Source: Candidatus Nitrospira nitrosa
GTDB taxonomy: Bacteria; Nitrospirota; Nitrospiria; Nitrospirales; Nitrospiraceae
Length of the DNA stretch: 64,000 nucleotides
Direction of reading: 5' to 3'
Assembly (NCBI RefSeq): GCF_001458735.1
Contig: NZ_CZQA01000001.1
Span: forward strand, 558,001-622,000
Shown here: positions 1 through 64,000 of the stretch, piece by piece
How positions within the stretch are numbered: position 1 is the stretch's first letter
Layout of the letters: each line of letters starts with the position of its first letter
Notes under the pieces: generated by a model
Seen by the model: the letters and a program-made list of their open reading frames with translations, nothing else
Told to the model about the DNA's origin: nothing
The model's database searches: none
Made by a program: the position numbers and the translations under genes

Positions 1-551
1 ACACCCGCCTCGCCTTCTGGATCTTGTCTCGGTCCATAGACATTGGCGTAGCGAAGGCTGACCACTGGGATCCCGCCGACTCGCTGGAAGTACGATAAGT
101 AATGTTCGCCGCACAGTTTGCTGATCCCATAGGGCGACAAGGGGTTGGTGACGTGCGATTCAGGGGCCGGAAAGGCCTCTTGTTCTCCGTAAATCGCCCC
201 GCCGGATGAGGAGAACACCACTTTTCGGCACCCGTATCGGACCGCTTGTTGCAATACGTTCATGGTACCCAGCACATTCACCTGCGCATCAAAGACCGGA
301 TCGGCCACAGAATTGCGCACACTGACTTGCGCCGCAAGATGCAGCACGATATTGGGCCGTTCATTGCGAAAGATCCGTTCGAGGCGCCAGCTGGTAATGT
401 CGGTTTTATAGAGACTGGCGGCGCGATTGACATTCTTGCGCTTTCCGGTCACCAGATTGTCGACGATGACAACTTGATGCCCCTCCTCGATCAGTCGATC
501 CACCACATGAGATCCGATAAATCCTGCACCACCCGTGACGAGTACTTTCAT
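1..551 (-). CDS. NAD-dependent nucleotide-sugar epimerase/dehydratase, C-terminus outside window
   Basis: Extended short-chain dehydrogenase that would interconvert or dehydrate a nucleotide sugar for envelope polysaccharide. The reading frame opens at an ATG preceded by AGGAGGG five bases upstream. Visible are the Rossmann motif GGAGFIGSH (residues 7-15), the acidic VDN at 30-32 for NAD ribose, SSSGG near 114-118 and the catalytic YGISK (Y141, K145). Family members are about 310 residues; about 183 are present because the gene runs off the left edge. It is the last gene of the leftward block after tlyA. UDP-glucose 4-epimerase (GalE-like) is the commonest annotation for this type, but the substrate cannot be told from this part. 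Confidence 0.9.
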   Translation of the reverse strand, partial: MKVLVTGGAGFIGSHVVDRLIEEGHQVVIVDNLVTGKRKNVNRAASLYKTDITSWRLERIFRNERPNIVLHLAAQVSVRNSVADPVFDAQVNVLGTMNVLQQAVRYGCRKVVFSSSGGAIYGEQEAFPAPESHVTNPLSPYGISKLCGEHYLSYFQRVGGIPVVSLRYANVYGPRQDPEGEAG

Positions 552-590
552 TGGCCCTCCTGAATCAATACTCTCCGTTACCGATGCTCC

Positions 591-1361
591 TTACATATCA
601 TGAATCGGCGCATTGTACTCAAAGATTGCGAATATCTCCTGATTCCCCTTCTTTCCTTTGACGGCGGAGAGAACGGTAGTCAGAGTCCGTAACCCCAGCT
701 CCTCAGCAAATCGTATCACTCGCTGAACAACCTCCGTTCGCTGTCCCTCATCCCGTACGATCCCCCCCCGACCAACCTGACCTTTGCCGACTTCAAACTG
801 CGGCTTGATCAAGGCGACGACCTGACCCTGTGGTCGGAGAAACTGCGTGATGGCCGGCAGGACCTTCGTCAATGAGATAAAGGAGACATCGATGACGACC
901 AGCTGAATCGGGTCTGGAACGGCGGAGCGCTCCATATAGCGGATATTGGTCCGCTCAAGCAGCACAACCCTCGGGTCATGACGGAGCCGCCAGTCAAATT
1001 GCCCATAGCCCACATCGACGGCGTAGACCTTCATCGCTCCCCGTTGGAGCAGACAGTCTGTGAACCCGCCCGTCGAACAACCGACGTCGAGACACACCCA
1101 CCCCTGTGGATTGATCGTCCCTGCGTCCAGCGCCGCGTCGAGTTTCTCCCCACCGCGGCCGACAAACGGCTGGTCCTCTCCGGCAATCTCGATGGAGGCA
1201 TCGATAGGGATCAGCCTGGAGGGTTTATCGACAAGCACTCCGTCGCTCTTGACCTTTCCCGCCAGAATCATCCGCACGGCGGCATCACGACTCTGGACGA
1301 GGCCCTGAGCCGTCAACACCTGGTCACATCTATGTTTCTCGCGTCGCGCTCGTGTCGCCAT
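591..1361 (-). CDS. tlyA: TlyA family rRNA 2'-O-methyltransferase
   Basis: Cytoplasmic S-adenosylmethionine-dependent enzyme of the TlyA/hemolysin A family, known in mycobacteria to methylate the 2'-OH of cytidines in 16S and 23S rRNA. An S4 RNA-binding domain occupies roughly residues 5-65 and an FtsJ/RrmJ-type Rossmann fold follows, with the SAM motif LDVGCSTGGFTDCLL near residues 91-105 and the VVIDVSFISL strand around 155-165. At 256 residues it is of normal length. It lies 52 bases downstream of xseB, a common neighbour of tlyA in many bacteria. The haemolysin label is historical; an rRNA methylase role is the better guess. Confidence 0.92.
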   Translation of the reverse strand: MATRARREKHRCDQVLTAQGLVQSRDAAVRMILAGKVKSDGVLVDKPSRLIPIDASIEIAGEDQPFVGRGGEKLDAALDAGTINPQGWVCLDVGCSTGGFTDCLLQRGAMKVYAVDVGYGQFDWRLRHDPRVVLLERTNIRYMERSAVPDPIQLVVIDVSFISLTKVLPAITQFLRPQGQVVALIKPQFEVGKGQVGRGGIVRDEGQRTEVVQRVIRFAEELGLRTLTTVLSAVKGKKGNQEIFAIFEYNAPIHDM

Positions 1362-1413
1362 GCGGTCGAGAGGGGAAGATCAAAAAGGAATCGCGGATCA
1401 GCGGAACAACTGA

Positions 1414-1671
1414 CTAGGACTCTTCGGCAGAGCCGACGACATCAATGTCATCCGAGGTGAACGCCCGCAGCTGCTTCTTCCCATTCTTATCCTGGACGAG
1501 CACTTCGACCTTTCGTTCGGCCTCTTCCAATACTTTGAGGCAACTCTTCGACAGTCGAATACCCTCCTCAAAAATCTTCAACGATTCATCGAGGGGCAGA
1601 TCGCCTTTTTCCAACTCCCCCACGATGACTTCCAATCGAGCCATCGCCTGTTCAAATTTCACCCCAGCCAC
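1414..1671 (-). CDS. xseB: Exodeoxyribonuclease VII small subunit
   Basis: Small helical subunit that assembles along the large subunit XseA to form exonuclease VII, which degrades single-stranded DNA in both directions. The product is 85 residues, close to the usual 70-85, with the family pattern FEQAMARLEVIVGELEKG and LDESLKIFEEGIRLS. Translation seems to begin at a GTG behind AAGGGAGAAGG; a second in-frame GTG nine bases further would give a more typical N-terminus starting just before KFEQ. It follows xseA by 49 bases in the same direction. No odd features. Confidence 0.92.
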   Translation of the reverse strand: MAGVKFEQAMARLEVIVGELEKGDLPLDESLKIFEEGIRLSKSCLKVLEEAERKVEVLVQDKNGKKQLRAFTSDDIDVVGSAEES

Positions 1672-1720
1672 AACCTTCTCCCTTCAAGAGCGTTCATTAT
1701 AGCGAAGCCCCGGTACGATT

Positions 1721-3118
1721 TTAAACCGATGGATTCGACGTGACGTCATTCACCGTACAACGAACCTGCCCATTGGTCAGACGGGCCACCACCTCATCTC
1801 CAACAGCCACCTGCTCAACACCTCGTATGACCTGACGGCTCGGCACCATTTCAAGAATGGCATATCCACGTTCCAGAATCGCAAGCGGACTCAGCCCATT
1901 CAATCTCCAGAGGGTGCCGCGTGTCAGTTGCATTTTCTGCGTCACGACATGATCCATCGCCGCAGCTAAACGCGACCGCAACTGTGGAATAATCCCCAAA
2001 TCCCGATGCACGCGGAAGACCGGATTCTGCGACATCAACGCTTGCGTCCATGCTTGGGCATCGACCATCGCACTCCTTAGCGTGGCCTGTGTCGCTTCTC
2101 GCAGATCAGCCACGGCCTCATCCACTCGCTGGGCTTCTTTGAGAATCCGTAGCCGAATGTGGCCCATCTCGGCCAACACAAGATCAAGGCGCTGATGCTG
2201 CTCCACGCACTGCGCGGTGATAGCTTGCCGAGCGCGCGTGACGAGCAACTCTAGTCGTTCGACCAGCTCCGCTAAGACCGGAACGACCAGTTCGGCAGCG
2301 GCAGAGGGTGTTGGGGCTCGGACATCTGCGGCAAAGTCGGTCAGCGTCACATCCGTCTCATGTCCGACGGCTGATACGATAGGCACCGCTGAGCAGGCGA
2401 CTGCCCGTACGACAATCTCTTCGTTGAAGCTCCATAGATCTTCCAATGACCCGCCGCCTCGCCCGACGATGATGACATCGACGGCCTCCAGTTGATTCAA
2501 CGCGTCAATCGCAGCCACGATCTGTTCCGCCGATCCGTCGCCCTGTACTGAGACCGGCACGAGAATAATGCGCACGATGGGACATCGACGATGTAGGACC
2601 GCCATCATGTCTCGAACCGCCGCCCCAGTGGCTGAGGTCACAAGACCAACGGTCCGTGGCAATGCCGGAAGTGATCGTTTCCTGGTGACATCGAAGAGCC
2701 CCTCGTCTTCCAGGCGGCGCTTCAGTTGCTCCAAGGCCAACTGAAGGGCGCCCAGCCCTCTCGGCTCAACATGATCCAAAATGAGCTGATATTCCCCCCG
2801 CGGTTCATAGACCGACACTCGCCCACGCACGATGACATGGAGACCGTCCTCCAGGCCAAACCGCAATCGAAGGGCGGTTGATCGAAAGATCACCGCGCGA
2901 ATCTGACTCGTCTGATCCTTCAGGGTACAATACAGATGCCCAGACCCTGGTGCCCGGAGGTTCGAGATTTCCCCCTCAAGCCACACCTCCGAAAAGGACG
3001 TCTCGAGGGAGGCCCGCACCATGGCCGTCAGTTCTGAGACTGTCAGCACCTGTCTCGAGGGCGAATCGAGAGGGAAAAGAGATGAAGACGGTTTGGTATG
3101 AGTGAGTCCTCTTCTCAT
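1721..3118 (-). CDS. xseA: Exodeoxyribonuclease VII large subunit
   Basis: Catalytic subunit of exonuclease VII. An OB-fold domain at about residues 23-120 (SELTAMVRASLE, EGEISNLR, GHLYCTLKD) binds single-stranded DNA. The central nuclease domain carries GLVTSATGAAVRDM near 157-170 and VGRGGGSLEDLWSFNEE near 217-233, then the VGHETDVTLTDFAADVRAPTPSAAAE stretch typical of the family, followed by a long helical region. Length 465 fits the family (about 400-460). It is transcribed with xseB directly downstream, as in most bacteria. Confidence 0.95.
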   Translation of the reverse strand: MRRGLTHTKPSSSLFPLDSPSRQVLTVSELTAMVRASLETSFSEVWLEGEISNLRAPGSGHLYCTLKDQTSQIRAVIFRSTALRLRFGLEDGLHVIVRGRVSVYEPRGEYQLILDHVEPRGLGALQLALEQLKRRLEDEGLFDVTRKRSLPALPRTVGLVTSATGAAVRDMMAVLHRRCPIVRIILVPVSVQGDGSAEQIVAAIDALNQLEAVDVIIVGRGGGSLEDLWSFNEEIVVRAVACSAVPIVSAVGHETDVTLTDFAADVRAPTPSAAAELVVPVLAELVERLELLVTRARQAITAQCVEQHQRLDLVLAEMGHIRLRILKEAQRVDEAVADLREATQATLRSAMVDAQAWTQALMSQNPVFRVHRDLGIIPQLRSRLAAAMDHVVTQKMQLTRGTLWRLNGLSPLAILERGYAILEMVPSRQVIRGVEQVAVGDEVVARLTNGQVRCTVNDVTSNPSV

Positions 3119-3188
3119 GAAACCCGTGAGGCACTCAGAGTGATCAGGAAGCAGCTAGCGACACGTGAACCATCGGGTAACGCTTCGT

Positions 3189-3968
3189 TTAATCAATCTG
3201 GCGAATCCGTTCGAACGCCACGGCCTTGCCCAAACGCACATCCAGTTCGAGCAAGACGGCACAAAACACCGAAGGCCCTGAGGCGACCTCAAAGCGCTTG
3301 GGCATGCCGGTCAAGAACTTCTCGATGGCGAGTTCCTTTTTGACCCCGATGACTGAATGAAGCGGTCCCGTCATTCCAATATCCGTGATATAGGCGGTGC
3401 CTTTCGGAAGGATCTGTTCATCGGCCGTTTGCACATGAGTATGTGTTCCAACGACGGCCGTCACCTCTCCATCCAGAAAATGCCCCATCGCCATTTTTTC
3501 AGACGTGGTCTCCGCATGCATATCGACAACAATGGCCGATGTCTCTCGTTTCAACCGTGACAACTCACGCTTGGCTGCTTGAAACGGACAGTCGAGCGTC
3601 GGCATGTAGACCCGCCCCATCAGTTGAAGGACGGCGAGCCGTTCTCCACTTGCCGTCTCGAAGACCACGCTGCCATTTCCCGGGACTCCCGGAGGATAGT
3701 TTCCCGGTCGTAATAGACGCGGTTCACGAGAGAAATATTCAACCGCCTCTTTTTTATCCCACGCGTGATTGCCGGTCGTAATGACCGACACGCCCGTTTC
3801 AAAGAGTTCCTCCGCCAACTCCCGTGTAATTCCGAACCCCCCCGCGACGTTCTCGCCGTTGGCAATCACCGCATCGATCTGGCGCTGGGCCACCAGCCGA
3901 GGCACCATGCGGGCAAGCGTTCGACGGCCCGGCTCTCCCATGACATCGCCGATGCATAACACCTTCAT
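3189..3968 (-). CDS. ymdB: YmdB-type metallophosphoesterase
   Basis: TIGR00282 metallophosphoesterase; the Bacillus homologue YmdB hydrolyses 2',3'-cyclic nucleotides and influences biofilm formation and motility. The N-terminus MKVLCIGDVMGEPGRR holds the first metal-binding Asp, ANGENVAGGFG (37-47) the Asn/Glu, TTGNHAWDKKE (65-75) the GNH motif, and VVGTHTHVQTADE the C-terminal histidines. Length 259 is normal. Its ATG overlaps the rny stop by four bases (ATGA), so the two are translationally coupled; the rny-ymdB pairing is widely conserved. Confidence 0.93.
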   Translation of the reverse strand: MKVLCIGDVMGEPGRRTLARMVPRLVAQRQIDAVIANGENVAGGFGITRELAEELFETGVSVITTGNHAWDKKEAVEYFSREPRLLRPGNYPPGVPGNGSVVFETASGERLAVLQLMGRVYMPTLDCPFQAAKRELSRLKRETSAIVVDMHAETTSEKMAMGHFLDGEVTAVVGTHTHVQTADEQILPKGTAYITDIGMTGPLHSVIGVKKELAIEKFLTGMPKRFEVASGPSVFCAVLLELDVRLGKAVAFERIRQID

Positions 3969-5545
3969 TTGGCGTATTCCACGTATCGGCTTTCCCGAAT
4001 GACCGTCACCTTGATTTGCCCCGGATAGGTCAACTCCTGTTCGATCTTCTTCGCCAGCTCACGCGACAGCTGAAAGGACTCAGAATCCGTAATATCTTCC
4101 TGTCGGACAATGACCCGAATTTCACGCCCTGCTTGGATGGCGTACGCCTTCTGGACGCCTTTGTGCCCGGTTGCGAGCGATTCTAATTTCTCCAGCCGCT
4201 TCACATACGACTCAAGTGCCTCACGCCTTGCGCCCGGACGTGCGGCCGATAAGGCCTCAGCCGCCGCCACTAATACACTCTCCGGACAAATCGGCTCCAC
4301 TTGCTCATGGTGCGCCGCGATGGCATTGACGATTTTTGCCGATTCTCCGTATTTCTTGGCAATCTCAGCCCCCAGCATGGCATGCGGCCCCTCCTCTTCA
4401 TGACTGACGGCTTTGCCGATATCATGAAGAAGTGCCCCCCGCCGAGCCAACTTAACATCAAGGCCCAATTCCGACGCCATGATGCCGCAGATGTAGGAGG
4501 CTTCACGGGCGTGATAGAGATTGTTCTGGCCGTAGCTCGTTCGATATTTCAAGCGACCCAAGACTTTTATCAACTCCGGGTTAAAATCGGAGAGACCCAG
4601 TTCAAAGATGATTTTCTCGGCCTCCTCATACATCAACTTGTCGATGTCGACCTTAACCTTTTCAACGATCTCCTCGATACGCGTGGGATGGATGCGTCCA
4701 TCATGCATCAGGCGTTCCAAGGATACTTTTGCAATCTCGCGCCGCAACGGATCAAACCCGGAAATAATCACGGCTTCAGGCGTTTCATCAATGATGAGGT
4801 CAATGCCTGTCGCCGCTTCCAAGGCGCGAATATTGCGCCCCTCACGGCCAATGATCCGCCCCTTCATCGCATCATTCGGAATCGGGACGACAGAAATCGT
4901 CGACTCCGAAACATAGTCACGAACCACGCGTTGAATCGATGAGGTAATGATTTCCCGCGCCTCGCGTTCGGCATTCTCGCGGGCCTCTTCAATGGTCCGC
5001 TTGGCAATCCCCACGGCATCCAGTTTCGCCTGCGACTCCATCTCGACGATCAGTTGTTTCTTGGCTTCTTCCGCCGTCATGCCTGCCACACGCTCCAAGG
5101 CCTCACGGTGCTCACGCTCCGCCTTGGCGCAGGCAGTCTCTTTCGCCGCCAAGCCTTCCTCCCGTTTTGCGAAATCCTGTTCGCGCTTCCGGGCTTCGCT
5201 CTCGCGCTTTTCTACGGCCGTCAATTTTCCATCCAACACACCTTCCCGCTGGATGAGCCGCTTTTCCACTCCTGATAGTTCACCTAGCTTCGCCTTTTGC
5301 TCTTGTTCGAACTCGGACTTGGCCTTAAACGCAAGATCCTTGGCCTCAAACCTGGCTTCCTTAAGCACATTCTCCGCTTCTCGCTGTGCATTCTGGACAA
5401 CCTGCTTCGCGAGTTCTTCCGCCTCAGCCTGTTTGGCTCCCGTCACACGGCGTCGGAACAGCTCAAATACACCCGCCCCGACTACAGCGCCGACGATCAG
5501 AGAAAGTATGATGGACACAATCGTTTCAGTAGAAATGGGAGTCAC
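3965..5545 (-). CDS. rny: Ribonuclease Y
   Basis: Membrane-anchored endoribonuclease that initiates mRNA decay. An N-terminal transmembrane helix (IVSIILSLIVGAVVGAGVF) is followed by a long charged coiled coil, a KH domain (GRIIGREGRNIRALEAATG), and an HD domain with LLHDIGKAVSHEEEG and AIAAHHEQVEP. The open frame extends upstream to an ATG at 5698, but that adds about 50 residues without family character. The GTG used here gives MTPIS, like other RNase Y starts, though its purine tract AAGAAGG is very close; an ATT three codons on is better spaced (5 nt) from AAGGGGGTGA. The exact start is therefore unsettled. Confidence 0.93.
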   Translation of the reverse strand: MTPISTETIVSIILSLIVGAVVGAGVFELFRRRVTGAKQAEAEELAKQVVQNAQREAENVLKEARFEAKDLAFKAKSEFEQEQKAKLGELSGVEKRLIQREGVLDGKLTAVEKRESEARKREQDFAKREEGLAAKETACAKAEREHREALERVAGMTAEEAKKQLIVEMESQAKLDAVGIAKRTIEEARENAEREAREIITSSIQRVVRDYVSESTISVVPIPNDAMKGRIIGREGRNIRALEAATGIDLIIDETPEAVIISGFDPLRREIAKVSLERLMHDGRIHPTRIEEIVEKVKVDIDKLMYEEAEKIIFELGLSDFNPELIKVLGRLKYRTSYGQNNLYHAREASYICGIMASELGLDVKLARRGALLHDIGKAVSHEEEGPHAMLGAEIAKKYGESAKIVNAIAAHHEQVEPICPESVLVAAAEALSAARPGARREALESYVKRLEKLESLATGHKGVQKAYAIQAGREIRVIVRQEDITDSESFQLSRELAKKIEQELTYPGQIKVTVIRESRYVEYAK

Positions 5546-5763
5546 CCCCTTCTTAAATTTCGCCCGGTCAGATCCGCTTGGATCGAGACGGACACACCAT
5601 GGCACGTCACAGACAACGGACACGATTCGGACATGTGCGGTGATGACGAAGGAAGGGCTTAGGAGACGAGAAATCGCTTCACTTGGAAGTACAGGCATTC
5701 ATCAGGATACAACTTCCTAACCTGCCGGGTTCCGCTGTTTGCCTTTGCCTCGCACTCCTCAGT

Positions 5764-5966
5764 CAACCACACGAGGCGGCGAACAACACAGCTCTAGACG
5801 CTGGATCATCCCCCTGTCCGGCCGGCATTTGCCGTGATCGTAGTGCGCCTTGCGCATCTGCCCGTCCTAAGGTGAACCGGCATGATCGACTATCCACGAT
5901 CCGCAAATTGCACACCCCTTGAACAAACACTTCGTATCCCTTCAGAACAACACTGCCTGTGGCTTT
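5764..5966 (-). ncRNA. ssrS: Candidate structured RNA, possibly 6S RNA
   Basis: The gap of more than 500 bases between zapA and rny has no convincing protein gene but folds as a long nested rod on the minus strand. Closing stem CCACA-GGC pairs with GCC-TCG-TGTGG (about 5955-5962 with 5767-5780). Inside, GCAATTTGC (5903-5911) pairs with GCAAATGC (5825-5832) and GATCGT (5896-5901) with ACGATC (5836-5841). A small apical hairpin TGCGC-AAG-GCGCA lies at 5844-5856. The total of about 200 nt, the rod shape and the place directly downstream of zapA match 6S RNA, which sequesters sigma-70 RNA polymerase. No sequence consensus was verified, so the identity is inference and the ends are approximate. 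Confidence 0.45.
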
Positions 5967-6083
5967 CTTGACACGTATTTCCAAGTCATTCAACGGTTCA
6001 ACGCTATGCCCTTACCTCATCCACCGATACTGACATATCTACACGATAACAAAGGGACTCTTTGAAAGCAAGGCGAATCACCG

Positions 6084-6380
6084 CTATCGGAAGAGCGACG
6101 ACGGCATCTGCTCCTCGATCGATTCCATTAAGGTCACCATCCGCCGTTCGACATCGGCCTCGCCCTGAACCCGCTTCTTCTCGGACTCGAAGAGTTGGTG
6201 AGCTAAATTAATCGCGGTGAGCACGGCTAGTTTCGAGGGTGTCGTGGTCTTCATTCCCTCCGCGAGGTGCTTCATATGGTCGTCGACAAAATGAGCCAGC
6301 CGACGGACATAGGCATCATCGCTGTCTCCGGTGATGGCATAGCGGTGACCATAAATTTCCACATCGATGGTCTTAGTCAA
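6084..6380 (-). CDS. zapA: Cell division protein ZapA
   Basis: Cytoplasmic FtsZ-ring-associated protein that bundles FtsZ filaments. The translated product starts MTKTIDVEIYGHRYAITGDS, followed by DAYVRRLAHFVDDHM and the long coiled-coil helix containing TAINLAHQLFESEKK; 98 residues is normal. A TTG start is chosen because GGGAGGT sits five bases upstream and the family N-terminus begins there; the longer open frame would intrude into the preceding gene. The start overlaps the end of the zapB-like gene by eight bases, indicating coupled translation. Confidence 0.88.
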   Translation of the reverse strand: MTKTIDVEIYGHRYAITGDSDDAYVRRLAHFVDDHMKHLAEGMKTTTPSKLAVLTAINLAHQLFESEKKRVQGEADVERRMVTLMESIEEQMPSSLFR

Positions 6381-6627
6381 TGGCCACCTCCCTTGGATCC
6401 TCGATACACTCGAGCAGCTCAATCTCGCTCATGACTTTTTCGATTCGCGTCTTGATATCAGTTCGCTCCACTTCCCATCTGCGATTCACGTCATCCTGCT
6501 GGGCCAACTGCTGGCGAGCCGCCTTGAGTTCTTCCTCCAAGAGTCCGTTCTTTCGTTTGAGCTCTTGAACGAGCTTGACCAGGTCACGAATTCGCGTTTC
6601 GAGCGCATCCATTCGATCCAGCGACAT
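6373..6627 (-). CDS. Small coiled-coil protein, ZapB-like
   Basis: An 84-residue, almost wholly coiled-coil acidic/basic protein (for example MDALETRIRDLVKLVQEL, KRKNGLLEEELKAARQQLAQ). Its position immediately upstream of zapA, with an eight-base overlap, and its composition suggest a ZapB/FtsB-type cell division partner; many genomes annotate this gene as cell division protein ZapB. The ATG chosen is nine codons inside the open frame and follows AAGAGGGG at suitable distance. Function rests on context and coiled-coil character, not on a catalytic motif. Confidence 0.72.
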   Translation of the reverse strand: MSLDRMDALETRIRDLVKLVQELKRKNGLLEEELKAARQQLAQQDDVNRRWEVERTDIKTRIEKVMSEIELLECIEDPREVAID

Positions 6628-6694
6628 AATCATCCCCTCTTGGTTAGAGGCCACAACAGAGTGTGGCGCACTATAAAAATTTCACAAGATCCTG

Positions 6695-8983
6695 TCAAGA
6701 AACGGTTTTGGGGGCACCGTATAAGCGGAGATACTCCTTGTAACTACGGAGCACCCGTTTGACGTATTGCCGGGTCTCTTGGTACTGAATCAGTTCTACG
6801 AACTCATCTTCACTTCGACCGCGATACGTCTCCGCCCAAGTCCCCACGACAACCGGACCGGCGTTGTACGCTGCGATCGCTTGGACGATATTGCCGGAAA
6901 ACTGTGCCAGGAGCTGTTCCACATACCGCACACCGATCCGAATGTTGATTTCTTGATCGAAGAGATCCTCTCGAGTCACGTTTGGCAGATGATGTTGCTG
7001 CGCAACGGCCGTGGCCGTGGTCGGCATCACTTGCATCAAGCCGATGGCACCGACGCGGGAAACCGCCTTCCAATCATACTGGCTTTCCTCTCGGATGATG
7101 GCCGCAACCAGAAAGGGGTCAACCCCGTTGGTTGCCGACACTTTAATCGTCGGGATCAATCCGGTTGGATAGGCCACATTCCACAAGCCGTCGGCGATTG
7201 TTCCCCCGGTCCGCTCTAATTTCTCTCGGAATCGCGATCGCACGAGGCGCAACGCATGATGGTACGCGCCGACTTCATTCAGCATGATGGATAATGCTGC
7301 TAACACTTCAGGCTCTCGACTATACCGATCCGTCAAGGCGCTCAGCTCCCTCGCGGCATCTTGCTCTCGGCCAAGCAGTCTCAATTCAATCGCCCGCCGG
7401 AAGGCCGATTGTTGTTCGATCTGTGTCCGATTCGTCACCTGGCTCTCCGGTGTCGGTGCGTGAGCGGCTTCAAAAACGGGTTGGACGGCTGACACAGGTG
7501 AAACGGTCGACTCCTGTTCCGGCCGTGGAAGCACCGGTATGTTCCCCTGCTCACGTGCCATCTGACAATAGTAGGTGTACGGGAACCGTTGACAGACTTG
7601 CACAAACAGATCTTTCGCCTTGGTATCCCCAAGCTGCCCGTGGGCGCGCGCAATCCAGTAGAGCGCTTGCGGTTCAATGTCGCTGTCTTTTTGATCGATA
7701 ATCTGTTGCCACACACGGATCGCTTCCCGTTGGCGCTCCGTTCGATACAACAACCACCCTTCCCGCCACTGCGCCTCAATTCGTTGAGAAGCAGGGTCAC
7801 CCATCTTGGCAACATGCCGATATCGTTCAGCTGCTTCGTCGAAGCGAGCTTGATCCTCCAGCCAGATTCCAGCGAACAGGTTGATCTGTCCTTTCTGTTC
7901 CGGCGTCAAAGTCCGCTTGGACAGCGTACGACACAAATCCAACAGCTTCTCCCCCAACCCCTGGCGGAGGTAGACTCTCCCCAGCCAAACCGTCGCCTCA
8001 TCCCCCCGAGGCCCTTGATCCTCACTCAGCGCAGAGAATGTGTCGCGCGCCTGGTCGTAGGTCTTGAGTCGAACCTGTGCAATCCCCAATTTGAGTTTGG
8101 CATCCGAGCGTTGCGGAGAGGACGGATCGAGGGTCATGAACTTCTTGAGTTCATCAATCGCTTCCGAATGAAGGGACTGTGCCAGAAATGCCTGGGCACG
8201 CTCATAGTGCAGGTCAGGAGATACACTCCACGACGTGCCTCCGCCGTTGCTCGCCAATAACGCCTCCGCCTCCTTGGCTTCTTTCGTTTGCGGAAACTTC
8301 ACCCAGAGCTGCTTCAACGTGTCTCGGGCTTCGGTCAATTGATTTTCACGGAGATAACACGAGGCTAATCGCAGCCAGGCCTGCGCGACTTGAGGGTCTT
8401 TATCATTTCCACTCACTGCCTTCAGAGACCAAGAGATGGCCTCGGGGCAACTGGCAGCTCGGTACCAGGCTTCCCCGGCACGGAGCGCGGCCAAGTTGAG
8501 CAAGTTGGAATCGGGGACCGCTTGCGGCACTCCTTCGAACATCGCCGCAGCCTCCTTGACCTCCCCCGAGCGTAAGTGCGCCTCGCCGATCCAGAATCGG
8601 ATGTAATCGTCGAGGACCGGAAAGTCTTGCTGTGCAGCTCGAAGATACGGCAGCGCGGCAGCAGGATTACGATCCGTCAGAATCACGCCGGAGAGTAACC
8701 CGGCCCTCTTAGCCCAGAGCGACGCCGCCCCCCCTTCCATGACCTTCCGGAGCCGCTCCAGTTTCAGTGCAAGGACTTGGTCCTTCGTCAAGACATTCCC
8801 CAGTCGTTCCCTTGGCCAAACCGCTGCCAGAAAACACTCCTCGGGAGAGGCACAGCTCTCGGTATTCGGTTGGTCCAGCGCGGCAACCTGCGCGGTGTGC
8901 GCGTCACGCGACGGCACGAACACACTGAGCAACGTCACACAGATGCCGACGATGGCCGATACATTATGGTTTCTCATAGTCAC
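6695..8983 (-). CDS. slt: Soluble lytic murein transglycosylase with TPR superhelix
   Basis: Periplasmic enzyme that cleaves peptidoglycan glycan strands to 1,6-anhydromuramic products. The N-terminus MTMRNHNVSAIVGICVTLLSVFVPSRDAHT is a signal peptide. Residues about 100-490 form tetratricopeptide-like repeats (the U-shaped scaffold of Slt70). The C-terminal SLT domain begins near 610 with AAIIREESQYDWKAVSRVGA, where E of EES is the catalytic glutamate, then GLMQVMPTTA and AIAAYNAGPVVV. At 762 residues it is somewhat longer than E. coli Slt (645). It is the first gene of the leftward block and diverges from rlmN. Confidence 0.92.
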   Translation of the reverse strand: MTMRNHNVSAIVGICVTLLSVFVPSRDAHTAQVAALDQPNTESCASPEECFLAAVWPRERLGNVLTKDQVLALKLERLRKVMEGGAASLWAKRAGLLSGVILTDRNPAAALPYLRAAQQDFPVLDDYIRFWIGEAHLRSGEVKEAAAMFEGVPQAVPDSNLLNLAALRAGEAWYRAASCPEAISWSLKAVSGNDKDPQVAQAWLRLASCYLRENQLTEARDTLKQLWVKFPQTKEAKEAEALLASNGGGTSWSVSPDLHYERAQAFLAQSLHSEAIDELKKFMTLDPSSPQRSDAKLKLGIAQVRLKTYDQARDTFSALSEDQGPRGDEATVWLGRVYLRQGLGEKLLDLCRTLSKRTLTPEQKGQINLFAGIWLEDQARFDEAAERYRHVAKMGDPASQRIEAQWREGWLLYRTERQREAIRVWQQIIDQKDSDIEPQALYWIARAHGQLGDTKAKDLFVQVCQRFPYTYYCQMAREQGNIPVLPRPEQESTVSPVSAVQPVFEAAHAPTPESQVTNRTQIEQQSAFRRAIELRLLGREQDAARELSALTDRYSREPEVLAALSIMLNEVGAYHHALRLVRSRFREKLERTGGTIADGLWNVAYPTGLIPTIKVSATNGVDPFLVAAIIREESQYDWKAVSRVGAIGLMQVMPTTATAVAQQHHLPNVTREDLFDQEINIRIGVRYVEQLLAQFSGNIVQAIAAYNAGPVVVGTWAETYRGRSEDEFVELIQYQETRQYVKRVLRSYKEYLRLYGAPKTVS

Positions 8984-9118
8984 CCATCACAACCCACCCG
9001 TTCCTATTATATACAGAGCCACCTCCAATGGAAAAAGAATTGCGGGTCGGTGAGTGACCCGAATCATATGCGGGGTGACATGAGCTATGGTAGGCTGCTC
9101 ATCCAAGGCAGGGAACAT

Positions 9119-10198
9119 ATGGTCAACGCATCGGTTCATCTTTTGGCCCTCACCGAACTTCAGATGGCCCGGTTTGTCCGCACACAACGCTGGCCTGCGT
9201 ATCGAGCCACACAAATCCTGCGCTGGTTATACCAACGACGTCTTCGAACGATCATGGACATGACCGATCTGCCGATGCAGGATCGAGTCGCACTCTCGCA
9301 ATCCGCCTCCATCGGTCGCTCGACACAGGTGAGCGTTCTCCAATCTCAAGATGGAACACGTAAAGTACTCTTGACACTCGAAGACGGAATGTCGGTCGAA
9401 TCCGTACTGATCCCTGACGACAGCAGGCTGACCCTCTGCGTGTCGACACAGGTAGGATGCATGTTGGACTGTGGGTTCTGCCTCACCGGACAGATGGGAC
9501 TGAAACGTAACCTCAAGCTCCATGAGGTCATCGACCAAGTCCTGACCTCCCAAGACCTCCTGACATCTGATGAACGCATCACGAATCTCGTTTTCATGGG
9601 AATGGGAGAACCCCTCGCCAATGTGGAGACACTCAAGGCCGCCGTCGCTGGTCTCACGAACAAACTGTGGGGCCTGGGGTGGTCGCGGAGACGCATTACC
9701 GTCTCGACAGCCGGCCTGGCTTCCCGCCTTTCCGACGTCGCGGCGATGGGCGTGAATCTCGCCGTCTCTCTGAATGCCACTACGGAAGAACAACGTCGAG
9801 ACCTGATGCCTGCCGCCAGTAATATCGCGTCCCTCAAATCGCTCCTGGCTGCTTGTCGACGGTACCCACTTGCCCCTCACCAACGGTTGACGTTCGAGTA
9901 CGTCCTGCTGGCCAATGTCAACGATCTTCCAGTCGATGCTCGGCGCCTCGTGCAGTTGCTAAAACCCTTGCGCTGCAAAGTCAATCTGATCCCATTTAAC
10001 GAGTTCCCTGGAAGTCGCTTTCATCGTCCGTCCGACAAGGACGTGCTTCGTTTTCAATCCGATCTCCGTAAGGCGGGACTCGATGTGTATGTCCGCCAGA
10101 GTCGCGGGCGCGACGTGTATGGCGCCTGCGGACAACTTGGTGACGTCTCCGGTAACCAACCTCCCGTTACCTTGACAGCTATTGAAACTCGTTGTTAG
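9119..10198 (+). CDS. rlmN: Dual-specificity 23S rRNA/tRNA adenine C2-methyltransferase RlmN
   Basis: Radical SAM enzyme that methylates C2 of A2503 in 23S rRNA and A37 of some tRNAs. The radical SAM cluster motif CMLDCGFC (CX3CX2C) follows STQVG, and downstream are FMGMGEPLANVE, ITVSTAGL, LAVSLNATTEEQR and the C-terminal YVRQSRGRDVYGACGQL, whose Cys is the transient methyl-carrying residue. The frame is open far upstream over the slt promoter area; the ATG chosen gives 359 residues beginning MVNASVHLLALTELQM, in line with the family length of 350-380, with AGGGA weakly placed upstream. Confidence 0.94.
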   Translation: MVNASVHLLALTELQMARFVRTQRWPAYRATQILRWLYQRRLRTIMDMTDLPMQDRVALSQSASIGRSTQVSVLQSQDGTRKVLLTLEDGMSVESVLIPDDSRLTLCVSTQVGCMLDCGFCLTGQMGLKRNLKLHEVIDQVLTSQDLLTSDERITNLVFMGMGEPLANVETLKAAVAGLTNKLWGLGWSRRRITVSTAGLASRLSDVAAMGVNLAVSLNATTEEQRRDLMPAASNIASLKSLLAACRRYPLAPHQRLTFEYVLLANVNDLPVDARRLVQLLKPLRCKVNLIPFNEFPGSRFHRPSDKDVLRFQSDLRKAGLDVYVRQSRGRDVYGACGQLGDVSGNQPPVTLTAIETRC

Positions 10199-10199
10199 C

Positions 10200-11600
10200 A
10201 TGCTCCATCCAACATCCATCATGATCAGGCCGATTATCACACGCATTTGGTTTGCCTCCCTGGCAGGGATTCTCCTAATCCTGGGCGACCGTTCCATCTC
10301 CATGGGAGCCGACCCTAACGAGTACATCCTCACCAACGGTATGAAGGTGCTGCTGATCGAGGTCCCGAAAGCCCCAGTGGCTACGGTCCAGGTCTGGTAC
10401 AAGGTGGGCTCCCGTAATGAAGTCATGGGTCGCGCGGGACTCTCGCATATGCTTGAACACATGATGTTCAAAGGCACGGCCCGGTATCCCAAAGGCTCGT
10501 TTTCCCGAATTATCCGAAAGAATGGTGGGATCGACAACGCCTTTACCGGACAGGATTTCACCGCCTATTTTGAAAATGTGGCGGCCGACCGTGTCGGGCT
10601 TGCCTTGGAACTAGAGGCCGACCGGATGCAGGGGTTGCTCCTCGATCACAGTGAGTTCCAGACTGAGCGCGACGTCGTGAAAGAAGAACGCCGTTTGCGG
10701 TCCGAGGATGACCCGCAAGGTGCCTTGGTCGAAGCCTTGTTCGCCCAAGTCTTCATGAGCCATCCCTATCATTGGCCGGTGATCGGCTGGTTCGCAGACC
10801 TCGATGCGATGGCGATCGAAGACTTACAGCGCCACTATGACACCTTTTATTCCCCCAACAACGCCACGTTGATCGTGGTGGGCGATATCAAAACCGACTC
10901 GCTACTCCCCACGATCAAACGCTTGTTTGAGCCGATCCCCAGAGGCCCATCGCCGAAACACGTTCTGCCGCCCGAGCCGGAACAGCGCGGCGAACGTCGG
11001 TTTCTCCTCAAGCGGGAAGCCCAGGTTCCGTTTGTGATGACAGGGTTTCGCATCCCCAACTATTCAAGCGACGACAGCTACGCCCTGGACCTCCTTGAGT
11101 CGATCCTTTCGCATGGGAAGAGCTCCCGCCTCTACCAGAGTCTGGTCTATGACCAGAAAATGGCGCTTGCAGTCGGTGCAGACTATAGTTTGCTGCAAAC
11201 CGACCCCGGCCTCTTCTATTTTTATGCGGTGGTCAATCCTGGAACGAAGGTCGAGGCTGTAGAAGAAGCGCTCCAACGAGAGGTCTTGCGTCTTCAGAAT
11301 GAGCTCCCATCGGAGCTGGAACTCCAACGAGCCAAGAATCAGGTGGAAGCGTCGCGCGTGTTTGAGCAAGACTCGAATTTTCGCCATGCCATGCTCATGG
11401 GACAAGCAGAGACCGTCGGCGCAGGGTGGCGACGTATCAATCAGTTTGTTGAGCATATCCGTGCGGTCACGGCCCAAGATATTCAACGTGTCGCGAAGCA
11501 GTATTTGACTCCTGACAGTCGGACGACAGGGATTCTCATCCCCTTACCAGCAAAGCCCCCCGAATCGCCTTCCTCATCGACCCATGATGGAAAGTCCTAG
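10200..11600 (+). CDS. M16 family zinc metallopeptidase (catalytic member)
   Basis: Pitrilysin/insulinase-type peptidase, probably periplasmic. A signal peptide (TRIWFASLAGILLILGDRSI) precedes NGMKVLLIEVP; the zinc site is HMLEHMMF (HxxEH), with the third ligand glutamate about 75 residues later in the stretch ERDVVKEERRLRSEDDP. A second M16 half follows (GKSSRLYQSLVYDQKMALAV). 466 residues, a typical two-domain single-chain half. It stands two bases after rlmN and seven before the second M16 gene. There is no strong ribosome-binding site; an ATG seven codons on is an alternative start. Confidence 0.9.
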   Translation: MLHPTSIMIRPIITRIWFASLAGILLILGDRSISMGADPNEYILTNGMKVLLIEVPKAPVATVQVWYKVGSRNEVMGRAGLSHMLEHMMFKGTARYPKGSFSRIIRKNGGIDNAFTGQDFTAYFENVAADRVGLALELEADRMQGLLLDHSEFQTERDVVKEERRLRSEDDPQGALVEALFAQVFMSHPYHWPVIGWFADLDAMAIEDLQRHYDTFYSPNNATLIVVGDIKTDSLLPTIKRLFEPIPRGPSPKHVLPPEPEQRGERRFLLKREAQVPFVMTGFRIPNYSSDDSYALDLLESILSHGKSSRLYQSLVYDQKMALAVGADYSLLQTDPGLFYFYAVVNPGTKVEAVEEALQREVLRLQNELPSELELQRAKNQVEASRVFEQDSNFRHAMLMGQAETVGAGWRRINQFVEHIRAVTAQDIQRVAKQYLTPDSRTTGILIPLPAKPPESPSSSTHDGKS

Positions 11601-11606
11601 GACACC

Positions 11607-13004
11607 ATGACTCACACTGCATGCCCTGCGGGATACTCTCATTCGCGCTCCCGACTCGCTCGAGTGCGTTCACTTTTCCAACCAATGTACTGGGCTTTCT
11701 GTGCCACATTGTCGATGAGTATTCCCCAGGGAGCGGCCGCTGCCGACCTCGCACCTGTTAAGTTCACCGCGCCGAATGGGATGACGGTCGTCGTGTTGGA
11801 ACAACATTTCCTTCCCATCGTGGAACTCCATGCGCTCATCAAAGCCGGCTCATCGCAGGATCCTCCGGAGAAGGCAGGTGTTGCCAATCTCGTAGCCAGC
11901 CTGCTCGATGAGGGCACGACATCACGATCGTCCAAGCAACTCGCCGAACAGATCGACTTTGTCGGGGGATCACTCGGCGCGCAAGCCAGTGAAGACTTCA
12001 CGACCGCGTCGGCCCGTATTCTGAGAAAGGATATTGACCTGGGGTTTACGCTTCTTGCCGATATCCTTCAACGTCCGGCATTTCCTAAACAGGAATTTGA
12101 ACGGGTTCGATCACAGATCCATGGTGAAATCGCGAGCGACAACGATGATCCCGGCCATGTGGCGATGAAAGCCTTCAACCAACTGGTCTATCAGACTCAC
12201 CCCTACCGCTGGCCGGTACAGGGAACCGAGGAGACCCTCAACAAGATCACCTTGTCCGATATCCAAGGCTTCTACGCAAGAGAATACCTCCCTAACCAAG
12301 TCATCCTGACCATCGTTGGTGACGTGACGGTCGAACAAGCGACGTCGCTCGTTCAGCTACATTTCGGGTCTTGGAAGAAAGGCCTTGCACAACCTCGGCC
12401 CGTCAGAAAACCCCCCAGCGTCGAGAAGAAGGCCGTCCAATTCATCGAAAAAGACCTAACTCAGTCTACTATTATGTTGGGTCATTCTGGAATTACCCGA
12501 ACGAACCCTGACTTCTATGCGGTTACCGTCATGAATCATGTTCTAGGAGCCGGTGGATTTTCATCGCGTCTGATGGATTCCATTCGTGACAAGCAGGGAC
12601 TTGCCTACGGCATCACGAGCCACTATGACGCGAGAGCCATGCCGGGATCATTCTGGATCAGCCTCCAGACTCGCACTGAGACCACCAACCAGGCTATCAG
12701 CAGCGTCTTAGCTGAGATGAAAGCAATCCGTGAGGCACCGGTGACCGACCACGAACTAGCCGAAGCCAAGTCGTTTTTGATGGGGAGTTTCCCGTTACGA
12801 CTGGATTCCACGGCGAAGTTGGCTCAAGTCTTGGGACAGGTGGAGTTTTTCGGCCTCGGATTCGACTACTTCAGCCAATACCCCAAATGGATTGACCGCG
12901 TCACAAAAGATGACGTGCAGCGTGTGGCCAAACAATACCTCAACCCTCAGCTTTACGCCCTTGTGGTAGTGGGGAACATTACCAAAGCGAAAGTCCGTCA
13001 CTAG
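11607..13004 (+). CDS. M16 family peptidase-like protein lacking the zinc motif
   Basis: Partner of the preceding peptidase. The N-terminal region has a signal peptide ending near QGAAA and then PNGMTVVVLEQHFLPIVELH. At the place of HxxEH it reads NLVASLLDEG, so it cannot bind zinc in the usual way. The R/Y pair used by non-catalytic M16 subunits is visible in SSRLMDSIRDKQGLAYG. Such catalytic/non-catalytic pairs form heterodimers (as in Sphingomonas M16 peptidase or mitochondrial MPP). Six bases separate it from the catalytic gene, consistent with one transcript and fixed stoichiometry. Confidence 0.88.
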   Translation: MTHTACPAGYSHSRSRLARVRSLFQPMYWAFCATLSMSIPQGAAAADLAPVKFTAPNGMTVVVLEQHFLPIVELHALIKAGSSQDPPEKAGVANLVASLLDEGTTSRSSKQLAEQIDFVGGSLGAQASEDFTTASARILRKDIDLGFTLLADILQRPAFPKQEFERVRSQIHGEIASDNDDPGHVAMKAFNQLVYQTHPYRWPVQGTEETLNKITLSDIQGFYAREYLPNQVILTIVGDVTVEQATSLVQLHFGSWKKGLAQPRPVRKPPSVEKKAVQFIEKDLTQSTIMLGHSGITRTNPDFYAVTVMNHVLGAGGFSSRLMDSIRDKQGLAYGITSHYDARAMPGSFWISLQTRTETTNQAISSVLAEMKAIREAPVTDHELAEAKSFLMGSFPLRLDSTAKLAQVLGQVEFFGLGFDYFSQYPKWIDRVTKDDVQRVAKQYLNPQLYALVVVGNITKAKVRH

Positions 13005-13058
13005 CCGGGCGCGTAAAAATCATCGTGATGTATGCGCGACGTTAGGAACGAAGCACCT

Positions 13059-13868
13059 ATGCAAGTGGCTGGGCTCCAAGACAAACTTCTTCGACTTCGA
13101 ACCGTACTCACAGATTTGGGTTCTGTGGTTGTCGCCTACTCCGGTGGAATCGACAGCACCTTTGTACTGAAGGTTGCGCATGACCAACTTGGGGAAAACG
13201 CGATCGGCATCACAGCCGTCTCGCCGACATTCCCATTACTGGAACTTGAAGCCGCCAAGCGAGTCGCTCAAGAAATTGGCGCCCGGCATGAACTGGTGCA
13301 AACTGACCAATTGACCATTGAGGATTTCGTCAAGAATGACGCCAGCCGGTGCTTTCACTGCAAAACAGATTTATATCAGCTGCTCGGCAATGTCCGACAA
13401 TCAAAGAACGCCGCGTATGTCGTGGATGGCACCAATCTGGATGACCTGGGGGATGACCGCCCTGGTATGAAAGCGGCACGGGGATTGGGCGTCCGGAGCC
13501 CGCTTGTCGAGGCTGAGCTGTCAAAATCCGACATCCGCATCTTGGCCAAGGAACTCGGTCTCTCGAACTGGGACAAGCCTGCAGCAGCCTGCCTCTCGTC
13601 ACGAATCCCACGTGGAATGCCAATCACACTGGAAAAACTGAGCCGAGTGGAAGAAGCCGAGGCCATGCTTCAACGCGAGGGGCTGCGCCATTTTCGAGTC
13701 AGAAACCACGGCGAGATCGCCAGAATTGAAGTCGCCCCCGGCGACCTCCCCTGGATCATTGAGCCGGCTCGGCGCACACGAATCACTACACAGCTGAAAG
13801 AACTGGGATTTAAGTTTGTGACGGTAGATCTTGATGGGTATCGGCCAGGGGGAATCAGCCTGAGCTGA
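13059..13868 (+). CDS. larE: LarE-type ATP-dependent sulfur transferase (PP-loop)
   Basis: Enzyme of nickel-pincer nucleotide cofactor synthesis; it adenylates the pyridinium dicarboxylate substrate and donates sulfur. The PP-loop YSGGIDSTF (27-35), RCFHCK (97-102), VDGTNLDDLGDDRPG (122-136) and AACLSSRIPRG (176-186) are family hallmarks; Cys178 corresponds to the sacrificial cysteine position of Lactobacillus LarE, while Cys98 and Cys101 could help hold an iron-sulfur cluster as in other LarE forms. No larA, larB or larC is in the window. The frame opens nine codons earlier; this ATG fits the family N-terminus better. Confidence 0.88.
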   Translation: MQVAGLQDKLLRLRTVLTDLGSVVVAYSGGIDSTFVLKVAHDQLGENAIGITAVSPTFPLLELEAAKRVAQEIGARHELVQTDQLTIEDFVKNDASRCFHCKTDLYQLLGNVRQSKNAAYVVDGTNLDDLGDDRPGMKAARGLGVRSPLVEAELSKSDIRILAKELGLSNWDKPAAACLSSRIPRGMPITLEKLSRVEEAEAMLQREGLRHFRVRNHGEIARIEVAPGDLPWIIEPARRTRITTQLKELGFKFVTVDLDGYRPGGISLS

Positions 13869-13897
13869 CACCCCCTGAAAATCCCGATACGGGCAGA

Positions 13898-14404
13898 TTA
13901 GCGCTGTTGTGATCGAGAGAGGGCTTCAAGCGCTTCGTCGGCGAACTTCCGTTGATCAGCGTCGGTCAAACTCCGCTGCACAACCTTTTCCGCAACCATG
14001 AGCGCCAATTCCGTGGTCTGGGTACGGATGTCCTGAAGGGCCTTACGCCGTTCTTGTTCGATTTCTCTCGTGGCATCGCCTTTGATCCGCTCAGCGTCAG
14101 TGGTCAACCGTTGCTCGTTTTCATCAAGCAGCCGCTGTGCTCGTTCTTTTGCCGCTGCGAGGATGGCCTCCGCTTCCTTACCGGCTGCACTGAGCTTCGC
14201 CTCATAGTCCTTCAGTCGGCTTTCGGCCTCTGTTCGGTGACGGTCAGCCTGATCGAGACTGTCCTTAATTTTCTTTTCTCGTTCTTCAAGGACGCTGAGG
14301 ATCCCTGGGAATGCATACTTATACAGGATGAATAATAAAATGCCGAAGGATACAACTTCCCAGAAAATCAGGGACGAGAAAAAGTGCGATTCAAACTGTG
14401 GCAT
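13898..14404 (-). CDS. atpF: ATP synthase F0 subunit b
   Basis: Peripheral-stalk subunit of F-type ATP synthase. One N-terminal membrane helix (FFSSLIFWEVVSFGILLFILYKYAF) is followed by PGILSVLEEREKKI and a long, charged coiled coil to the end, which contacts delta/alpha of F1. 168 residues is normal. It is the last gene of the atpI-atpB-atpE-atpF cluster; the delta, alpha, gamma, beta, epsilon genes that usually follow are absent here and the neighbour larE converges from the other side. Confidence 0.93.
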   Translation of the reverse strand: MPQFESHFFSSLIFWEVVSFGILLFILYKYAFPGILSVLEEREKKIKDSLDQADRHRTEAESRLKDYEAKLSAAGKEAEAILAAAKERAQRLLDENEQRLTTDAERIKGDATREIEQERRKALQDIRTQTTELALMVAEKVVQRSLTDADQRKFADEALEALSRSQQR

Positions 14405-14493
14405 ACACGCGTTCGTAAAACGTTACACGTGAAACGTCAGACGAGAATGACCTCTCGATAAACGGTTAACGAGTAACGGTTAACGCTCCCTAG
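14405..14493 (-). repeat. Short AACGGTTAACG direct repeat between atpE and atpF
   Basis: The 89-base spacer contains AACGGTTAACG twice (in AAACGGTTAACGAGTAACGGTTAACG) next to several ACGT-rich words. It is not coding. Whether it is an RNA-processing or regulatory site between two genes needed at very different stoichiometry (about 10 c to 2 b) cannot be told from sequence. Confidence 0.4.
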
Positions 14494-14724
14494 TTATTTA
14501 CGGAATCCCATGATGATAAAGGCAATGACCAGGCCGTAGAGCGCAATGGCTTCCACCAATGCGAAACCGATCCACATATACTTCGTGACGCGCGCTTCCG
14601 CCTCAGGCTGACGTGCCACGACCTCGATCATCTTTCCAAAGATGAACCCGATACCGACACCCGCTCCGGCAAACCCTGCCGCGGCACATCCCATACCGAT
14701 TAACCCTGCTGCTGCTGAATCCAT
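14494..14724 (-). CDS. atpE: ATP synthase F0 subunit c
   Basis: Proteolipid that forms the rotating c-ring in the membrane. Two hydrophobic helices flank the polar loop ARQPEAEARV; the ion-carrying glutamate is in FALVEAIALYGLVIAF on helix 2. The residue after this Glu is Ala, and helix 1 has no Gln at the sodium-ligand position, which suggests proton rather than sodium coupling (inference). 76 residues is typical. Confidence 0.95.
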   Translation of the reverse strand: MDSAAAGLIGMGCAAAGFAGAGVGIGFIFGKMIEVVARQPEAEARVTKYMWIGFALVEAIALYGLVIAFIIMGFRK

Positions 14725-14760
14725 TATGTCTTACTCCTCTCTTGTCTAAACTGGCATGCG

Positions 14761-15510
14761 CTAATGCGCGTGCTCATCGTGGCCATGTAAATGAAATGCG
14801 TCACCCAGGTAGACGCAGGTCAGGATACTGAAAATGTAGGCTTGAATAAATGCGATACCGAATTCCAATCCATAGATGGCAACCGTAAACGCAAAGGGTA
14901 ACCATCCGATCAGCACCCCGCCGCCGATCGTGAGGCTGAACAACACCGCGAGCATCACATGTCCCGCTGTCATATTGGCAAATAACCGAACTGCCAGCGA
15001 AACCGGCCGAGCTATCTGGCTAATAATCTCAATCGGAATCATCAAGGGCACTAACCATCCGGGCGTCCCAGGAGGAACTAGGATTCCGAGGAACTTCGCA
15101 CCGTGTAACATGAACCCTATGACCAGGCTCAACCCATAGACCACGAAAGAGAAAACGGCTGTGACAATAATTTGGCTCGTCACTGTGTAGCTACCAGGAA
15201 TCAACCCGATCAGATTACTGAAGAGGATAAACACGAAGAGGGTGGCGACCAGAGGGAAAAACCGCATTCCCTCCTTCCCCATCGTGTCCAAGATCATACT
15301 GCGAATGAAATCCACCATCATCTCCGCCAAACTCTGCAATTTTCCTGGGACCAGCTTCCTGGCAGACCCTGCCATGACCATGAGCACCGCCGCAACCAGC
15401 ACGACGATCCACATAAAGACAACGGCCTTATTGATGGAAATATCGAATCCACCGAGCGAAATCGGAACCCAATTCTGAAGCTCAAATTGATGAAGGGGGC
15501 TTTCTTCCAC
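14761..15510 (-). CDS. atpB: ATP synthase F0 subunit a
   Basis: Membrane stator subunit that forms the ion half-channels against the c-ring. Five to six transmembrane segments are visible; the essential arginine is in SLAVRLFANMTAGHVML and the C-terminal helix carries GLEFGIAFIQAYIFSILTCVY. The C-terminus is histidine-rich (FHLHGHDEHAH). Length 249 fits the family. It is 36 bases upstream of atpE in the order I-B-E-F. Confidence 0.95.
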   Translation of the reverse strand: MEESPLHQFELQNWVPISLGGFDISINKAVVFMWIVVLVAAVLMVMAGSARKLVPGKLQSLAEMMVDFIRSMILDTMGKEGMRFFPLVATLFVFILFSNLIGLIPGSYTVTSQIIVTAVFSFVVYGLSLVIGFMLHGAKFLGILVPPGTPGWLVPLMIPIEIISQIARPVSLAVRLFANMTAGHVMLAVLFSLTIGGGVLIGWLPFAFTVAIYGLEFGIAFIQAYIFSILTCVYLGDAFHLHGHDEHAH

Positions 15511-15550
15511 GATATTCTCGTCAGTCCTTTAGGTTGTAGTTATGGAATCT

Positions 15551-15796
15551 TTACTCTGGACGCTCGGTCTTCGGCCACCGTTGGACCGACCGATACGCAT
15601 TCCTCATCCCTGCGACGATCCCCATCAGAAGCCCGATGATCATACCCCATGGGGTCGAGTCCAACACATACGTATCACAAACCCACCCTAGTGCTCCCCC
15701 CACAATCAAGGCCGCAAGCAGATCAGTTGCGATCCTAATCGCTTGGCCGAGCCCCGCATATAAGGGATCTTGTGGAGGGGCCATTCTGAAACCCAT
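15551..15796 (-). CDS. atpI: AtpI/AtpZ-like ATP synthase accessory protein
   Basis: Small membrane protein (81 residues) with two hydrophobic helices, ATDLLAALIVGGALGWVCD and MIIGLLMGIVAGMRNAY, the pattern of AtpI/AtpZ (DUF in F0F1-ATPase subunit families), which helps c-ring assembly or magnesium supply. Its place at the head of the F0 cluster supports this. A second ATG four codons in is an alternative start; neither has a clear ribosome-binding site. Confidence 0.8.
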   Translation of the reverse strand: MGFRMAPPQDPLYAGLGQAIRIATDLLAALIVGGALGWVCDTYVLDSTPWGMIIGLLMGIVAGMRNAYRSVQRWPKTERPE

Positions 15797-15908
15797 GGGA
15801 GGCGGAGCACGCAGTCACAACTCTGCCGTTGATGGGCGTGCAATTTAAGCAAAGGTCTGCTTGTAATGTCAAGCCGTTAGCCATCTATCTCCCTAGAAAT
15901 CTCTGCGG

Positions 15909-15914
15909 TATAGT
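15909..15914 (+). promoter_or_regulatory. Possible -10 element upstream of pabB
   Basis: TATAGT lies 45 bases before the pabB ATG in the intergenic space that separates it from the divergent atpI. No good -35 match is seen at 16-18 bases upstream, so this is only a weak proposal. Confidence 0.3.
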
Positions 15915-15958
15915 GAGCCGACGTTATTTTGCAGTACTGATCGAGGCACCCCCAACCC

Positions 15959-17425
15959 ATGCGACAAGCTACATCATCAAAGTTTTTGCATGGGCCCCCT
16001 GCACCGCTTATCGTCACTTGTCCCTGCCCACCGACGACCCCCTTGGCACTGTATGCACACATCGCTTCGACCAGGCAACCGTCTTTTCTATTGGAAAGTG
16101 GCGGTGGACGATCGATGGGGCGATATTCGTACCTTTCTTCAGACCCCTATTATCGGCTGTCCGGAATGGGCAGTCACCTGGTCGAACAACCGGCAGGAAG
16201 GTACGGAACCTCACAATTGGTTCCCTTTCAGCGGTTGGCTCAACTATTTGCCGACCAGCACATCGCTCGCCCGCCCGACGCTCCTCCGTTTTTCGGAGGG
16301 GCCGTGGGTTACCTCAGCTATGACCTCGTTCGCCAATTCGAGACATTACCGTCACTCGCCTCATCTCATCCCACCGTTCCTGACTTGGAATTCGCATTTT
16401 TTGATCTCGTCGCAGCGGTCGACCACGAGCAGAACCGTCTGATACTGATGTTCTGTCCGCCACTGACACGATTTTTAGGAGAGTCGCGAGAACAATTACT
16501 CCGCGAAGGAAGGGACCGGCTTGCTGCATTCGAAGCCCTCTTGACGCAGCCAGATACCGGCGATACCCATCCAGACGATCTAGGCCTCCTGACCTTTACA
16601 CCGGAGCAGGAACAATCCGCCTATATGCAGAGTGTCCGCCGGTGCCAGGATTACATCGCCGCCGGTGACATCTACCAAGCAAATCTCTCACACCGCTTCG
16701 CCGTCAATTGCGCGGCACTCCGGCAAGGACAGCTACAAGCCGATCTCTCCGCCTATCGTCGCCTACGGACCCTGAACCCCTCGCCCTTTTCAGGAGTACT
16801 CCGGCTCGATACCGTCCGGCTCATCAGCTCTTCACCCGAGCGCCTTGTTCGCCTTGATGGGCGTCGAGCCGATACCAGGCCAATCGCAGGAACCAGGCCC
16901 CGAGGGAAAACATCGCTCGAAGATCGACAACTCGTCGGGGAACTGCGGGCCAATGAGAAGGAGCGCGCGGAACATATTATGTTAGTCGATCTCGAGCGAA
17001 ACGATCTCGGTCGTGTCTGCCGGTTTGGGAGCCTCCAAGTCGATGAAGTCATGACCTTGGAGCAGTATTCGCATGTCAGCCATTTAGTGTCTCATATCGC
17101 CGGCACGCTCACGGAGCAGGCAACCGGGTTCGATCTACTGCGAGCCATGTTTCCGGGAGGCACGATCACTGGCGTTCCGAAGATCCGCTGTATGGAGATC
17201 ATTGAGGAATTGGAACCGGTCCGCCGCGGTCCCTATACCGGTTCCATGGGGTATCTCAGCTGGAGCGGCGACCTTGACTTCAATATCTTGATTCGTACGC
17301 TCACGATGATACAAGGCACTGGATATCTTCAAGTCGGCGCCGGAATTGTGGCCGATTCCGACCCGGCACGCGAGTACGAAGAAACCATTCATAAAGCCCA
17401 GGCTTTTTTCAGCGCGTTTGGGTAG
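15959..17425 (+). CDS. pabB: Aminodeoxychorismate synthase component I (chorismate-binding)
   Basis: Converts chorismate with ammonia/glutamine to 4-amino-4-deoxychorismate for folate synthesis. The C-terminal chorismate-binding domain shows IAAGDIYQANLSHRF, SSSPERLVRLDG, TRPIAGTRPRG, ANEKERAEHIMLVDLERNDLGRV and FPGGTITGVPK. The residue after PI is Ala, as in TrpE, whereas E. coli PabB has an active-site Lys there (PIKGT). The adjoining class IV aminotransferase/lyase gene (four bases away) favours PabB over anthranilate synthase. 488 residues is normal. No glutamine amidotransferase (PabA) is nearby, so it may be shared with trpG elsewhere. Confidence 0.88.
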   Translation: MRQATSSKFLHGPPAPLIVTCPCPPTTPLALYAHIASTRQPSFLLESGGGRSMGRYSYLSSDPYYRLSGMGSHLVEQPAGRYGTSQLVPFQRLAQLFADQHIARPPDAPPFFGGAVGYLSYDLVRQFETLPSLASSHPTVPDLEFAFFDLVAAVDHEQNRLILMFCPPLTRFLGESREQLLREGRDRLAAFEALLTQPDTGDTHPDDLGLLTFTPEQEQSAYMQSVRRCQDYIAAGDIYQANLSHRFAVNCAALRQGQLQADLSAYRRLRTLNPSPFSGVLRLDTVRLISSSPERLVRLDGRRADTRPIAGTRPRGKTSLEDRQLVGELRANEKERAEHIMLVDLERNDLGRVCRFGSLQVDEVMTLEQYSHVSHLVSHIAGTLTEQATGFDLLRAMFPGGTITGVPKIRCMEIIEELEPVRRGPYTGSMGYLSWSGDLDFNILIRTLTMIQGTGYLQVGAGIVADSDPAREYEETIHKAQAFFSAFG

Positions 17426-17429
17426 CACG

Positions 17430-18317
17430 ATGTGGATCTACTTGAACGATCGATTTGTGCAAGACCACGAAGCCGTCATCTCCGTCTTTGATCATGGATT
17501 TCTCTACGGCGACGGAGTCTTTGAAACGATGCGCTCGTATGGTCCTCGCCTCTTCATGCGAGACCGCCATCTATCACGACTGTTTCAGTCCGCCGATGCC
17601 ATCGGCTTGAGGGTTCCGATTCCGCTCGCACGGTGGGCCGACATTCTTCAGGAATCTCTGGTACGCAACGAGGTGGGAACCGATCAACAAGACGCCTATG
17701 TGCGAATCACCCTGTCGCGTGGAGTCGGAGACATTGGGCTGGATCCGGCCCTGTGTCCCTCACCGACCGTCGTCGTGATGACCAAGCCCCTGGTGCCTCC
17801 GGCATCACATCTCTATGACCAAGGCATCGCCGTGATGGTCGCGTCGACCACACGTAACTTGCCGAGTGCGCTCCCACCGCGAATCAAGACCACCAATTTC
17901 CTCAACAACATCCTGGCCAAGCAAGAGGCCATCGCTGGAAACGCGTTCGACAGCCTGCTGCTCAATTGGGAGGGCCACCTCACCGAAGGCACGATCAGCA
18001 ATCTCTTCTTCATCCGGAATCGCCGCTTGAGTACGCCTGCCTTGGACTGCGGCCTACTCGACGGCATCACCAGACAAGTCGTGATTCAATTGGCCCAAGA
18101 ACTCCACCTGCCCATCGAGGAAGGACATTTTACTGTTGACCAGCTCTATCAAGCCGATGAGTGTTTCTTGACCAACACCAGCATGGAAATCATGCCGGTG
18201 ATATCGATCGACAGCAAGCCCGTCGGGAATGGCGCACCAGGCCCAGTGACCCGCAAGCTACACGCACGGTTCATTGAGTCTCGAGACCGATTCTCGGAAC
18301 CGTCCCCATCGCGCTAA
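17430..18317 (+). CDS. pabC: Class IV aminotransferase, probable aminodeoxychorismate lyase
   Basis: PLP enzyme of fold type IV. The N-terminus MWIYLNDRFVQDHEAVISVFDHGFLYGDGVFETMR is diagnostic; the PLP lysine is in RIKTTNFLNNILAKQ and the C-terminal CFLTNTSMEIMPV is typical. By itself the sequence could also be a branched-chain or D-amino acid aminotransferase; its position directly after pabB makes 4-amino-4-deoxychorismate lyase (forming p-aminobenzoate and pyruvate) likely. 295 residues. The start ATG four bases after the pabB stop suggests translational coupling. Confidence 0.82.
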   Translation: MWIYLNDRFVQDHEAVISVFDHGFLYGDGVFETMRSYGPRLFMRDRHLSRLFQSADAIGLRVPIPLARWADILQESLVRNEVGTDQQDAYVRITLSRGVGDIGLDPALCPSPTVVVMTKPLVPPASHLYDQGIAVMVASTTRNLPSALPPRIKTTNFLNNILAKQEAIAGNAFDSLLLNWEGHLTEGTISNLFFIRNRRLSTPALDCGLLDGITRQVVIQLAQELHLPIEEGHFTVDQLYQADECFLTNTSMEIMPVISIDSKPVGNGAPGPVTRKLHARFIESRDRFSEPSPSR

Positions 18318-18382
18318 CCTTCTGAATCTGTACAGTTTTCCAAGGTCTTCCCCAAGCCGACCAACAGAAGATCTGCAATTTC

Positions 18383-18410
18383 TTGACAGCCCGCTAGAGG
18401 CTGCTATCGT
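18383..18410 (+). promoter_or_regulatory. Sigma-70-type promoter of the small lytic transglycosylase gene
   Basis: A perfect -35 TTGACA (18383-18388) and -10 TATCGT (18405-18410) are separated by 16 bases. The expected transcription start, six to seven bases downstream, falls on or next to the ATG at 18417, which has no ribosome-binding site, so the message may be leaderless. Confidence 0.6.
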
Positions 18411-18416
18411 GTGACC

Positions 18417-19115
18417 ATGCTGAATCACAGATACCCGTCCGTCACTCCATGCCTGCGTACCGTCTTGGCAACTGCAATCTTGCTTGGCGGCTGTTTCCTG
18501 GGTCGGGTTCAACCCCTACACGCGGAGATCTACCAGTATATTGACTCCAAAGGGACTATTTCTCTGACCAACGTCCCTTCTGATGTCCGATATCGACGAG
18601 TCGACATCCGCCAGAATCGGCTGCACCCCGTCATATCCGAGCAGGAGTTGGAGCCGATGATCAAGCGATTTTCGCGGCAACATCAACTCCATCCGGCTCT
18701 CATTCGCGCCGTGATCAAGGCCGAGTCGAATTTTGATCCTCGCGCAGTGTCACGGTCCGGCGCAATCGGGTTGATGCAGCTCATGCCGCAGACCGCGCTT
18801 CAGCTGGATGTTCGGGATCTCTACGATCCGGAGGATAATATCGGCGGGGGAACCAAGTATCTCCGCCACTTGCTGGATCGATTCCGAGGGAATCTCCCCC
18901 TCGCACTGGCTGCCTACAATGCCGGAGAGCGCGTGGTCGACCGGTATCGTACCCTTCCACCCATCGATGAAACGCGGCAATATGTCAGGAAGGTCCTTCG
19001 CTACTACCGAACCTTTCTCGCACATGACCTGGCGTCGACCGGCCATGTCATCCCGTCTTCGGAGTACGCAATGGCACCAGTTTCCCCTGAGGTCTCGATT
19101 CCACCCGCCCAGTAG
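18417..19115 (+). CDS. Lytic transglycosylase with DUF4124 and SLT domains
   Basis: Envelope muramidase-like enzyme. Signal sequence (VLATAILLGGCFLG) that could be cut as a lipoprotein at LGGC or at LHA further on. Residues about 40-65 (EIYQYIDSKGTISLTN) are a DUF4124-type segment, then the SLT domain: ALIRAVIKAESNFDPRAVS with the catalytic Glu in KAES, GAIGLMQLMPQTA, DPEDNIGGGTKYL and ALAAYNAGERVV. 232 residues. Its 3' end overlaps the convergent nadB by 68 bases. Confidence 0.9.
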   Translation: MLNHRYPSVTPCLRTVLATAILLGGCFLGRVQPLHAEIYQYIDSKGTISLTNVPSDVRYRRVDIRQNRLHPVISEQELEPMIKRFSRQHQLHPALIRAVIKAESNFDPRAVSRSGAIGLMQLMPQTALQLDVRDLYDPEDNIGGGTKYLRHLLDRFRGNLPLALAAYNAGERVVDRYRTLPPIDETRQYVRKVLRYYRTFLAHDLASTGHVIPSSEYAMAPVSPEVSIPPAQ

Positions 19116-20682
19116 TCCGATCCGTGAGACACAGTCTACTATGCGCCTTCCATCCAGGACGTCGCGTCCCAGGGAAGTCGGATCGGTAGTGAGCACCCAC
19201 ACTGTTCTCTCTCCACAAGGCCGCCTCGGCCACACAACGTGCCACCTGGACCATGTTCTTCACCTCGAGGTCGGCCCTCGTTGAAAAGGATCGCGAGACC
19301 ATCCGTTCCCATCGAGCCAGTTGCGCTGTAGCTCGCACTAATGACTCTCTGGATCGGATCAACCCGACCTGTCCCCACATGATCCGGCGCAGAGAGTTTC
19401 GTACCTTTTCCACATCCTCGAGTCGATCACCCTGGCCGCGTGGTAGCGGCTCACGAGACTCGATCATATTCGAAACCGAGCCGTGAGCGGCCGATGCGAT
19501 GGCGGCCGCGCCGGCCCGCCTCCCAAACACAAGCCCTTCTAATAATGAGTTGCTTGCCAATCGGTTGGCCCCGTGTACCCCGCTGCAGGCTACCTCTCCG
19601 GCCGCGAACAAGCCCGGCAATGTGGTCGCTCCATTGAGGTCGGTCGTGACCCCTCCCATCATATAGTGGGCACTTGGCGAGACCGGAATCCACTCTTCCG
19701 TAATGTCGATATCGTGACGAAGACAGGTTGCATAGATCGTGGGAAAGCGACGTTTCACAAAATCGGCGCCGAGATGCGTGACATCAAGATAGACATGCCG
19801 AGCACGCGTCGCCGCCATTTCCGCCCAGATGGCCCGTGCCACGATATCTCTCGGAGCCAGCACTCCGAGCGGGTGATATCGCGTCATAAAGGACTCGCCC
19901 TTATTATTGCGCAGCTGACCACCTTCCCCACGCATGGCCTCCGACAGCAAGAACGGTGGGCTTGACGGCAGATACAGCGATGTCGGATGAAACTGCACGA
20001 ATTCCATATCTTGCAGTTCCGCCCCTGCACGAAAGGCCATCGCCATCCCATCGCCCGTGGCATTGGGAGGATTCGTCGTTCGGGCAAAGATCTGGCCGGC
20101 GCCACCGGTCGACAGTACCACCGCTTTGGCCGGAATAATGAACTGCTCACCGGAGTTTTCATCAAGAACCACCGCGCCGGAACATCGCCCTCCCTCGACG
20201 ACAAGATCCACCGTAAAGTGGTAATCCAAGCGGGCGATCCGCTGTTGCCGAACCGCCTGCGCCATGAGGGCTCGGACCATTTCATTTCCCGTGGCGTCGC
20301 CTCGCGCACGAAGAATGCGGCTACGGCTATGAGCGGCTTCCCGTGCAAAAGCAAACTTTCCGCCGGCCTTGTCGAACTTCGCTCCCCATTGGATGAGCTC
20401 CTGAATTCGATCCGGCCCTTCTTCCACCAGCACACGAACCGCTTCTCGACGACACAACCCATGGCCCGCTTTCACCGTATCCGTCAAATGGATGGAGACA
20501 TCATCTTCTTCACTCAACGCAACGGCAACGCCGCCTTGCGCGAAGATCGAATTACTCTGGAGAGGATGGCCTTTGGTGAGCATGATCACTCGCCCGACAC
20601 GGCAGAGCTCCAAGGCGGCACGCAGTCCGGCCACTCCGCTGCCGATGACGAGAAAATCTGCTTCCGGCACAGATCGCGGCAT
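19048..20682 (-). CDS. nadB: L-aspartate oxidase
   Basis: FAD enzyme that oxidises L-aspartate to iminoaspartate, the first step of de novo NAD synthesis (partner NadA). FAD motif GSGVAGLRAALE at residues 13-24, SNSIFAQGGVAVAL near 45-58, REAAHSRSRILRARGDATG, QFHPTSLY and the active-site region YMMGGVTTDLNGATTLPGLFAAGEVACSGVHGANRLASNSLLEG. 544 residues fits the family (about 530-550). It lies downstream of a lipoprotein gene with three bases between them. Confidence 0.95.
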   Translation of the reverse strand: MPRSVPEADFLVIGSGVAGLRAALELCRVGRVIMLTKGHPLQSNSIFAQGGVAVALSEEDDVSIHLTDTVKAGHGLCRREAVRVLVEEGPDRIQELIQWGAKFDKAGGKFAFAREAAHSRSRILRARGDATGNEMVRALMAQAVRQQRIARLDYHFTVDLVVEGGRCSGAVVLDENSGEQFIIPAKAVVLSTGGAGQIFARTTNPPNATGDGMAMAFRAGAELQDMEFVQFHPTSLYLPSSPPFLLSEAMRGEGGQLRNNKGESFMTRYHPLGVLAPRDIVARAIWAEMAATRARHVYLDVTHLGADFVKRRFPTIYATCLRHDIDITEEWIPVSPSAHYMMGGVTTDLNGATTLPGLFAAGEVACSGVHGANRLASNSLLEGLVFGRRAGAAAIASAAHGSVSNMIESREPLPRGQGDRLEDVEKVRNSLRRIMWGQVGLIRSRESLVRATAQLARWERMVSRSFSTRADLEVKNMVQVARCVAEAALWRENSVGAHYRSDFPGTRRPGWKAHSRLCLTDRTTGRVESRPQGKLVPLRTPKTG

Positions 20683-20685
20683 TGT

Positions 20686-21195
20686 TTATCGTCGTGATGG
20701 AGAGGACGGCTCGGACAACATCTGCTTGGTCTGCATCCCGAAGGGCAGGTCGCCCTGCGCCCCGCTCAACAAAATCGAGGGTGTCCCGACCCATTGCAAT
20801 CGGGCATGGCCACGTTGACGCGTGCCCGAGTCATTGGCGTCTTTTTTCCATGTCCCCTGCCAATTGACCAACACATCGAAGGCGTCCTTTGCCAACATGA
20901 CCCGCTCGATCTTGAACTCAAGCGTAATCGCATGGAACGCCTCAAAATCCATCTCCGCTTGTCGTCGCAACTCTTCTGTCTGATCGAGCGGGGACAGCAT
21001 CGCCCGAAACCCTGCCCGATCCTTCTCCTCATACGCCCTTCGGAGGGATTCCAGGGCCTGGTCAAGGCGAAGCAGCCGCTCGTGCTCGGCGGGGTACTGA
21101 ATCGTCTTGGAGGGACAGCCTGTGACAAGAAAAGTCAGCAACAGAAGCCATCCTATACGCAGAGTTGGTGAAAGACAGGTTCGCCGGACAAACAT
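20686..21195 (-). CDS. Hypothetical lipoprotein
   Basis: 169 residues with a clear lipoprotein signal: basic N-terminus, hydrophobic LRIGWLLLLTFLVTGC, Cys25-27 as the acylated residue (LVTGC lipobox). The remainder is helical and then beta-rich (FHAITLEFKIERVMLAKDAFDVLVNWQGTW), reminiscent of SnoaL/NTF2-like folds that follow a helical EKDRAGFRAMLSP segment, but no named family is recognised. It ends three bases before nadB starts, so the two are likely cotranscribed; no functional link is evident. Confidence 0.75.
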   Translation of the reverse strand: MFVRRTCLSPTLRIGWLLLLTFLVTGCPSKTIQYPAEHERLLRLDQALESLRRAYEEKDRAGFRAMLSPLDQTEELRRQAEMDFEAFHAITLEFKIERVMLAKDAFDVLVNWQGTWKKDANDSGTRQRGHARLQWVGTPSILLSGAQGDLPFGMQTKQMLSEPSSPSRR

Positions 21196-21289
21196 AAGAA
21201 AGGCAGTATAACATAGGGGAAAAGGGTACCGTGAGCTTGCATTTTTCCGAAAAAGCTTTTAGACTCCCCCTTCTTTGGAGATACTAAGC

Positions 21290-21385
21290 ATGTCAAGCGT
21301 CTTGAAGAAACGACGGAAGAAGATGCGCAAGCACAAGTACAAGAAATTGCGCCAACGTCAAAAGTTCCTTCGCCGGAAAAGCTAA
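21290..21385 (+). CDS. 31-residue basic AURKAIP1/COX24-type protein
   Basis: A very short gene: MSSVLKKRRKKMRKHKYKK continues to a stop after 31 codons. More than half of the residues are Lys or Arg, with the KKRRKKMRKHKYKKLRR pattern of the AURKAIP1/COX24 domain, which in mitochondria is ribosomal protein mS38; bacterial versions of this size are thought to be ribosome-associated. GGAG sits nine bases before the ATG. It is the first gene of a rightward group after the divergent lipoprotein gene. Identification is by composition and motif; function is inferred. Confidence 0.75.
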   Translation: MSSVLKKRRKKMRKHKYKKLRQRQKFLRRKS

Positions 21386-21415
21386 GCTCAGCCTGCATGG
21401 CGGGAGGCCAAGGCC

Positions 21416-21640
21416 GTGTCCGAGGGTAAGGGCAAGAAAGTTCGAATCCGCGTACGGACGGTCAGTTGTACCTACGTGGGAGACTTCCTGGTACCCCCAA
21501 TGCGAAATCGCGTCTCCGACGCGATTAACGAAGAAGCTCGTCTGTTCATTAGCCTCACCGACGTGGTCATCAATGAGAAAGAACAGTCGGATTTTGTCGC
21601 AGTCAATAAAAACCTGATCGAGTCAATCGTTCAGATCTAG
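21416..21640 (+). CDS. Conserved hypothetical protein (DUF6812-like)
   Basis: 74-residue protein beginning at GTG. After a basic start it reads VRTVSCTYVGDFLVPPMRNRVSDAINE and LFISLTDVVINE, a pattern of a small beta-rich domain seen in many short hypothetical proteins of this kind of bacterium (resembles DUF6812). No signal peptide or membrane segment. It is 30 bases after the 31-residue gene and about 100 before the exporter gene. Function unknown. Confidence 0.7.
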   Translation: MSEGKGKKVRIRVRTVSCTYVGDFLVPPMRNRVSDAINEEARLFISLTDVVINEKEQSDFVAVNKNLIESIVQI

Positions 21641-21736
21641 CCCAAACCACCCCCTGCCCTCCTCACGCTCCGATATCGTGGAAGAAGGCTGACACGACCA
21701 CTCAATGTCACCGTCAATCGAACCACCTGACTTGCC

Positions 21737-23464
21737 ATGGTGATCTTTCGGCGATTCCTGCCGTTCGTTCGCCCCTACGTCCCTCGCCTATTACTGGCCG
21801 GACTTCTCGTGACCGGAGTGGCTCTCATCAACCTCACCTTGGTCCGGCTGGCCGGGACACTCTGGGACGTCATCACCGTTCAACATGACGCTGACAAGAT
21901 GACGCGCTCCATCGGGCTATTCCTCGGCCTGGTGATTCTCCAGGGGCTCTGCTCGATGGGCCATAGTTACCTCACCGCCTGGGTCTCCCAGACCGTCGTC
22001 GCTGACTTTCGCAAACATCTCTTTGGGCATCTCCAAAAGCTGACGGTCAGCTTTTTCGCTCGCCGACGCACAGGAGAATTACTCTCCCGGTTGATGTCCG
22101 ATGTCACCGTCATTCAATCCCTCGTCACAGAAGCTCCCATCGACGGGGTCAAACAACTCGTGACCTTCATCGGCGGCATTACGTTCCTCCTCTTGATGAA
22201 TTGGCAGCTCTGCCTCCTGATTCTTGTCCTGCTCCCGTTGTTGGTGGTCGTCTCAAAAATGTTCGGCCGACGGCTGAAATCCCTGTCGACCTCGATTCAA
22301 GACCACACGGCTGCACTCAGCACCCTCACCGAAGAAGTCATTTCCGGCATTCGCATCGTCAAGTCCTTCGTTCAGACAGAACGGGAACGGACCCGTTTTG
22401 CTGATCAGGTCGAGCAGACACTGCACCAGACACTCCGTCGAGCCGGCATCATGGCCGTCTTCATTCCGGTGATCAGCCTGCTGACCTTCTCATCGGCCAC
22501 CGCCGTCTTGTGGTACGGAGGTCGCCAGGTCATCGACGGTGTGGTCACGCCGGGTGATCTCTTCGCCTTTGTACTCTTTGCCGGCATCTTGATTGGTCCC
22601 TTCAGCTCAGCAGCCAAGATCTTTACCCAGATCAAGGAAGCTCAAGGTGCGACACAGCGAGTCTTCGAGATTCTGGATGCCAAGCCGGAGATCGACGATC
22701 GACCAGACGCGCAGCCGCTCGGGACAATCGCAGGGCACGTGCGGATGGAAGACGTCACCTTCAGCTATGACACCCGTCATCCAGTGCTTGCTCACCTGTC
22801 GTTTGAGGCGAAGCCTGGTGAATTGGTCGCCTTCGTCGGACCAACCGGCGCCGGGAAGACCACAGTGATCAATCTCCTGCATCGGTTCTACGATCCCATA
22901 GAGGGACGCCTGACCATCGACGGACGAGATTTGCGGGATGTGACCCTGGACAGTTGGTATCGACAGATCGCGCTGGTGCCACAAGAAACCATCTTGTTCG
23001 GAGGCACCATCCTCGACAACATACGCTATGGGAACAGAGAGGCGAACGAAACCGCGGTGGTTGAGGCAAGCCAAGCGGCCCATGCACACGACTTCATCAC
23101 AAACTTGCCGGATGGGTACCAAACCGTGGTGGGCGAGAAGGGGGTCAATCTGTCCGGCGGACAGCGCCAACGAATCGCGATCGCTCGAGCCGTTTTGAAG
23201 AATCCTCGTATTCTCTTACTCGATGAGGCCACGTCATCTCTCGATACCGAATCGGAGCGGTTGGTGCAGGAAGCCCTCCAACGCCTCATGGAAGGTCGGA
23301 CAACCTTCGTCGTCGCCCACCGGTTGTCAACCATCCAACGCGCCGACCGAATTCTGGTTTTGGACAAGGGGCAGTTGGTGGAGGAAGGCACGCACGCACA
23401 ATTGATGGAACGCAAGGGACTGTACCACTACCTCTACACCATCCGGCTCAACGAACCCGCGTAA
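21737..23464 (+). CDS. MsbA-type ABC exporter (fused permease and ATPase)
   Basis: Half-transporter that would work as a homodimer in the inner membrane, exporting a lipid or drug; MsbA (lipid A flippase) is a likely role but not proven. Six transmembrane helices occupy residues about 1-310 with the RRTGELLSRLMSDV coupling-helix region. The nucleotide-binding domain is intact: GPTGAGKTT (Walker A), QETILFGGTILDNI (Q-loop), LSGGQRQRIAIARA (signature), ILLLDEATSSLD (Walker B) and VVAHRLST (H-loop). 575 residues. It contrasts with the degenerate ABC protein near 50 kb. Confidence 0.93.
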   Translation: MVIFRRFLPFVRPYVPRLLLAGLLVTGVALINLTLVRLAGTLWDVITVQHDADKMTRSIGLFLGLVILQGLCSMGHSYLTAWVSQTVVADFRKHLFGHLQKLTVSFFARRRTGELLSRLMSDVTVIQSLVTEAPIDGVKQLVTFIGGITFLLLMNWQLCLLILVLLPLLVVVSKMFGRRLKSLSTSIQDHTAALSTLTEEVISGIRIVKSFVQTERERTRFADQVEQTLHQTLRRAGIMAVFIPVISLLTFSSATAVLWYGGRQVIDGVVTPGDLFAFVLFAGILIGPFSSAAKIFTQIKEAQGATQRVFEILDAKPEIDDRPDAQPLGTIAGHVRMEDVTFSYDTRHPVLAHLSFEAKPGELVAFVGPTGAGKTTVINLLHRFYDPIEGRLTIDGRDLRDVTLDSWYRQIALVPQETILFGGTILDNIRYGNREANETAVVEASQAAHAHDFITNLPDGYQTVVGEKGVNLSGGQRQRIAIARAVLKNPRILLLDEATSSLDTESERLVQEALQRLMEGRTTFVVAHRLSTIQRADRILVLDKGQLVEEGTHAQLMERKGLYHYLYTIRLNEPA

Positions 23465-23532
23465 GCTAGAGGCCTCTTTTTCCCTTACCTTTTCAACTCC
23501 CAGCTCACCCATCACCCTTCGTAAATCTACGG

Positions 23533-23538
23533 TAGAAT
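23533..23538 (+). promoter_or_regulatory. Possible -10 element placing transcription start at an ATG
   Basis: TAGAAT lies six bases before the ATG of the following gene, so the predicted transcript would begin at about the start codon. No clear -35 is seen. Weak evidence for a leaderless message. Confidence 0.3.
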
Positions 23539-23543
23539 GAGGT

Positions 23544-24185
23544 ATGGCTGTTTCTCGTCGACTGCTCCTCATCATCCTCGTCTGCCTCCACACTCACTTC
23601 CTATGGGTAGGGATTGCGCCAGCGCTGGAGACGGGCACGGAGGTCACTCTGTGGTTGGAGTCCGACCACGCCGTGGCCACTAGCCCATTCAGTGGCCGAA
23701 GGGAAATTCGCTTGGAGGCTCAAGAACGGGTCATCGGTTCGGGAGCGATCGGTATCAATGGCATTGTAGTGACCTCACGACGGCTATTGGGGTTTTCGAG
23801 CCGCAGCCTGACGTGGACCAAGATAGATCTGGATTTGAACGAAACGGTGTTGGAACGAAAGATTCTGGCAGCCTTCAGCCTGGTTCGAACCGACCGGAAT
23901 CTATACGCCTTCCGTGGCGCCAATGGTCTTTGGTTTGAGGACGCGTTGGGAGTGCGAGAACAGGTCACCCGCTTCCACAGTAATGACTATGGAGCCGTGT
24001 TCATCACCAATGAACGGATCATCGGGTTCACCTCGCTGCTCGGCAGCTTTTCTTCGAAGCCCTTGGATGTGCACGAGCGTATCGTGGAGATCACAAACGA
24101 CAATGGACTCATTCTCGTCTCCACAAACAGACGCTCGTTGGTCTTAGGGAGTCGGCTGAGTGGGTGGGAAGAATTCAGTGAATGA
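23544..24185 (+). CDS. Hypothetical secreted protein
   Basis: 213 residues with an N-terminal signal peptide (RRLLLIILVCLHTHFLWVGIAPA). The mature part is a set of short beta strands with repeated character: GINGIVVTSRRLLGFSSRSL, LYAFRGANGLWFEDA, VFITNERIIGFTSLLGSFSS and LILVSTNRRSLVLGSRLSGW resemble blades of a small propeller. No family is recognised. It stands about 80 bases after the exporter gene and marks the border to the accessory region. Confidence 0.75.
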   Translation: MAVSRRLLLIILVCLHTHFLWVGIAPALETGTEVTLWLESDHAVATSPFSGRREIRLEAQERVIGSGAIGINGIVVTSRRLLGFSSRSLTWTKIDLDLNETVLERKILAAFSLVRTDRNLYAFRGANGLWFEDALGVREQVTRFHSNDYGAVFITNERIIGFTSLLGSFSSKPLDVHERIVEITNDNGLILVSTNRRSLVLGSRLSGWEEFSE

Positions 24186-24221
24186 TTCCGTGAAATCAGT
24201 TCCGATGTTCGCTCGACTGTC

Positions 24222-24227
24222 TATAAT
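24222..24227 (+). promoter_or_regulatory. Consensus -10 hexamer upstream of the JAMM peptidase gene
   Basis: A perfect TATAAT stands 90 bases before the ATG of the next gene; the -35 region at 17 bases (GTTCCG) is poor. The leader contains AAGGAGT before a four-codon ORF (MIEQ). A promoter here is plausible, not shown. Confidence 0.35.
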
Positions 24228-24316
24228 ACAAGACAGAGGTCGTAAGGAGTCAGACGATGATTGAGCAATGACACCCGGGCTATTCTTCGCCCCTCTGCCG
24301 AACGACCCCACTCATT

Positions 24317-24826
24317 ATGGTTAACAAGAACGATCGGAGACAGTCGCAACAGAAGTATTTCATATCCAACCGCGAGAAGCTTCGACTTCACCGTCGTGCC
24401 TATAAGGCCCAACAACAAGATCATTCTGAAGTATGCGGTGTATCGATCATTGACCAACGAGGATACATCTCCTTTGAATTTTTGAAGAATTACAGTGCTC
24501 AACCTGGCAGATATGCGCTACGCCTTTCAGACGTTAGATCCATCAAGAGATCTATTTCACAATATGGCAAACGTCTCCTCGGCACATTTCACTCCCACCC
24601 TTTAAGTGAAGCAATACCTAGCTTAAGAGACCGCAAGAATGGGTTTTATCGGGGCATTGAATTGATTTACGATGTCTGTGGCCGAGAGTTGAAGTTATGG
24701 CAGCAGCTGAGCCGGGGAAGGAAGAAGATCTTGAGGGAGCTTCCTCTGGTTTTAGAAAAGAGAAGAAAACCAAAAAGAAGGAAGAAAGGAGACCAGCAAC
24801 AGTTTTGTACATCAAGCATGGGATGA
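24317..24826 (+). CDS. Stand-alone JAMM/Mov34-type metallopeptidase
   Basis: 169-residue protein with a complete JAMM zinc motif: glutamate in HSEVCGVSII near residue 37, then GTFHSHPLSEAIPSLRD (H-x-H-x7-S-x2-D) at about 89-105. JAMM enzymes remove ubiquitin-like proteins or process thiocarboxylate sulfur carriers. The C-terminus is extremely basic (KRRKPKRRKKGDQQ), perhaps nucleic-acid binding. No E1, E2 or ubiquitin-like partner lies next to it. The gene is richer in A+T than its neighbours and lacks a clear ribosome-binding site, in keeping with acquisition by transfer. Function unknown beyond the peptidase motif. Confidence 0.72.
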   Translation: MVNKNDRRQSQQKYFISNREKLRLHRRAYKAQQQDHSEVCGVSIIDQRGYISFEFLKNYSAQPGRYALRLSDVRSIKRSISQYGKRLLGTFHSHPLSEAIPSLRDRKNGFYRGIELIYDVCGRELKLWQQLSRGRKKILRELPLVLEKRRKPKRRKKGDQQQFCTSSMG

Positions 24827-26669
24827 TATCTTGAAATCATCCAGCTGCACATATTTTGGCCAGGCTGTTGGGAAAGCGCCCATCAGGGCGAACATTTATC
24901 GAACACCTCACACTCAACCTTCAAGATAGGCTCTCTCTTCATCACGATGTCTTGTGTTGGGCAGCACGTTCCTGACGGCGAAGGATATCGTCCAGTCTGG
25001 CCCTCGCTCGCGCATAGAGATGTCGCCGCTCTTCCTGGGCGCGAAACGGATCAGCAAAGGTCTGGTCCGACGGTGCCATTGGCGCCAGGGGGAACATACG
25101 GAGCGCCGACCGTTTGACGGCTGGCTTCTGTTTCCAAGGATTGTAGAGGGGATCTCCAACAAGCACCATGCGCCAGCTCACCCAGCGGCTGGTCAGATAA
25201 TAGGCTTCGAGCAGGGTATATTGGCCGGTCATCAGCAAAGCTGAAAACTCCAGTGGCTCTGGGAAAGCGTCTAGGTAGGGTTCCCCTACCGAACCAAGTG
25301 TGGCGGTAATGCCGTGTTCTAACGCGTTCTTGCACCAGCCCGTCACGCCAGATTGATGCAGACTGACCGCCTCGGCCGAGGCCATGTGATATCCAATGGC
25401 ACCAGGCCGAAAAGCAAAGGCATCCTCATAATGCCTCAATCGGTACCACCCAATATACAGTGCCACATCAGGGGTCTGGCCGGGATGGTCAAATCGTGCT
25501 TTGGTATTTTCCAAGACGGATCGATACCCACTCTGTTCCGTGATAAACGTATCGAGGTGCTGGAGGCTCTGATCGTATTTCCTGTAGGTATCTGGTCGTT
25601 CCTTGGCAGGCATCCCTTGAGCATCGAGATACATTGATCCGGTTAAACCGTTCGCTTCTGCCTCCATCGCATGATCGTCCAACTGTGCGGCCAACTCAGC
25701 TGTTGGCGCATCCAGACGGCTGACCATCAAAGCTGGAGGATCTCGAATGAATTTGTTCTTTGAAGCAGGACCTGCATGATAAAAGGGATTCGGATGCCGC
25801 CAGGCGAGCGGGTAGTCACCCCATTCCCACCAGAGCAGGCTTAGTTCACTATCGACACTGGCATTGCTCGATTCATCGGAAAGCAGTTCCAATTCCATCG
25901 CCGCCAGCACAAAAACCCCCATGTTGTCCGTAAACCAATTCGATTCGCCGATAGAGATCATCTCGGTTCTGCCGAACCGGAAGCTCCAGCGATCCCACCA
26001 ACAACTGCAATCCTTCACGTTGTTGCGCTCGTCGTTCTTCGTGGGTACTGTCCGACCCTTGCACTGATGACGGCACCTCATGGTGCAACTCGGCCACACC
26101 TGCCAGCCCCTTATAGCGTCGAAACAGGAACTCCAGCTTAGCGTAGACCTGAGGATTCATCGGTGAGTGCTGTCGAGCCCATTCCAGCGAACTCAGGACG
26201 ACGCGATCCAGGCGGAAGACCGTCCCCATGTTCCGCTCATAGGTCGGCAAGTTCTGATTCTGGTCGCTACCAGGCGCGCCCCCACCATCGGATGGAACCA
26301 CGAGCGCCCGAACCTGCTGTTCCACCTCAACCAGGTGAGTACGCGCAGCTTCCAATCTTTCAGCAGCATCACGACGCAGCGTTCGTTCTGCTGTTGTAAA
26401 ATCGGAAGGCCCCACATGAAGCGGAACTCCATAGACAGTCACCAACACGCGAACCCGCTTGTGCAGATTCTGTTGCTGCAGCATCTGTCGAATCGGCACC
26501 ACTATCTTCCGGTCATATTCGCTTCGGCTGATTGTTTCACCCTCCGGCAGATCCAACTTCACAATCTGCTAGGATGGGACACTGCGGCGTGCCGCGTAAT
26601 ATTCTGCAACTTTGACACTTTTACGACTATTACCATTGGCCACAATCATGACCTGATCGGAATGAAGCT

Positions 26670-26689
26670 CCCCGCAGCAAGCTGCGGGG
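26670..26689. repeat. Subterminal hairpin of the IS200/IS605 element (downstream end of tnpA)
   Basis: CCCCGCAGC-AA-GCTGCGGGG type perfect palindromic stem; nearly identical to the hairpin at the other end except for one compensated base pair (GC here, TA there), so the structure is conserved where the sequence differs. Confidence 0.88.
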
Positions 26690-26699
26690 TATCACAGAA

Positions 26700-27149
26700 C
26701 TAAAACATTCGGAGTTGCCAGAGCTCTGCGCGGGGTTGCCCTTGCCGCTGTACGTACCGCTCGACTGTCTGCCAGTTCGCTCGCTCTCCGACCGTCGCCA
26801 CATAATACCCGTCGGTCCAAAATTCACCGCCCCACAGCACTCGTTTGACGGCAGGCTTCCGTCGAAAGATTTCCCGGGCCGTGATGCTTTTGAATATCTG
26901 CACAATCCGTCCCGGAGCCATTTTCGGGTGGGCACTGCAGAGCAGATGAATATGATTCTTATCCGTTCCAATCGCTTCCATTTCGATCGGAAACCGAGCC
27001 GCAATCTCGGCCGCCGTTTCCTGGATAATCGCGGTCACCTCCTCATCCAGCAGCGCCTTGCGGTATTTCACCGGAAACACAACATGGTAGTGGATTTGCC
27101 ACGCACAGTGCGCCCCCTTGCGAACTTCATCTTCCCTCTGATCCGTCAT
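26700..27149 (-). CDS. tnpA: IS200/IS605 family Y1 transposase TnpA
   Basis: 149-residue HUH-type single-strand transposase. The HUH motif is KNHIHLLCS (His66, His68) and the catalytic tyrosine is probably Tyr132 in TVERYVQRQ. Other family stretches are HYHVVFPVKYRKALL, AEIAARFPIEMEAIGTD and WGGEFWTDGYYVATVG. No frame damage, so the enzyme may be active. No tnpB follows. Starts at ATG; upstream lies the element's own hairpin. Confidence 0.93.
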   Translation of the reverse strand: MTDQREDEVRKGAHCAWQIHYHVVFPVKYRKALLDEEVTAIIQETAAEIAARFPIEMEAIGTDKNHIHLLCSAHPKMAPGRIVQIFKSITAREIFRRKPAVKRVLWGGEFWTDGYYVATVGERANWQTVERYVQRQGQPRAELWQLRMF

Positions 27150-27176
27150 GCGCCAGAGGGTACCAGAGGAGAGGAT

Positions 27177-27196
27177 CCCCGTAGCAAGCTACGGGG
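27177..27196. repeat. Subterminal hairpin of the IS200/IS605 element (upstream end of tnpA)
   Basis: CCCCGTAGC-AA-GCTACGGGG type palindrome, partner of the hairpin at the opposite end. It precedes the tnpA start and could also influence tnpA expression. Confidence 0.88.
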
Positions 27197-27487
27197 AATC
27201 ACAAGTTGAAGCTCAGCTCTGGCGGAAGAGGCTGTGACGACCCAGTCATGCCCAGCAGCAGAAATACTAGCGGTACGCAGCACCCCCCCCCAAGCGATAG
27301 CCCAGACCGTCGACGTACTCATACTTGTTGGCTACCGCCCTACTATCACATAATTCTCACTGTCTGAAACAGTGATGGTGCGCCAACCGCCCCAATAACT
27401 TTACATGCTTGTAATAGACCCATAACGCTCCAGCAACAGACTCTTGCTACCCTGATAGCAATACATAATCTTAAAAAGGAGGATCAG

Positions 27488-27871
27488 ATGGTAACAGTTG
27501 GCAACTTGATGCAGACAGAACCGGTGACAGTGGAGGCAGGTACATCAGTCATCGAGGCAGCGAAACTCATGAGAGCCTGCAATGTAGAAAGTGTATTGGT
27601 GACACACAAAGCAAAGATCATCGGGATCGTCACCGAGTCGGACATCGTCAAGAAATTCGTCGGTGCTGAGAAGGCATCTTACTTTGTGCCGGTTGATGCC
27701 ATCATGAGCAGTCCCGTTCCTGGTATCGAAGAGCGGCGGCCATTAACAGAAGCCGCCGACCTCATGGATAAGCATCGCACGCTGCACCTCGGAGTGACCA
27801 AAGGAGGCGCACTCATCGGGCTTGTTTCTGTTCGAGACTTTCTTCGACCGGTGTCCATCGACGAGTTTTAA
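27488..27871 (+). CDS. Two-CBS-domain protein
   Basis: 127-residue cytoplasmic protein made only of a CBS pair (Bateman module), which binds adenine nucleotides and senses energy state. Motifs: VGNLMQTEPVTVEAGTSVIEA, IIGIVTESDIVKKFV in the first CBS, VDAIMSSPVPGIEERRPLTEA and LIGLVSVRDFLRPV in the second. A strong ribosome-binding site AAAAGGAGGATCAG precedes the ATG. It stands alone, between an IS-damaged gene and a short winged-helix-like gene; the partner it regulates is unknown. A related CBS pair is fused to PilZ near 40.7 kb. Confidence 0.9.
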   Translation: MVTVGNLMQTEPVTVEAGTSVIEAAKLMRACNVESVLVTHKAKIIGIVTESDIVKKFVGAEKASYFVPVDAIMSSPVPGIEERRPLTEAADLMDKHRTLHLGVTKGGALIGLVSVRDFLRPVSIDEF

Positions 27872-28273
27872 GCATCTCTCCGCTCGTGAGCTGCCTGCCT
27901 AGTCGACGCGGCAGTTCCGCCCCGTTCTTCAACCTCTCCCAAGCGCATCTCTACCTTGTCTTCAAAAGGGGGCGTCCTCTCCGGCCCTTCCTACTCCTCA
28001 TCTTCACGGTAACGCCATGACACGCCACAGTCTACCCCCTCACCCTCCCTGCACTTCGAATCGTACGAGCCTCCCGCCAAGTACCCTTGCAGTTAACATA
28101 GGTTTTACTTGTTCGTGATCTGTTTGGAATGAGCATCCGATACCCTGCTTGTGAAGGAGAACAGGAAGGAAGCGATGGCAACACTCGAAATCGGGATTCC
28201 CGCTGGAACCCAACGACACGAACAAGGCCTCACAATACTGTGCCTATTGATCTTCACCCCAAGGAGGTGCGCT
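27872..28273. other. Intergenic stretch without a confident gene
   Basis: About 400 bases after the CBS gene. An open frame from 28175 (ATG after AGGAAGG) runs in frame into the next gene, but the internal start with a perfect AAGGAGGTG is preferred. No repeat, hairpin terminator or tRNA seen. Confidence 0.5.
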
Positions 28274-28468
28274 ATGATTGAATCACCGGCGACGAAACTA
28301 CTGGCCATTGTGCAGGAACGGAAACGTATTCCACTCGAAGAACTCCTGGACCGCTGTCCCGAACTCACCTGGAACCAGGTCTTCGCGCTCGTGGATAACC
28401 TCAGCCGTCATGCCTTGATTTGTTTGCATCGACGCGGAGTTGATTACGAGTTACGAGCGGTTTCGTAA
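28274..28468 (+). CDS. Small winged-helix-like hypothetical protein
   Basis: 64 residues: MIESPATKLLAIVQERKRI then PLEELLDRCPELTWNQVFALVDNLSR and CLHRRGVDYELRAVS. The helix-turn-helix followed by a beta hairpin suggests a truncated winged-helix DNA-binding fold, similar to short proteins common in Nitrospira-like genomes. Start fixed by AAGGAGGTG four bases before the ATG. No operon partner; function unknown. Confidence 0.7.
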   Translation: MIESPATKLLAIVQERKRIPLEELLDRCPELTWNQVFALVDNLSRHALICLHRRGVDYELRAVS

Positions 28469-28661
28469 TTCGGTACGCGGCAGGCTCACTTCTTGACCAA
28501 ACTCCGTAGCCTGGATGCACTTATCTACAGCAAATCACAACTGGCACTGTCTGGCAGACGTTTACCACTGGTTCATCGCCGGCAATTGGAACGAATTGGT
28601 GCGAAGTTGACCAAAGAGCCGCAGACCGAGTGGTGAAGGGGCACGCAGGCTTGTTTGGTTG

Positions 28662-29381
28662 CTACCAATCCGCGCCAAGCCGATCGATGACGATCTGATG
28701 GACAACCGTGTACTTTCCCAACGTAGAAAGGTACACAGCGGCCTCGGCCACATCAAATGGGTCAATCTTCTCACTGCGTTCAATCTCTGCCTGAGGCGCA
28801 TCCACCAATTCGTCAGCCACAGCTCCTGGACAAATAGCACTGACCTTGATGCCGTAGGGTCTGCCTTCATCAGCCAAGGATTTAGTCAGCGCCATAATGC
28901 CGTGCTTCGACGCGCTGTAGGTTCCCGTGCCTCCCCAGGCTTGCAGACCAGCCACACTCGACATGTTGAGAATCACCCCGCCGCGCTGCTGCTTCATCTG
29001 CCGGAAGCCGGCCCGACAACACAAGAAGGTGCCACGTAAGTTGATCGTCATCACCTCATCGAATGCCTGGATACTCGTGTCAGCGATTCGCCCACCACCG
29101 CCGATGCCGGCATTGTTGACGAGAATATCGATCCGACCGTAACGAGAGACCGATTCGGTGATCAACCGTTCCACCTGCCGCTCGTCGGCCACGTCTGTTT
29201 GGACCGCTATGGCTTCTCCACCATTCTGTTGGATCTGTTGCACCGTTTGCTGACAGCGTGCCATTCGCCTGGCCGCCACGATAACCTTTGCGCCTTCCTG
29301 GCCAAACCGAAGGGCAATGGCCTTGCCGATCCCGCTGCTACTACCGGTGACAATTGCGATCTTGTCTGTTAATCGCAACAT
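28662..29381 (-). CDS. Short-chain dehydrogenase/reductase
   Basis: Classical SDR of 239 residues, NAD(P)-dependent. Cofactor motif TGSSSGIGKAI (12-22), NNAGIGGGGRI near 88-98, catalytic Ser in NMSSVAGLQ and YSASKHG (Tyr/Lys), then CPGAVADELV. It resembles 3-oxoacyl-ACP reductase FabG and glucose dehydrogenase types, so the substrate is open. Monocistronic in appearance; its 5' side faces the repeat-flanked sox-like genes. Confidence 0.88.
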   Translation of the reverse strand: MLRLTDKIAIVTGSSSGIGKAIALRFGQEGAKVIVAARRMARCQQTVQQIQQNGGEAIAVQTDVADERQVERLITESVSRYGRIDILVNNAGIGGGGRIADTSIQAFDEVMTINLRGTFLCCRAGFRQMKQQRGGVILNMSSVAGLQAWGGTGTYSASKHGIMALTKSLADEGRPYGIKVSAICPGAVADELVDAPQAEIERSEKIDPFDVAEAAVYLSTLGKYTVVHQIVIDRLGADW

Positions 29382-29481
29382 GTTTTACACATAGCCTCTG
29401 CTCTCATTTAGCAATATGCTGAACAACTCAGTTATGAAAGTCGCTGAATGTTCCCTGTGGGATACACACCACAATAACTTA

Positions 29482-29601
29482 AGGATGCTCAAAAAGGCCG
29501 TCCGGCAAGGCCGCAGTGAGCGAAGAGGTAAGGCATACGCTCCAGTACGTCGAGCCTCTGGGCGATGCGAGAACGCCGCTGGTGGACTTTTTCAGCATCC
29601 T
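29482..29601. repeat. 120-bp inverted-repeat element, copy A (MITE-like)
   Basis: Begins AGGATGCTCAAAAAG and ends CTTTTTCAGCATCCT, an imperfect terminal inverted repeat of about 24 bases. The inside (GGCAAGGCCGCAGTGAGCGAAGAG and GATGCGAGAACGCCGCTGG) matches copy B at 30231-30352. It has no coding capacity and ends one base short of the stop codon of the cytochrome gene. Confidence 0.8.
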
Positions 29602-29602
29602 G

Positions 29603-30118
29603 TTAGTGCACATCAGGCCTGGGATCAAGGATAAACCCGTTCCGGTTGGGCATCTCAACCTTGGGAAGACTGTGGGCATCCAGAATAGCATCCTCGGCAA
29701 TAATCTGGTTCTGATGCAGTAGCCAGGCAACCAGTGCGTAGATTTCATCCGCCTTCAGCGACTGAGGGGCAGTAAACGGCATCGCCCGACGGAGATAGTC
29801 ATACAAAGTCGTGGCGTATGGCCAATAGCTCCCGATGGTCTTGAGCGGCTTGGTCGTCCGCAAACTGCCTTGCCCTCCGACCAGCACGTCATTCGGCCCT
29901 TCTTTTCCCGTCGGCCCATGGCACGCAGCACACTTCATCGCATAGAGCTCTGCCCCCTGTTTCACCGTGCCCTGACCCGGTGGGAGACCCTGTCCATCCG
30001 GTGAGACGTCGATATTCCACGCTGCGATATCGCTCGCCGACGCAGGCTGCCCCGCGCCATAACCTGGATCACCCATTTCTGCAGACAATCCGACCGATGG
30101 AATGAACAACACCAGCAT
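29603..30118 (-). CDS. SoxD-like monohaem cytochrome c subunit
   Basis: Periplasmic c-type cytochrome with one haem site (ELYAMKCAACHGPTGKEGP) and the axial Met probably in RRAMPFTAPQSL. The stretches GSYWPYATTLYDYL, DEIYALVAWLLHQNQIIAED and SLPKVEMPNRNGF are those of SoxD and related sulfite dehydrogenase cytochromes. It follows the SoxC-like gene, its expected electron donor. The N-terminus is uncertain: the ATG chosen gives only a 13-residue hydrophobic leader; the open frame continues upstream into repeat copy B, which sits where a normal start and promoter would be expected. Expression or export may be affected. Confidence 0.78.
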   Translation of the reverse strand: MLVLFIPSVGLSAEMGDPGYGAGQPASASDIAAWNIDVSPDGQGLPPGQGTVKQGAELYAMKCAACHGPTGKEGPNDVLVGGQGSLRTTKPLKTIGSYWPYATTLYDYLRRAMPFTAPQSLKADEIYALVAWLLHQNQIIAEDAILDAHSLPKVEMPNRNGFILDPRPDVH

Positions 30119-30230
30119 CACCAAACCGATTGGAACACTCCAAAGACCGTTAGCAGTACGTTGATAAACATGTTCATCATGCTGAACACGTACGGCATTC
30201 GGAATGATTACCGAGAGCAAAGCGGCCCAC

Positions 30231-30352
30231 AGGCTGTTCAAAAATTCCGTCCAGCAAGGCCGCAGCGAGCGAAGAGACGAGACATACTCTGAGCGGTATG
30301 GTGAATCTCTAAGCAATGCAAGAACGCCGCTGGCGCACTTCTTCAACAGCCT
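30231..30352. repeat. 122-bp inverted-repeat element, copy B (MITE-like)
   Basis: Begins AGGCTGTTCAAAAATTCC and ends ACTTCTTCAACAGCCT, with the same core as copy A (CAGCAAGGCCGCAGCGAGCGAAGAG; GCAAGAACGCCGCTGGCG). It lies between the SoxC-like and SoxD-like genes and ends two bases before the stop codon of the former. Confidence 0.82.
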
Positions 30353-30353
30353 G

Positions 30354-31613
30354 TCAGGCATAGACGTTCCTCACAGTGCCATCTCGCCCGATCTTCCAGC
30401 TCTGAATCCCGTTGTAATGGTAGCTTGAATGGAGCCCACGCACCTTGATGAGTGCATCGCGAGTCGGCTGCTGGTATCCAGTTTCATCGAAACAGCGACT
30501 CTGGATGATGGTCTCTTGACCATCCCATTTCCAGGGAAACCGAAAGCGCGTATGGCATTTGGGCAACACCGGCTCTTGTAGCTGTGCCAGTCTCCAGATC
30601 TGTCCGCCATCCACCGACACTTCGACGGCTGTGATGCGCCCACGCCCACTCCAGGCGAGACCTTGAATTTCGTGGACGCCTGGGTGAAGTTGCTGTCGTC
30701 CAGAGGGCCTCGTGATGACCGACTTCGCCTCCATGGCGAGACTGAACTGATAGGCTGTCCCGTTAGGGAGCAGATCCGTGTATTTCGCCGTCTCCCACCG
30801 GGTCATGAACGGCGCTGAACCAAACTTCAATCGTCTCAGCCATTTCACGTTGATGTTGCCCTCAAATCCGGGGAGGAGTAATCGCAGTGGATACCCCTGT
30901 TCAGGCCGCAATGCTTCACCATTCTGGCCATAGCAGACCATCGCTTCGTTCAGCACCTCATCGGTGAGCGGCACACTGCGAGCCAAAGCAGCCGCATCGC
31001 TTCCTTCCGCCAACATCCAGGTCGCTTCCCGCTGTACATGAACCGCATCCAATAAGGTGGATAGCTTGACGCCGGTCCACTCGCTCGTACTCGTCAAGCC
31101 ATGAAGCCCCTGCACGGTGGAGTCCCGTGCCTCACCCCACCCGTCTCGACTGTTCCCAGAGCATTCCACGAAGGCGATGCGAGACGCCGACGGCAACCGC
31201 ATCAATTCCTCCAGAGTGAAGAACAGGGGATGATCGACCAACCCATGTATTAACAAACGATGGCGGGTTGGATCGATGGCTGGTACCCCATTGTGGTGTC
31301 GTTCAAAGTGGAGTGCTGAAGGGGTGATGATCCCCTGGAGGTCTTGAAGCGGAGTGGTTGAAGAGGTCGGCGCGACGAGTCTTGCCTGCTTCTCAAAAGG
31401 CGACCGCTCGCCATAGGGATGTGGCGAGGCACCAGGCACCCGCGTGGGATCACTGGTGTCATGTGACTGTTCGGCTTGTGCATCGAACAGCGCCGACGAT
31501 GCGCTCATTGCCAGCAGCGATGCACCGCCAGCAAGAAACTGGCGTCGATTGAGTGCCGGCGCAGTCCGCGCTCGGTTCGAATATTCCGAATCATCCCGAA
31601 CGTTGTCGCTCAT
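30354..31613 (-). CDS. SoxC-like molybdopterin sulfane/sulfite dehydrogenase
   Basis: Sulfite-oxidase-fold enzyme, about 419 residues, exported by the Tat route: twin-arginine signal NRRQFLAGGASLLAMSASSA. The molybdenum-binding cysteine is in IAFVECSGNSRDGWGE; other family marks are RHRLLIHGLVDHPL, LHGLTSTSEWTGVKL, GFEGNINVKWLRRLK and VEVSVDGGQIW. SoxC pairs with the cytochrome SoxD to oxidise sulfane sulfur or sulfite. The start MSDNVRDDSEY is chosen because it places the twin arginine properly. The last codons and stop abut repeat copy B. Sulfite dehydrogenase SorA is the alternative name. Confidence 0.87.
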   Translation of the reverse strand: MSDNVRDDSEYSNRARTAPALNRRQFLAGGASLLAMSASSALFDAQAEQSHDTSDPTRVPGASPHPYGERSPFEKQARLVAPTSSTTPLQDLQGIITPSALHFERHHNGVPAIDPTRHRLLIHGLVDHPLFFTLEELMRLPSASRIAFVECSGNSRDGWGEARDSTVQGLHGLTSTSEWTGVKLSTLLDAVHVQREATWMLAEGSDAAALARSVPLTDEVLNEAMVCYGQNGEALRPEQGYPLRLLLPGFEGNINVKWLRRLKFGSAPFMTRWETAKYTDLLPNGTAYQFSLAMEAKSVITRPSGRQQLHPGVHEIQGLAWSGRGRITAVEVSVDGGQIWRLAQLQEPVLPKCHTRFRFPWKWDGQETIIQSRCFDETGYQQPTRDALIKVRGLHSSYHYNGIQSWKIGRDGTVRNVYA

Positions 31614-31732
31614 AGCACGACACTCTCTTGAGCATTGAGGAGGTAGGTGGATAATTCTACGCCGGTTCGTGAGCTGAGCCAACAGCCAATCTGCTGACCA
31701 CCAGATTCCTCCTTATCACTAGGAGGGGGCCA

Positions 31733-32725
31733 TTACAGCTGCACCACCACCTTGCCGATGCTGGTGTGCTGTTCCAGCATGGTATGGCCGGCACGAAGAT
31801 GTTCGACAGTCAGTCCGTGTAACACCTTGTTCGCCGTCGTGCGCATCTTCCCGGCCTCAACACAATCTTTCACCTCCGCAAGAATTCTTCCCTGAGACTC
31901 CATGCGATAGTCGAACATGGACTTGGTAAACATCAATTCCCAATGAAGACTCACGGCTTTTCGTTTAAAGATGGATATATCCAGACCATCGGCGTCGTCA
32001 ATAAGCCCAATTTCGCCGAACGGCGCTACGATCTCAGCCATGTTGGTCCAGTGCTGACCGGAATGGGTTGTACTGAAGATGCAGTCGACGAACTGTACTC
32101 CGAGTGCTCGAATGTCTGAGACGAAGTCCTGATGTGACACCACATGATCTGCACCCAAACTGGTCGCCCACTGTCGGCTCTCCGAACGAAATGCGGTGGC
32201 AATGACGGTCAGGGGAGTTTTGAGCTTGAGCAATTGGATCGCCTGTGACCCCACGCCTCCGGCGCCGCCAATGATGAGGATGGTCTTACGGTCAGGCCCA
32301 GTGAGGCGCATCTTTTCGAAGAGCATCTCGTAAGCTGTGAGGCTCGTCAGCGGAAGAGCTGCGGCTTCGGCAAATGAAAGGTTCTTCGGCTTCATGGCCA
32401 CGAGCCGTTCATCGACCAGCTGCCAGCTCGCGTAACATCCAGCCCTGTTCAGATCTCCGCTATAAAACACTTCGTCACCGACCTTGAAGTGCACTGCATC
32501 ATTGCCGCAGGCCCGTACAATCCCCGCGGCATCCCACCCCAAGATGACAGGCTTTCCGTCTGTTCCGGATCGCCGCGAGCGGATCTTGTAATCAATTGGA
32601 TTCAAACCAATGGCTTTGACCTCAACCAGAAGATCATGGCCAGTTGGAATGGGATCGGGCAATTCCGTCAACTGAAGATTGAACGCATCCAGCTTATGTG
32701 CCTGTGTGTAGCCAAGGGCTTTCAT
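31733..32725 (-). CDS. Zinc-type alcohol dehydrogenase-like MDR oxidoreductase
   Basis: Medium-chain dehydrogenase/reductase of 330 residues. GroES-like domain (GLNPIDYKIRSR, GWDAAGIV, VGDEVFYSGD) and Rossmann domain with IIGGAGGVGSQAIQLLK (NADPH). The structural-zinc cysteine cluster and catalytic zinc ligands are missing, so it belongs with the quinone-oxidoreductase-like branch (TIGR02817 type, YogA). Strong AGGAGG precedes the ATG. Single gene, substrate unknown. Confidence 0.88.
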   Translation of the reverse strand: MKALGYTQAHKLDAFNLQLTELPDPIPTGHDLLVEVKAIGLNPIDYKIRSRRSGTDGKPVILGWDAAGIVRACGNDAVHFKVGDEVFYSGDLNRAGCYASWQLVDERLVAMKPKNLSFAEAAALPLTSLTAYEMLFEKMRLTGPDRKTILIIGGAGGVGSQAIQLLKLKTPLTVIATAFRSESRQWATSLGADHVVSHQDFVSDIRALGVQFVDCIFSTTHSGQHWTNMAEIVAPFGEIGLIDDADGLDISIFKRKAVSLHWELMFTKSMFDYRMESQGRILAEVKDCVEAGKMRTTANKVLHGLTVEHLRAGHTMLEQHTSIGKVVVQL

Positions 32726-33025
32726 GTGTGCCTCCTAGTTCTGGCGTCTACCATAAAGATCCGCAAGCTCGGAAGACAAGGCCACCCACGATTGGGCGAA
32801 TATGGGAAGTTGACCATAATGGCGCAACAGAAATTCTGTTCATTTGAACTGGACGACGGAAACGAGGGAGACCAATCGAGTCTGACTCACTGCAGAGAAC
32901 TTGACAGAGGCTCCGCCCTCTTCACCATCTCGAAAGCACACGACAACCACTGAAGACGGGGTATGGTCGGACTGTTCATAGGTCAAGGGCTGCTCGCGTG
33001 GGATAGCTGAGAGGACGTGAGGGTC
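32726..33025. other. Intergenic stretch, nothing recognised
   Basis: 300 bases between the dehydrogenase start and the 3' end of the broken porin gene. It should contain the dehydrogenase promoter, but no good -35/-10 pair, repeat or terminator could be picked out. Confidence 0.5.
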
Positions 33026-33454
33026 CTAAAACGGTAATACTTTTTTGACATCCTGCTGCAACCTGACGAGGTCGTACTTCACCAGAAAATTGACTCTGAA
33101 TCCCTCTCCTGATACATCGTTTTTATTAACTCTTTGCCCCCACAGAAACCCTCCACCGATCGTGATCCCTTCCGCCGGACTATACATGAGATTACAGTCG
33201 AGATACTGCGTTCGCTTATAGGTCTCAGCAGGAGAGAGTTCCGTTGTATTCACCTGAAGGAAACCGTAGCTCACCGTTGACCTCCAATGTTCATTCCAGA
33301 AATGCTGAATGGCCGCATAGCCTCCATAGGTCGGCTGCACGTTAATGGATCCCGACAACTCATATCCCGCGTCAAGATTGAGATTCTTCGTATCGCTAAA
33401 GTACCGAGTGATCCCCTCCCCATACACCCCCTGAAATACAATATTGCGCATTGT

Positions 33455-34387
33455 TGCCGTAAATATCCGACAGTCCAGAGTAGACTCTGGACATGGACAC
33501 AAGAACTCGGATCATTCTTGCAGCGGAACTGGCGACTCAAGGGCTCTCCGTTTCCGCGATCGCGGGCCAACTCGAGCGCCATCGAGAAACCATAGGACTC
33601 TGGCTGAAGGCGGTTCGAATCGAAGGACTCTCTGTCTTTCTGGATCGCTATGCTGCGGCCAAGACGGGGCCACGTCCGGCACGACAGGTCCCGGGAGCGG
33701 TCAAACGCCTCGTCTGGGCGATTCGCACCCGTGAACACGACTGCTGTGGGCAGAAGATTCAGTACTTTCTGGCTCATGAACAGCATATCCATCTCTCTGT
33801 TCCCAAGATCTATGAAATCTTGGCTGAACGATACGTCTTACGGCCTCGGGGCCGGACCAATCAGCCACGCGGCGTTGTGCCGATTGCCACGGCTCCCCGC
33901 GCGGTCATTCAGATGGATACCGTGGTTTTTGGCGAGGTCTTCGCCTTTACCGGGGTGGACATCTATACAAAGGAAGCGGATGTCGTTCTGCGGACCGGAC
34001 TAACAAGCGAGGATGGGGCCATGTTTTTGCGCACAGCCATGACTCGCCGCTTTACCGGGCCTGTGCAGATCATCCAGACCGATGGGGGCTCAGAGTTCAA
34101 AGGCGTGTTTGCCCAACAGGTGCTCCAGTATTGTACACGACATCGCATCGCCCGTCCCTATAAGAAGAACGAGCAGGCGTATATTGAGAGCTTCAATCGA
34201 ACCCTGCGCAAGGAATGCTTGGGGTGGATCTCCTATCGAGTAGAAGAACTGCCCACACTCCAGGGCGAGGTGCGTGCATTTCTGGACCGGTATCACTATC
34301 ATCGGCCGCATCTTGGATGCACCCCGATGCGACCGCCGTTATCGCCAAGCCGTGAAGGACCTGACGGACTGTCGGATATTTACGGAG
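33455..34387 (+). mobile_element. IS481-type insertion sequence, about 933 bp
   Basis: Terminal inverted repeats CCGTAAATATCCGACAGTCC (33458-33477) and its exact complement (34366-34385). Outside them lie 15-base words, AATATTGCGCATTGT (33440-33454) and AATAGTGCGTATTGT (34388-34402), 13 of 15 identical, which may be a diverged target duplication. One full-length transposase gene. It is inserted against the direction of the porin gene. Confidence 0.85.
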
Positions 34388-34392
34388 AATAG
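33493..34392 (+). CDS. IS481-family DDE transposase
   Basis: 299 residues, intact. N-terminal helix-turn-helix (LAAELATQGLSVSAIAGQLE, HRETIGLWLKAVR) and a second HTH region, then the integrase core: first Asp in VIQMDTVVFGE, second Asp in IIQTDGGSEFKG, catalytic Glu in QAYIESFNRTLRKE. The stop codon TAG lies three bases outside the inverted repeat, supplied by the flanking sequence, so the C-terminus depends on the insertion site. Start ATG 15 bases inside the left repeat. Confidence 0.9.
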   Translation: MDTRTRIILAAELATQGLSVSAIAGQLERHRETIGLWLKAVRIEGLSVFLDRYAAAKTGPRPARQVPGAVKRLVWAIRTREHDCCGQKIQYFLAHEQHIHLSVPKIYEILAERYVLRPRGRTNQPRGVVPIATAPRAVIQMDTVVFGEVFAFTGVDIYTKEADVVLRTGLTSEDGAMFLRTAMTRRFTGPVQIIQTDGGSEFKGVFAQQVLQYCTRHRIARPYKKNEQAYIESFNRTLRKECLGWISYRVEELPTLQGEVRAFLDRYHYHRPHLGCTPMRPPLSPSREGPDGLSDIYGE

Positions 34393-35697
34393 TGCGTATT
34401 GTCTCGACCCCAGAGCCTCACCAGCCCTGATGCCATTATTCCATAGCCAAATACATGATCCGATTGCCCTAAGCTCGTCACCCCGCCGACGGAGCGAAAG
34501 AGTCCCGCAGTGTTGAAGTGGTAATCATCGGTTTCATACCGATAGCGAAGGACAAAATCTGGGAATGGACTGTTTGAGGACACCGATTGAGCAGTGACCG
34601 GATTCGTGGAGGGAATCCCAGAGGAAGGCTGTTCAGCGGCAACCGAAATGGCATGTCGTGTGGCCAACCGGTGCGTATATCGCACCTGAGGGCTAAACTG
34701 GAAGATCCAAGAATTCGGGCCATTGAAATCCACTGTTTCGGGGATCACATCCGAATCGTGAAAGGTCGACCACGTTTGCCCAACGAGAAGATTTTTTAAC
34801 TGCCCGTAGAAATGTCGCAGGCGAAAATTGGTAGTGTTCCCGGGGCCGACAAAGTCAAATTCGATATAGGTTCGCAAAACATCCCATCGAGTATCCGTCC
34901 TCGTTTCAAGGCTGATGCGCGAGGCTCTTGCCGCCATATTGTAATTTGATGCATCGAGGTTCGGCGTTGGGATAGTTTCGGTCCGAAACTGGTTGATATT
35001 CCCAAGCTCGCTGGAGTCATAAATCGCGTCGGTCCTGATATATCCCCCTATCCGCATCAGCGTATGGGAACCAGGAAAGCGGAAAAATCCGCGAAGGGCA
35101 GGGTCAAACGGGGCATTATCCAGTCGAGCATCCGCATACGCATCTTCTGTGACGAGCTCTCGTTCACGATCTATGGCAGGCACTTCCGTTTGAGTTCCCG
35201 ATGCAAGTGGTTCATCCGGCTGCGGTTCTTTTCTTCTCATGTCTTCAACTGATTGTTCCAGCTGCTTAACCCTGGCTTTCAAGTCCTCTATCTCTGTCCG
35301 CTGAGTCCGTGCTTCAGAATTTTGGATATCGAAGCTGGGACGTTGCGCAAATGCCCAGGGCGACGCATATGTCACACTCAGAGCTACAAATGCATGTGCG
35401 ATTACCAAAATCCGCGGACACCGGTTCATTCTCCTCATGGAGGAACAGTAACCCTCAATCAGCTTTCCTTGCTCTTTGATCATTCTCGTTGAATGAAGAT
35501 GATTTATCGGAGGCACGATCTCACAGATAAGTGAAATGTCTGTGGCGAGGAGAGACAAACTTTCGTGACCACTTCGCTCATGGAAAATCTACGAGAACAG
35601 AGAAGCATTTGCAACTGGCAACCTCCCCTAACGCTTAGAGAGCCGTCTCCCCAGCAGTGTTTTCTTTCGGCAAATCGGTGCTGACTTGAATCGGTGT

Positions 35698-35770
35698 CTA
35701 GTTCACCCTGGAGAACTCGGCGGGGATTCTGATTTCCTTGCCGTCTTGGAGATTGACGACAAACACGGGA
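35698..35770 (-). pseudogene. 3'-end fragment of a paralogue of the secreted-protein gene at 36.4-37.1 kb
   Basis: Read on the minus strand it gives VFVVNLQDGKEIRIPAEF then SRVN and a stop, matching the end of the neighbouring intact gene (same 18 residues, then SKVK). DNA identity is high over about 70 bases. Nothing homologous extends upstream, where higA ends ten bases away. It has no start and is a remnant. Confidence 0.8.
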
Positions 35771-35779
35771 CACAATCGG

Positions 35780-36094
35780 TCAGGATGCAACCTTCAATGT
35801 TTTCGACCCGGTCCATGGTTTGATCTTTGAGAGCTTCGAACCAAGGACACGTTCGGCAACTTCCGTATCATGGGCGGCTTGCGCGCGCAGCCAGTAACCA
35901 TTCGAAAGACCAAAAAACCGGCAGAGGCGTAAGTCGGTATCGGCCGTAATGGTACGTTTTCCCGCTATGATATCCCCGACTCGCTGCGCCGGCACACCGA
36001 TTTCTTTCGCCAATCGATACTGACTAATCTCCATTGGTTTCAGAAATTCCTCCAGTAAGAGTTCCCCGGGCGTGACAGGCTTGAGTTTACGCAT
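35780..36094 (-). CDS. higA: HigA-type antitoxin
   Basis: 104-residue Xre-family DNA-binding antitoxin of a type II system. KPVTPGELLLEEFLKPMEIS opens the helix-turn-helix, followed by QYRLAKEIGVPAQRVGDIIAGKR and DLRLCRFFGLSNGYWLRAQA, all family hallmarks. It would neutralise HigB and repress the operon. GAGGAG sits close before the ATG. Located 12 bases after higB, the toxin-first order usual for higBA. Confidence 0.9.
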   Translation of the reverse strand: MRKLKPVTPGELLLEEFLKPMEISQYRLAKEIGVPAQRVGDIIAGKRTITADTDLRLCRFFGLSNGYWLRAQAAHDTEVAERVLGSKLSKIKPWTGSKTLKVAS

Positions 36095-36106
36095 CGTTCT
36101 CCTCGC

Positions 36107-36385
36107 TCAATGATAGTCCGCGATCTCGACGTCTTCAGGCCCCGTGTTCGTCCAACGGAAGCAGAGACGGAACTGATCGTTAATACGGACACTGTGCTGC
36201 CCCACACGATCCCTTTTCAAAGCTTCCAGTCGATTTCCAGGGGGAATCCGCAAATCGTCGAGTTGGGCTGCGACCTCTAATTGTCGCAGCTTCCGCCGTG
36301 CCACGGTTGCGATCCTCGCGAATCGCCTAACTGGCGATCCCTTTGAAAGCGCTTCCGTCTCGGCACACTTAAACGACTTGACCAC
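36107..36385 (-). CDS. higB: HigB-type (RelE-fold) mRNA interferase toxin
   Basis: 92-residue toxin that in characterised relatives cleaves mRNA on the ribosome. VKSFKCAETEAL at the N-terminus, RRFARIATVARRKLRQLEVA, IPPGNRLEALKRDRVGQHSV and INDQFRLCFRW...ADYH match the HigB/killer-protein family. The GTG chosen gives MVKSFK like other members; a GTG two codons upstream is also possible. Weak ribosome-binding site. Pair lies between a gene and a fragment of its duplicate, consistent with horizontal arrival. Confidence 0.9.
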   Translation of the reverse strand: MVKSFKCAETEALSKGSPVRRFARIATVARRKLRQLEVAAQLDDLRIPPGNRLEALKRDRVGQHSVRINDQFRLCFRWTNTGPEDVEIADYH

Positions 36386-36438
36386 AGACACTAATAGTAA
36401 CGCGTGGCGTGATTATCAGTCAAGAACGAGGACGATGC

Positions 36439-37086
36439 TTACTTCACTTTGGAGAATTCGGCGGGGATGCGAATTTCTTTGCCATCTTGCAGATTGACGA
36501 CAAACACTGATGAGGCGGTGGGGTCAAACTGCTCGTAAGCAAAGAGCGCGGTAAAGCGGGACCGGTAGGCTGGGCCATTCGTTTCGTTTTTTCTCCCTCG
36601 CTCGGCTTTGCCGATGTCGATGGCTTTGATCCGCTTGGCCCCTTGCTGCAGCTCGATCAGGGCACCCTCGGCGAAGTACTCATCGTCGCCGCAAAGCTGT
36701 ACCTCGATCTCCATGTTCGGCATGTCCATCACTTTCTTGATGAACTCTTCGGGCATACGAATTTCGGTATTCCGTTTCTTCGATTCCGCCGCTTCCTGGC
36801 GACCGAAGGCTTCCAGCCGATAACGTTTTGTCCGTAGAACGGCGCTCGCCCCACAGGGATCCGTTTCTGGATCGGCACCTACGCGGGTAGCCAACGATGC
36901 CTGTTGAAGCACCTTCTTCACGTCTTCCGGGGAGTTGGCCTTTTCCATCGGAAGCCGGCCGGTCTCCAACGCCTTATGTGCGTCTTCTGACGACAGCTTC
37001 ACATCGATCGCCCAGGCTGCACTCGTGCCCGCGCTCAGAATTCCGATGAGCCCACACATCAGTATCATCTGTTTACGACAAGTCAT
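36439..37086 (-). CDS. Hypothetical secreted protein
   Basis: 215 residues with a signal peptide (CRKQMILMCGLIGILSAGTSAAWA). The mature protein begins IDVKLSSEDAHKALETGR, has one Cys pair region (DPCGAS, QLCGDD), and ends SVFVVNLQDGKEIRIPAEF plus SKVK. No known family recognised. The start is the ATG that gives a good signal peptide; the open frame continues 57 codons upstream without a signal. Its 3' tail is duplicated beyond the higBA pair. Confidence 0.75.
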   Translation of the reverse strand: MTCRKQMILMCGLIGILSAGTSAAWAIDVKLSSEDAHKALETGRLPMEKANSPEDVKKVLQQASLATRVGADPETDPCGASAVLRTKRYRLEAFGRQEAAESKKRNTEIRMPEEFIKKVMDMPNMEIEVQLCGDDEYFAEGALIELQQGAKRIKAIDIGKAERGRKNETNGPAYRSRFTALFAYEQFDPTASSVFVVNLQDGKEIRIPAEFSKVK

Positions 37087-37181
37087 GGTGTCCTGTGACT
37101 GTGTTGATGGTTGAAATCCAGTGGCTGCTGCCCTTTCCAAGGATCGGTGGGCATTGTAGGGGAACCATGCTGCCTTTGCAA

Positions 37182-37814
37182 TTACACCGCGAACCGGCGC
37201 CAGTTCGCGTAGGGCCTTCGTTGATAGAGAGATCCCACATTTACGGCAACTTGACATGAAGCCGATTGAAGTAACTCCACGACAAGCTTCAACGGTAAGC
37301 CCACCACAGTAGTATAGTCGCCCTCGATTCGTTCCACTAAATCTCCACCGAGCCCCTGAATGGCATAGGACCCGGCTTTCCCAAGTGATTCCCCTGACGC
37401 AAGATACCGTTCATACAGCTCCCCTCTGTCGGGTTTCATGTGGACCGTTGCCGTTGCCACCTTGACCGCTTCATAGTTGTGTTCGCCGTTGATGAGTGCC
37501 ACAGCTGTATGGACATGATGAGATCGGCCGGCTAGGGCCCCCAGCATGACCCGCGCGTCAGCAAGGTCTCGGGGCTTTCCCAACAATCGCCTCTCCAGCT
37601 CAATGAGGGTATCGCTGCCCAGCACGTAGGCTTGGGGATGAATCTTGGCCACTGCTCGCGCTTTTTCAAGCGCGAAATGTTTGACCTGCTCGAGTGGTGA
37701 CAGTCCCACCGACGGAAGCTCGTGGAAGTCCGACGGATAGATCTCAAAGACCAGCCCCAAAAGAGCAAGAAGCTCGTTGCGGCGCGGTGAACTCGAGGCG
37801 AGGATCAGCTGCAT
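37182..37814 (-). CDS. maf: Maf family nucleoside-triphosphate pyrophosphatase
   Basis: House-cleaning pyrophosphatase acting on dTTP/UTP or modified nucleotides. N-terminus MQLILASSSPRRNELLALLG is the Maf signature, followed by VLGSDTLIELERRLLGKP (substrate-binding) and KAGSYAIQGLGGDLVERIEGDYTTVVGLPL. 210 residues, with a C-terminal tail slightly longer than usual. Start overlaps the dus stop by ten bases, so the two genes are coupled. Confidence 0.93.
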   Translation of the reverse strand: MQLILASSSPRRNELLALLGLVFEIYPSDFHELPSVGLSPLEQVKHFALEKARAVAKIHPQAYVLGSDTLIELERRLLGKPRDLADARVMLGALAGRSHHVHTAVALINGEHNYEAVKVATATVHMKPDRGELYERYLASGESLGKAGSYAIQGLGGDLVERIEGDYTTVVGLPLKLVVELLQSASCQVAVNVGSLYQRRPYANWRRFAV

Positions 37815-38983
37815 CGCGAAGCCAGGAGAATGGTTTCATCGACCGACTCTGCGGATGATGGTTCAAGCCCCTTCTGGGCGCTGCTCCGAAAATCTGAGAG
37901 AACTTGGTTGAGCTCTTCAACGGATGACACCCGAACCATTCGCGCACGGAGTGCCGCGGCATGAGGGAAGCCCTTACAGTACCATCCCAAATGTTTGCGC
38001 ATCCGGTGGAACTGCCGCTCTCCGAAGATCGTTTGGAACTGATGGGCATGATCACGCAGCACCGCAAAGCGTTCGTCTAGCAAAACCTTCTCAGCCGGAC
38101 CTGAGAGACCTTTTGCTTCAGTTGTTGTTTGGGAACATGCGCGGAACCGCTCCTTTGAGCGAAAGAGCCACGGCGCCCCGAGGGCTCCCCGTCCGACCAA
38201 TACCCCATCAACGCCGGTCTCGCGCACACGCATCGCAGCTTCTTCGAGATTCTGAATATCGCCGTTTCCCAGCAACAACGTTCCGGTCCCTTTCATGAAC
38301 GCCGCAGCACGAGCAATGGCAGACCAGTCTGCTGTGCCACGGTACAGTTGCTTGAGCGTGCGACCATGGAGCGAAATCACCGTCGGCTTTTCCAATAAGA
38401 GCTGTTCCAGCCAGGCTTCCACCGTCACATCTTCATACCCGAGGCGGGTTTTTACTGAAAGCGGCAGCGGTCGTCGTGGCACGGGACTCGCGGCGCCACG
38501 CTGTTGATTCATTCGTTCAAACGCGACAATCCGTGACGACTTGAAGCCAGCCTGTTCCAGCGTCTGTCCGCTTGCCCAATCGTCAATTCCACATCGAGCC
38601 GCCTGCATGATGGAACGGGCTAGTTCAGGGGTTCGAATGAGACCTGCGCCGGATCCGGAATGAGCCACACTCTTTGATGGGCAGCCCATGTTGATATCCA
38701 GTCCGTCGAACCCGAGCTCGCACACAGCCTGCGCCGCGAGATAGAACAACTCCGGATCTTTCCCATAGAGTTGGGCCACGATGGGACGCTCGACATCACT
38801 GTAGAGAAGCGTCTCCAAATGAATCTCAGGACCACGGCAGACATCATGCACGTGCGTGAATTCAGTATAGGTAACATCCGGCTTACCTTGGCCCGTGATC
38901 ACGGACCGAAATGCTGCATCGGTCACACCGTCCATCGGTGATAATCCGACGAGTGGTCTGGGAAGTGTCGACCAAAAGTTCAT
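37805..38983 (-). CDS. dus: tRNA-dihydrouridine synthase
   Basis: FMN enzyme reducing uridine to dihydrouridine in the tRNA D-loop. TIM barrel with LVGLSPMDGVTDAAFRSV (FMN), VAQLYGKDPELF, GLDINMGCPSKSVAHSGSGAGL containing the catalytic Cys, SVKTRLGY, SLHGRTLKQLYRGTADW, LLGNGDIQNLEEA and GVDGVLVGRGALGAPWLF. 392 residues, longer than most (about 330) because of an insert after residue 125. One base follows the stop of the upstream DUF692 gene, and maf overlaps downstream, so these three form an operon. Confidence 0.94.
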   Translation of the reverse strand: MNFWSTLPRPLVGLSPMDGVTDAAFRSVITGQGKPDVTYTEFTHVHDVCRGPEIHLETLLYSDVERPIVAQLYGKDPELFYLAAQAVCELGFDGLDINMGCPSKSVAHSGSGAGLIRTPELARSIMQAARCGIDDWASGQTLEQAGFKSSRIVAFERMNQQRGAASPVPRRPLPLSVKTRLGYEDVTVEAWLEQLLLEKPTVISLHGRTLKQLYRGTADWSAIARAAAFMKGTGTLLLGNGDIQNLEEAAMRVRETGVDGVLVGRGALGAPWLFRSKERFRACSQTTTEAKGLSGPAEKVLLDERFAVLRDHAHQFQTIFGERQFHRMRKHLGWYCKGFPHAAALRARMVRVSSVEELNQVLSDFRSSAQKGLEPSSAESVDETILLASRCS

Positions 38984-38984
38984 C

Positions 38985-40472
38985 TTAATTTACCTGCGCG
39001 GCTCCGTGAGGAGTATTGGCCGTACGATAGCCCTGTCGAAGCACCTCGGCCTCTCGCTCAGCAATCGCTTCCAACATCGGTGCCACCTCGCGGACAAACT
39101 CCACAAATCGGTCAACCTTGAGCAAGAAGAAATCATAGGTCCCTGAGAGCGATCGTGGTTCCCGAAACCAGAACTGGACAAATTCAGCGAGTGACAGGTG
39201 CAGTTCCTCGAGTCCTCGGCATGACTCTGGAAACATATCAGGGATCTCGCCGCCCCAATGGAGAATCTCATGCGGGAGATAGCTGAAGCGATAGAGACCG
39301 AGCTCATCGAAACAAGCTTGTCCCCCATTCCATTCTTCCCCAATAGCCTCTGCCTTGCCAACTACAGCCCGCGCATACCGATCGTAGGCTTCTGCAAGCG
39401 CCAGCTTGTCAGCGGGCGAAACAACCTTTCGCTCTATGGATATGGCCTCTGATTCTGACGCTGCACTGTTCTCCACGTTCATACGTCGAAAGCCGTTGGA
39501 ATAGCGTCGGGTGAACCTGGCAAACTCCTCGACAATCAATTCCTCTGGTTTCATATCAACCTCCAAGGCCAGACCTTTGAGGTTGGTCAGCTGAGGCTGA
39601 GCTAAAATCTGATCCAGCATCTCGAACAAGACCGAAGGAATGGGCGCTGCATGGGCATCGGTCCATGCCGGAAGGACACTATTGGAGTCTGACCGGACCT
39701 GTGCAGAAGCAGCATCCAAGCATGACTCATGGATGGCCAGCCCTGCTACATGAATCTCAACCACACGGTTCAGAGGAAACTCGTCGAGAAAGGTTTGGAC
39801 GAATGTCTCCAATGAACTCGTTCGATATGCTCCCGAATATCGAAATACGGTCCAGAGATGGCCCACATCCAGAACCAGCCCGCACGGAGCCAATTCAGTT
39901 ACTAGACGAAAAAAAGTGGGAATCGGGAGAGTCCCCGCCACAAAATAAGTGAGCGGTGGCATCTCCAGCAACAGCAACGGCGTACTCTCGTTTGCCAGCA
40001 CACACCGTTCATCCAAGAGCGTTTGGATCTGCCTCGCATTCTCCGCCACCGTCTCAGCACTGGCTCGTGTATAAAGCGGAGGAAGATAGGTTCCGTACGA
40101 ATAACCTGCCAGGTATTTTGTCGCACATTCATGATTGAGCCACGCACTCTGGAGGATCTGCAGATGGGTGATCGCATCATCCAGTTCTTGCCGACCGGCC
40201 CAGGAACCAGACATTTCAGGCTGGGTTATCCACAGCCCTTCACCATGATAGGCAAGAAAACGTTCGCCGACCTGCTCTCGCACCACCTCTAATGCCGCCG
40301 GTTCTGTATAAAATACTTCAAAATAGCCAGGTGGCACTTGACGTGCTCGTAGACTTCGCAGCAAGCTAGTGACCTCTGGGGCATGGATATCCACGGATAG
40401 TCCTAACCCATGGATCGGAATGTGCGTCACACGACGAAGGAATTCTTTGTGAGACAGGCTTGCCATCCCCAT
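38985..40472 (-). CDS. DUF692/MNIO (MbnB-like) protein with C-terminal extension
   Basis: The first ~300 residues are a DUF692 TIM barrel: IPIHGLGLSVD, GYFEVFYTEPAALE, LAYHGEGLWIT, LLLLEMPPLTYFVAGT, GLVLDVGHLWTV, VVEIHVAGLAIHES and LALEVDMKPEE provide the His/Asp/Glu metal ligands of multinuclear iron oxidases, whose studied members (MbnB and others) modify peptides at Cys or Asp. About 190 further residues of helical sequence follow (LALAEAYDRYARAVVGKAEA...), not part of the usual 280-residue family. No precursor peptide gene is seen beside it. Start is uncertain among ATGs at 40466-40481. Confidence 0.8.
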   Translation of the reverse strand: MGMASLSHKEFLRRVTHIPIHGLGLSVDIHAPEVTSLLRSLRARQVPPGYFEVFYTEPAALEVVREQVGERFLAYHGEGLWITQPEMSGSWAGRQELDDAITHLQILQSAWLNHECATKYLAGYSYGTYLPPLYTRASAETVAENARQIQTLLDERCVLANESTPLLLLEMPPLTYFVAGTLPIPTFFRLVTELAPCGLVLDVGHLWTVFRYSGAYRTSSLETFVQTFLDEFPLNRVVEIHVAGLAIHESCLDAASAQVRSDSNSVLPAWTDAHAAPIPSVLFEMLDQILAQPQLTNLKGLALEVDMKPEELIVEEFARFTRRYSNGFRRMNVENSAASESEAISIERKVVSPADKLALAEAYDRYARAVVGKAEAIGEEWNGGQACFDELGLYRFSYLPHEILHWGGEIPDMFPESCRGLEELHLSLAEFVQFWFREPRSLSGTYDFFLLKVDRFVEFVREVAPMLEAIAEREAEVLRQGYRTANTPHGAAQVN

Positions 40473-40637
40473 ATATCCCATTCTGTCAACCGGCAAAATG
40501 ACGCCCTAGTGTATGCCGTCAAACCCTTGAATGACAAGGATTTCACGTCACCAAGGCCTGCAAAAACCGTCTGCTATACTTGGCATACATTGCGGCCAGG
40601 CAAGAAGATTCGTGAGAAGAAAGGACCTGGCTGAGCG

Positions 40638-41414
40638 ATGCTGGAGAAGGATATTCAACGGCCGCGAGGGGAGGATCCGCAGACTATCCTGGTTGGACAT
40701 ATGATGACACCCGGTGTAGTCCAAATTCCCGGAGATGTATCGGTCACTGAAGCGGCCTCACTGCTAGAACGCGAGCGGATGCCCTGCCTGTTGGTCAAAG
40801 ACAGCGAATGGCGTTTTGGCCTCATGACTCCAACCGACATCGTCAAGAAGGTCGTGGCTCAAGGACTCGAACCAGACGATGTCGAGGTACGGACGATCAT
40901 GACACGTCCGGTCCAATTCATTGAGTACGATCGAGCCATAGAAGAGGCCTCTACCCTCATGATGTCCTCGGGAACCCCGATTCTCATCGTCACCAAAGAA
41001 AATCAGCCCGTCGGTGTATTGACCGCCCGAGACTTGGTGCTGTCACCCAAGCGATGTGCAGCCAATATTCCGGCAACCATCAGTGTGATGGAGGGAGAGG
41101 GCGCGGGAGCAGCCCATCAGAGCACCATCACCCAACTAAGCCATGCCGGTGCGTCGCTGGTCTCTTCCGCCTTACTATTACCCGGTGCCCGAGTTGTTTT
41201 GGGCTTCTCGCTTTCAGAAACAATGAGCCCTCTCACTATCAGAGCGACCGTACTGAATAACGCCAGCCTTGAAGCCATATCGGGTGTGACCCGACCCATT
41301 TTGTCCACGCCTCCTGCCGTAGAAGTCCAGTTTCTCGATCTTTCTCCTGCAGATCAGTCTCGAATCAAAGCCTGGGTGCTCGGGCACCTTCCTCCCTCGC
41401 TCAGTTCATCGTAG
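40638..41414 (+). CDS. CBS-CBS-PilZ domain protein
   Basis: 258 residues. Two CBS motifs (VGHMMTPGVVQIPGDVSVTE, FGLMTPTDIVKKVV; VRTIMTRPVQFIEYDRAIEE, VGVLTARDLVLSPKR) form a nucleotide-sensing pair. The second half is a PilZ-like beta barrel: AGASLVSSALLLPGARVVLGFSLSE and PILSTPPAVEVQFLDLSPADQSRIKAWV. Canonical PilZ c-di-GMP ligands RxxxR and DxSxxG are not evident (ITQLSHAGASLVS may be the second in altered form), so binding of c-di-GMP is doubtful. Monocistronic, divergent from the DUF692 gene. Confidence 0.82.
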   Translation: MLEKDIQRPRGEDPQTILVGHMMTPGVVQIPGDVSVTEAASLLERERMPCLLVKDSEWRFGLMTPTDIVKKVVAQGLEPDDVEVRTIMTRPVQFIEYDRAIEEASTLMMSSGTPILIVTKENQPVGVLTARDLVLSPKRCAANIPATISVMEGEGAGAAHQSTITQLSHAGASLVSSALLLPGARVVLGFSLSETMSPLTIRATVLNNASLEAISGVTRPILSTPPAVEVQFLDLSPADQSRIKAWVLGHLPPSLSSS

Positions 41415-41494
41415 ACTGGTCCTGTTTGCATCAATCTTTGACCAGGATCCATTCCGTTGGTAAGCTCTCTTATTACTCACACACAAGGATACCC

Positions 41495-42550
41495 ATGACG
41501 ATGTCCAGCAAGTCTGCGTCGCTCCGATCCCGCCCCGCCTTATCGCGAGAGGAGATCCTCCAGCAGATCAACCTGCTCCTTGATAGTCCGGAAGACGACC
41601 TTCATGCCGCACTCATGCGTGAGCTCATGACCGGACTGTTGAAGCTGCACGAAGCGCAGTTGGATCTGCTGGACGTCAAAATCATCAACCGCGCGGTCAA
41701 AGAGCTCCGCCATGCCTTCGGTGTATTCCACAGATATCGCGATCGACAAAAAGTGAGCATTTTCGGTTCGGCACGGACTCCCACCGACGACCCTAATTAT
41801 CAGCTGGCCCACCAATTCTCCCAAGCCATTGTGCAAGCGGGATTCATGGTCATTACCGGCGGTGCCGATGGCATCATGCGCGCCGCACAAGAGGGTGCGG
41901 GACGTGAGCACAGCTTCGGCGTCAACATCATGCTGCCGTTCGAACAGGGACCGAACTCGACGATCGCCGACGACCCGAAACTGATCACCTTCAAGTATTT
42001 TTTTACCCGCAAGTTGATGTTCCAAAAGGAAGCCAATGCCATCGCGCTGTTTCCCGGAGGGTTCGGCACACATGACGAGGGATTTGAAATCCTGACGCTC
42101 GCTCAGACCGGGAAGAGCGATCCGCAGCCGATCGTCTGTCTTCAGGCTCCCGGCTGTGACTATTGGGACGATTGGGCGGCATTCATCACAAGACAACTCT
42201 TGCGCCGCAAACTGATCAATGAGGAAGACCTGGCGCTCTTCACCATCGTGACCTCCGCCGATGAAGCCGTGAGCCACATTCTCCGCTTCTACCGGCGCTA
42301 TCACTCCATGCGATTTGTGGGCAGACAGTTGGCTATGCGACTGAAACAGCCCATTGCTGCGGAACAACTTGAACAGATTCGAGAACGCTTTTCCGATCTA
42401 CTCTCCGACGGCACCTTTGAACAGAGCGGCTCTCTGCAAGAAGAACTTGATGAACCGACCATACGAGAGCTCCCACGGCTCGTGTTCAGCTTCAATCGAC
42501 GCAGTGCCGGACGGCTCCGCCAACTGATTCACCATCTCAACGACTTGTAA
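41495..42550 (+). CDS. LOG family (TIGR00730-like) protein
   Basis: 351 residues. Central lysine-decarboxylase-like/LOG domain: VSIFGSARTPTDDP, VITGGADGIMRAAQEGAGR and the signature FPGGFGTHDEGFEILT (variant of PGGxGTxxE). LOG enzymes release cytokinin or ribose 5-phosphate from nucleoside monophosphates. Helical N- and C-terminal extensions of about 70 and 90 residues are present, as in long bacterial members. Start ATG preceded by AAGGAT; the longer frame lacks a site. Confidence 0.88.
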   Translation: MTMSSKSASLRSRPALSREEILQQINLLLDSPEDDLHAALMRELMTGLLKLHEAQLDLLDVKIINRAVKELRHAFGVFHRYRDRQKVSIFGSARTPTDDPNYQLAHQFSQAIVQAGFMVITGGADGIMRAAQEGAGREHSFGVNIMLPFEQGPNSTIADDPKLITFKYFFTRKLMFQKEANAIALFPGGFGTHDEGFEILTLAQTGKSDPQPIVCLQAPGCDYWDDWAAFITRQLLRRKLINEEDLALFTIVTSADEAVSHILRFYRRYHSMRFVGRQLAMRLKQPIAAEQLEQIRERFSDLLSDGTFEQSGSLQEELDEPTIRELPRLVFSFNRRSAGRLRQLIHHLNDL

Positions 42551-42616
42551 GACACTCCGATTCCATGTACAGTTAACCCGTTGTATTACGCCAGATATAG
42601 GTCCTCGCCGAAGTCT

Positions 42617-43480
42617 ATGGTTCCCGTATCAACCGCTCCACCATTCCACGGTTCCCCTGACATCGTCCTGTACCATGCGGACTGTTTCGATGGGTTTGGA
42701 GCCGCCTGGGCGGTCTGGAAAAAGTTTCCGAACGCCAGATTTCTCCCCGTGAAACACGGCCAGCCTCCGCCATCCGACCTCAATGATCGTCGAGTATTAA
42801 TCGTCGACTTCAGCTATGCACGACCGATTCTGGAGACGATGGCCGCAGAAACTAAAGAACTCCTGATCTTGGACCACCATATCACCGCCGAACGAACCTT
42901 GGCCGGATTTCCCCATGCCTACTTTGACCAGACCAAGTCCGGAGCCGTCTTGAGCTGGGAATGGACTCATCGAACGACCGCACCTTGGCTGCTCCAGTAC
43001 GTGCAAGACAAGGACTTATGGACATGGGCATTATCCGGCAGTCGTGAAATCAGCGCGGCATTGGCTTCCTATCCACTCGACTTCAACTTATGGGATAAGT
43101 TTTCGCAATCGACACTCGAGCAGGAAGGTCGGGCCATTCTCCGCTATGAACAGGAATTAGTTGGGAAACTTGCGGCACAGGCGGTGATGGTCTCATTCCA
43201 GGAAGAAGTCGTTCCGTCCGTCCAGAGTGCGATCCTTACGAGCCAGATCGGCGAGCGGCTTTCGCCAAAGCATCCGTTTTGCGTAATCTGGCATGATCGG
43301 GATGGCCGTCGCTACTTCAGCATGCGTTCTCGACCAGATGGGACGGACGTGGGCGCGATTGCCGCTGCATTCGGCGGTGGCGGCCATACTCATGCTGCCG
43401 GGTTTTCGGTTCCGTTAAGCCCCGATGGATATCCCCCAATCGACGAGCGATTGCCTCGTTTGGTTATGGATCGACGCTAA
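42617..43480 (+). CDS. DHH/DHHA1 family phosphoesterase
   Basis: 287 residues. VLYHADCFDGFGAAWAVWKK, VDFSYARPILETM and LLILDHHITAE give the DHH metal motifs (here DHH of ILDHH), and the DHHA1 substrate motif is FGGGGHTHAAGF. The family includes oligoribonucleases (NrnA), cyclic di-nucleotide phosphodiesterases and exonucleases; the short form here without CBS or membrane domains fits an oligonucleotide or phosphohydrolase role. Start ATG chosen at MVPVST; upstream frame has only TTG. Confidence 0.88.
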   Translation: MVPVSTAPPFHGSPDIVLYHADCFDGFGAAWAVWKKFPNARFLPVKHGQPPPSDLNDRRVLIVDFSYARPILETMAAETKELLILDHHITAERTLAGFPHAYFDQTKSGAVLSWEWTHRTTAPWLLQYVQDKDLWTWALSGSREISAALASYPLDFNLWDKFSQSTLEQEGRAILRYEQELVGKLAAQAVMVSFQEEVVPSVQSAILTSQIGERLSPKHPFCVIWHDRDGRRYFSMRSRPDGTDVGAIAAAFGGGGHTHAAGFSVPLSPDGYPPIDERLPRLVMDRR

Positions 43481-43501
43481 CACCTATACCTGTGAAGAGT
43501 C

Positions 43502-44206
43502 GTGATCCCACTCCACGACGATAACCCGACCAGACTGACCCCTTTCGTGACGATGGTGTTCATCGCCATGTGTTTCGTCGTGTTTCTCTATCAGAGCAAT
43601 CTATTAGACGTACCAGCTCAGCTCTTTGCCATTCAATATGGTGCCATTCCCTCTGTGATCTTCGGCCACGCCTCACTCCCAGAGGAAGCGGCGGTCGCGT
43701 TTCCCGCCGTATTCACACTGGTGACGAGCATGTTTCTGCATGGAGGCTGGATGCATCTCCTGGGGAACATGCTCTACCTATGGATTTTCGGGAACAACAT
43801 TGAAGACGCCATGGGTCATGCCAAGTTCATCGTCTTCTATATCCTATCCGGGATTCTGGCGGCACTCAGCCATGCACTCACAGATCCTTCCTCCGAGATT
43901 CCTATGGTCGGTGCCAGTGGAGCCATTTCTGCGGTGCTGGGCGCATACCTCTTGCTTTACCCACGCGCGCGGGTCTTGGTGATGCTCCCGGCAATCGGAA
44001 TGACCCGTGTGCCGGCCGGCATCGTCCTAGGCATGTGGTTCGTGACTCAACTCGTCAGCGGAGGCATGAGTGTAGGATCCAAAGGCGGTGGGGTCGCCTT
44101 CTTCGCTCACATCGGAGGATTTCTTGCAGGTATGGCGTTAATCGGACTGTTCAAGCGGAAGGACGTGCGGTTCTTTGCTCCAGGACGGTCAACCTGGGAT
44201 CGGTAA
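43502..44206 (+). CDS. Rhomboid-family intramembrane serine protease
   Basis: 234 residues, six to seven membrane helices. Catalytic Ser in VGASGAISAVLGAYLL and His in FFAHIGGFLAGMAL; HGGWMHLLGNMLYLWIFGNNIED carries the conserved HxxxN helix. Starts with GTG, 21 bases after the DHH gene stop, so likely cotranscribed. Substrate unknown. Confidence 0.9.
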   Translation: MIPLHDDNPTRLTPFVTMVFIAMCFVVFLYQSNLLDVPAQLFAIQYGAIPSVIFGHASLPEEAAVAFPAVFTLVTSMFLHGGWMHLLGNMLYLWIFGNNIEDAMGHAKFIVFYILSGILAALSHALTDPSSEIPMVGASGAISAVLGAYLLLYPRARVLVMLPAIGMTRVPAGIVLGMWFVTQLVSGGMSVGSKGGGVAFFAHIGGFLAGMALIGLFKRKDVRFFAPGRSTWDR

Positions 44207-44235
44207 CTAAGCAATCCAGACGCCGCCGAAGAAGG

Positions 44236-46083
44236 TTAGGCGGCATCCAACATTTCTCTAACTTTCCCGATCAATCCGGTTTGGCGATACGGCTGCTGCA
44301 GGACAAACCGCTGATTGATTCGATGCTGTCGAATCGTTTCATCATCATAACTGGATAGAAACAATGCCTTCATTGTGGGCTGGAGGTCTAAAAGCCGGCG
44401 AGCCAATTCACGCCCACCGATCTCCGGCATGACCAATGGACTCACCGTAAGATGCACAATCCCCTGATACTGTTGTGTCAGCATCAGCGCTTCAACCGGT
44501 GAGGCGGCTTCCAGGACATGGTAGCGGTGCCGCTGCAAGACCGACTTCGCTAACTTTCGTTCAATTTCGTCTTCTTCCACCAGCAGGACGGTCTCTCCCC
44601 CCCTGGCCAACATAGACTTTGGAAGTGATTCCTCTTGTCCCTCTGGTACGGATGCAGCGGGAAAGGACAGGCGGACGACCGTCCCTTGCCCTGGCCGACT
44701 CTCCACACTAAGCCGACCTCCATGTTGTTTGACAATCCGAAAGACAGCGGTTAGTCCGAGTCCAATATTCATTTCCTTGGTTGAAAACAACGGCTCAAAC
44801 ATGTGGGCTTGGGTATCCAGGTTCATACCGGTTCCGGTATCGCTGATGGCAATCTCAATCTGAGAGGCCGCCGCACCGATCTGAGTTGTCTTGGCGGATT
44901 TCACTGGCGTTTCGATCGTCTTGACCTCGATCGTGAGCCGACCTCCATTCGGCATGGCATCCCTTGCATTCACGACCAGCTGAAAGAGGATGGTTTCTAA
45001 TCCCTCCCGATCAACTTCTATATGACTCACCTGGGGATCCAGCATGACTTTCAGTTCAATCTGCTCGGGTAGAAGATCAGCAATCATGCTACGTACATCA
45101 CCCAATACGGCATTGACCGACACCTTGTTTCTATCCGAACCTTTCTCAAGGTTCAGCGCAATGAGTTGTGCCGTGAGCGTAGCCGCCTGCTCTCCGACCT
45201 TAAACAGTTCATCAACCGTACCTCGAAGCGGGTCATGTTGCTGAAGGTGCGCCAACATAACACCCGTCTGTTTCCCAACCGCTGAAAACAGGGATCCAAA
45301 TTCCACCGCAATTCTCGCCGCGACTCGACCGACGGCCTCTAGTTTCTGCGTTTCCTGCAGCTGCCGCTCAAGCCCCTGACGGGTAAGTTGACCTTCTCGC
45401 AGATCCATTTTCGCCTTGGTCAGATCTGATTTTAATGCCGCGATCCTGGCCTCCAATTCTGTTTTCGCAGCGACCAGGCCCTCTTCGGTCTTCTTCAACC
45501 CTTCGACATCTTTTTGTAAGGAGTCTTTTTCCTGCCGGACAACCTCCGTATTTTCTAAAGCCACTCCATAGAAAACCGCCATCACGACCAGCACCGGGAT
45601 TCCCAACAACTGTCCGGTTACCGGCGCTCCCGTGTTGAGAATGCCTTCATACAGGACGACAGAATATCCGGCGCTCAAGAGCAAGGAGAGACCAAATAGA
45701 TGACTGAGTCGCCGAACGGAAGCCGCCAGTAACATAAGCACAAAATAGGTGATATAGAGATCAGATCGGGCATTCCCTGAAAGATAAATAGCAGCGGTCA
45801 CCAGAATCGTATCGAGGGTCACCAGCACGGACCCAAACCAGGCTGCGTCAAAAACGGTTCGAGGCAGCATGACCAGGGCAATGGCCCCAAGCCAGAGCCC
45901 CAGCACCAAGCTATTGGTAGTCACTCGGCTCAAAATGGGGTCTGCACCAAACAGGAGCTCATAGGACAAGATGATGGTGACCAGCCCCTGAAGGACAAGG
46001 TAGCGTGATCCCGAGTCCGTCAGCATCCGATAAAGTCTGTCTGGCGCTTGGGGGGAGTGAGATTGGGTCGAGCGAGTTCCCAT
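44236..46083 (-). CDS. Hybrid sensor histidine kinase homologue lacking both phosphorylation sites
   Basis: 615 residues. Six membrane helices (about 28-175), a coiled coil (180-245), a DHp-like region, an HATPase_c domain and a receiver domain. The H box reads AVGRVAARIAVEFGSLF with Val260 in place of the phospho-accepting His. The ATP-binding site is intact (N box VVNARDAM at 370-377, SDTGTGM, STKEMNIGLGLTAV). In the receiver the acidic pair VEEDE (502-506) is kept, but the phospho-Asp position is Ser548 (LTVSPLVMPEIGG) and the conserved Lys is Gln597 (LQQPY). SD GGAGGT before the ATG. Signalling by phosphotransfer seems impossible; a binding or regulatory role is likely. Confidence 0.88.
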   Translation of the reverse strand: MGTRSTQSHSPQAPDRLYRMLTDSGSRYLVLQGLVTIILSYELLFGADPILSRVTTNSLVLGLWLGAIALVMLPRTVFDAAWFGSVLVTLDTILVTAAIYLSGNARSDLYITYFVLMLLAASVRRLSHLFGLSLLLSAGYSVVLYEGILNTGAPVTGQLLGIPVLVVMAVFYGVALENTEVVRQEKDSLQKDVEGLKKTEEGLVAAKTELEARIAALKSDLTKAKMDLREGQLTRQGLERQLQETQKLEAVGRVAARIAVEFGSLFSAVGKQTGVMLAHLQQHDPLRGTVDELFKVGEQAATLTAQLIALNLEKGSDRNKVSVNAVLGDVRSMIADLLPEQIELKVMLDPQVSHIEVDREGLETILFQLVVNARDAMPNGGRLTIEVKTIETPVKSAKTTQIGAAASQIEIAISDTGTGMNLDTQAHMFEPLFSTKEMNIGLGLTAVFRIVKQHGGRLSVESRPGQGTVVRLSFPAASVPEGQEESLPKSMLARGGETVLLVEEDEIERKLAKSVLQRHRYHVLEAASPVEALMLTQQYQGIVHLTVSPLVMPEIGGRELARRLLDLQPTMKALFLSSYDDETIRQHRINQRFVLQQPYRQTGLIGKVREMLDAA

Positions 46084-46266
46084 GCTAGGTCTACCTCCAG
46101 AGGTGAGAATAGCGGGAAAACAGCAAATTGTGTGCCCCCCAGCTCGTGGTGAATTCTTCGATTTTCTGCCTGTGCCGCCCTGGCTTGGACCGCTTCCGGA
46201 CCATCACGGGACAAAATCGAACGGACACTGTCGGTCAAGAACGAACGTTTGAAGGGCACCTTTGGC

Positions 46267-47451
46267 CTATTGATGGAATGGAATGGCGGAGGGAGGTTTG
46301 CGGACTTGCGACAGGAATTGCTGAGCCGATGCGACTGCAGCTTCTCTTTCTGGAGCCGTAAACGTCACATGACCCATCTTCCTTCCCTGGCGAATCACCC
46401 GCTTTCCATACAGATGTACTGCGGCACCTGGGATGGAAAAGGTTCCCCGGCTTCTCTCACCGGACAGCACCGTGGTCACCTCGTCACCAAGGAGGTTCAC
46501 CATGACAGCAGGGGACAGGAGTCTCACTTCACCCAATGGAAGACCACACATCACGCGCACTTGCTGCTCAAACTGAGAGACGGTACAGGCATCCAATGTA
46601 TAGTGGCCGGAGTTATGCGGGCGCGGTGCAATTTCATTGATGAGAAGGCGACCGTCTTGGGCCTGAAAGAGCTCGATACAGAAGATTCCGACTCCATGCA
46701 GCTCAGCCACTGCCCGGACGGCAAGCTCACAGGCTGCCTCGGCGTCACTGGGGGAGATGGAAGCAGGAACGACGCTATCACGTAAAATCCCCTGCTCATG
46801 CCGATTCTCAACGACAGGATAGACTCGTGTTTCCCCGCTCGCACTTCTGACCACGAGGACCGAGAGCTCCCGCACAAACGAGACAAACTGTTCGGCAATC
46901 CACCTGACCCTGGTAGAGGATGTGGCAAGAATACGCTCAAACCGCTGGATATCAGAGGGCTCTCTAATCAGCCATTGCCCTTTCCCATCGTAACCACTCC
47001 TTGCCGTTTTACAGATCAGCGGAAGACCAAGGCGACTGATCACCTGATGAAGTTGATGCTCCGATGTCACTTCAGCAAAGTCAGGAAGGGGGAGCGAACA
47101 GGACGATAAAAACTGCTTCTGGGTAAGCCGGTCTTGAATGATGCGCAGGACGGCACTGGACGGACGCAGCGGCCGCTGTTGTTCAAGCCATTGACAGAGC
47201 TCGGCCGGGATATTTTCCCATTCGAGCGTTATGGCCTGAACCGTATCGATGAACCGCTCCCTAATGTCATGATCTGCGAAGGATGTAGAGAATGATTCGT
47301 CCGCAACCCGATGGGCGGGGGCATCGGGATCGGGATCCCAAATGGCAACCCGGTAGCCCATGCGACGAGCTGCTCCGGCGAACATCGCTCCGAGTTGCCC
47401 ACCACCAAGCACCCCCAGCATAGCCCCTGGGTCAAGTATCGTATGCATCAC
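46267..47451 (-). CDS. purK: N5-carboxyaminoimidazole ribonucleotide synthase
   Basis: ATP-grasp enzyme that carboxylates AIR to N5-CAIR in purine synthesis. [21 protein letters not shown] opens the pre-ATP-grasp domain; [65 protein letters not shown] follow. 394 residues is normal. Start overlaps the purE stop by four bases (ATGA). Confidence 0.95.
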
Positions 47452-48038
47452 GGTCGCCGTTTGGTCGATGACACCTCTGACGTGTCACAACCGACTCCCT
47501 TCGCTTCAGGGGAGTGGAGAACCGTCTCTGTCTGAATACGCCGGTACGCAATCAGGCGCTCCGCTATGTCAGGACGGCTCCCTGAAAGGATCTGCGCGGC
47601 CAGGAGACCAGCATTTTCTGCACCACCGATCGCCACCGTTGCCACAGGAACACCTTTGGGCATCTGAACGATGGAGAGCAATGAATCTAAACCACGAAGG
47701 TTTTCCGTCGGAATCGGCACACCAATCACGGGGAGATGGGTCTTCGCAGCGAGCATTCCAGGAAGATGCGCCGCACCACCTGCCCCACCGATAATAACTT
47801 GAATACCTCGTTCCGGAGCCGTGGTGGCATATTCAAAGAGTCGATCTGGTGTCCGGTGCGCCGAAACAACAAGGAGTTCATACGGAATCCCCAATTCAGC
47901 TAAGATCGCCCCGGCTTTTTCAAGTATAGGAAAGTCCGACTTACTACCTCCTAATACTCCAACAATCGGCCGACCACCCAGCGCTTTCGCACGGGTGCTG
48001 ACCTGAGATTGTCGTACCGGCAGCTTACGCTTACCCAT
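47448..48038 (-). CDS. purE: N5-carboxyaminoimidazole ribonucleotide mutase
   Basis: Moves the carboxyl group of N5-CAIR to give CAIR. Signature [78 protein letters not shown]. 196 residues with a basic N-terminal extension and a 25-residue C-terminal tail beyond the usual 160-170. The ATG is fixed by GGAGG a few bases upstream; the frame is open a little further. Operon purE-purK. Confidence 0.95.
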
Positions 48039-48268
48039 ACCCTCCGCCTCCTTTGAGTAGACAGAACACACACCAATAGCAGCTTGATAGCGGCACCATA
48101 GCGAGTCCGCCGAACCGGGTCAAGACAATCCACCCACAAGGACCCCGCGAGTACCAGCTTGGTACTGAGTACTTAGGAGAATCCCAGCTTAGACATTCAA
48201 GATGTGATGCCGTAAGCGGTCAGCTTAACGCTGATTGGTTTACATTCGGCCGGAGGGTTCAAATAAAA

Positions 48269-48295
48269 TGGCCCAGGGGGGATTCCCCTGGGCCA
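48269..48295 (-). terminator. Rho-independent terminator of the TolC/ABC/HlyD operon
   Basis: Strong hairpin TGGCCCAGGGG ... CCCCTGGGCCA with a 5-base loop. Read leftward it is followed by TTTTATTT, fitting an end for the operon whose last gene stops 36 bases earlier. Confidence 0.8.
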
Positions 48296-48331
48296 TTGTT
48301 CTGAGGATCTCGGCGCCGCGGCGCCATTCAC

Positions 48332-49777
48332 TTACTTAGCGGCAGGCGCTGCCACCTTCGGCGCGAACATTTCAAACAGACTCGGCTCACGCTCCAGATA
48401 GTCAGGTGGGAAGAAGTTGAATCGCCGCCACAGTTCGTACCAGAGCGGAACACGATTCATAACCACCCAACCCAGCACCTTTGTTCCCTGTCTTACCTGA
48501 GTTTGCTCAGGCCATGGCTGAGGATCATCTGGGTCCGGAACCACCCAGAATCGGTAGTTCCCCTTACCATCATCGATCTGGTCAACTACCTTGATGATAC
48601 CTCCACGGGTGCCAGCCATTAGGCCGGGCCAAGCCGGCAGCGGAATAGCCGGAACCCCGAAGAAGAGAATCCGCACCTTGCGCCCAGGCTTCAGGAGGGG
48701 AGAATCCAACCCTTCAGCCTTCATTTCAATAGCTGGATCGGCAGCGAGGGGAGAGATGGTGACCAAATTATCTCCCTGCTTGACCGTCTCATTGATACCA
48801 ACTTTCGCCATCTTGACGACCGTGCCGTCCATAGGGGCAAAAAGTTTTGCTGCTTCAATACGTTGCTGAACCCCCTGTTGCCGATAAGCGATGTCCGCCA
48901 ACGATTCGGTGGCCTTCGCAGCTTCAGCAACCGCGGAATCGCGGGATGCGATTGCATCCATCAGCCTCTGATTGACATCCGCTGAGACTTGATCACGACC
49001 AAAGCTCAGCGATGACCTGGCCTGCTCGGCACCCTGCAAACTCGCCTGTGCCGCCTGCAAGCCTGCCTTGGTCCCGATCTCGGTTTGGATCGTCAACTCA
49101 AGTTCACGTTGGGAGACCAACCCTTCCCGAACTAGTTGCCGATGGCGGTCGACATTGAGTTGGGCTGTGTGCACGTCGATCTTGTACTGCTCAACCTTCT
49201 GTTGAGCCTCACGCACTTTATTGTCTGCCTCAACAACCCGCGCCTCTGCTGAAGGAACAGCCGCCTGGACCAGTTTCTTCATCTCACCGATTCGCCGGTT
49301 CAACTGGTCTGCCCTGGCCAATGCCGCTTGCTTGGTTTTCTCCAAGGCGTCTTTTCTCTGCTCAAACAGAGGAAGGATCTCTGGGGCCATAAAGGTCGGA
49401 TCGTAATCTTCAAGCTCACCGACAAGTTCACCCTTTTTAACCTTCACACCTTCATAAATGTGCCACGCCTTGATCCGACCAGTAATTCGAGATTCAATAT
49501 TCTGGGGCCGATCATAGGGAGTATAGGCAGAAACCTTGCCGGACGCTTGAATCGTTTGTGTCCAGGGGACAAACTCAAGGACGATCAGAAACAAGAGAAG
49601 AATTGTGAGAATGGCACGGGACGCCGTAAACATCCCTCGTGGTATTTGCACAGCCTGCCAGCAAGGCAACTTTGCCAATGCCGGGCCTTGTTCAATCGTG
49701 ATCGCTGCCAAGCCGACCCCTCGTTGAACCAGCGCACGCTCACCGTTACTATCATGACCGCTACCTAGGCTAGCCAT
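48332..49777 (-). CDS. HlyD-type membrane fusion (periplasmic adaptor) protein
   Basis: 481 residues. One N-terminal membrane helix (AILTILLLFLIVLEFVPW), a lipoyl/barrel half (SGKVSAYTPYDRPQNIESRITGRIKAW, VKVKKGELVGELEDYDP), a long coiled-coil hairpin (about 130-305) and the return barrel (FAPMDGTVVKMAKVGINETVKQGDNLVTI). This bridges an inner-membrane exporter to an outer-membrane TolC channel. It lies 48 bases after the ABC gene, the last of five genes in the same direction. GGAGG precedes the ATG. The C-terminal WYELWRRFNFFPPDY tail is distinctive. Confidence 0.88.
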   Translation of the reverse strand: MASLGSGHDSNGERALVQRGVGLAAITIEQGPALAKLPCWQAVQIPRGMFTASRAILTILLLFLIVLEFVPWTQTIQASGKVSAYTPYDRPQNIESRITGRIKAWHIYEGVKVKKGELVGELEDYDPTFMAPEILPLFEQRKDALEKTKQAALARADQLNRRIGEMKKLVQAAVPSAEARVVEADNKVREAQQKVEQYKIDVHTAQLNVDRHRQLVREGLVSQRELELTIQTEIGTKAGLQAAQASLQGAEQARSSLSFGRDQVSADVNQRLMDAIASRDSAVAEAAKATESLADIAYRQQGVQQRIEAAKLFAPMDGTVVKMAKVGINETVKQGDNLVTISPLAADPAIEMKAEGLDSPLLKPGRKVRILFFGVPAIPLPAWPGLMAGTRGGIIKVVDQIDDGKGNYRFWVVPDPDDPQPWPEQTQVRQGTKVLGWVVMNRVPLWYELWRRFNFFPPDYLEREPSLFEMFAPKVAAPAAK

Positions 49778-49825
49778 GGAGCCTCCATAATAAAAGTACT
49801 GCTATGAATTGGCCGTTTCAACGAC

Positions 49826-51502
49826 TTACGCATGAGTATGATGCAACATGATACGACGATCAGCATGATCCGTTAGATTTGGATCGGTCGACACAAAGAT
49901 GACCGACCAGGCCTCATCCTTCGAGCAAAGCCGTCGTAAAATGCGCTCGCGCAATGATGGCTCAAGCGAATGAATCAGCCCATCAAACACGAGCACTTGT
50001 GGACGACCGAGAATCGCACGGGCCAGAAGAATCTGGACCACGTGAGTTGGCGACAACGACTCTCCGAGTGCGGAGACCTCGGACTTCACCCCGCGCGGAA
50101 GGCCTTCGATATCTTCTTCCAACTCCGTGAAGCGGAGCGCCCAGTTCAGGTCATCATAGGTGACATAGGACCGGCCCATTACAATATTTTCTTCGATCGT
50201 GCCCTTAACGAGGGACAACTGCGAGTCAATCATGACACTGCGGCACTGATTGATCGCGCTGGGATCGATGTAGCGAAGATCGACACCATTATATTGCACA
50301 ACGCCACCGGTCGGTACTTCAAGTCCACCAAGCACTCTTGCCAATGCCGTTTTTGCAGCCGTGGTTTTAGCATATATCCCAAGCTTCTCACCGGGGGCCA
50401 CATCCAGATTGAAGCCATCGAACACCGCCACGCCACTGTGAACCAGACTCACCCCTTTGCAGGTCACGCGAACCCCTTGACCGAGGTGCTTTGGCAGAGC
50501 CACGGTAGATTCGGTGGACACGTAATCCTGTTCCTGACTAAACACCTCATCAAGGTGGGTCAGCGAAGCAAAGAAATAATAGATGTACCCCATGTTCTTG
50601 ATCAGCGAGTCAAAATTGATGACCAGGGCGCTGACGACCGCTTGAACTGCGACCAGCTGCCCAAGTGTCAATTGTCCTGAGGCCAAGAGCGAGCCTGAGA
50701 TGGAGAGCGCACCGGCCTGTGCAATGGCTTGTCCGGCCACAGACCCGATATACTGCCGCACCAACACGGCAAACCGTGCTTTCCGAGCTTCGACATACCT
50801 GGTGACCAATGCATCGGTCTTCTGGATAAGAAACGGCTTACTGTCGGTCGCCTTTAACTGTAAGGCGTTCCGCGAAACCTCTTGGATGAAATTGAAGACA
50901 TCGTACTTGGCGTGAGACATCTCCAGGGTTCTTTTCAGCGCACCACGGGAGAGTACGAAGAACGTGATCGCAAAGCCAGTCATGAGCATGAGGTTGTAAA
51001 TGAGAAAATAGGGATGGTACACGACCAGCATGATCATCCCGACCGATCCGCCGACCACCACGTTCAACAGATCGATGAGCAGCGTTGAAAGCGCCCGCTG
51101 CATGAAGACCGTTTCGATAAAGTAGTTCGCAATTTCCGGACGGGCTCCTTTAAATCGATTACGAGGCAATGCCTCAACCATCGCCACCGCCACGCGGGCA
51201 AAGATTCTGCGCTGGACGACGTCCACGGCATAAAAATGAAAGGTCTTGAACAGACCGACGAACAGGAGCACCGAGAACATCACCGCCGTCAAGGTATAAA
51301 TCATGACCGGTTGAATCGCATAGGAAAAGGTGCTGACCAATTCCTGTACGGTCAACGGAATGATAAGGGAGAAAAAGCCAACCGCAAGGGCGTAGGAGAA
51401 AAGAAGACTCATAATCTTTTTCTCAGCCCGGATGGCCACGGACAACTGTTTCATCAGCGCTTCGAACAGGCCCCTATAACCTTCGCCCTGAGGTTCCTTC
51501 AT
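49826..51502 (-). CDS. Type I exporter-like ABC protein with degenerate ATPase domain
   Basis: About 558 residues: six membrane helices (30-310) and a C-terminal nucleotide-binding domain. Walker A reads AKTTAAKT instead of GxxGxGK[ST] (glycines lost, Lys-Thr kept), the signature LSGGQ is LSPTH, the Walker B Glu is Gly (QVLVFDG) and the H-loop His is replaced (FVSTD). Hydrolysis of ATP is therefore very unlikely. No peptidase or CLD domain at the N-terminus. It sits between three TolC genes and the HlyD gene, where a type I secretion ATPase would be expected. It may act as a passive scaffold or need another ATPase. Confidence 0.88.
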   Translation of the reverse strand: MKEPQGEGYRGLFEALMKQLSVAIRAEKKIMSLLFSYALAVGFFSLIIPLTVQELVSTFSYAIQPVMIYTLTAVMFSVLLFVGLFKTFHFYAVDVVQRRIFARVAVAMVEALPRNRFKGARPEIANYFIETVFMQRALSTLLIDLLNVVVGGSVGMIMLVVYHPYFLIYNLMLMTGFAITFFVLSRGALKRTLEMSHAKYDVFNFIQEVSRNALQLKATDSKPFLIQKTDALVTRYVEARKARFAVLVRQYIGSVAGQAIAQAGALSISGSLLASGQLTLGQLVAVQAVVSALVINFDSLIKNMGYIYYFFASLTHLDEVFSQEQDYVSTESTVALPKHLGQGVRVTCKGVSLVHSGVAVFDGFNLDVAPGEKLGIYAKTTAAKTALARVLGGLEVPTGGVVQYNGVDLRYIDPSAINQCRSVMIDSQLSLVKGTIEENIVMGRSYVTYDDLNWALRFTELEEDIEGLPRGVKSEVSALGESLSPTHVVQILLARAILGRPQVLVFDGLIHSLEPSLRERILRRLCSKDEAWSVIFVSTDPNLTDHADRRIMLHHTHA

Positions 51503-51643
51503 GAGCACCCCCAGTAATATGTCAGAATGTGAATCATCGGCCCCTTTCCAACTCTTGTATACAACGAAAAATACGCTATTCTTTGATCAAGATCCAAGCC
51601 CACCAAATGAACTATGTGGTACTACCAGCTACATCAGGAGTCA

Positions 51644-53242
51644 TTAATCACGTCCTGGGAGTTTTCGTCCGGATGAACCCGCTGATTGTACCTGGTCCCC
51701 ATACTTGGCAAGCACACTGTCCGCCAAAGGCTTCGACAAGGCTCCTCTCGCCCAGAGCATCCCTCCACGAGCCACGGCATAGTCGGCTTGTGCACGGTAG
51801 AGCTCGTACGCTGCCTGAACCACCGCACGCTCTCGCAGGTTGACGAAGAGCACGCTCGTGGCTCCCATGTTAAATCTCGCTCGTTCGCCTTCTTCCAAGG
51901 TCTTGGCCAAGCGCAACGCCTCGGTCGAAGCTTTGACTCGATCTCTGGCCCTCACGATGGCCGAGAGCCAGTTATCTACCTCGATCTGAACCTGGCGCTC
52001 GGTGTAGGCCTGCTTATATGCCAACCGTGTCTGCTCTGCCTCTGCATGAAGAACTTTCCCTCTCGCAGCGCGATTGAACAACGGCATGCTGAACAGAGCA
52101 GCCATTCGATAGCCGATCCCACCGACCCAATAGATGGCGCCGATCGCCGGACCACCTTCAACTGAGAGCTTTGGAAGGAGGCCATTCTTGGCGAGTTTCA
52201 GGTCGATATTGTTCAACCTAGCTTCAATGTAGAGATCGCGCACTTCCGGACGATCCTCCGCAGCTTCCACCTTAAAGGCCGCGACATCCTCTTCGCTTGG
52301 TAATGGCGTTTCACCCTGAAACTCTGGAGCCCATTCCGGTCTCGGCGTCACCGGTTCCCCGTTTTCCCAGAGAAAGAGGGCGAGTTTATATTGTTCGTAC
52401 TCCACCTTCCGTTGCGCGGCAATGGCAGCCTCACGACGCCGCTGAACTTCTTCCCGGGCTTCGACCACGTCGATCGGAGCGACCGCGCCGGATTTGGCTC
52501 GGCCCTCCACCATACGATAGCGTTCCTCCGCGATCGCCAGCGTACGCTTAACCACATCGGCCTGCTTGACGACAACCTGCCAATCCCAGTATTGAACCGC
52601 CCCAGCAAGATAAAGATCCTGCCGTTTCTGAGCCACCTTCACTTCCGCTTGTGGTCCAGCGAGTTCCGCCTGCTGGAGCTGGGCATACTCTTCATTAATC
52701 ATGAACCCCCGCAGGAGATTAATCTTTCCACCGACTATGCCCATTTGCTGCGGATAGAACAGTTGAAAGTCTTGAGGGACCGCAATCGCAGGACTCTGGA
52801 CGTTGCGTTCATCGATAATAGGGTAGGCTCTGTTCCCCTCAAGCGTTGCACGATCGCCGAAAACGTTACGGATGCCGCCGAAGAGCTCCAAGCCCCAGGG
52901 GTGCCCGATCTTGAGCATGGTATCGACATAGCCAGCACTTAGGCTATTCAGACCTGTCGCATTCGTCAGATTGTAGGTTTGATACCGATCGTACTCGATT
53001 TCGTTTCGAAATTTCGGCTCCCAGGCACCTAGTGCTTTGAGAATTTTTGCCCGAGCCTGCGCTCGCTCCAGTCCGACGGCCCTGAGCAGCGGATGAGTCA
53101 ACTCAATCCTGGCCAATACCTCTTCAATGGTCAGGGGAGCGGTGCGAGTTGACTGAGCCTGCATGACACTGGAGTCGAGCACCGGTTCCCCCAGTGCGAT
53201 CGCCGGCACCATCATCAACGAGAACAACAAGAGAAAGATCAA
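51644..53242 (-). CDS. TolC-family outer-membrane efflux protein, third of three
   Basis: 532 residues beginning at TTG, preceded by the AAAGGAGCATC leader shared by all three copies. Signal peptide FLLLFSLMMVPAIALG, then QAQSTRTAPLTIEEVLARIELTHPLL, ERAQARAKILKALGAW, two OEP repeats with helical hairpins and RFNMGATSVLFVNLRERAVV near the end. TolC proteins are trimeric outer-membrane channel-tunnels. It is the most divergent of the three in its front barrel part (ATGLNSLSAGYVDTMLKIGH) and stands 140 bases before the ABC gene. Confidence 0.9.
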   Translation of the reverse strand: MIFLLLFSLMMVPAIALGEPVLDSSVMQAQSTRTAPLTIEEVLARIELTHPLLRAVGLERAQARAKILKALGAWEPKFRNEIEYDRYQTYNLTNATGLNSLSAGYVDTMLKIGHPWGLELFGGIRNVFGDRATLEGNRAYPIIDERNVQSPAIAVPQDFQLFYPQQMGIVGGKINLLRGFMINEEYAQLQQAELAGPQAEVKVAQKRQDLYLAGAVQYWDWQVVVKQADVVKRTLAIAEERYRMVEGRAKSGAVAPIDVVEAREEVQRRREAAIAAQRKVEYEQYKLALFLWENGEPVTPRPEWAPEFQGETPLPSEEDVAAFKVEAAEDRPEVRDLYIEARLNNIDLKLAKNGLLPKLSVEGGPAIGAIYWVGGIGYRMAALFSMPLFNRAARGKVLHAEAEQTRLAYKQAYTERQVQIEVDNWLSAIVRARDRVKASTEALRLAKTLEEGERARFNMGATSVLFVNLRERAVVQAAYELYRAQADYAVARGGMLWARGALSKPLADSVLAKYGDQVQSAGSSGRKLPGRD

Positions 53243-53267
53243 GGAATGATGCTCCTTTGTTGCGGAA

Positions 53268-54815
53268 TTAATCGCGGCCCGGTTGTTTAAAGCCGTTCAT
53301 GCCCGCCGCTGTCAACGGGTTCCCGTACTTGGCCAACTCGCTTTCTGGCCAAGGCCTTGCCAAGGCGCCCCTCGCCCACAACATGCCTCCACGCGCCACG
53401 GCGTAGTCGGCCTGCGCCCGATACAGCTGGTACGCATGCTGAACGACGTTGCGCTCACGGAGGTTCACGAACAGGACGGTGCTTGCGCCCATATTGAACC
53501 TGGTCCGCTCGCCCTCCTCCAGCGTCTTGGCTAATCGTAAGGCCTCCGTCGCCGCCTTCACCCGGTCTCTCGCACGCACTTGAGCTGAGAGCCAGTTATC
53601 CACGTCGATGCTGACTTGTTGCTCGGTGTACAGCTGCTTGAAGGCCAGTTGCTGCTGGTCCGCCTCCGCGTACAGGACCTTCCCCCGCCCTTCCCGCTGG
53701 AAGATCGGCACTGCAAACCACGATTCGACCCGATACCCGACTCCCACATTCCAGTCCGCGCTGGCCTCCATTTGCCCCCCCTTAAAATCAAACTTCGGGA
53801 GCAGGTAGTTCTTCGCAAGTTTAATATCGATATTATTCTTCTTGGCTTCGATGTAGAGGTCCCGCACCTCTGGGCGCACTTCCTTTGCCTCCACTTTATA
53901 GGCTGCAATCTCCTCGTTGGTCGGAAGCGGTGTTTCGCCCTGAAATTCCGGCGCCCATTCTGGTTGCGGGGTCACCGGCTCGCCGTTCTCCCAGAGAAAA
54001 AGAGACAGCTTGTACTGCTCATACTCCACCTTCCGTTGCGCGGCGATGGCAGCCTCTCGCCGAACCTGAACCTCTTTGTTGGCCTCAATGACATCGAGCG
54101 GCGAGGACAACCCCCTCTTCGCCTGCCCCTCGATCTGCGTGAACCGTTCTTCGGCCACAGCCAGGGTGCGCTTCACGATATCAGCTTGCTTAACGGCAAC
54201 TTGCCAATCCCAGTACTGTACGGCCCCGGCGAGGTAGAGGTCTTGCCGCTTCTGCGCCACCGCGATCTCAGCCTGCGGCCCCGCGAGTTCGGCCTTCTGA
54301 AAGTCGGCGTACTCTTCGTTCATCATGAATCCTCGCAGCAGGTGAGCCTCCCCCCCGATGAGCATTTGTTGGTTATGATAGAAGAGCAGTCCATCATTCG
54401 GGATGAGTGCATGGGCGCCTTGGTTGATGCGATCCCCAAACCCGTTGCGGATCCCGCCGTTGAGCCTGAAGCCCCAAGGATGTCCCATCTCGATCGTGCT
54501 GTCGTTATATCCCCCCGTCGTCGTATTGATGAAGGCCAGAAAGTTCCACGACTGATAGCGATCGACCTCTGTCCTGTTCTGAAACTTTGGTTCCCAGGCC
54601 CCGAGCGCCTTGAGGATTTTTGCCCGGGCCTGCATCCGTTCAACGCCGGTCGCCCGAAGGAGCGGATGGGTCAACTCAATACGTGCGAGCACTTCGCTGA
54701 TGGTCAGAAGCTCGGTGCGGACAGACTGCGCCTTCAACGCGCTAGAATCGTGCACCGGTGCCGCCAGGGTCGTCACGGGAAGCAAGATCAGAATCACGAG
54801 TAAGAGAGCGGTCAT
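53268..54815 (-). CDS. TolC-family outer-membrane efflux protein, second of three
   Basis: 515 residues, signal peptide LLLVILILLPVTTLA, then ALKAQSVRTELLTISEVLAR and the same TolC architecture as its neighbours: LAGAVQYWDWQVAVKQAD, GERTRFNMGASTVLFVNLRER and the C-terminal YGNPLTAAGMNGFKQPGRD, identical at its last residues to the first copy. AAGGAGCATC lies before the ATG. The tandem copies clearly arose by duplication in place. Confidence 0.9.
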   Translation of the reverse strand: MTALLLVILILLPVTTLAAPVHDSSALKAQSVRTELLTISEVLARIELTHPLLRATGVERMQARAKILKALGAWEPKFQNRTEVDRYQSWNFLAFINTTTGGYNDSTIEMGHPWGFRLNGGIRNGFGDRINQGAHALIPNDGLLFYHNQQMLIGGEAHLLRGFMMNEEYADFQKAELAGPQAEIAVAQKRQDLYLAGAVQYWDWQVAVKQADIVKRTLAVAEERFTQIEGQAKRGLSSPLDVIEANKEVQVRREAAIAAQRKVEYEQYKLSLFLWENGEPVTPQPEWAPEFQGETPLPTNEEIAAYKVEAKEVRPEVRDLYIEAKKNNIDIKLAKNYLLPKFDFKGGQMEASADWNVGVGYRVESWFAVPIFQREGRGKVLYAEADQQQLAFKQLYTEQQVSIDVDNWLSAQVRARDRVKAATEALRLAKTLEEGERTRFNMGASTVLFVNLRERNVVQHAYQLYRAQADYAVARGGMLWARGALARPWPESELAKYGNPLTAAGMNGFKQPGRD

Positions 54816-54838
54816 CGACAGATGCTCCTTGTGCAGGA

Positions 54839-56392
54839 TTAATCGCGACCCGGTTGTTTGAAGCCGTTCATGCCCGCTGCCGTCAGCGGGTTTCCGTACT
54901 TAGCCAACTCGCTTTCGGGCCACGGCTTGGACAGCAGCCCTCGAGCCCACAGCATCCCTCCACGCGCCACGGCGTAGTCAGCCTGCGCCCGATACAGCTG
55001 GTACGCCTGCTCCACCACGTGGCGTTCACGGAGGTTGACAAAGAGGACGGTGGTCGCGCCCATATTGAATCGGGTCCGTTCGCCTTCTTCCAGCGTCTTC
55101 GCCAACCGCAGCGCTTCCGTCGCCGCGGTTACCCGATCTCTGGCGCGCACTTGGGCCGAGAGCCAGTTGTCCACGTCAAAGGTGACTTGTTGCTCGGTGT
55201 ACAGTTGTTTCAACGCCAATTGTTGCTGAGCCACTTCAGCGGCCATGACCTTCCCGCGCGCTTCTCGCTGGAACAGCGGCATCTCGGTGTGCAGGCCGAC
55301 CCGATACCCGAGTCCCACCAACCAGTCCGCAGCGCCCGGGGTCGGCCCCCCCTCTAGATCTAACGTCGGGAGCAGCTTGTTCTTGGCAAGCTTCATATCG
55401 ATGTTGTTGAGCTTAGCTTCGACGTAGAGGTCTCGCACTTCCGGCCGCACTTCTTTCGCCTCTGTTTTATAGCCTGCGACCTCCGCGTTGGTCGGGAGCG
55501 GCGTTTCCCCCTGGAATTCAGGTGCCCATTCCCGTCGGGGCGTCACCGGCTCCCCATTCTCCCAGAGGAAGAGGGACAGTTTGTACTGCTCATACTCCAC
55601 CTTGCGTTGCGCGGCGATGGCGGCCTCTCGTCGAACCTGAACCTCTTGGTTCGCCTCAATAGCATCGAGCGGCGCAACCCTCCCGCCCTTCGCCAACCCT
55701 TCGATCTGGACTAAGCGCTCTTCAGCCACAGCTTGTGCACGCTTCACGACATCAGCTTGCTTAACCGCAACCTGCCAATCCCAGTACTGCACGGCTCCAG
55801 CCAAGTAAAGGTCTTGCCGTTTCTGCGCCACCTTGATCTCTGCTTGCGGGCCCGCGAGCTCGGCCCTTTGAAATTCGGCGTTCTCTTCGTTGACCATGAA
55901 GTCTCGTAGGAAATGGATGGTCCCACTGTAGTAGAAGTGTTGCTTATGATAGGCAGCGCGCAGATCAGGGGGTAGGGCAATACGGTTGATACTTTCGCTA
56001 TCCCCGAAGCCGCTGCGAAGTCCACCGGCAACCCTGAAGCCCCAAGGATGCCCGACCTCGACCGTGCTGTCGGCATATCCAATCGTATGTTGATTTGGAA
56101 TGTCGAACGCCGTCGTAATGTTCCAGTTAGTATAACGCTCGAACTGTGTATAGTTCTTGACCTGCGGCTCCCAGGCCCCGAGCGCCTTGAGGATTTTTGC
56201 CCGGGCCTTCGTGCGCTCGGCTCCCGTGGCCTGAAGCAGGGGATGGGTCAACTCAATACGCGCCAGCACTTCCCCTATGCTCAGAGGTTCGGTGCGTGTC
56301 GACTGTGCCTGCACCGTGCGGGAGTCGATCACCGGCTCCGCTATCGCGGTCATTGGCAGAATTACGACCAGAGCCAACACCAGTGCGACCAT
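54839..56392 (-). CDS. TolC-family outer-membrane efflux protein, first of three
   Basis: 517 residues from the ATG after AGAGGAG (the frame opens 23 codons earlier without a site). Signal peptide ALVLALVVILPMTAIA, then VQAQSTRTEPLSIGEVLAR. Closely similar to the second copy, including the tail AGMNGFKQPGRD. It is the first gene after the divergent regulator and so heads the operon tolC-tolC-tolC-ABC-hlyD. Confidence 0.9.
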   Translation of the reverse strand: MVALVLALVVILPMTAIAEPVIDSRTVQAQSTRTEPLSIGEVLARIELTHPLLQATGAERTKARAKILKALGAWEPQVKNYTQFERYTNWNITTAFDIPNQHTIGYADSTVEVGHPWGFRVAGGLRSGFGDSESINRIALPPDLRAAYHKQHFYYSGTIHFLRDFMVNEENAEFQRAELAGPQAEIKVAQKRQDLYLAGAVQYWDWQVAVKQADVVKRAQAVAEERLVQIEGLAKGGRVAPLDAIEANQEVQVRREAAIAAQRKVEYEQYKLSLFLWENGEPVTPRREWAPEFQGETPLPTNAEVAGYKTEAKEVRPEVRDLYVEAKLNNIDMKLAKNKLLPTLDLEGGPTPGAADWLVGLGYRVGLHTEMPLFQREARGKVMAAEVAQQQLALKQLYTEQQVTFDVDNWLSAQVRARDRVTAATEALRLAKTLEEGERTRFNMGATTVLFVNLRERHVVEQAYQLYRAQADYAVARGGMLWARGLLSKPWPESELAKYGNPLTAAGMNGFKQPGRD

Positions 56393-56484
56393 GTGGGATG
56401 CTCCTCTCGTATACATTCGGCGGACGGCGCACACACTAGCAACCTCCCCTTCTTTTTTCAAAATAGATAAAACAGATTTGTGGT

Positions 56485-56499
56485 ATCGATTAATCCGAT
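56485..56499. promoter_or_regulatory. LysR-type operator (T-N11-A) between regulator and TolC operon
   Basis: ATCGATTAATCCGAT fits the ATC-N9-GAT/T-N11-A box of LysR regulators. A -10-like TATAGT (56502-56507) for the regulator gene follows immediately, so the regulator probably controls itself and the divergent operon. Confidence 0.55.
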
Positions 56500-56537
56500 G
56501 GTATAGTACCGCCGCTCTCCCAAGAGCTACGGGCCAT

Positions 56538-57437
56538 ATGGATTGGTTAAACTACCATCACTTGTTATATTTCTGGTCCGTTGCCAAACACGGGACCGTA
56601 ACTAAAGCCTGCGAAGAACTCCGCCTCGCTCAACCCACGATTAGCGGGCAGATCCATCTGTTAGAAGCGACCTTGGGCGAAAAGTTGTTCATTCGAACAG
56701 GCCGGCGTCTGGTGCTGACGGAGATGGGTCAGCTCGTGTTCAAGTACGCGGAGGACATCTTCGCGACCGGGCAAGAGCTGATGAATACCGTGAGAGGGCA
56801 GGAGAACGGACAGCCGACACGTCTGGTCGTGGGCATTGCCAACGCCGTTCCTAAACCGCTCGCCACCCAACTGCTCAAGTCCGCTCTCAGGCTCTATAAG
56901 CCGACACGCTTAATCTGCCAAGAGGATAACCTGCACCAGCTTCTGACCGATCTGGCCGCTCATCGTTCCGATTTGGTGATCGCTGATACTCCGGCTCCAC
57001 CTGGAGTAAAGGCACATGCGTACAACCACCCGTTGGGCGAATCGGGCGTCACGCTGTTCGCCACGGCAAGACTGGCTGCCCAGTATCGTCGAGACTTTCC
57101 CTACTCACTCCGCAATGCCCCGCTCCTCCTCCCCACCTCGAGTGCGGTGCTTCGTCGCTTGATGGACCAATGGATGGTGAACCACGGCGTCCACCCCACC
57201 GTGGTGGGCGAGTTTGATGACAGTGCGACTCTCAAAGCCTTCGGCCAGGATGGCCATGGGATCTTCCCCGGCGCCACTGTGATCGAAAAGGAGATCTGTC
57301 GCCAATACCAGGTGCAGGTGGTTGGACAGCTGGACGGACTCATCCAACATTTCTACGCGATCACCGTGGAACGGAAGCTGAAACACCCCGCTGTGCTTGC
57401 GCTTGTCCGCACCGCCCGACGCGAGTTACTCAACTGA
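56538..57437 (+). CDS. LysR-family regulator, NhaR-like
   Basis: 299 residues. N-terminal winged HTH MDWLNYHHLLYFWSVAKHGT, ACEELRLAQPTISGQIHLLEATLGEKLF, then the substrate-binding domain. The YHHLLYFW...TVTKAC start and the overall pattern are those of NhaR (activator of the Na+/H+ antiporter gene). Divergent from the TolC operon with a 145-base intergenic region containing a LysR-type box; it is likely its regulator. Start chosen at the HTH onset; the open frame extends 87 codons into the TolC gene antisense. Confidence 0.9.
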   Translation: MDWLNYHHLLYFWSVAKHGTVTKACEELRLAQPTISGQIHLLEATLGEKLFIRTGRRLVLTEMGQLVFKYAEDIFATGQELMNTVRGQENGQPTRLVVGIANAVPKPLATQLLKSALRLYKPTRLICQEDNLHQLLTDLAAHRSDLVIADTPAPPGVKAHAYNHPLGESGVTLFATARLAAQYRRDFPYSLRNAPLLLPTSSAVLRRLMDQWMVNHGVHPTVVGEFDDSATLKAFGQDGHGIFPGATVIEKEICRQYQVQVVGQLDGLIQHFYAITVERKLKHPAVLALVRTARRELLN

Positions 57438-57521
57438 CGGAGCTGTTTGAGCACCTTGCGGAGGTGTAGCCTTTTTAAACACCTCCCCGCTAAGCTGGTT
57501 CATTTCTACCATGAACATCCG

Positions 57522-58235
57522 TCACATCTGATGGCGCCCAACAGCGTCCAGCAGTTGCGCTCGCTCCTGACTCGTGAGCTCCTTCCACTCACCGATGCCC
57601 AGCCCGTTGACTGTGATGTGCATGATCCTGGTTCGATGCAGCAGGATCACCCGATAGCCGAGCGCATGGCACATCCGTCTGATCTGCCGATTCCGCCCCT
57701 CGGTCAAGACAATGCGAAACCGGTCAGGCCCGACCCGACTCATTCGGCAGGGCTTCGTCCGGCTGCCGAGAATCACGACGCCCTCCGCCATATGATCCAG
57801 AAAGGTCTGATCGAACGGACGATCCACCCGCACAAGATACTCTCGCTCGTGGCCGAATTCCGTACGGAGAATCTCGTTCACGATGTTACCGTCGTTCGTC
57901 AGCAAGATGAGCCCGGATGAATCCTTATCGAGCCGCCCGATCGGAAAAATTCGTTCAGGATGTCCGATCTCGGCAATGATGTTTCGAGCGACGTGCGATT
58001 CGCTCGTGGTCGTGACGCCGACCGGCTTATGGTACTTGATATAGAGGGAAGCTTTTCCCCAGGGTAAGACCTGGCCCTCGCGAGCGATGACGTCTGATGG
58101 CCCGACCTGGTCCCCGAGCTTGGCCACATGGCCATTGATCGTGATCGCTCCGGACTCGACCAATCGATCGGCTTCACGCCGAGAGCAGATCCCCTGTTCG
58201 GTAAAGAATTTATTGATGCGGATGGTGTGCGCCAC
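57522..58235 (-). CDS. rRNA pseudouridine synthase, RsuA/RluB/E/F family
   Basis: 237 residues. S4 domain IRINKFFTEQGICSRREADRLVESG, then the catalytic domain with FPIGRLDKDSSGLILLTNDG (catalytic Asp) and LTEGRNRQIRRMCHALGYRV. Closest in pattern to RluF (23S U2604) with its short N-terminus, but RluB or RsuA-like specificity is possible. First in a leftward run after the regulator; no clear operon partner. Confidence 0.88.
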   Translation of the reverse strand: MAHTIRINKFFTEQGICSRREADRLVESGAITINGHVAKLGDQVGPSDVIAREGQVLPWGKASLYIKYHKPVGVTTTSESHVARNIIAEIGHPERIFPIGRLDKDSSGLILLTNDGNIVNEILRTEFGHEREYLVRVDRPFDQTFLDHMAEGVVILGSRTKPCRMSRVGPDRFRIVLTEGRNRQIRRMCHALGYRVILLHRTRIMHITVNGLGIGEWKELTSQERAQLLDAVGRHQM

Positions 58236-58266
58236 GAGAGCAGGTGACGATTAATATGTGTATCGA

Positions 58267-59202
58267 CTACGAATGAACGCGGCGGCCAGCTTTGATACGC
58301 CCCAAGACACGATAGATCAACCGCGCGATTGAAAATTGCGGCGCGACAAATCCCTCTATAGGAGCTATCTCGCTGAGATCCATTCCCACGATACCCGGTC
58401 CGTTGGCCAGCGCTGTGATGAGATTGAGAGTGTCGTACCATCCAAGGCCCCCCGGCTCTGGAGTGCCCAAGGCCGGAATAATCGAGGCATCCAGCCCATC
58501 GCAATCGAACGTGAGGTACACCGGGGTTCGGCAGGCTGCAACGACATCGGGAATCCATTTGGCCGCCTTCCCTTCGTAGGGACCGGATGGGTCGAGGATG
58601 CTTGCTGCAAAGAAGGTCTTGATTCGGTCCGTCCTGTCGATACGGGCGACCTCTTCAGCGCTGATCGATCGGATCCCCACCTGTACAAGCGGTAATCCAT
58701 CATCCACCACCCGTGCCATGACACTGGCGTGGCTGAATGGATTGTCTTGATAGGCCTCCCGCAGATCGCCATGTGCGTCGATTTGCACGACCGTCATCTG
58801 CGGATATCGTTTGGCATGGGCGCGAATCGCCCCCAAGGCACCGGTATGTTCCCCCGTCAGTGTGACCAGAAACCGGCCGGATCCCACATGTGGTGAGACA
58901 AACGCCTCAATCGCATCGACGGCAGCGCGATCGACCTTGCCGTTCAGTTCCAACGGGGATACCGTGGCTACGCCACCCCATTCTCGATAGGGTTCACATC
59001 GCAGTTGTTCGTCGTAGAATTCCACCTGACTGGAGGCTTCAAGGATAGCGGAAGGGCCGAGGTTCGAGCCCCGGATGTAGCTGGAGGTGTGCTCATAGGG
59101 AGCCGGCAGGATATAGACACCAGCCTGGTCGGGATGGCACCAGGGTTCGTCGATTCCTAAAAAGTTATGGTTGGGGCCTTCCCAGCCAACGGGAAGCGTC
59201 AT
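58267..59202 (-). CDS. speB: Agmatinase/arginase-family ureohydrolase
   Basis: 311 residues. Manganese motifs: GEHTGALGA (in place of GGDHS), VQIDAHGDLRE (DAHxD) and LTFDCDGLDAS (DxDxxD). Converts agmatine to putrescine and urea. MTLPVGWEGPNHNFLGID is the N-terminus, fixed by AAGGGAAG upstream. It follows the arginine decarboxylase gene, completing an arginine to putrescine route. Arginase or guanidinobutyrase activity cannot be excluded but context supports agmatinase. Confidence 0.9.
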   Translation of the reverse strand: MTLPVGWEGPNHNFLGIDEPWCHPDQAGVYILPAPYEHTSSYIRGSNLGPSAILEASSQVEFYDEQLRCEPYREWGGVATVSPLELNGKVDRAAVDAIEAFVSPHVGSGRFLVTLTGEHTGALGAIRAHAKRYPQMTVVQIDAHGDLREAYQDNPFSHASVMARVVDDGLPLVQVGIRSISAEEVARIDRTDRIKTFFAASILDPSGPYEGKAAKWIPDVVAACRTPVYLTFDCDGLDASIIPALGTPEPGGLGWYDTLNLITALANGPGIVGMDLSEIAPIEGFVAPQFSIARLIYRVLGRIKAGRRVHS

Positions 59203-59264
59203 GCGCGTTCTTCCCTTCGCGGAGTAAGCGACTGAGGCGTACCTATGGCGCACACCACAGTCAT

Positions 59265-59837
59265 TTACCGGCGAGGACGGGAGGGCACGTTTTCCGGCGG
59301 GATAAACACGGCCAGTGCGATGACGGTCGTCCACTTGCCCTTCTTCCCGACAGCCGACTGGGTGATATTCAGCGTCTGCACGATCTTCCCACCCATCTTG
59401 AATACCTGTTCCCGCTCCTTCCAGGCGACATTGGGGTCGAACTCAACGCCTAACGTCGTGGCCAGCATCTGTGCCGCCAAGTCTTCGGTGTATTCTCCCG
59501 TCTCTTCATCTGTCTCGCCATGCGCATGGTGCTCGGACAGATATCCGTATGTTCCGCGATCGGTCGGCTTGGCGAGCCCCACGGACGCCGACACGAGCTG
59601 ATTCCGCTCATTGGTTTCGGAGCGGGCCATGACGCAAAACGTGATTTCACCGGGTTTCAGCAGTTGCTCACCGCGCTTCCGGGGGATGATCTTGCAGTGC
59701 GGCGGAAGGATGGAGGACACGCTGACCAGGTTGCAGTACGCCACACCGGCGCTGCGCAACGCCTCTTCGAAGGAGGCCAGCTTTTCCTTGTGGACTCCCA
59801 CCCCTCTCGTGAGAAACATATGCGTAGGTACCATCAT
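59265..59837 (-). CDS. pdaD: Pyruvoyl-dependent arginine decarboxylase
   Basis: 190 residues. Family core [20 protein letters not shown], the self-cleavage region [16 protein letters not shown] (new N-terminal pyruvoyl group from Ser42, cleaving between Ser41 and Ser42) and [23 protein letters not shown]. Decarboxylates arginine to agmatine without PLP. AAAGGGGAG before two ATGs. Directly upstream of the agmatinase gene (62 bases). Confidence 0.92.
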
Positions 59838-59990
59838 CTCCCCTTTCGTCCGACTATCGGCCTTTCTGGCTGTTCGGAAGTTGCTGCGTGACGTGCGCTC
59901 AAGCGGTCAGCCTGACACACAAACTACGCCGTACCAACGGTCGTATCGGGCGTTTGTTGTAGCAAGATTGAACCGGCTTCGCAATATATT

Positions 59991-61445
59991 CTAATTACCT
60001 TTTTCGGATGGCGTGGATGGTTCCTTGAGGTTCATGATGAGCATCCTGGGCTCGGTCATATCCTCGATCGCGGCACGGACGCCTTCGCGTCCCAACCCGG
60101 AATCCTTCACGCCGCCGTAGGGCATGTGGTCTGCGCGAAACGTCGGAATTTCGTTCGCCAGGACGGCTCCGACTTCACAATGACGAAACGCGTAAAAGAT
60201 TTTGTTGATATCCTGGGTGAAAATACCAGCCTGTAATCCAAAGTCTGATTGATTGAGCAACGCCACGGCTTCACTGAGCTCACGATAGGGCGTCACGGTC
60301 ACGACCGGTCCAAATACCTCTCGACAGGAGACTTTCATCTCCGGCCTCACATTCCCCAACACCGTGGCCTCCATCAACGATCCGATCCGTTTCCCACCCA
60401 AGAGCAGTCGGGCCCCGTCCGCCACCGCTTCCCCGATCCAGCTCTCTACTCGTTGCGCAGCTGCTTGATCGATGAGAGGCCCGATGGTCGTCGTCTCCTC
60501 GGCAGGATCACCGAGTTTGAGCCGAGCCACATGCATGAGAAGTTTGGTCGTAAACGCGTCGACGACCGCCTGATGCACGAAAACCCGCTGCACCGAAATG
60601 CAAGTCTGGCCGGCATACCCGAACCCGCCTGCGGCGCAGCGCTGCGCCGCCAGTTCCAAGTCAGCATCCGGCTCGATCACCACGCCTGCATTGCCGCCGA
60701 GTTCGAGCGTGACTTTTTTCTTCCCGCATTTGGCCTTCAACATCCATCCCACCGAGACACTGCCGGTGAAACTCAGCAGTTTGAACCGAGGGTCGATCAC
60801 CATCCGTTCGGCAAGAGGGTTGTCGCAGGGTACGACGTTCAGTCCGCCTGGAGGCACGCCTGCTTCGAGTGCGATCTCGCCGAGCAGCAGCGCCGTCAAC
60901 GGCGTCTGCGGAGCCGGCTTGATCAGAATCGGATTCCCCGACGCGAGTGCGGGCGCCACCTTGTGCGCCACCAGATTCAGTGGAAAGTTGAAGGGGGTGA
61001 TGCCGAGAATCGGACCGATCGGGAACCGACGGACCATGCCGAGATGGGTGTCAAAGCCCGGCGTCCAATCGAGCGGTACCACCTCACCCGCAATCCGCCG
61101 CGACTCTTCGGCTGCCACGGTGAAGGTCTGGATGGCTCGGCTGACTTCCCGCTTGGCATCTGTGATCGGCTTCCCCGACTCGGCCGTGATGGTCTGCGCA
61201 CATTCATCGCGCCGTCGGTAGAGCAACGCTGCGATCTGCTGGAGCATGTTGTACCGGGCGTGTCCCGGCAACTGCGCCATCACCGCAGCAGAGCTGGACG
61301 TCGATGCGACGGCCTCTTCTACATCAAACTCGGTGGCTTGAGCGACTTGAGCCACGGATTTTCCGGTGAACGGATCGACGACCGGAGTCGTGACCGCACC
61401 CGGTTTCCACTGGCCATGAACGAGAAATGGACGGGATTCCTGCAC
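59991..61445 (-). CDS. NAD(P)-dependent aldehyde dehydrogenase
   Basis: 484 residues. ALDH marks: GITPFNFPLNLVAHKVAPAL, FTGSVSVGWML, catalytic Glu in VTLELGGNAGVVI, catalytic Cys in YAGQTCISVQRVFVH, FGPVVTVTPYRELSEAV. Many relatives oxidise succinate semialdehyde, lactaldehyde or aminoaldehydes; near polyamine genes it could oxidise aminobutyraldehyde (inference). Start: the open frame begins with a non-family basic stretch overlapping the previous gene; GTG at 61445 gives a normal N-terminus but has a poor ribosome-binding site. Confidence 0.88.
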   Translation of the reverse strand: MQESRPFLVHGQWKPGAVTTPVVDPFTGKSVAQVAQATEFDVEEAVASTSSSAAVMAQLPGHARYNMLQQIAALLYRRRDECAQTITAESGKPITDAKREVSRAIQTFTVAAEESRRIAGEVVPLDWTPGFDTHLGMVRRFPIGPILGITPFNFPLNLVAHKVAPALASGNPILIKPAPQTPLTALLLGEIALEAGVPPGGLNVVPCDNPLAERMVIDPRFKLLSFTGSVSVGWMLKAKCGKKKVTLELGGNAGVVIEPDADLELAAQRCAAGGFGYAGQTCISVQRVFVHQAVVDAFTTKLLMHVARLKLGDPAEETTTIGPLIDQAAAQRVESWIGEAVADGARLLLGGKRIGSLMEATVLGNVRPEMKVSCREVFGPVVTVTPYRELSEAVALLNQSDFGLQAGIFTQDINKIFYAFRHCEVGAVLANEIPTFRADHMPYGGVKDSGLGREGVRAAIEDMTEPRMLIMNLKEPSTPSEKGN

Positions 61446-61482
61446 AGGAAGATTCGCTGGAGTCTCTTGGATGAGGTTGGTA

Positions 61483-61752
61483 TTAGTCCGCCGCTTCCAC
61501 CGACGCAGCCGCTTCGGCCGCCGATTCCACAATCGCGGCTGCCTCCTGTGCGGCAATCGCCTTGGCGATCAATTCTTCCGTCCCCCAATCGCGAATCGCC
61601 TCCAGGGTAAACCCTTCGTAGGTCGAGACGCCATGACAGGACGGACAATCCGGCATCGGGACTTTTCGATAAAAAACTTCCGTGAGGCAGGACATGCACA
61701 CCCAGAAGTCATCGCGATGAGAGACCGGCCAGAACGATTGCATCGAATCCAT
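61483..61752 (-). CDS. Small zinc-ribbon-like protein
   Basis: 89 residues with CMSC near 19-22 and CPSC near 36-39, a four-cysteine zinc ribbon, followed by a helical alanine-rich tail (AIAAQEAAAIVESAAEAAA). AAGGGAGAGG precedes the ATG by seven bases. It lies just upstream of the aldehyde dehydrogenase gene. Function unknown; the ribbon suggests protein or nucleic-acid contact. Confidence 0.78.
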   Translation of the reverse strand: MDSMQSFWPVSHRDDFWVCMSCLTEVFYRKVPMPDCPSCHGVSTYEGFTLEAIRDWGTEELIAKAIAAQEAAAIVESAAEAAASVEAAD

Positions 61753-61864
61753 AGGGATACCTCTCCCTTGTGTGATACAGAGGACTATCGCACCTGAGTA
61801 CCGATGTCAACCCTACGCGCACAGACTTACCTTCCGTTCCACATTTCTCAGCGAGAGACGTCTT

Positions 61865-62506
61865 CTACTTTTTGCCGTTCGCCAACAAGCGATCGATCTC
61901 TTCCGCGAACATCTCGAACGGAAATGCGCCCGGAATCGCCACAGCCGGTTCCTTGTCCGTCGGCTCCGTCGCCGTCCGGACCAGGATAAACCCAGGGGTT
62001 CCATGAAACCCCCACTGATTGGCTTCCTGACGATCTTCAAAAATCGCCTTGGTATACCGCCCATCGCTCATGCACCGTTCAAAGGCGGCTTGATCCAGAT
62101 TCAACGTCGCCGCATGTCGCCGATACACCTGCTTATCCAGCTGTCCTCCTTCGGAAAACAACCGGTCATGCATCGCCCAATACTGACCCTGCTCACCGGC
62201 ACATCGTGCCGCCGTCGCTGCATCGAGCCCCGACCCTTGGTCGCCCCGCGGAAAATCCCGATACAGAAATCGCACTTTCCCCGTATCAACGTATTGCGCT
62301 TGAATACGCGGCCAGGTTCGCTTGAAGAATTTCAAACAAAACCCGCAGGTGAAATCCGAGTATTCGATCAAGGTGACCGGGGCGTTGGCTTGCCCCCTCA
62401 TCCGCAAATCGGTCTCACCTGAATTTCCGGCAGAAGCCGGCACAGACCACAAGAGCATGCCGCCAAGGACAGCCAGACATACCCGTTGTCCCATCGACCA
62501 GATCAT
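61865..62506 (-). CDS. DsbA-like periplasmic thioredoxin
   Basis: 213 residues. Signal peptide QRVCLAVLGGMLLWSVPASA; redox motif FTCGFCLKFFK (CGFC), then FLYRDFPRGDQGSG and the cis-Pro region FHGTPGFILVRT. Thiol-disulfide exchange in the periplasm. Start ATG overlaps the stop of the deoxyhypusine-synthase-like gene by four bases (ATGA), chosen over a longer frame with a non-signal extension. Confidence 0.88.
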   Translation of the reverse strand: MIWSMGQRVCLAVLGGMLLWSVPASAGNSGETDLRMRGQANAPVTLIEYSDFTCGFCLKFFKRTWPRIQAQYVDTGKVRFLYRDFPRGDQGSGLDAATAARCAGEQGQYWAMHDRLFSEGGQLDKQVYRRHAATLNLDQAAFERCMSDGRYTKAIFEDRQEANQWGFHGTPGFILVRTATEPTDKEPAVAIPGAFPFEMFAEEIDRLLANGKK

Positions 62507-63609
62507 GAACTGCGCACCACCCCGGCTTTTTTTCTTTCCATCAGACCCATCATCAGCAGCGGCCACACGACGGTGGCATCGCTCAAGACTTCAGCAAATC
62601 GTCCCCCATCCTTCGGCGTAACAAACTTGCCCCAGGAGAGTCCTTCCTGATAGGTACAGCCGCTCAGTCCACCCCAGTAATCCGGCTCCGGACAAATCCT
62701 CACACCATAGTGAAATCGTGGCGGTGTCACGTTCAGCCCTAACCGAAGGTTGCCCACTTCAACATAGGGGCCGACTTGTTGCGCCCAGTTGCGTGGCACG
62801 CCGCCACCGATCGTAAAAATTCCCCGTCGCTTCGCGGAGAGCATGTGGTCGGCATAGCTATTCAAGTCCAAGTACGGATTAAATGATGGGTGGTATTGCA
62901 GAATCGTCTGCAAGATCCCCAGATCACCATTCTGATCGCCCCGTGAACGAGCTTGCTCGACTTGCCGCGCCATCGCCAAGGTTCCTATATCCAGTCCCAC
63001 TTCTGAATCCGTAAAGGCTGGAATGTACACCGGTACGTTTTTCAGGTAGGCGCTTTTCAGAATGCCGTCACCATGCAGTTCTTCCGCCAACGTCTTTCCA
63101 AGTTCTCTCGTGATCAAGTGCGACGACAGCGGCTGATCCTGATCCAGGCGCTTCAGCGTCTGCGCCACGACATGCTCAACGTAGTTTAAATTCGCTTCCA
63201 TCTCCAGTGTGTCGTAGACGCGGTTGTACCCCTTCTTGAACAACTCCTCGTCACTCATCGAGGGATCATGCCGATAATGCGTCTTTCCGACGGATTCGCT
63301 CAGGCCATGCGCCATCAATGCACCGGTCGAGATGATGCACTGCACCATCCCCTCATCGATCATCTTCGTGATGATCTTCCCCATCTTGGCGATGGTCATT
63401 GCACCAGACAACGTCATGACCACCTTACACTCAGGGTCTGCGACCATCTCCCAGAGTACCTCGAAGGCTTTTCCCACGTGCCGCCCACCGAAGGCGGTTT
63501 TGCCCATGGCCTCCAATAGGTCACCGAATGAGGAAATCTTGTCAGGATCAAGCGGCTCAAGCGCCTCTAACCCGTCTTTTGCTCCATCACGAAACTCGCG
63601 TGCGTACAT
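62503..63609 (-). CDS. Deoxyhypusine-synthase-like protein
   Basis: 368 residues. DHS fold: SGAMTIAKMGKIITKMIDEGMVQCIISTGALMAHG, HPSFNPYLDLNSYADHML and FTIGGGVPRNWAQQVGPY. In DHS the active-site Lys stands in GGGxxK; here that residue is Arg273. Bacteria have no eIF5A, and bacterial homologues include homospermidine synthase. ATG fixed by AGAGGG seven bases upstream. Downstream dsbA-like gene overlaps by four bases. Likely polyamine-related, with agmatinase and arginine decarboxylase nearby. Confidence 0.85.
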   Translation of the reverse strand: MYAREFRDGAKDGLEALEPLDPDKISSFGDLLEAMGKTAFGGRHVGKAFEVLWEMVADPECKVVMTLSGAMTIAKMGKIITKMIDEGMVQCIISTGALMAHGLSESVGKTHYRHDPSMSDEELFKKGYNRVYDTLEMEANLNYVEHVVAQTLKRLDQDQPLSSHLITRELGKTLAEELHGDGILKSAYLKNVPVYIPAFTDSEVGLDIGTLAMARQVEQARSRGDQNGDLGILQTILQYHPSFNPYLDLNSYADHMLSAKRRGIFTIGGGVPRNWAQQVGPYVEVGNLRLGLNVTPPRFHYGVRICPEPDYWGGLSGCTYQEGLSWGKFVTPKDGGRFAEVLSDATVVWPLLMMGLMERKKAGVVRSS

Positions 63610-63938
63610 AAGACAACCCTCTATAACCAACTGCACCAGTGACTAACGTGGATTCGTTTATACACAACCCTGAATAGAGGCGTCAATGAATGTTGCGCAC
63701 GGACTCGTATCAATTGATTGTTCAGCGAGAATGATTCAGAACACGAAGAGAGACCTTCTCCTAGAGAACTGTCGCTACATCAACCTCGGTATAAAGCTCA
63801 CACAACCCGGCACCACAAACCTGGATGGAAGTAAGAGCGAGTCGATTCGAAAGAAAAGAATGGGTGAGAACGCCCTCCGCCGGCCTGTCGCAACCGCGGG
63901 TCGACAATTGCCACGGAAGTGTTCATGAACAATGCGGG
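63610..63938. other. Intergenic stretch without a confident gene
   Basis: About 330 bases upstream of the DHS-like gene. A rightward frame at 63686-63928 has no ribosome-binding site or family likeness and is not counted. It should contain the promoter of the DHS-like operon; no consensus pair stood out. Confidence 0.5.
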
Positions 63939-64000
63939 CTAGAATAACGGCTTCTTCCCGCCTGCCTTGCTGATGGCGTGACTCAGCGCTTTTGAAAGGC
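63939..64000 (-). CDS. Possible C-terminal end of a gene running in from the right
   Basis: Reading leftward from the edge, one frame gives LSKALSHAISKAGGKKPLF before TAG, a plausible protein tail in step with the direction of the neighbouring genes. Only about 20 codons are visible, so neither identity nor reality is assured. Confidence 0.35.
   Translation of the reverse strand, partial: LSKALSHAISKAGGKKPLF

Follow-up and report, generated by a model that had tools for sequence, protein, structure and literature searches.

How is an operon built like a type I secretion system energised if its ABC exporter lacks the residues of ATP hydrolysis, and why does it carry three TolC genes? Both questions are raised by a locus of a Nitrospira genome, analysed here in a window of 64,000 nucleotides (the whole stretch of DNA that was analysed; all positions are given in it). 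Five ORFs, TolC3-TolC2-TolC1-ABC-HlyD, occupy the minus strand from 56461 to 48332. Their features, and those of the divergent regulator gene, are given in Table 1.

Table 1. Features of the operon, its regulator gene and its control region, sorted by position in the window
Feature	Position	Strand	Characteristics
Intrinsic operon terminator	48267..48297	-	13-bp stem, 9 G-C pairs, 5-nt loop, T-rich tail
HlyD-type periplasmic adaptor	48332..49777	-	481 aa; PF13437 29.4 bits, over cut-off
ABC half-exporter, NBD non-catalytic by motifs	49826..51508	-	560 aa; alternative ATG 51502; PF00005 34.9 bits
TolC1 outer-membrane channel	51644..53242	-	532 aa; PF02321; own clade in 26 loci
TolC1-3 cassette, exchanged block	51650..56450	-	100-bp identity profiles vs L040, L051
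TolC2 outer-membrane channel	53268..54815	-	515 aa; PF02321
TolC3 outer-membrane channel	54839..56461	-	540 aa from TTG; PF02321; own clade in 26 loci
Divergent control region, conserved	56466..56507	.	intergenic-gap alignment, 23 loci of the 3-TolC clade
LysR-type regulator, NhaR-like, divergent from operon	56538..57437	+	299 aa; divergent partner conserved

The first-pass annotation described five same-direction genes (three TolC, ABC, HlyD) that run to a terminator and face a NhaR-like LysR gene; the ORFs, the Pfam/NCBIfam scores and the 13-bp stem agree with this layout. The gaps within the operon (23, 25, 135 and 48 bp) contain no convincing terminator. As a start preceding a signal peptide, ATG 56416 or 56392 is likelier for TolC3 than the TTG. 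The LysR start at 56277 (mechanical ORF 56277-57437) was replaced by 56538. The LysR protein reaches 228.3 bits against the NCBIfam NhaR model NF008284 (cut-off 219) and can be classed as NhaR-like on this score. Between the divergent genes, an inverted repeat GATAA-N12-GTATC (56466-56487), a second inverted repeat, ATCGATTAATCCGAT (56485-56499), and a -10-like TATAGT (56502-56507) are conserved in 23 loci of the clade with three TolC genes (3-TolC clade). The flanks of the locus, purE/purK and rsuA/speB/argDC, are the same across Nitrospiraceae. Among the neighbouring ORFs, no candidate substrate gene adjoins the operon, in keeping with what had been noted from the sequence; substrates could be encoded elsewhere. 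Nor is a gene for a SecA-type ATPase, such as that described in PMC4452313, recognised among these ORFs.

All three protein types are found by general models and missed by those specific to type I secretion. The TolC proteins score 78-96 bits against PF02321 (cut-off 22) and fall below the cut-off of TIGR01844. HlyD is below the NCBIfam type_I_hlyD cut-off (TIGR01843, T1SS-specific: 63 vs a cut-off of 209); the HlyD and ABC genes are conserved as neighbours in Nitrospira, in Bacteroidota and in sphingomonads. The proteins of the ABC operon score far below T1SS-specific cut-offs, and the best NCBIfam matches of the ABC protein include LssB/HlyB/NHLM-type permease-ATPases. Its nearest named records come from Nitrospira MAGs (92-99%).

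The ABC protein comprises a TMD (about residues 20-335) and an NBD (about 345-557), and the exporter fold formed by both is recognised; the whole-chain alignment to TAP/TmrAB/MsbA has a large rmsd, and the TMD model is of moderate confidence only. The NBD fold is kept (model vs TAP1 NBD: Z 25.5, rmsd 2.1 over 223 residues). Its motifs are altered throughout. Walker A reads A380-x-x-T383-x-A385-K386-T387, so that the glycines of GxxGxGKT are gone while K and T are present; the signature at 485-489 is LSPTH instead of LSGGQ; in Walker B (VFDG), D509 is present and G510 stands in place of the catalytic Glu; in the H-loop (STDP), T541 replaces His. The functional NBD required in a T1SS (Walker A, LSGGQ, Walker B D-E, H-loop) is therefore lacking. 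A sequencing error or a pseudogene is ruled out by the open frames, by the presence of the same motifs in all orthologues read and by the dN/dS of the NBD (0.036).

The ATP sites of an ABC dimer are composite: Walker A/B and the H-loop of one subunit are combined with the signature of the other. In the ABC protein of this operon both halves are off, so that a canonical site could not be rebuilt with any partner. The ABC protein is thus very probably devoid of canonical ATP hydrolysis. The motif losses strongly support the initial prediction that this exporter should not hydrolyse ATP, and the trait turns out to be family-wide. The accompanying suggestion, that another ATPase drives the complex, finds no support: no partner NBD is encoded in the neighbourhood, and neither the signature nor the Walker motifs are intact. 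A heteromer in which an active ABC half-transporter encoded elsewhere supplies hydrolysis, as in TAP/TmrAB-type exporters, appears improbable. It is common for an exporter to have one degenerate site (PMC7756269), and some relatives have tandem ABC pairs (L100, L101, L109), but both members of these pairs are degenerate, leaving no canonical composite site with a partner; an intact partner would still meet the broken signature, and members devoid of NBD exist. Nitrospira yielded no family member in which K/D/E/H are intact, and in a similarity search the other ABC proteins of the window's genome (15 contigs) are 21-29% identical to the ABC protein.

The decay of the NBD is older than the 3-TolC operon. 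Among the genomes compared (mostly MAGs), a homologue is found in 122 of the 147 from Nitrospiraceae, and every homologue of this family whose NBD was read has Gly for the catalytic Glu and has lost the His, in two operon types and in solitary paralogues alike. Most Nitrospiraceae lineages, N. moscoviensis included, carry at the same chromosomal site a HlyD-TolC-ABC operon with a single TolC and a degenerate NBD. The three TolC genes and the altered NBD, whose constant association had been put forward for checking, are therefore not always together: the dead NBD also occurs in single-TolC operons, and the TolC gene was tripled afterwards, within a single clade of Nitrospira. A second operon copy is found in L065, L119, L116 and L074-L076, with TolC-ABC facing HlyD and with its own LysR gene (66-67% to that of the window); in this copy, the Walker lysine is Arg.

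Outside this family, decay has gone further. In the sister Nitrospirales family (f2), the Walker lysine is lost in L152, L153 and L241-L244. Three f2 species (G298, G496, G290) have no NBD at all, their ORFs of about 337-348 aa lying within an otherwise intact LysR/HlyD/TolC operon; in L150 and L151, the two stretches that were read further, the TMD gene is followed by no NBD remnant or NBD-like frame. Matches were obtained in 42 of 148 Bacteroidota genomes at the threshold used, a few of them covering only part of the model. The order ABC-HlyD-TolC is shared by Bacteroidota and sphingomonad plasmids. Most Bacteroidota members have lost Glu or His, and in two (G381, G543) the NBD is missing, frames of 334 and 349 aa being found beside HlyD and TolC. 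A minority (L199, L200, L201, L209) has intact Walker K, Walker B D-E and H-loop His, with unusual signatures. In sphingomonad members, the Walker lysine and aspartate are lost too, and in L214 the ABC_tran domain is no longer detected by Pfam. On a Sphingopyxis plasmid (L225:6896-9600), the ABC gene is apparently interrupted by an IS3 element.

In a tree of TMDs only, built by a quick method that leaves several deep branches open, the NBD losses of f2 and of Bacteroidota are separate (at least two losses), and the members with intact K/D/E/H lie among Bacteroidota. The first-pass annotation held that relatives with an intact ATPase in the same gene would speak against its reading. Such relatives exist in distant Bacteroidota only (about 27% TMD identity), and none was encountered among the Nitrospiraceae read; their distance makes them a means of dating the NBD loss, not a refutation.

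Slow, non-canonical hydrolysis through K386, T387 and D509 would be compatible with the presence of K, T and the Walker B Asp in all members of the 3-TolC clade read. It is nevertheless highly improbable, as the catalytic Glu, the H-loop His and the signature are all absent, the lysine is replaced by Arg in the second operon copy and lost in f2 and sphingomonads, the Asp is changed in L101, and the NBD is deleted in five species.

The NBD of Nitrospira is nonetheless under strong purifying selection. In the 3-TolC clade, its dN/dS is 0.036 vs 0.095 for the TMD. The identity of the NBD minus that of the TMD is +0.20 for the canonical ABC exporters that the window's genome encodes, +0.03 (about equal) in Nitrospirales, -0.15 in sphingomonads and -0.18 in degenerate Bacteroidota. 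Both measures indicate that, in Nitrospira, the NBD lost catalysis and retained some job. Nucleotide binding may still matter, given that K386 and D509 are retained in the 3-TolC clade, where constraint on the NBD exceeds that on the TMD. In the TMD, Q55, N128, H165, Y238, Q252 and E289 are kept family-wide despite NBD decay; the family-conserved Glu of TM6 at 289 is Gln (Q289) in the window's clade, which makes a simple proton-coupling model weaker there.

A folded NBD that is strongly constrained without catalytic residues could also mean that the complex is structural or regulatory and not a transporter, i.e. that an ABC-derived scaffold or nucleotide sensor anchors HlyD and TolC or signals the state of the envelope. 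Solitary degenerate ABC paralogues without HlyD/TolC (L110:7952-12492, L107, L111, L159) have genes for a PAS histidine kinase and for a sigma-54 response regulator immediately behind them, an arrangement in favour of such a role; the solitary dead ABC protein is a possible sensor input to the kinase. For the operon itself, this explanation is considered unlikely, since the members without NBD retain TMD, HlyD and TolC, which suits a conduit rather than an NBD-based sensor, and since the window's clade has tripled its channels.

The best explanation, held with moderate confidence, is a tripartite trans-envelope export conduit whose inner part derives from a type I secretion-type ABC exporter that has lost ATP hydrolysis. 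The sequences show the operon, the loss of catalytic motifs, its conservation and the deletion of the NBD in relatives that retain the operon. It is fairly probable that the complex operates as an export conduit. That transport is driven by an ion gradient is a more tentative proposal; the sequences of relatives indicate that the NBD can be dispensed with in them. In the proposed working, a TMD dimer, HlyD and a TolC trimer would form a continuous channel, through which a small molecule would cross under an ion gradient or down its own gradient. The folded dead NBD, constrained in Nitrospira, would act as a structural or nucleotide-sensing lid, and the LysR regulator would turn the operon on upon a small-molecule or ionic signal. 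Precedents exist for transport by the TMD: MsbA devoid of its NBD carries out pH-gradient-dependent ethidium transport in cells and proteoliposomes (PMC4979069), and LmrA-MD is reported as a secondary-active translocator (PMC6155054). Natural members without NBD are what a mechanism of this MsbA/LmrA type predicts.

The tripling of the channels, already pointed out from the sequence, stands: three PF02321 genes are present here, and 26 loci have the full triplet. In the tree of these 26 loci, TolC1, TolC2 and TolC3 are each monophyletic and their order is kept, as expected from a single ancient triplication. This monophyly of each position rules out a recent local duplication or an assembly artefact, and the tree gives no sign of concerted evolution, the copies grouping by position and not by genome. 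The TolC2 model is close to E. coli TolC 1ek9 (Z 28.0, rmsd 4.4 over 391). The barrel of E. coli TolC is made of two plus two strands; in the TolC2 model (53268-54815), the first barrel half has four strands and the second two, and the extra stretch is the variable one. The helical periplasmic part of the TolC proteins is near invariant (dN/dS 0.08-0.11), vs a variable barrel and loop part (0.38-0.41).

The triplet behaves as a unit distinct from its surroundings. In the comparison with L040, identity is about 92-99% in most flanking 100-bp intervals and falls to 55-89% within the triplet, the borders lying at about 56.45 and 51.65 kb. L051 gives the inverse profile, in which the triplet is the more similar part. 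These sharp-edged profiles indicate that the triplet moves as a cassette. Swaps are seen in 14 pairs of loci; a chimeric MAG could mimic a single swap. TolC distances correlate with one another (rho 0.58-0.77), weakly with ABC distances (0.18-0.23) and hardly with those of HlyD, LysR and RsuA, vs 0.83 between ABC and HlyD; these correlations rule out vertical descent as the source of the TolC differences. The swaps would most likely be driven by phage or predator pressure on exposed loops, which commonly underlies patterns of this kind. One MAG has remnants of two tandem TolC triplets (L049:2226-9876) and another a broken fused triplet (L053:7097-9811); they are either recombination intermediates or assembly errors.

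The single triplication, the constant order and the joint exchange would also suit an obligate heterotrimeric TolC, with one subunit per paralogue, instead of three alternative homotrimers. This is distinctly unlikely, as the three classes are told apart by fixed differences at only about 15 of 515 positions and have near-identical periplasmic parts; a literature search by title (titles only) found no heterotrimeric TolC. In the export conduit proposed here, three TolC proteins with near-identical periplasmic parts and differing barrels and loops would give several outer faces to one machine.

A further association concerns DabA. DabA (PF10070) and NuoL-like genes with a LysR gene lie beside the HlyD/TolC/ABC operon in f2 (L150, L151, L240) and on the Sphingobium plasmid pHAL16 (L214), and DabA is also near the operon in the f2 locus L241. 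In the window's genome, the operon and the DabA/NuoL-type genes are apart. The inorganic-carbon transporter of DabA/NuoL type is thought to be cation-driven. Adjacency in two phyla may reflect a link to inorganic-carbon or cation transport/homeostasis. A search of the open-licence literature for DabA/DabB with LysR found nothing.

ABC transporters are defined by ATP hydrolysis. The debate on whether their membrane domains can be stand-alone transporters has drawn on engineered, truncated forms of MsbA and LmrA. Evolution has apparently repeated this truncation in operons that keep HlyD and TolC, so that natural proteins allow a direct test. In a key nitrifier, the cassette of three TolC genes is a clear case of outer-membrane channels that evolve and are swapped like surface antigens.

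Several known systems share parts with the one described here. EmrAB-TolC and RND efflux pumps combine a HlyD-type adaptor and TolC with non-ATP energy and a local regulator; their inner-membrane part is MFS or RND, whereas it is ABC-derived here. T1SSs (HlyB-HlyD-TolC) have the same operon composition, i.e. an ABC half-exporter, a HlyD-type adaptor and a TolC channel, the latter two being recognised in the window. The system differs from them by the absence of catalytic ATPase motifs, by three TolC genes and by the lack of an adjoining substrate gene; it is kept apart from type I secretion systems, as the active ATPase that defines them was looked for in the motifs and is lacking. TAP, TmrAB and TM287/288 also have degenerate NBD motifs and are among the closest solved folds, but they keep one canonical site, whereas here the motifs of the sole subunit are all off and relatives drop the NBD. 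SecA_DEAD/HlyD/OEP loci, reported from Nitrospirae too, likewise contain T1SS-like parts without an active ABC ATPase (PMC4452313); they encode a SecA-type ATPase and no ABC transporter, whereas the operon of the window is ABC-derived and has no SecA-like neighbour recognised. No description of degenerate-NBD exporters with HlyD/TolC was found in the open-licence literature; an earlier description is possible. MsbA-MD and LmrA-MD share with the NBD-less relatives an exporter TMD without NBD, for which ion-gradient-dependent drug transport is reported (PMC4979069, PMC6155054); they are laboratory truncations of ATP-driven pumps, whereas the NBD-less relatives arose in nature, more than once, and are linked to HlyD and TolC. 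On its gene content and motifs, the system can be described as a putative tripartite exporter whose inner-membrane part is derived from an ABC exporter and would not hydrolyse ATP. Tentatively, it would belong to natural secondary (ion- or substrate-gradient-driven) tripartite exporters that arose from ABC exporters by loss of the ATPase, with the whole NBD lost at least twice, in at least three phyla, and to which Nitrospira added TolC surface variants in the form of a mobile cassette of three.
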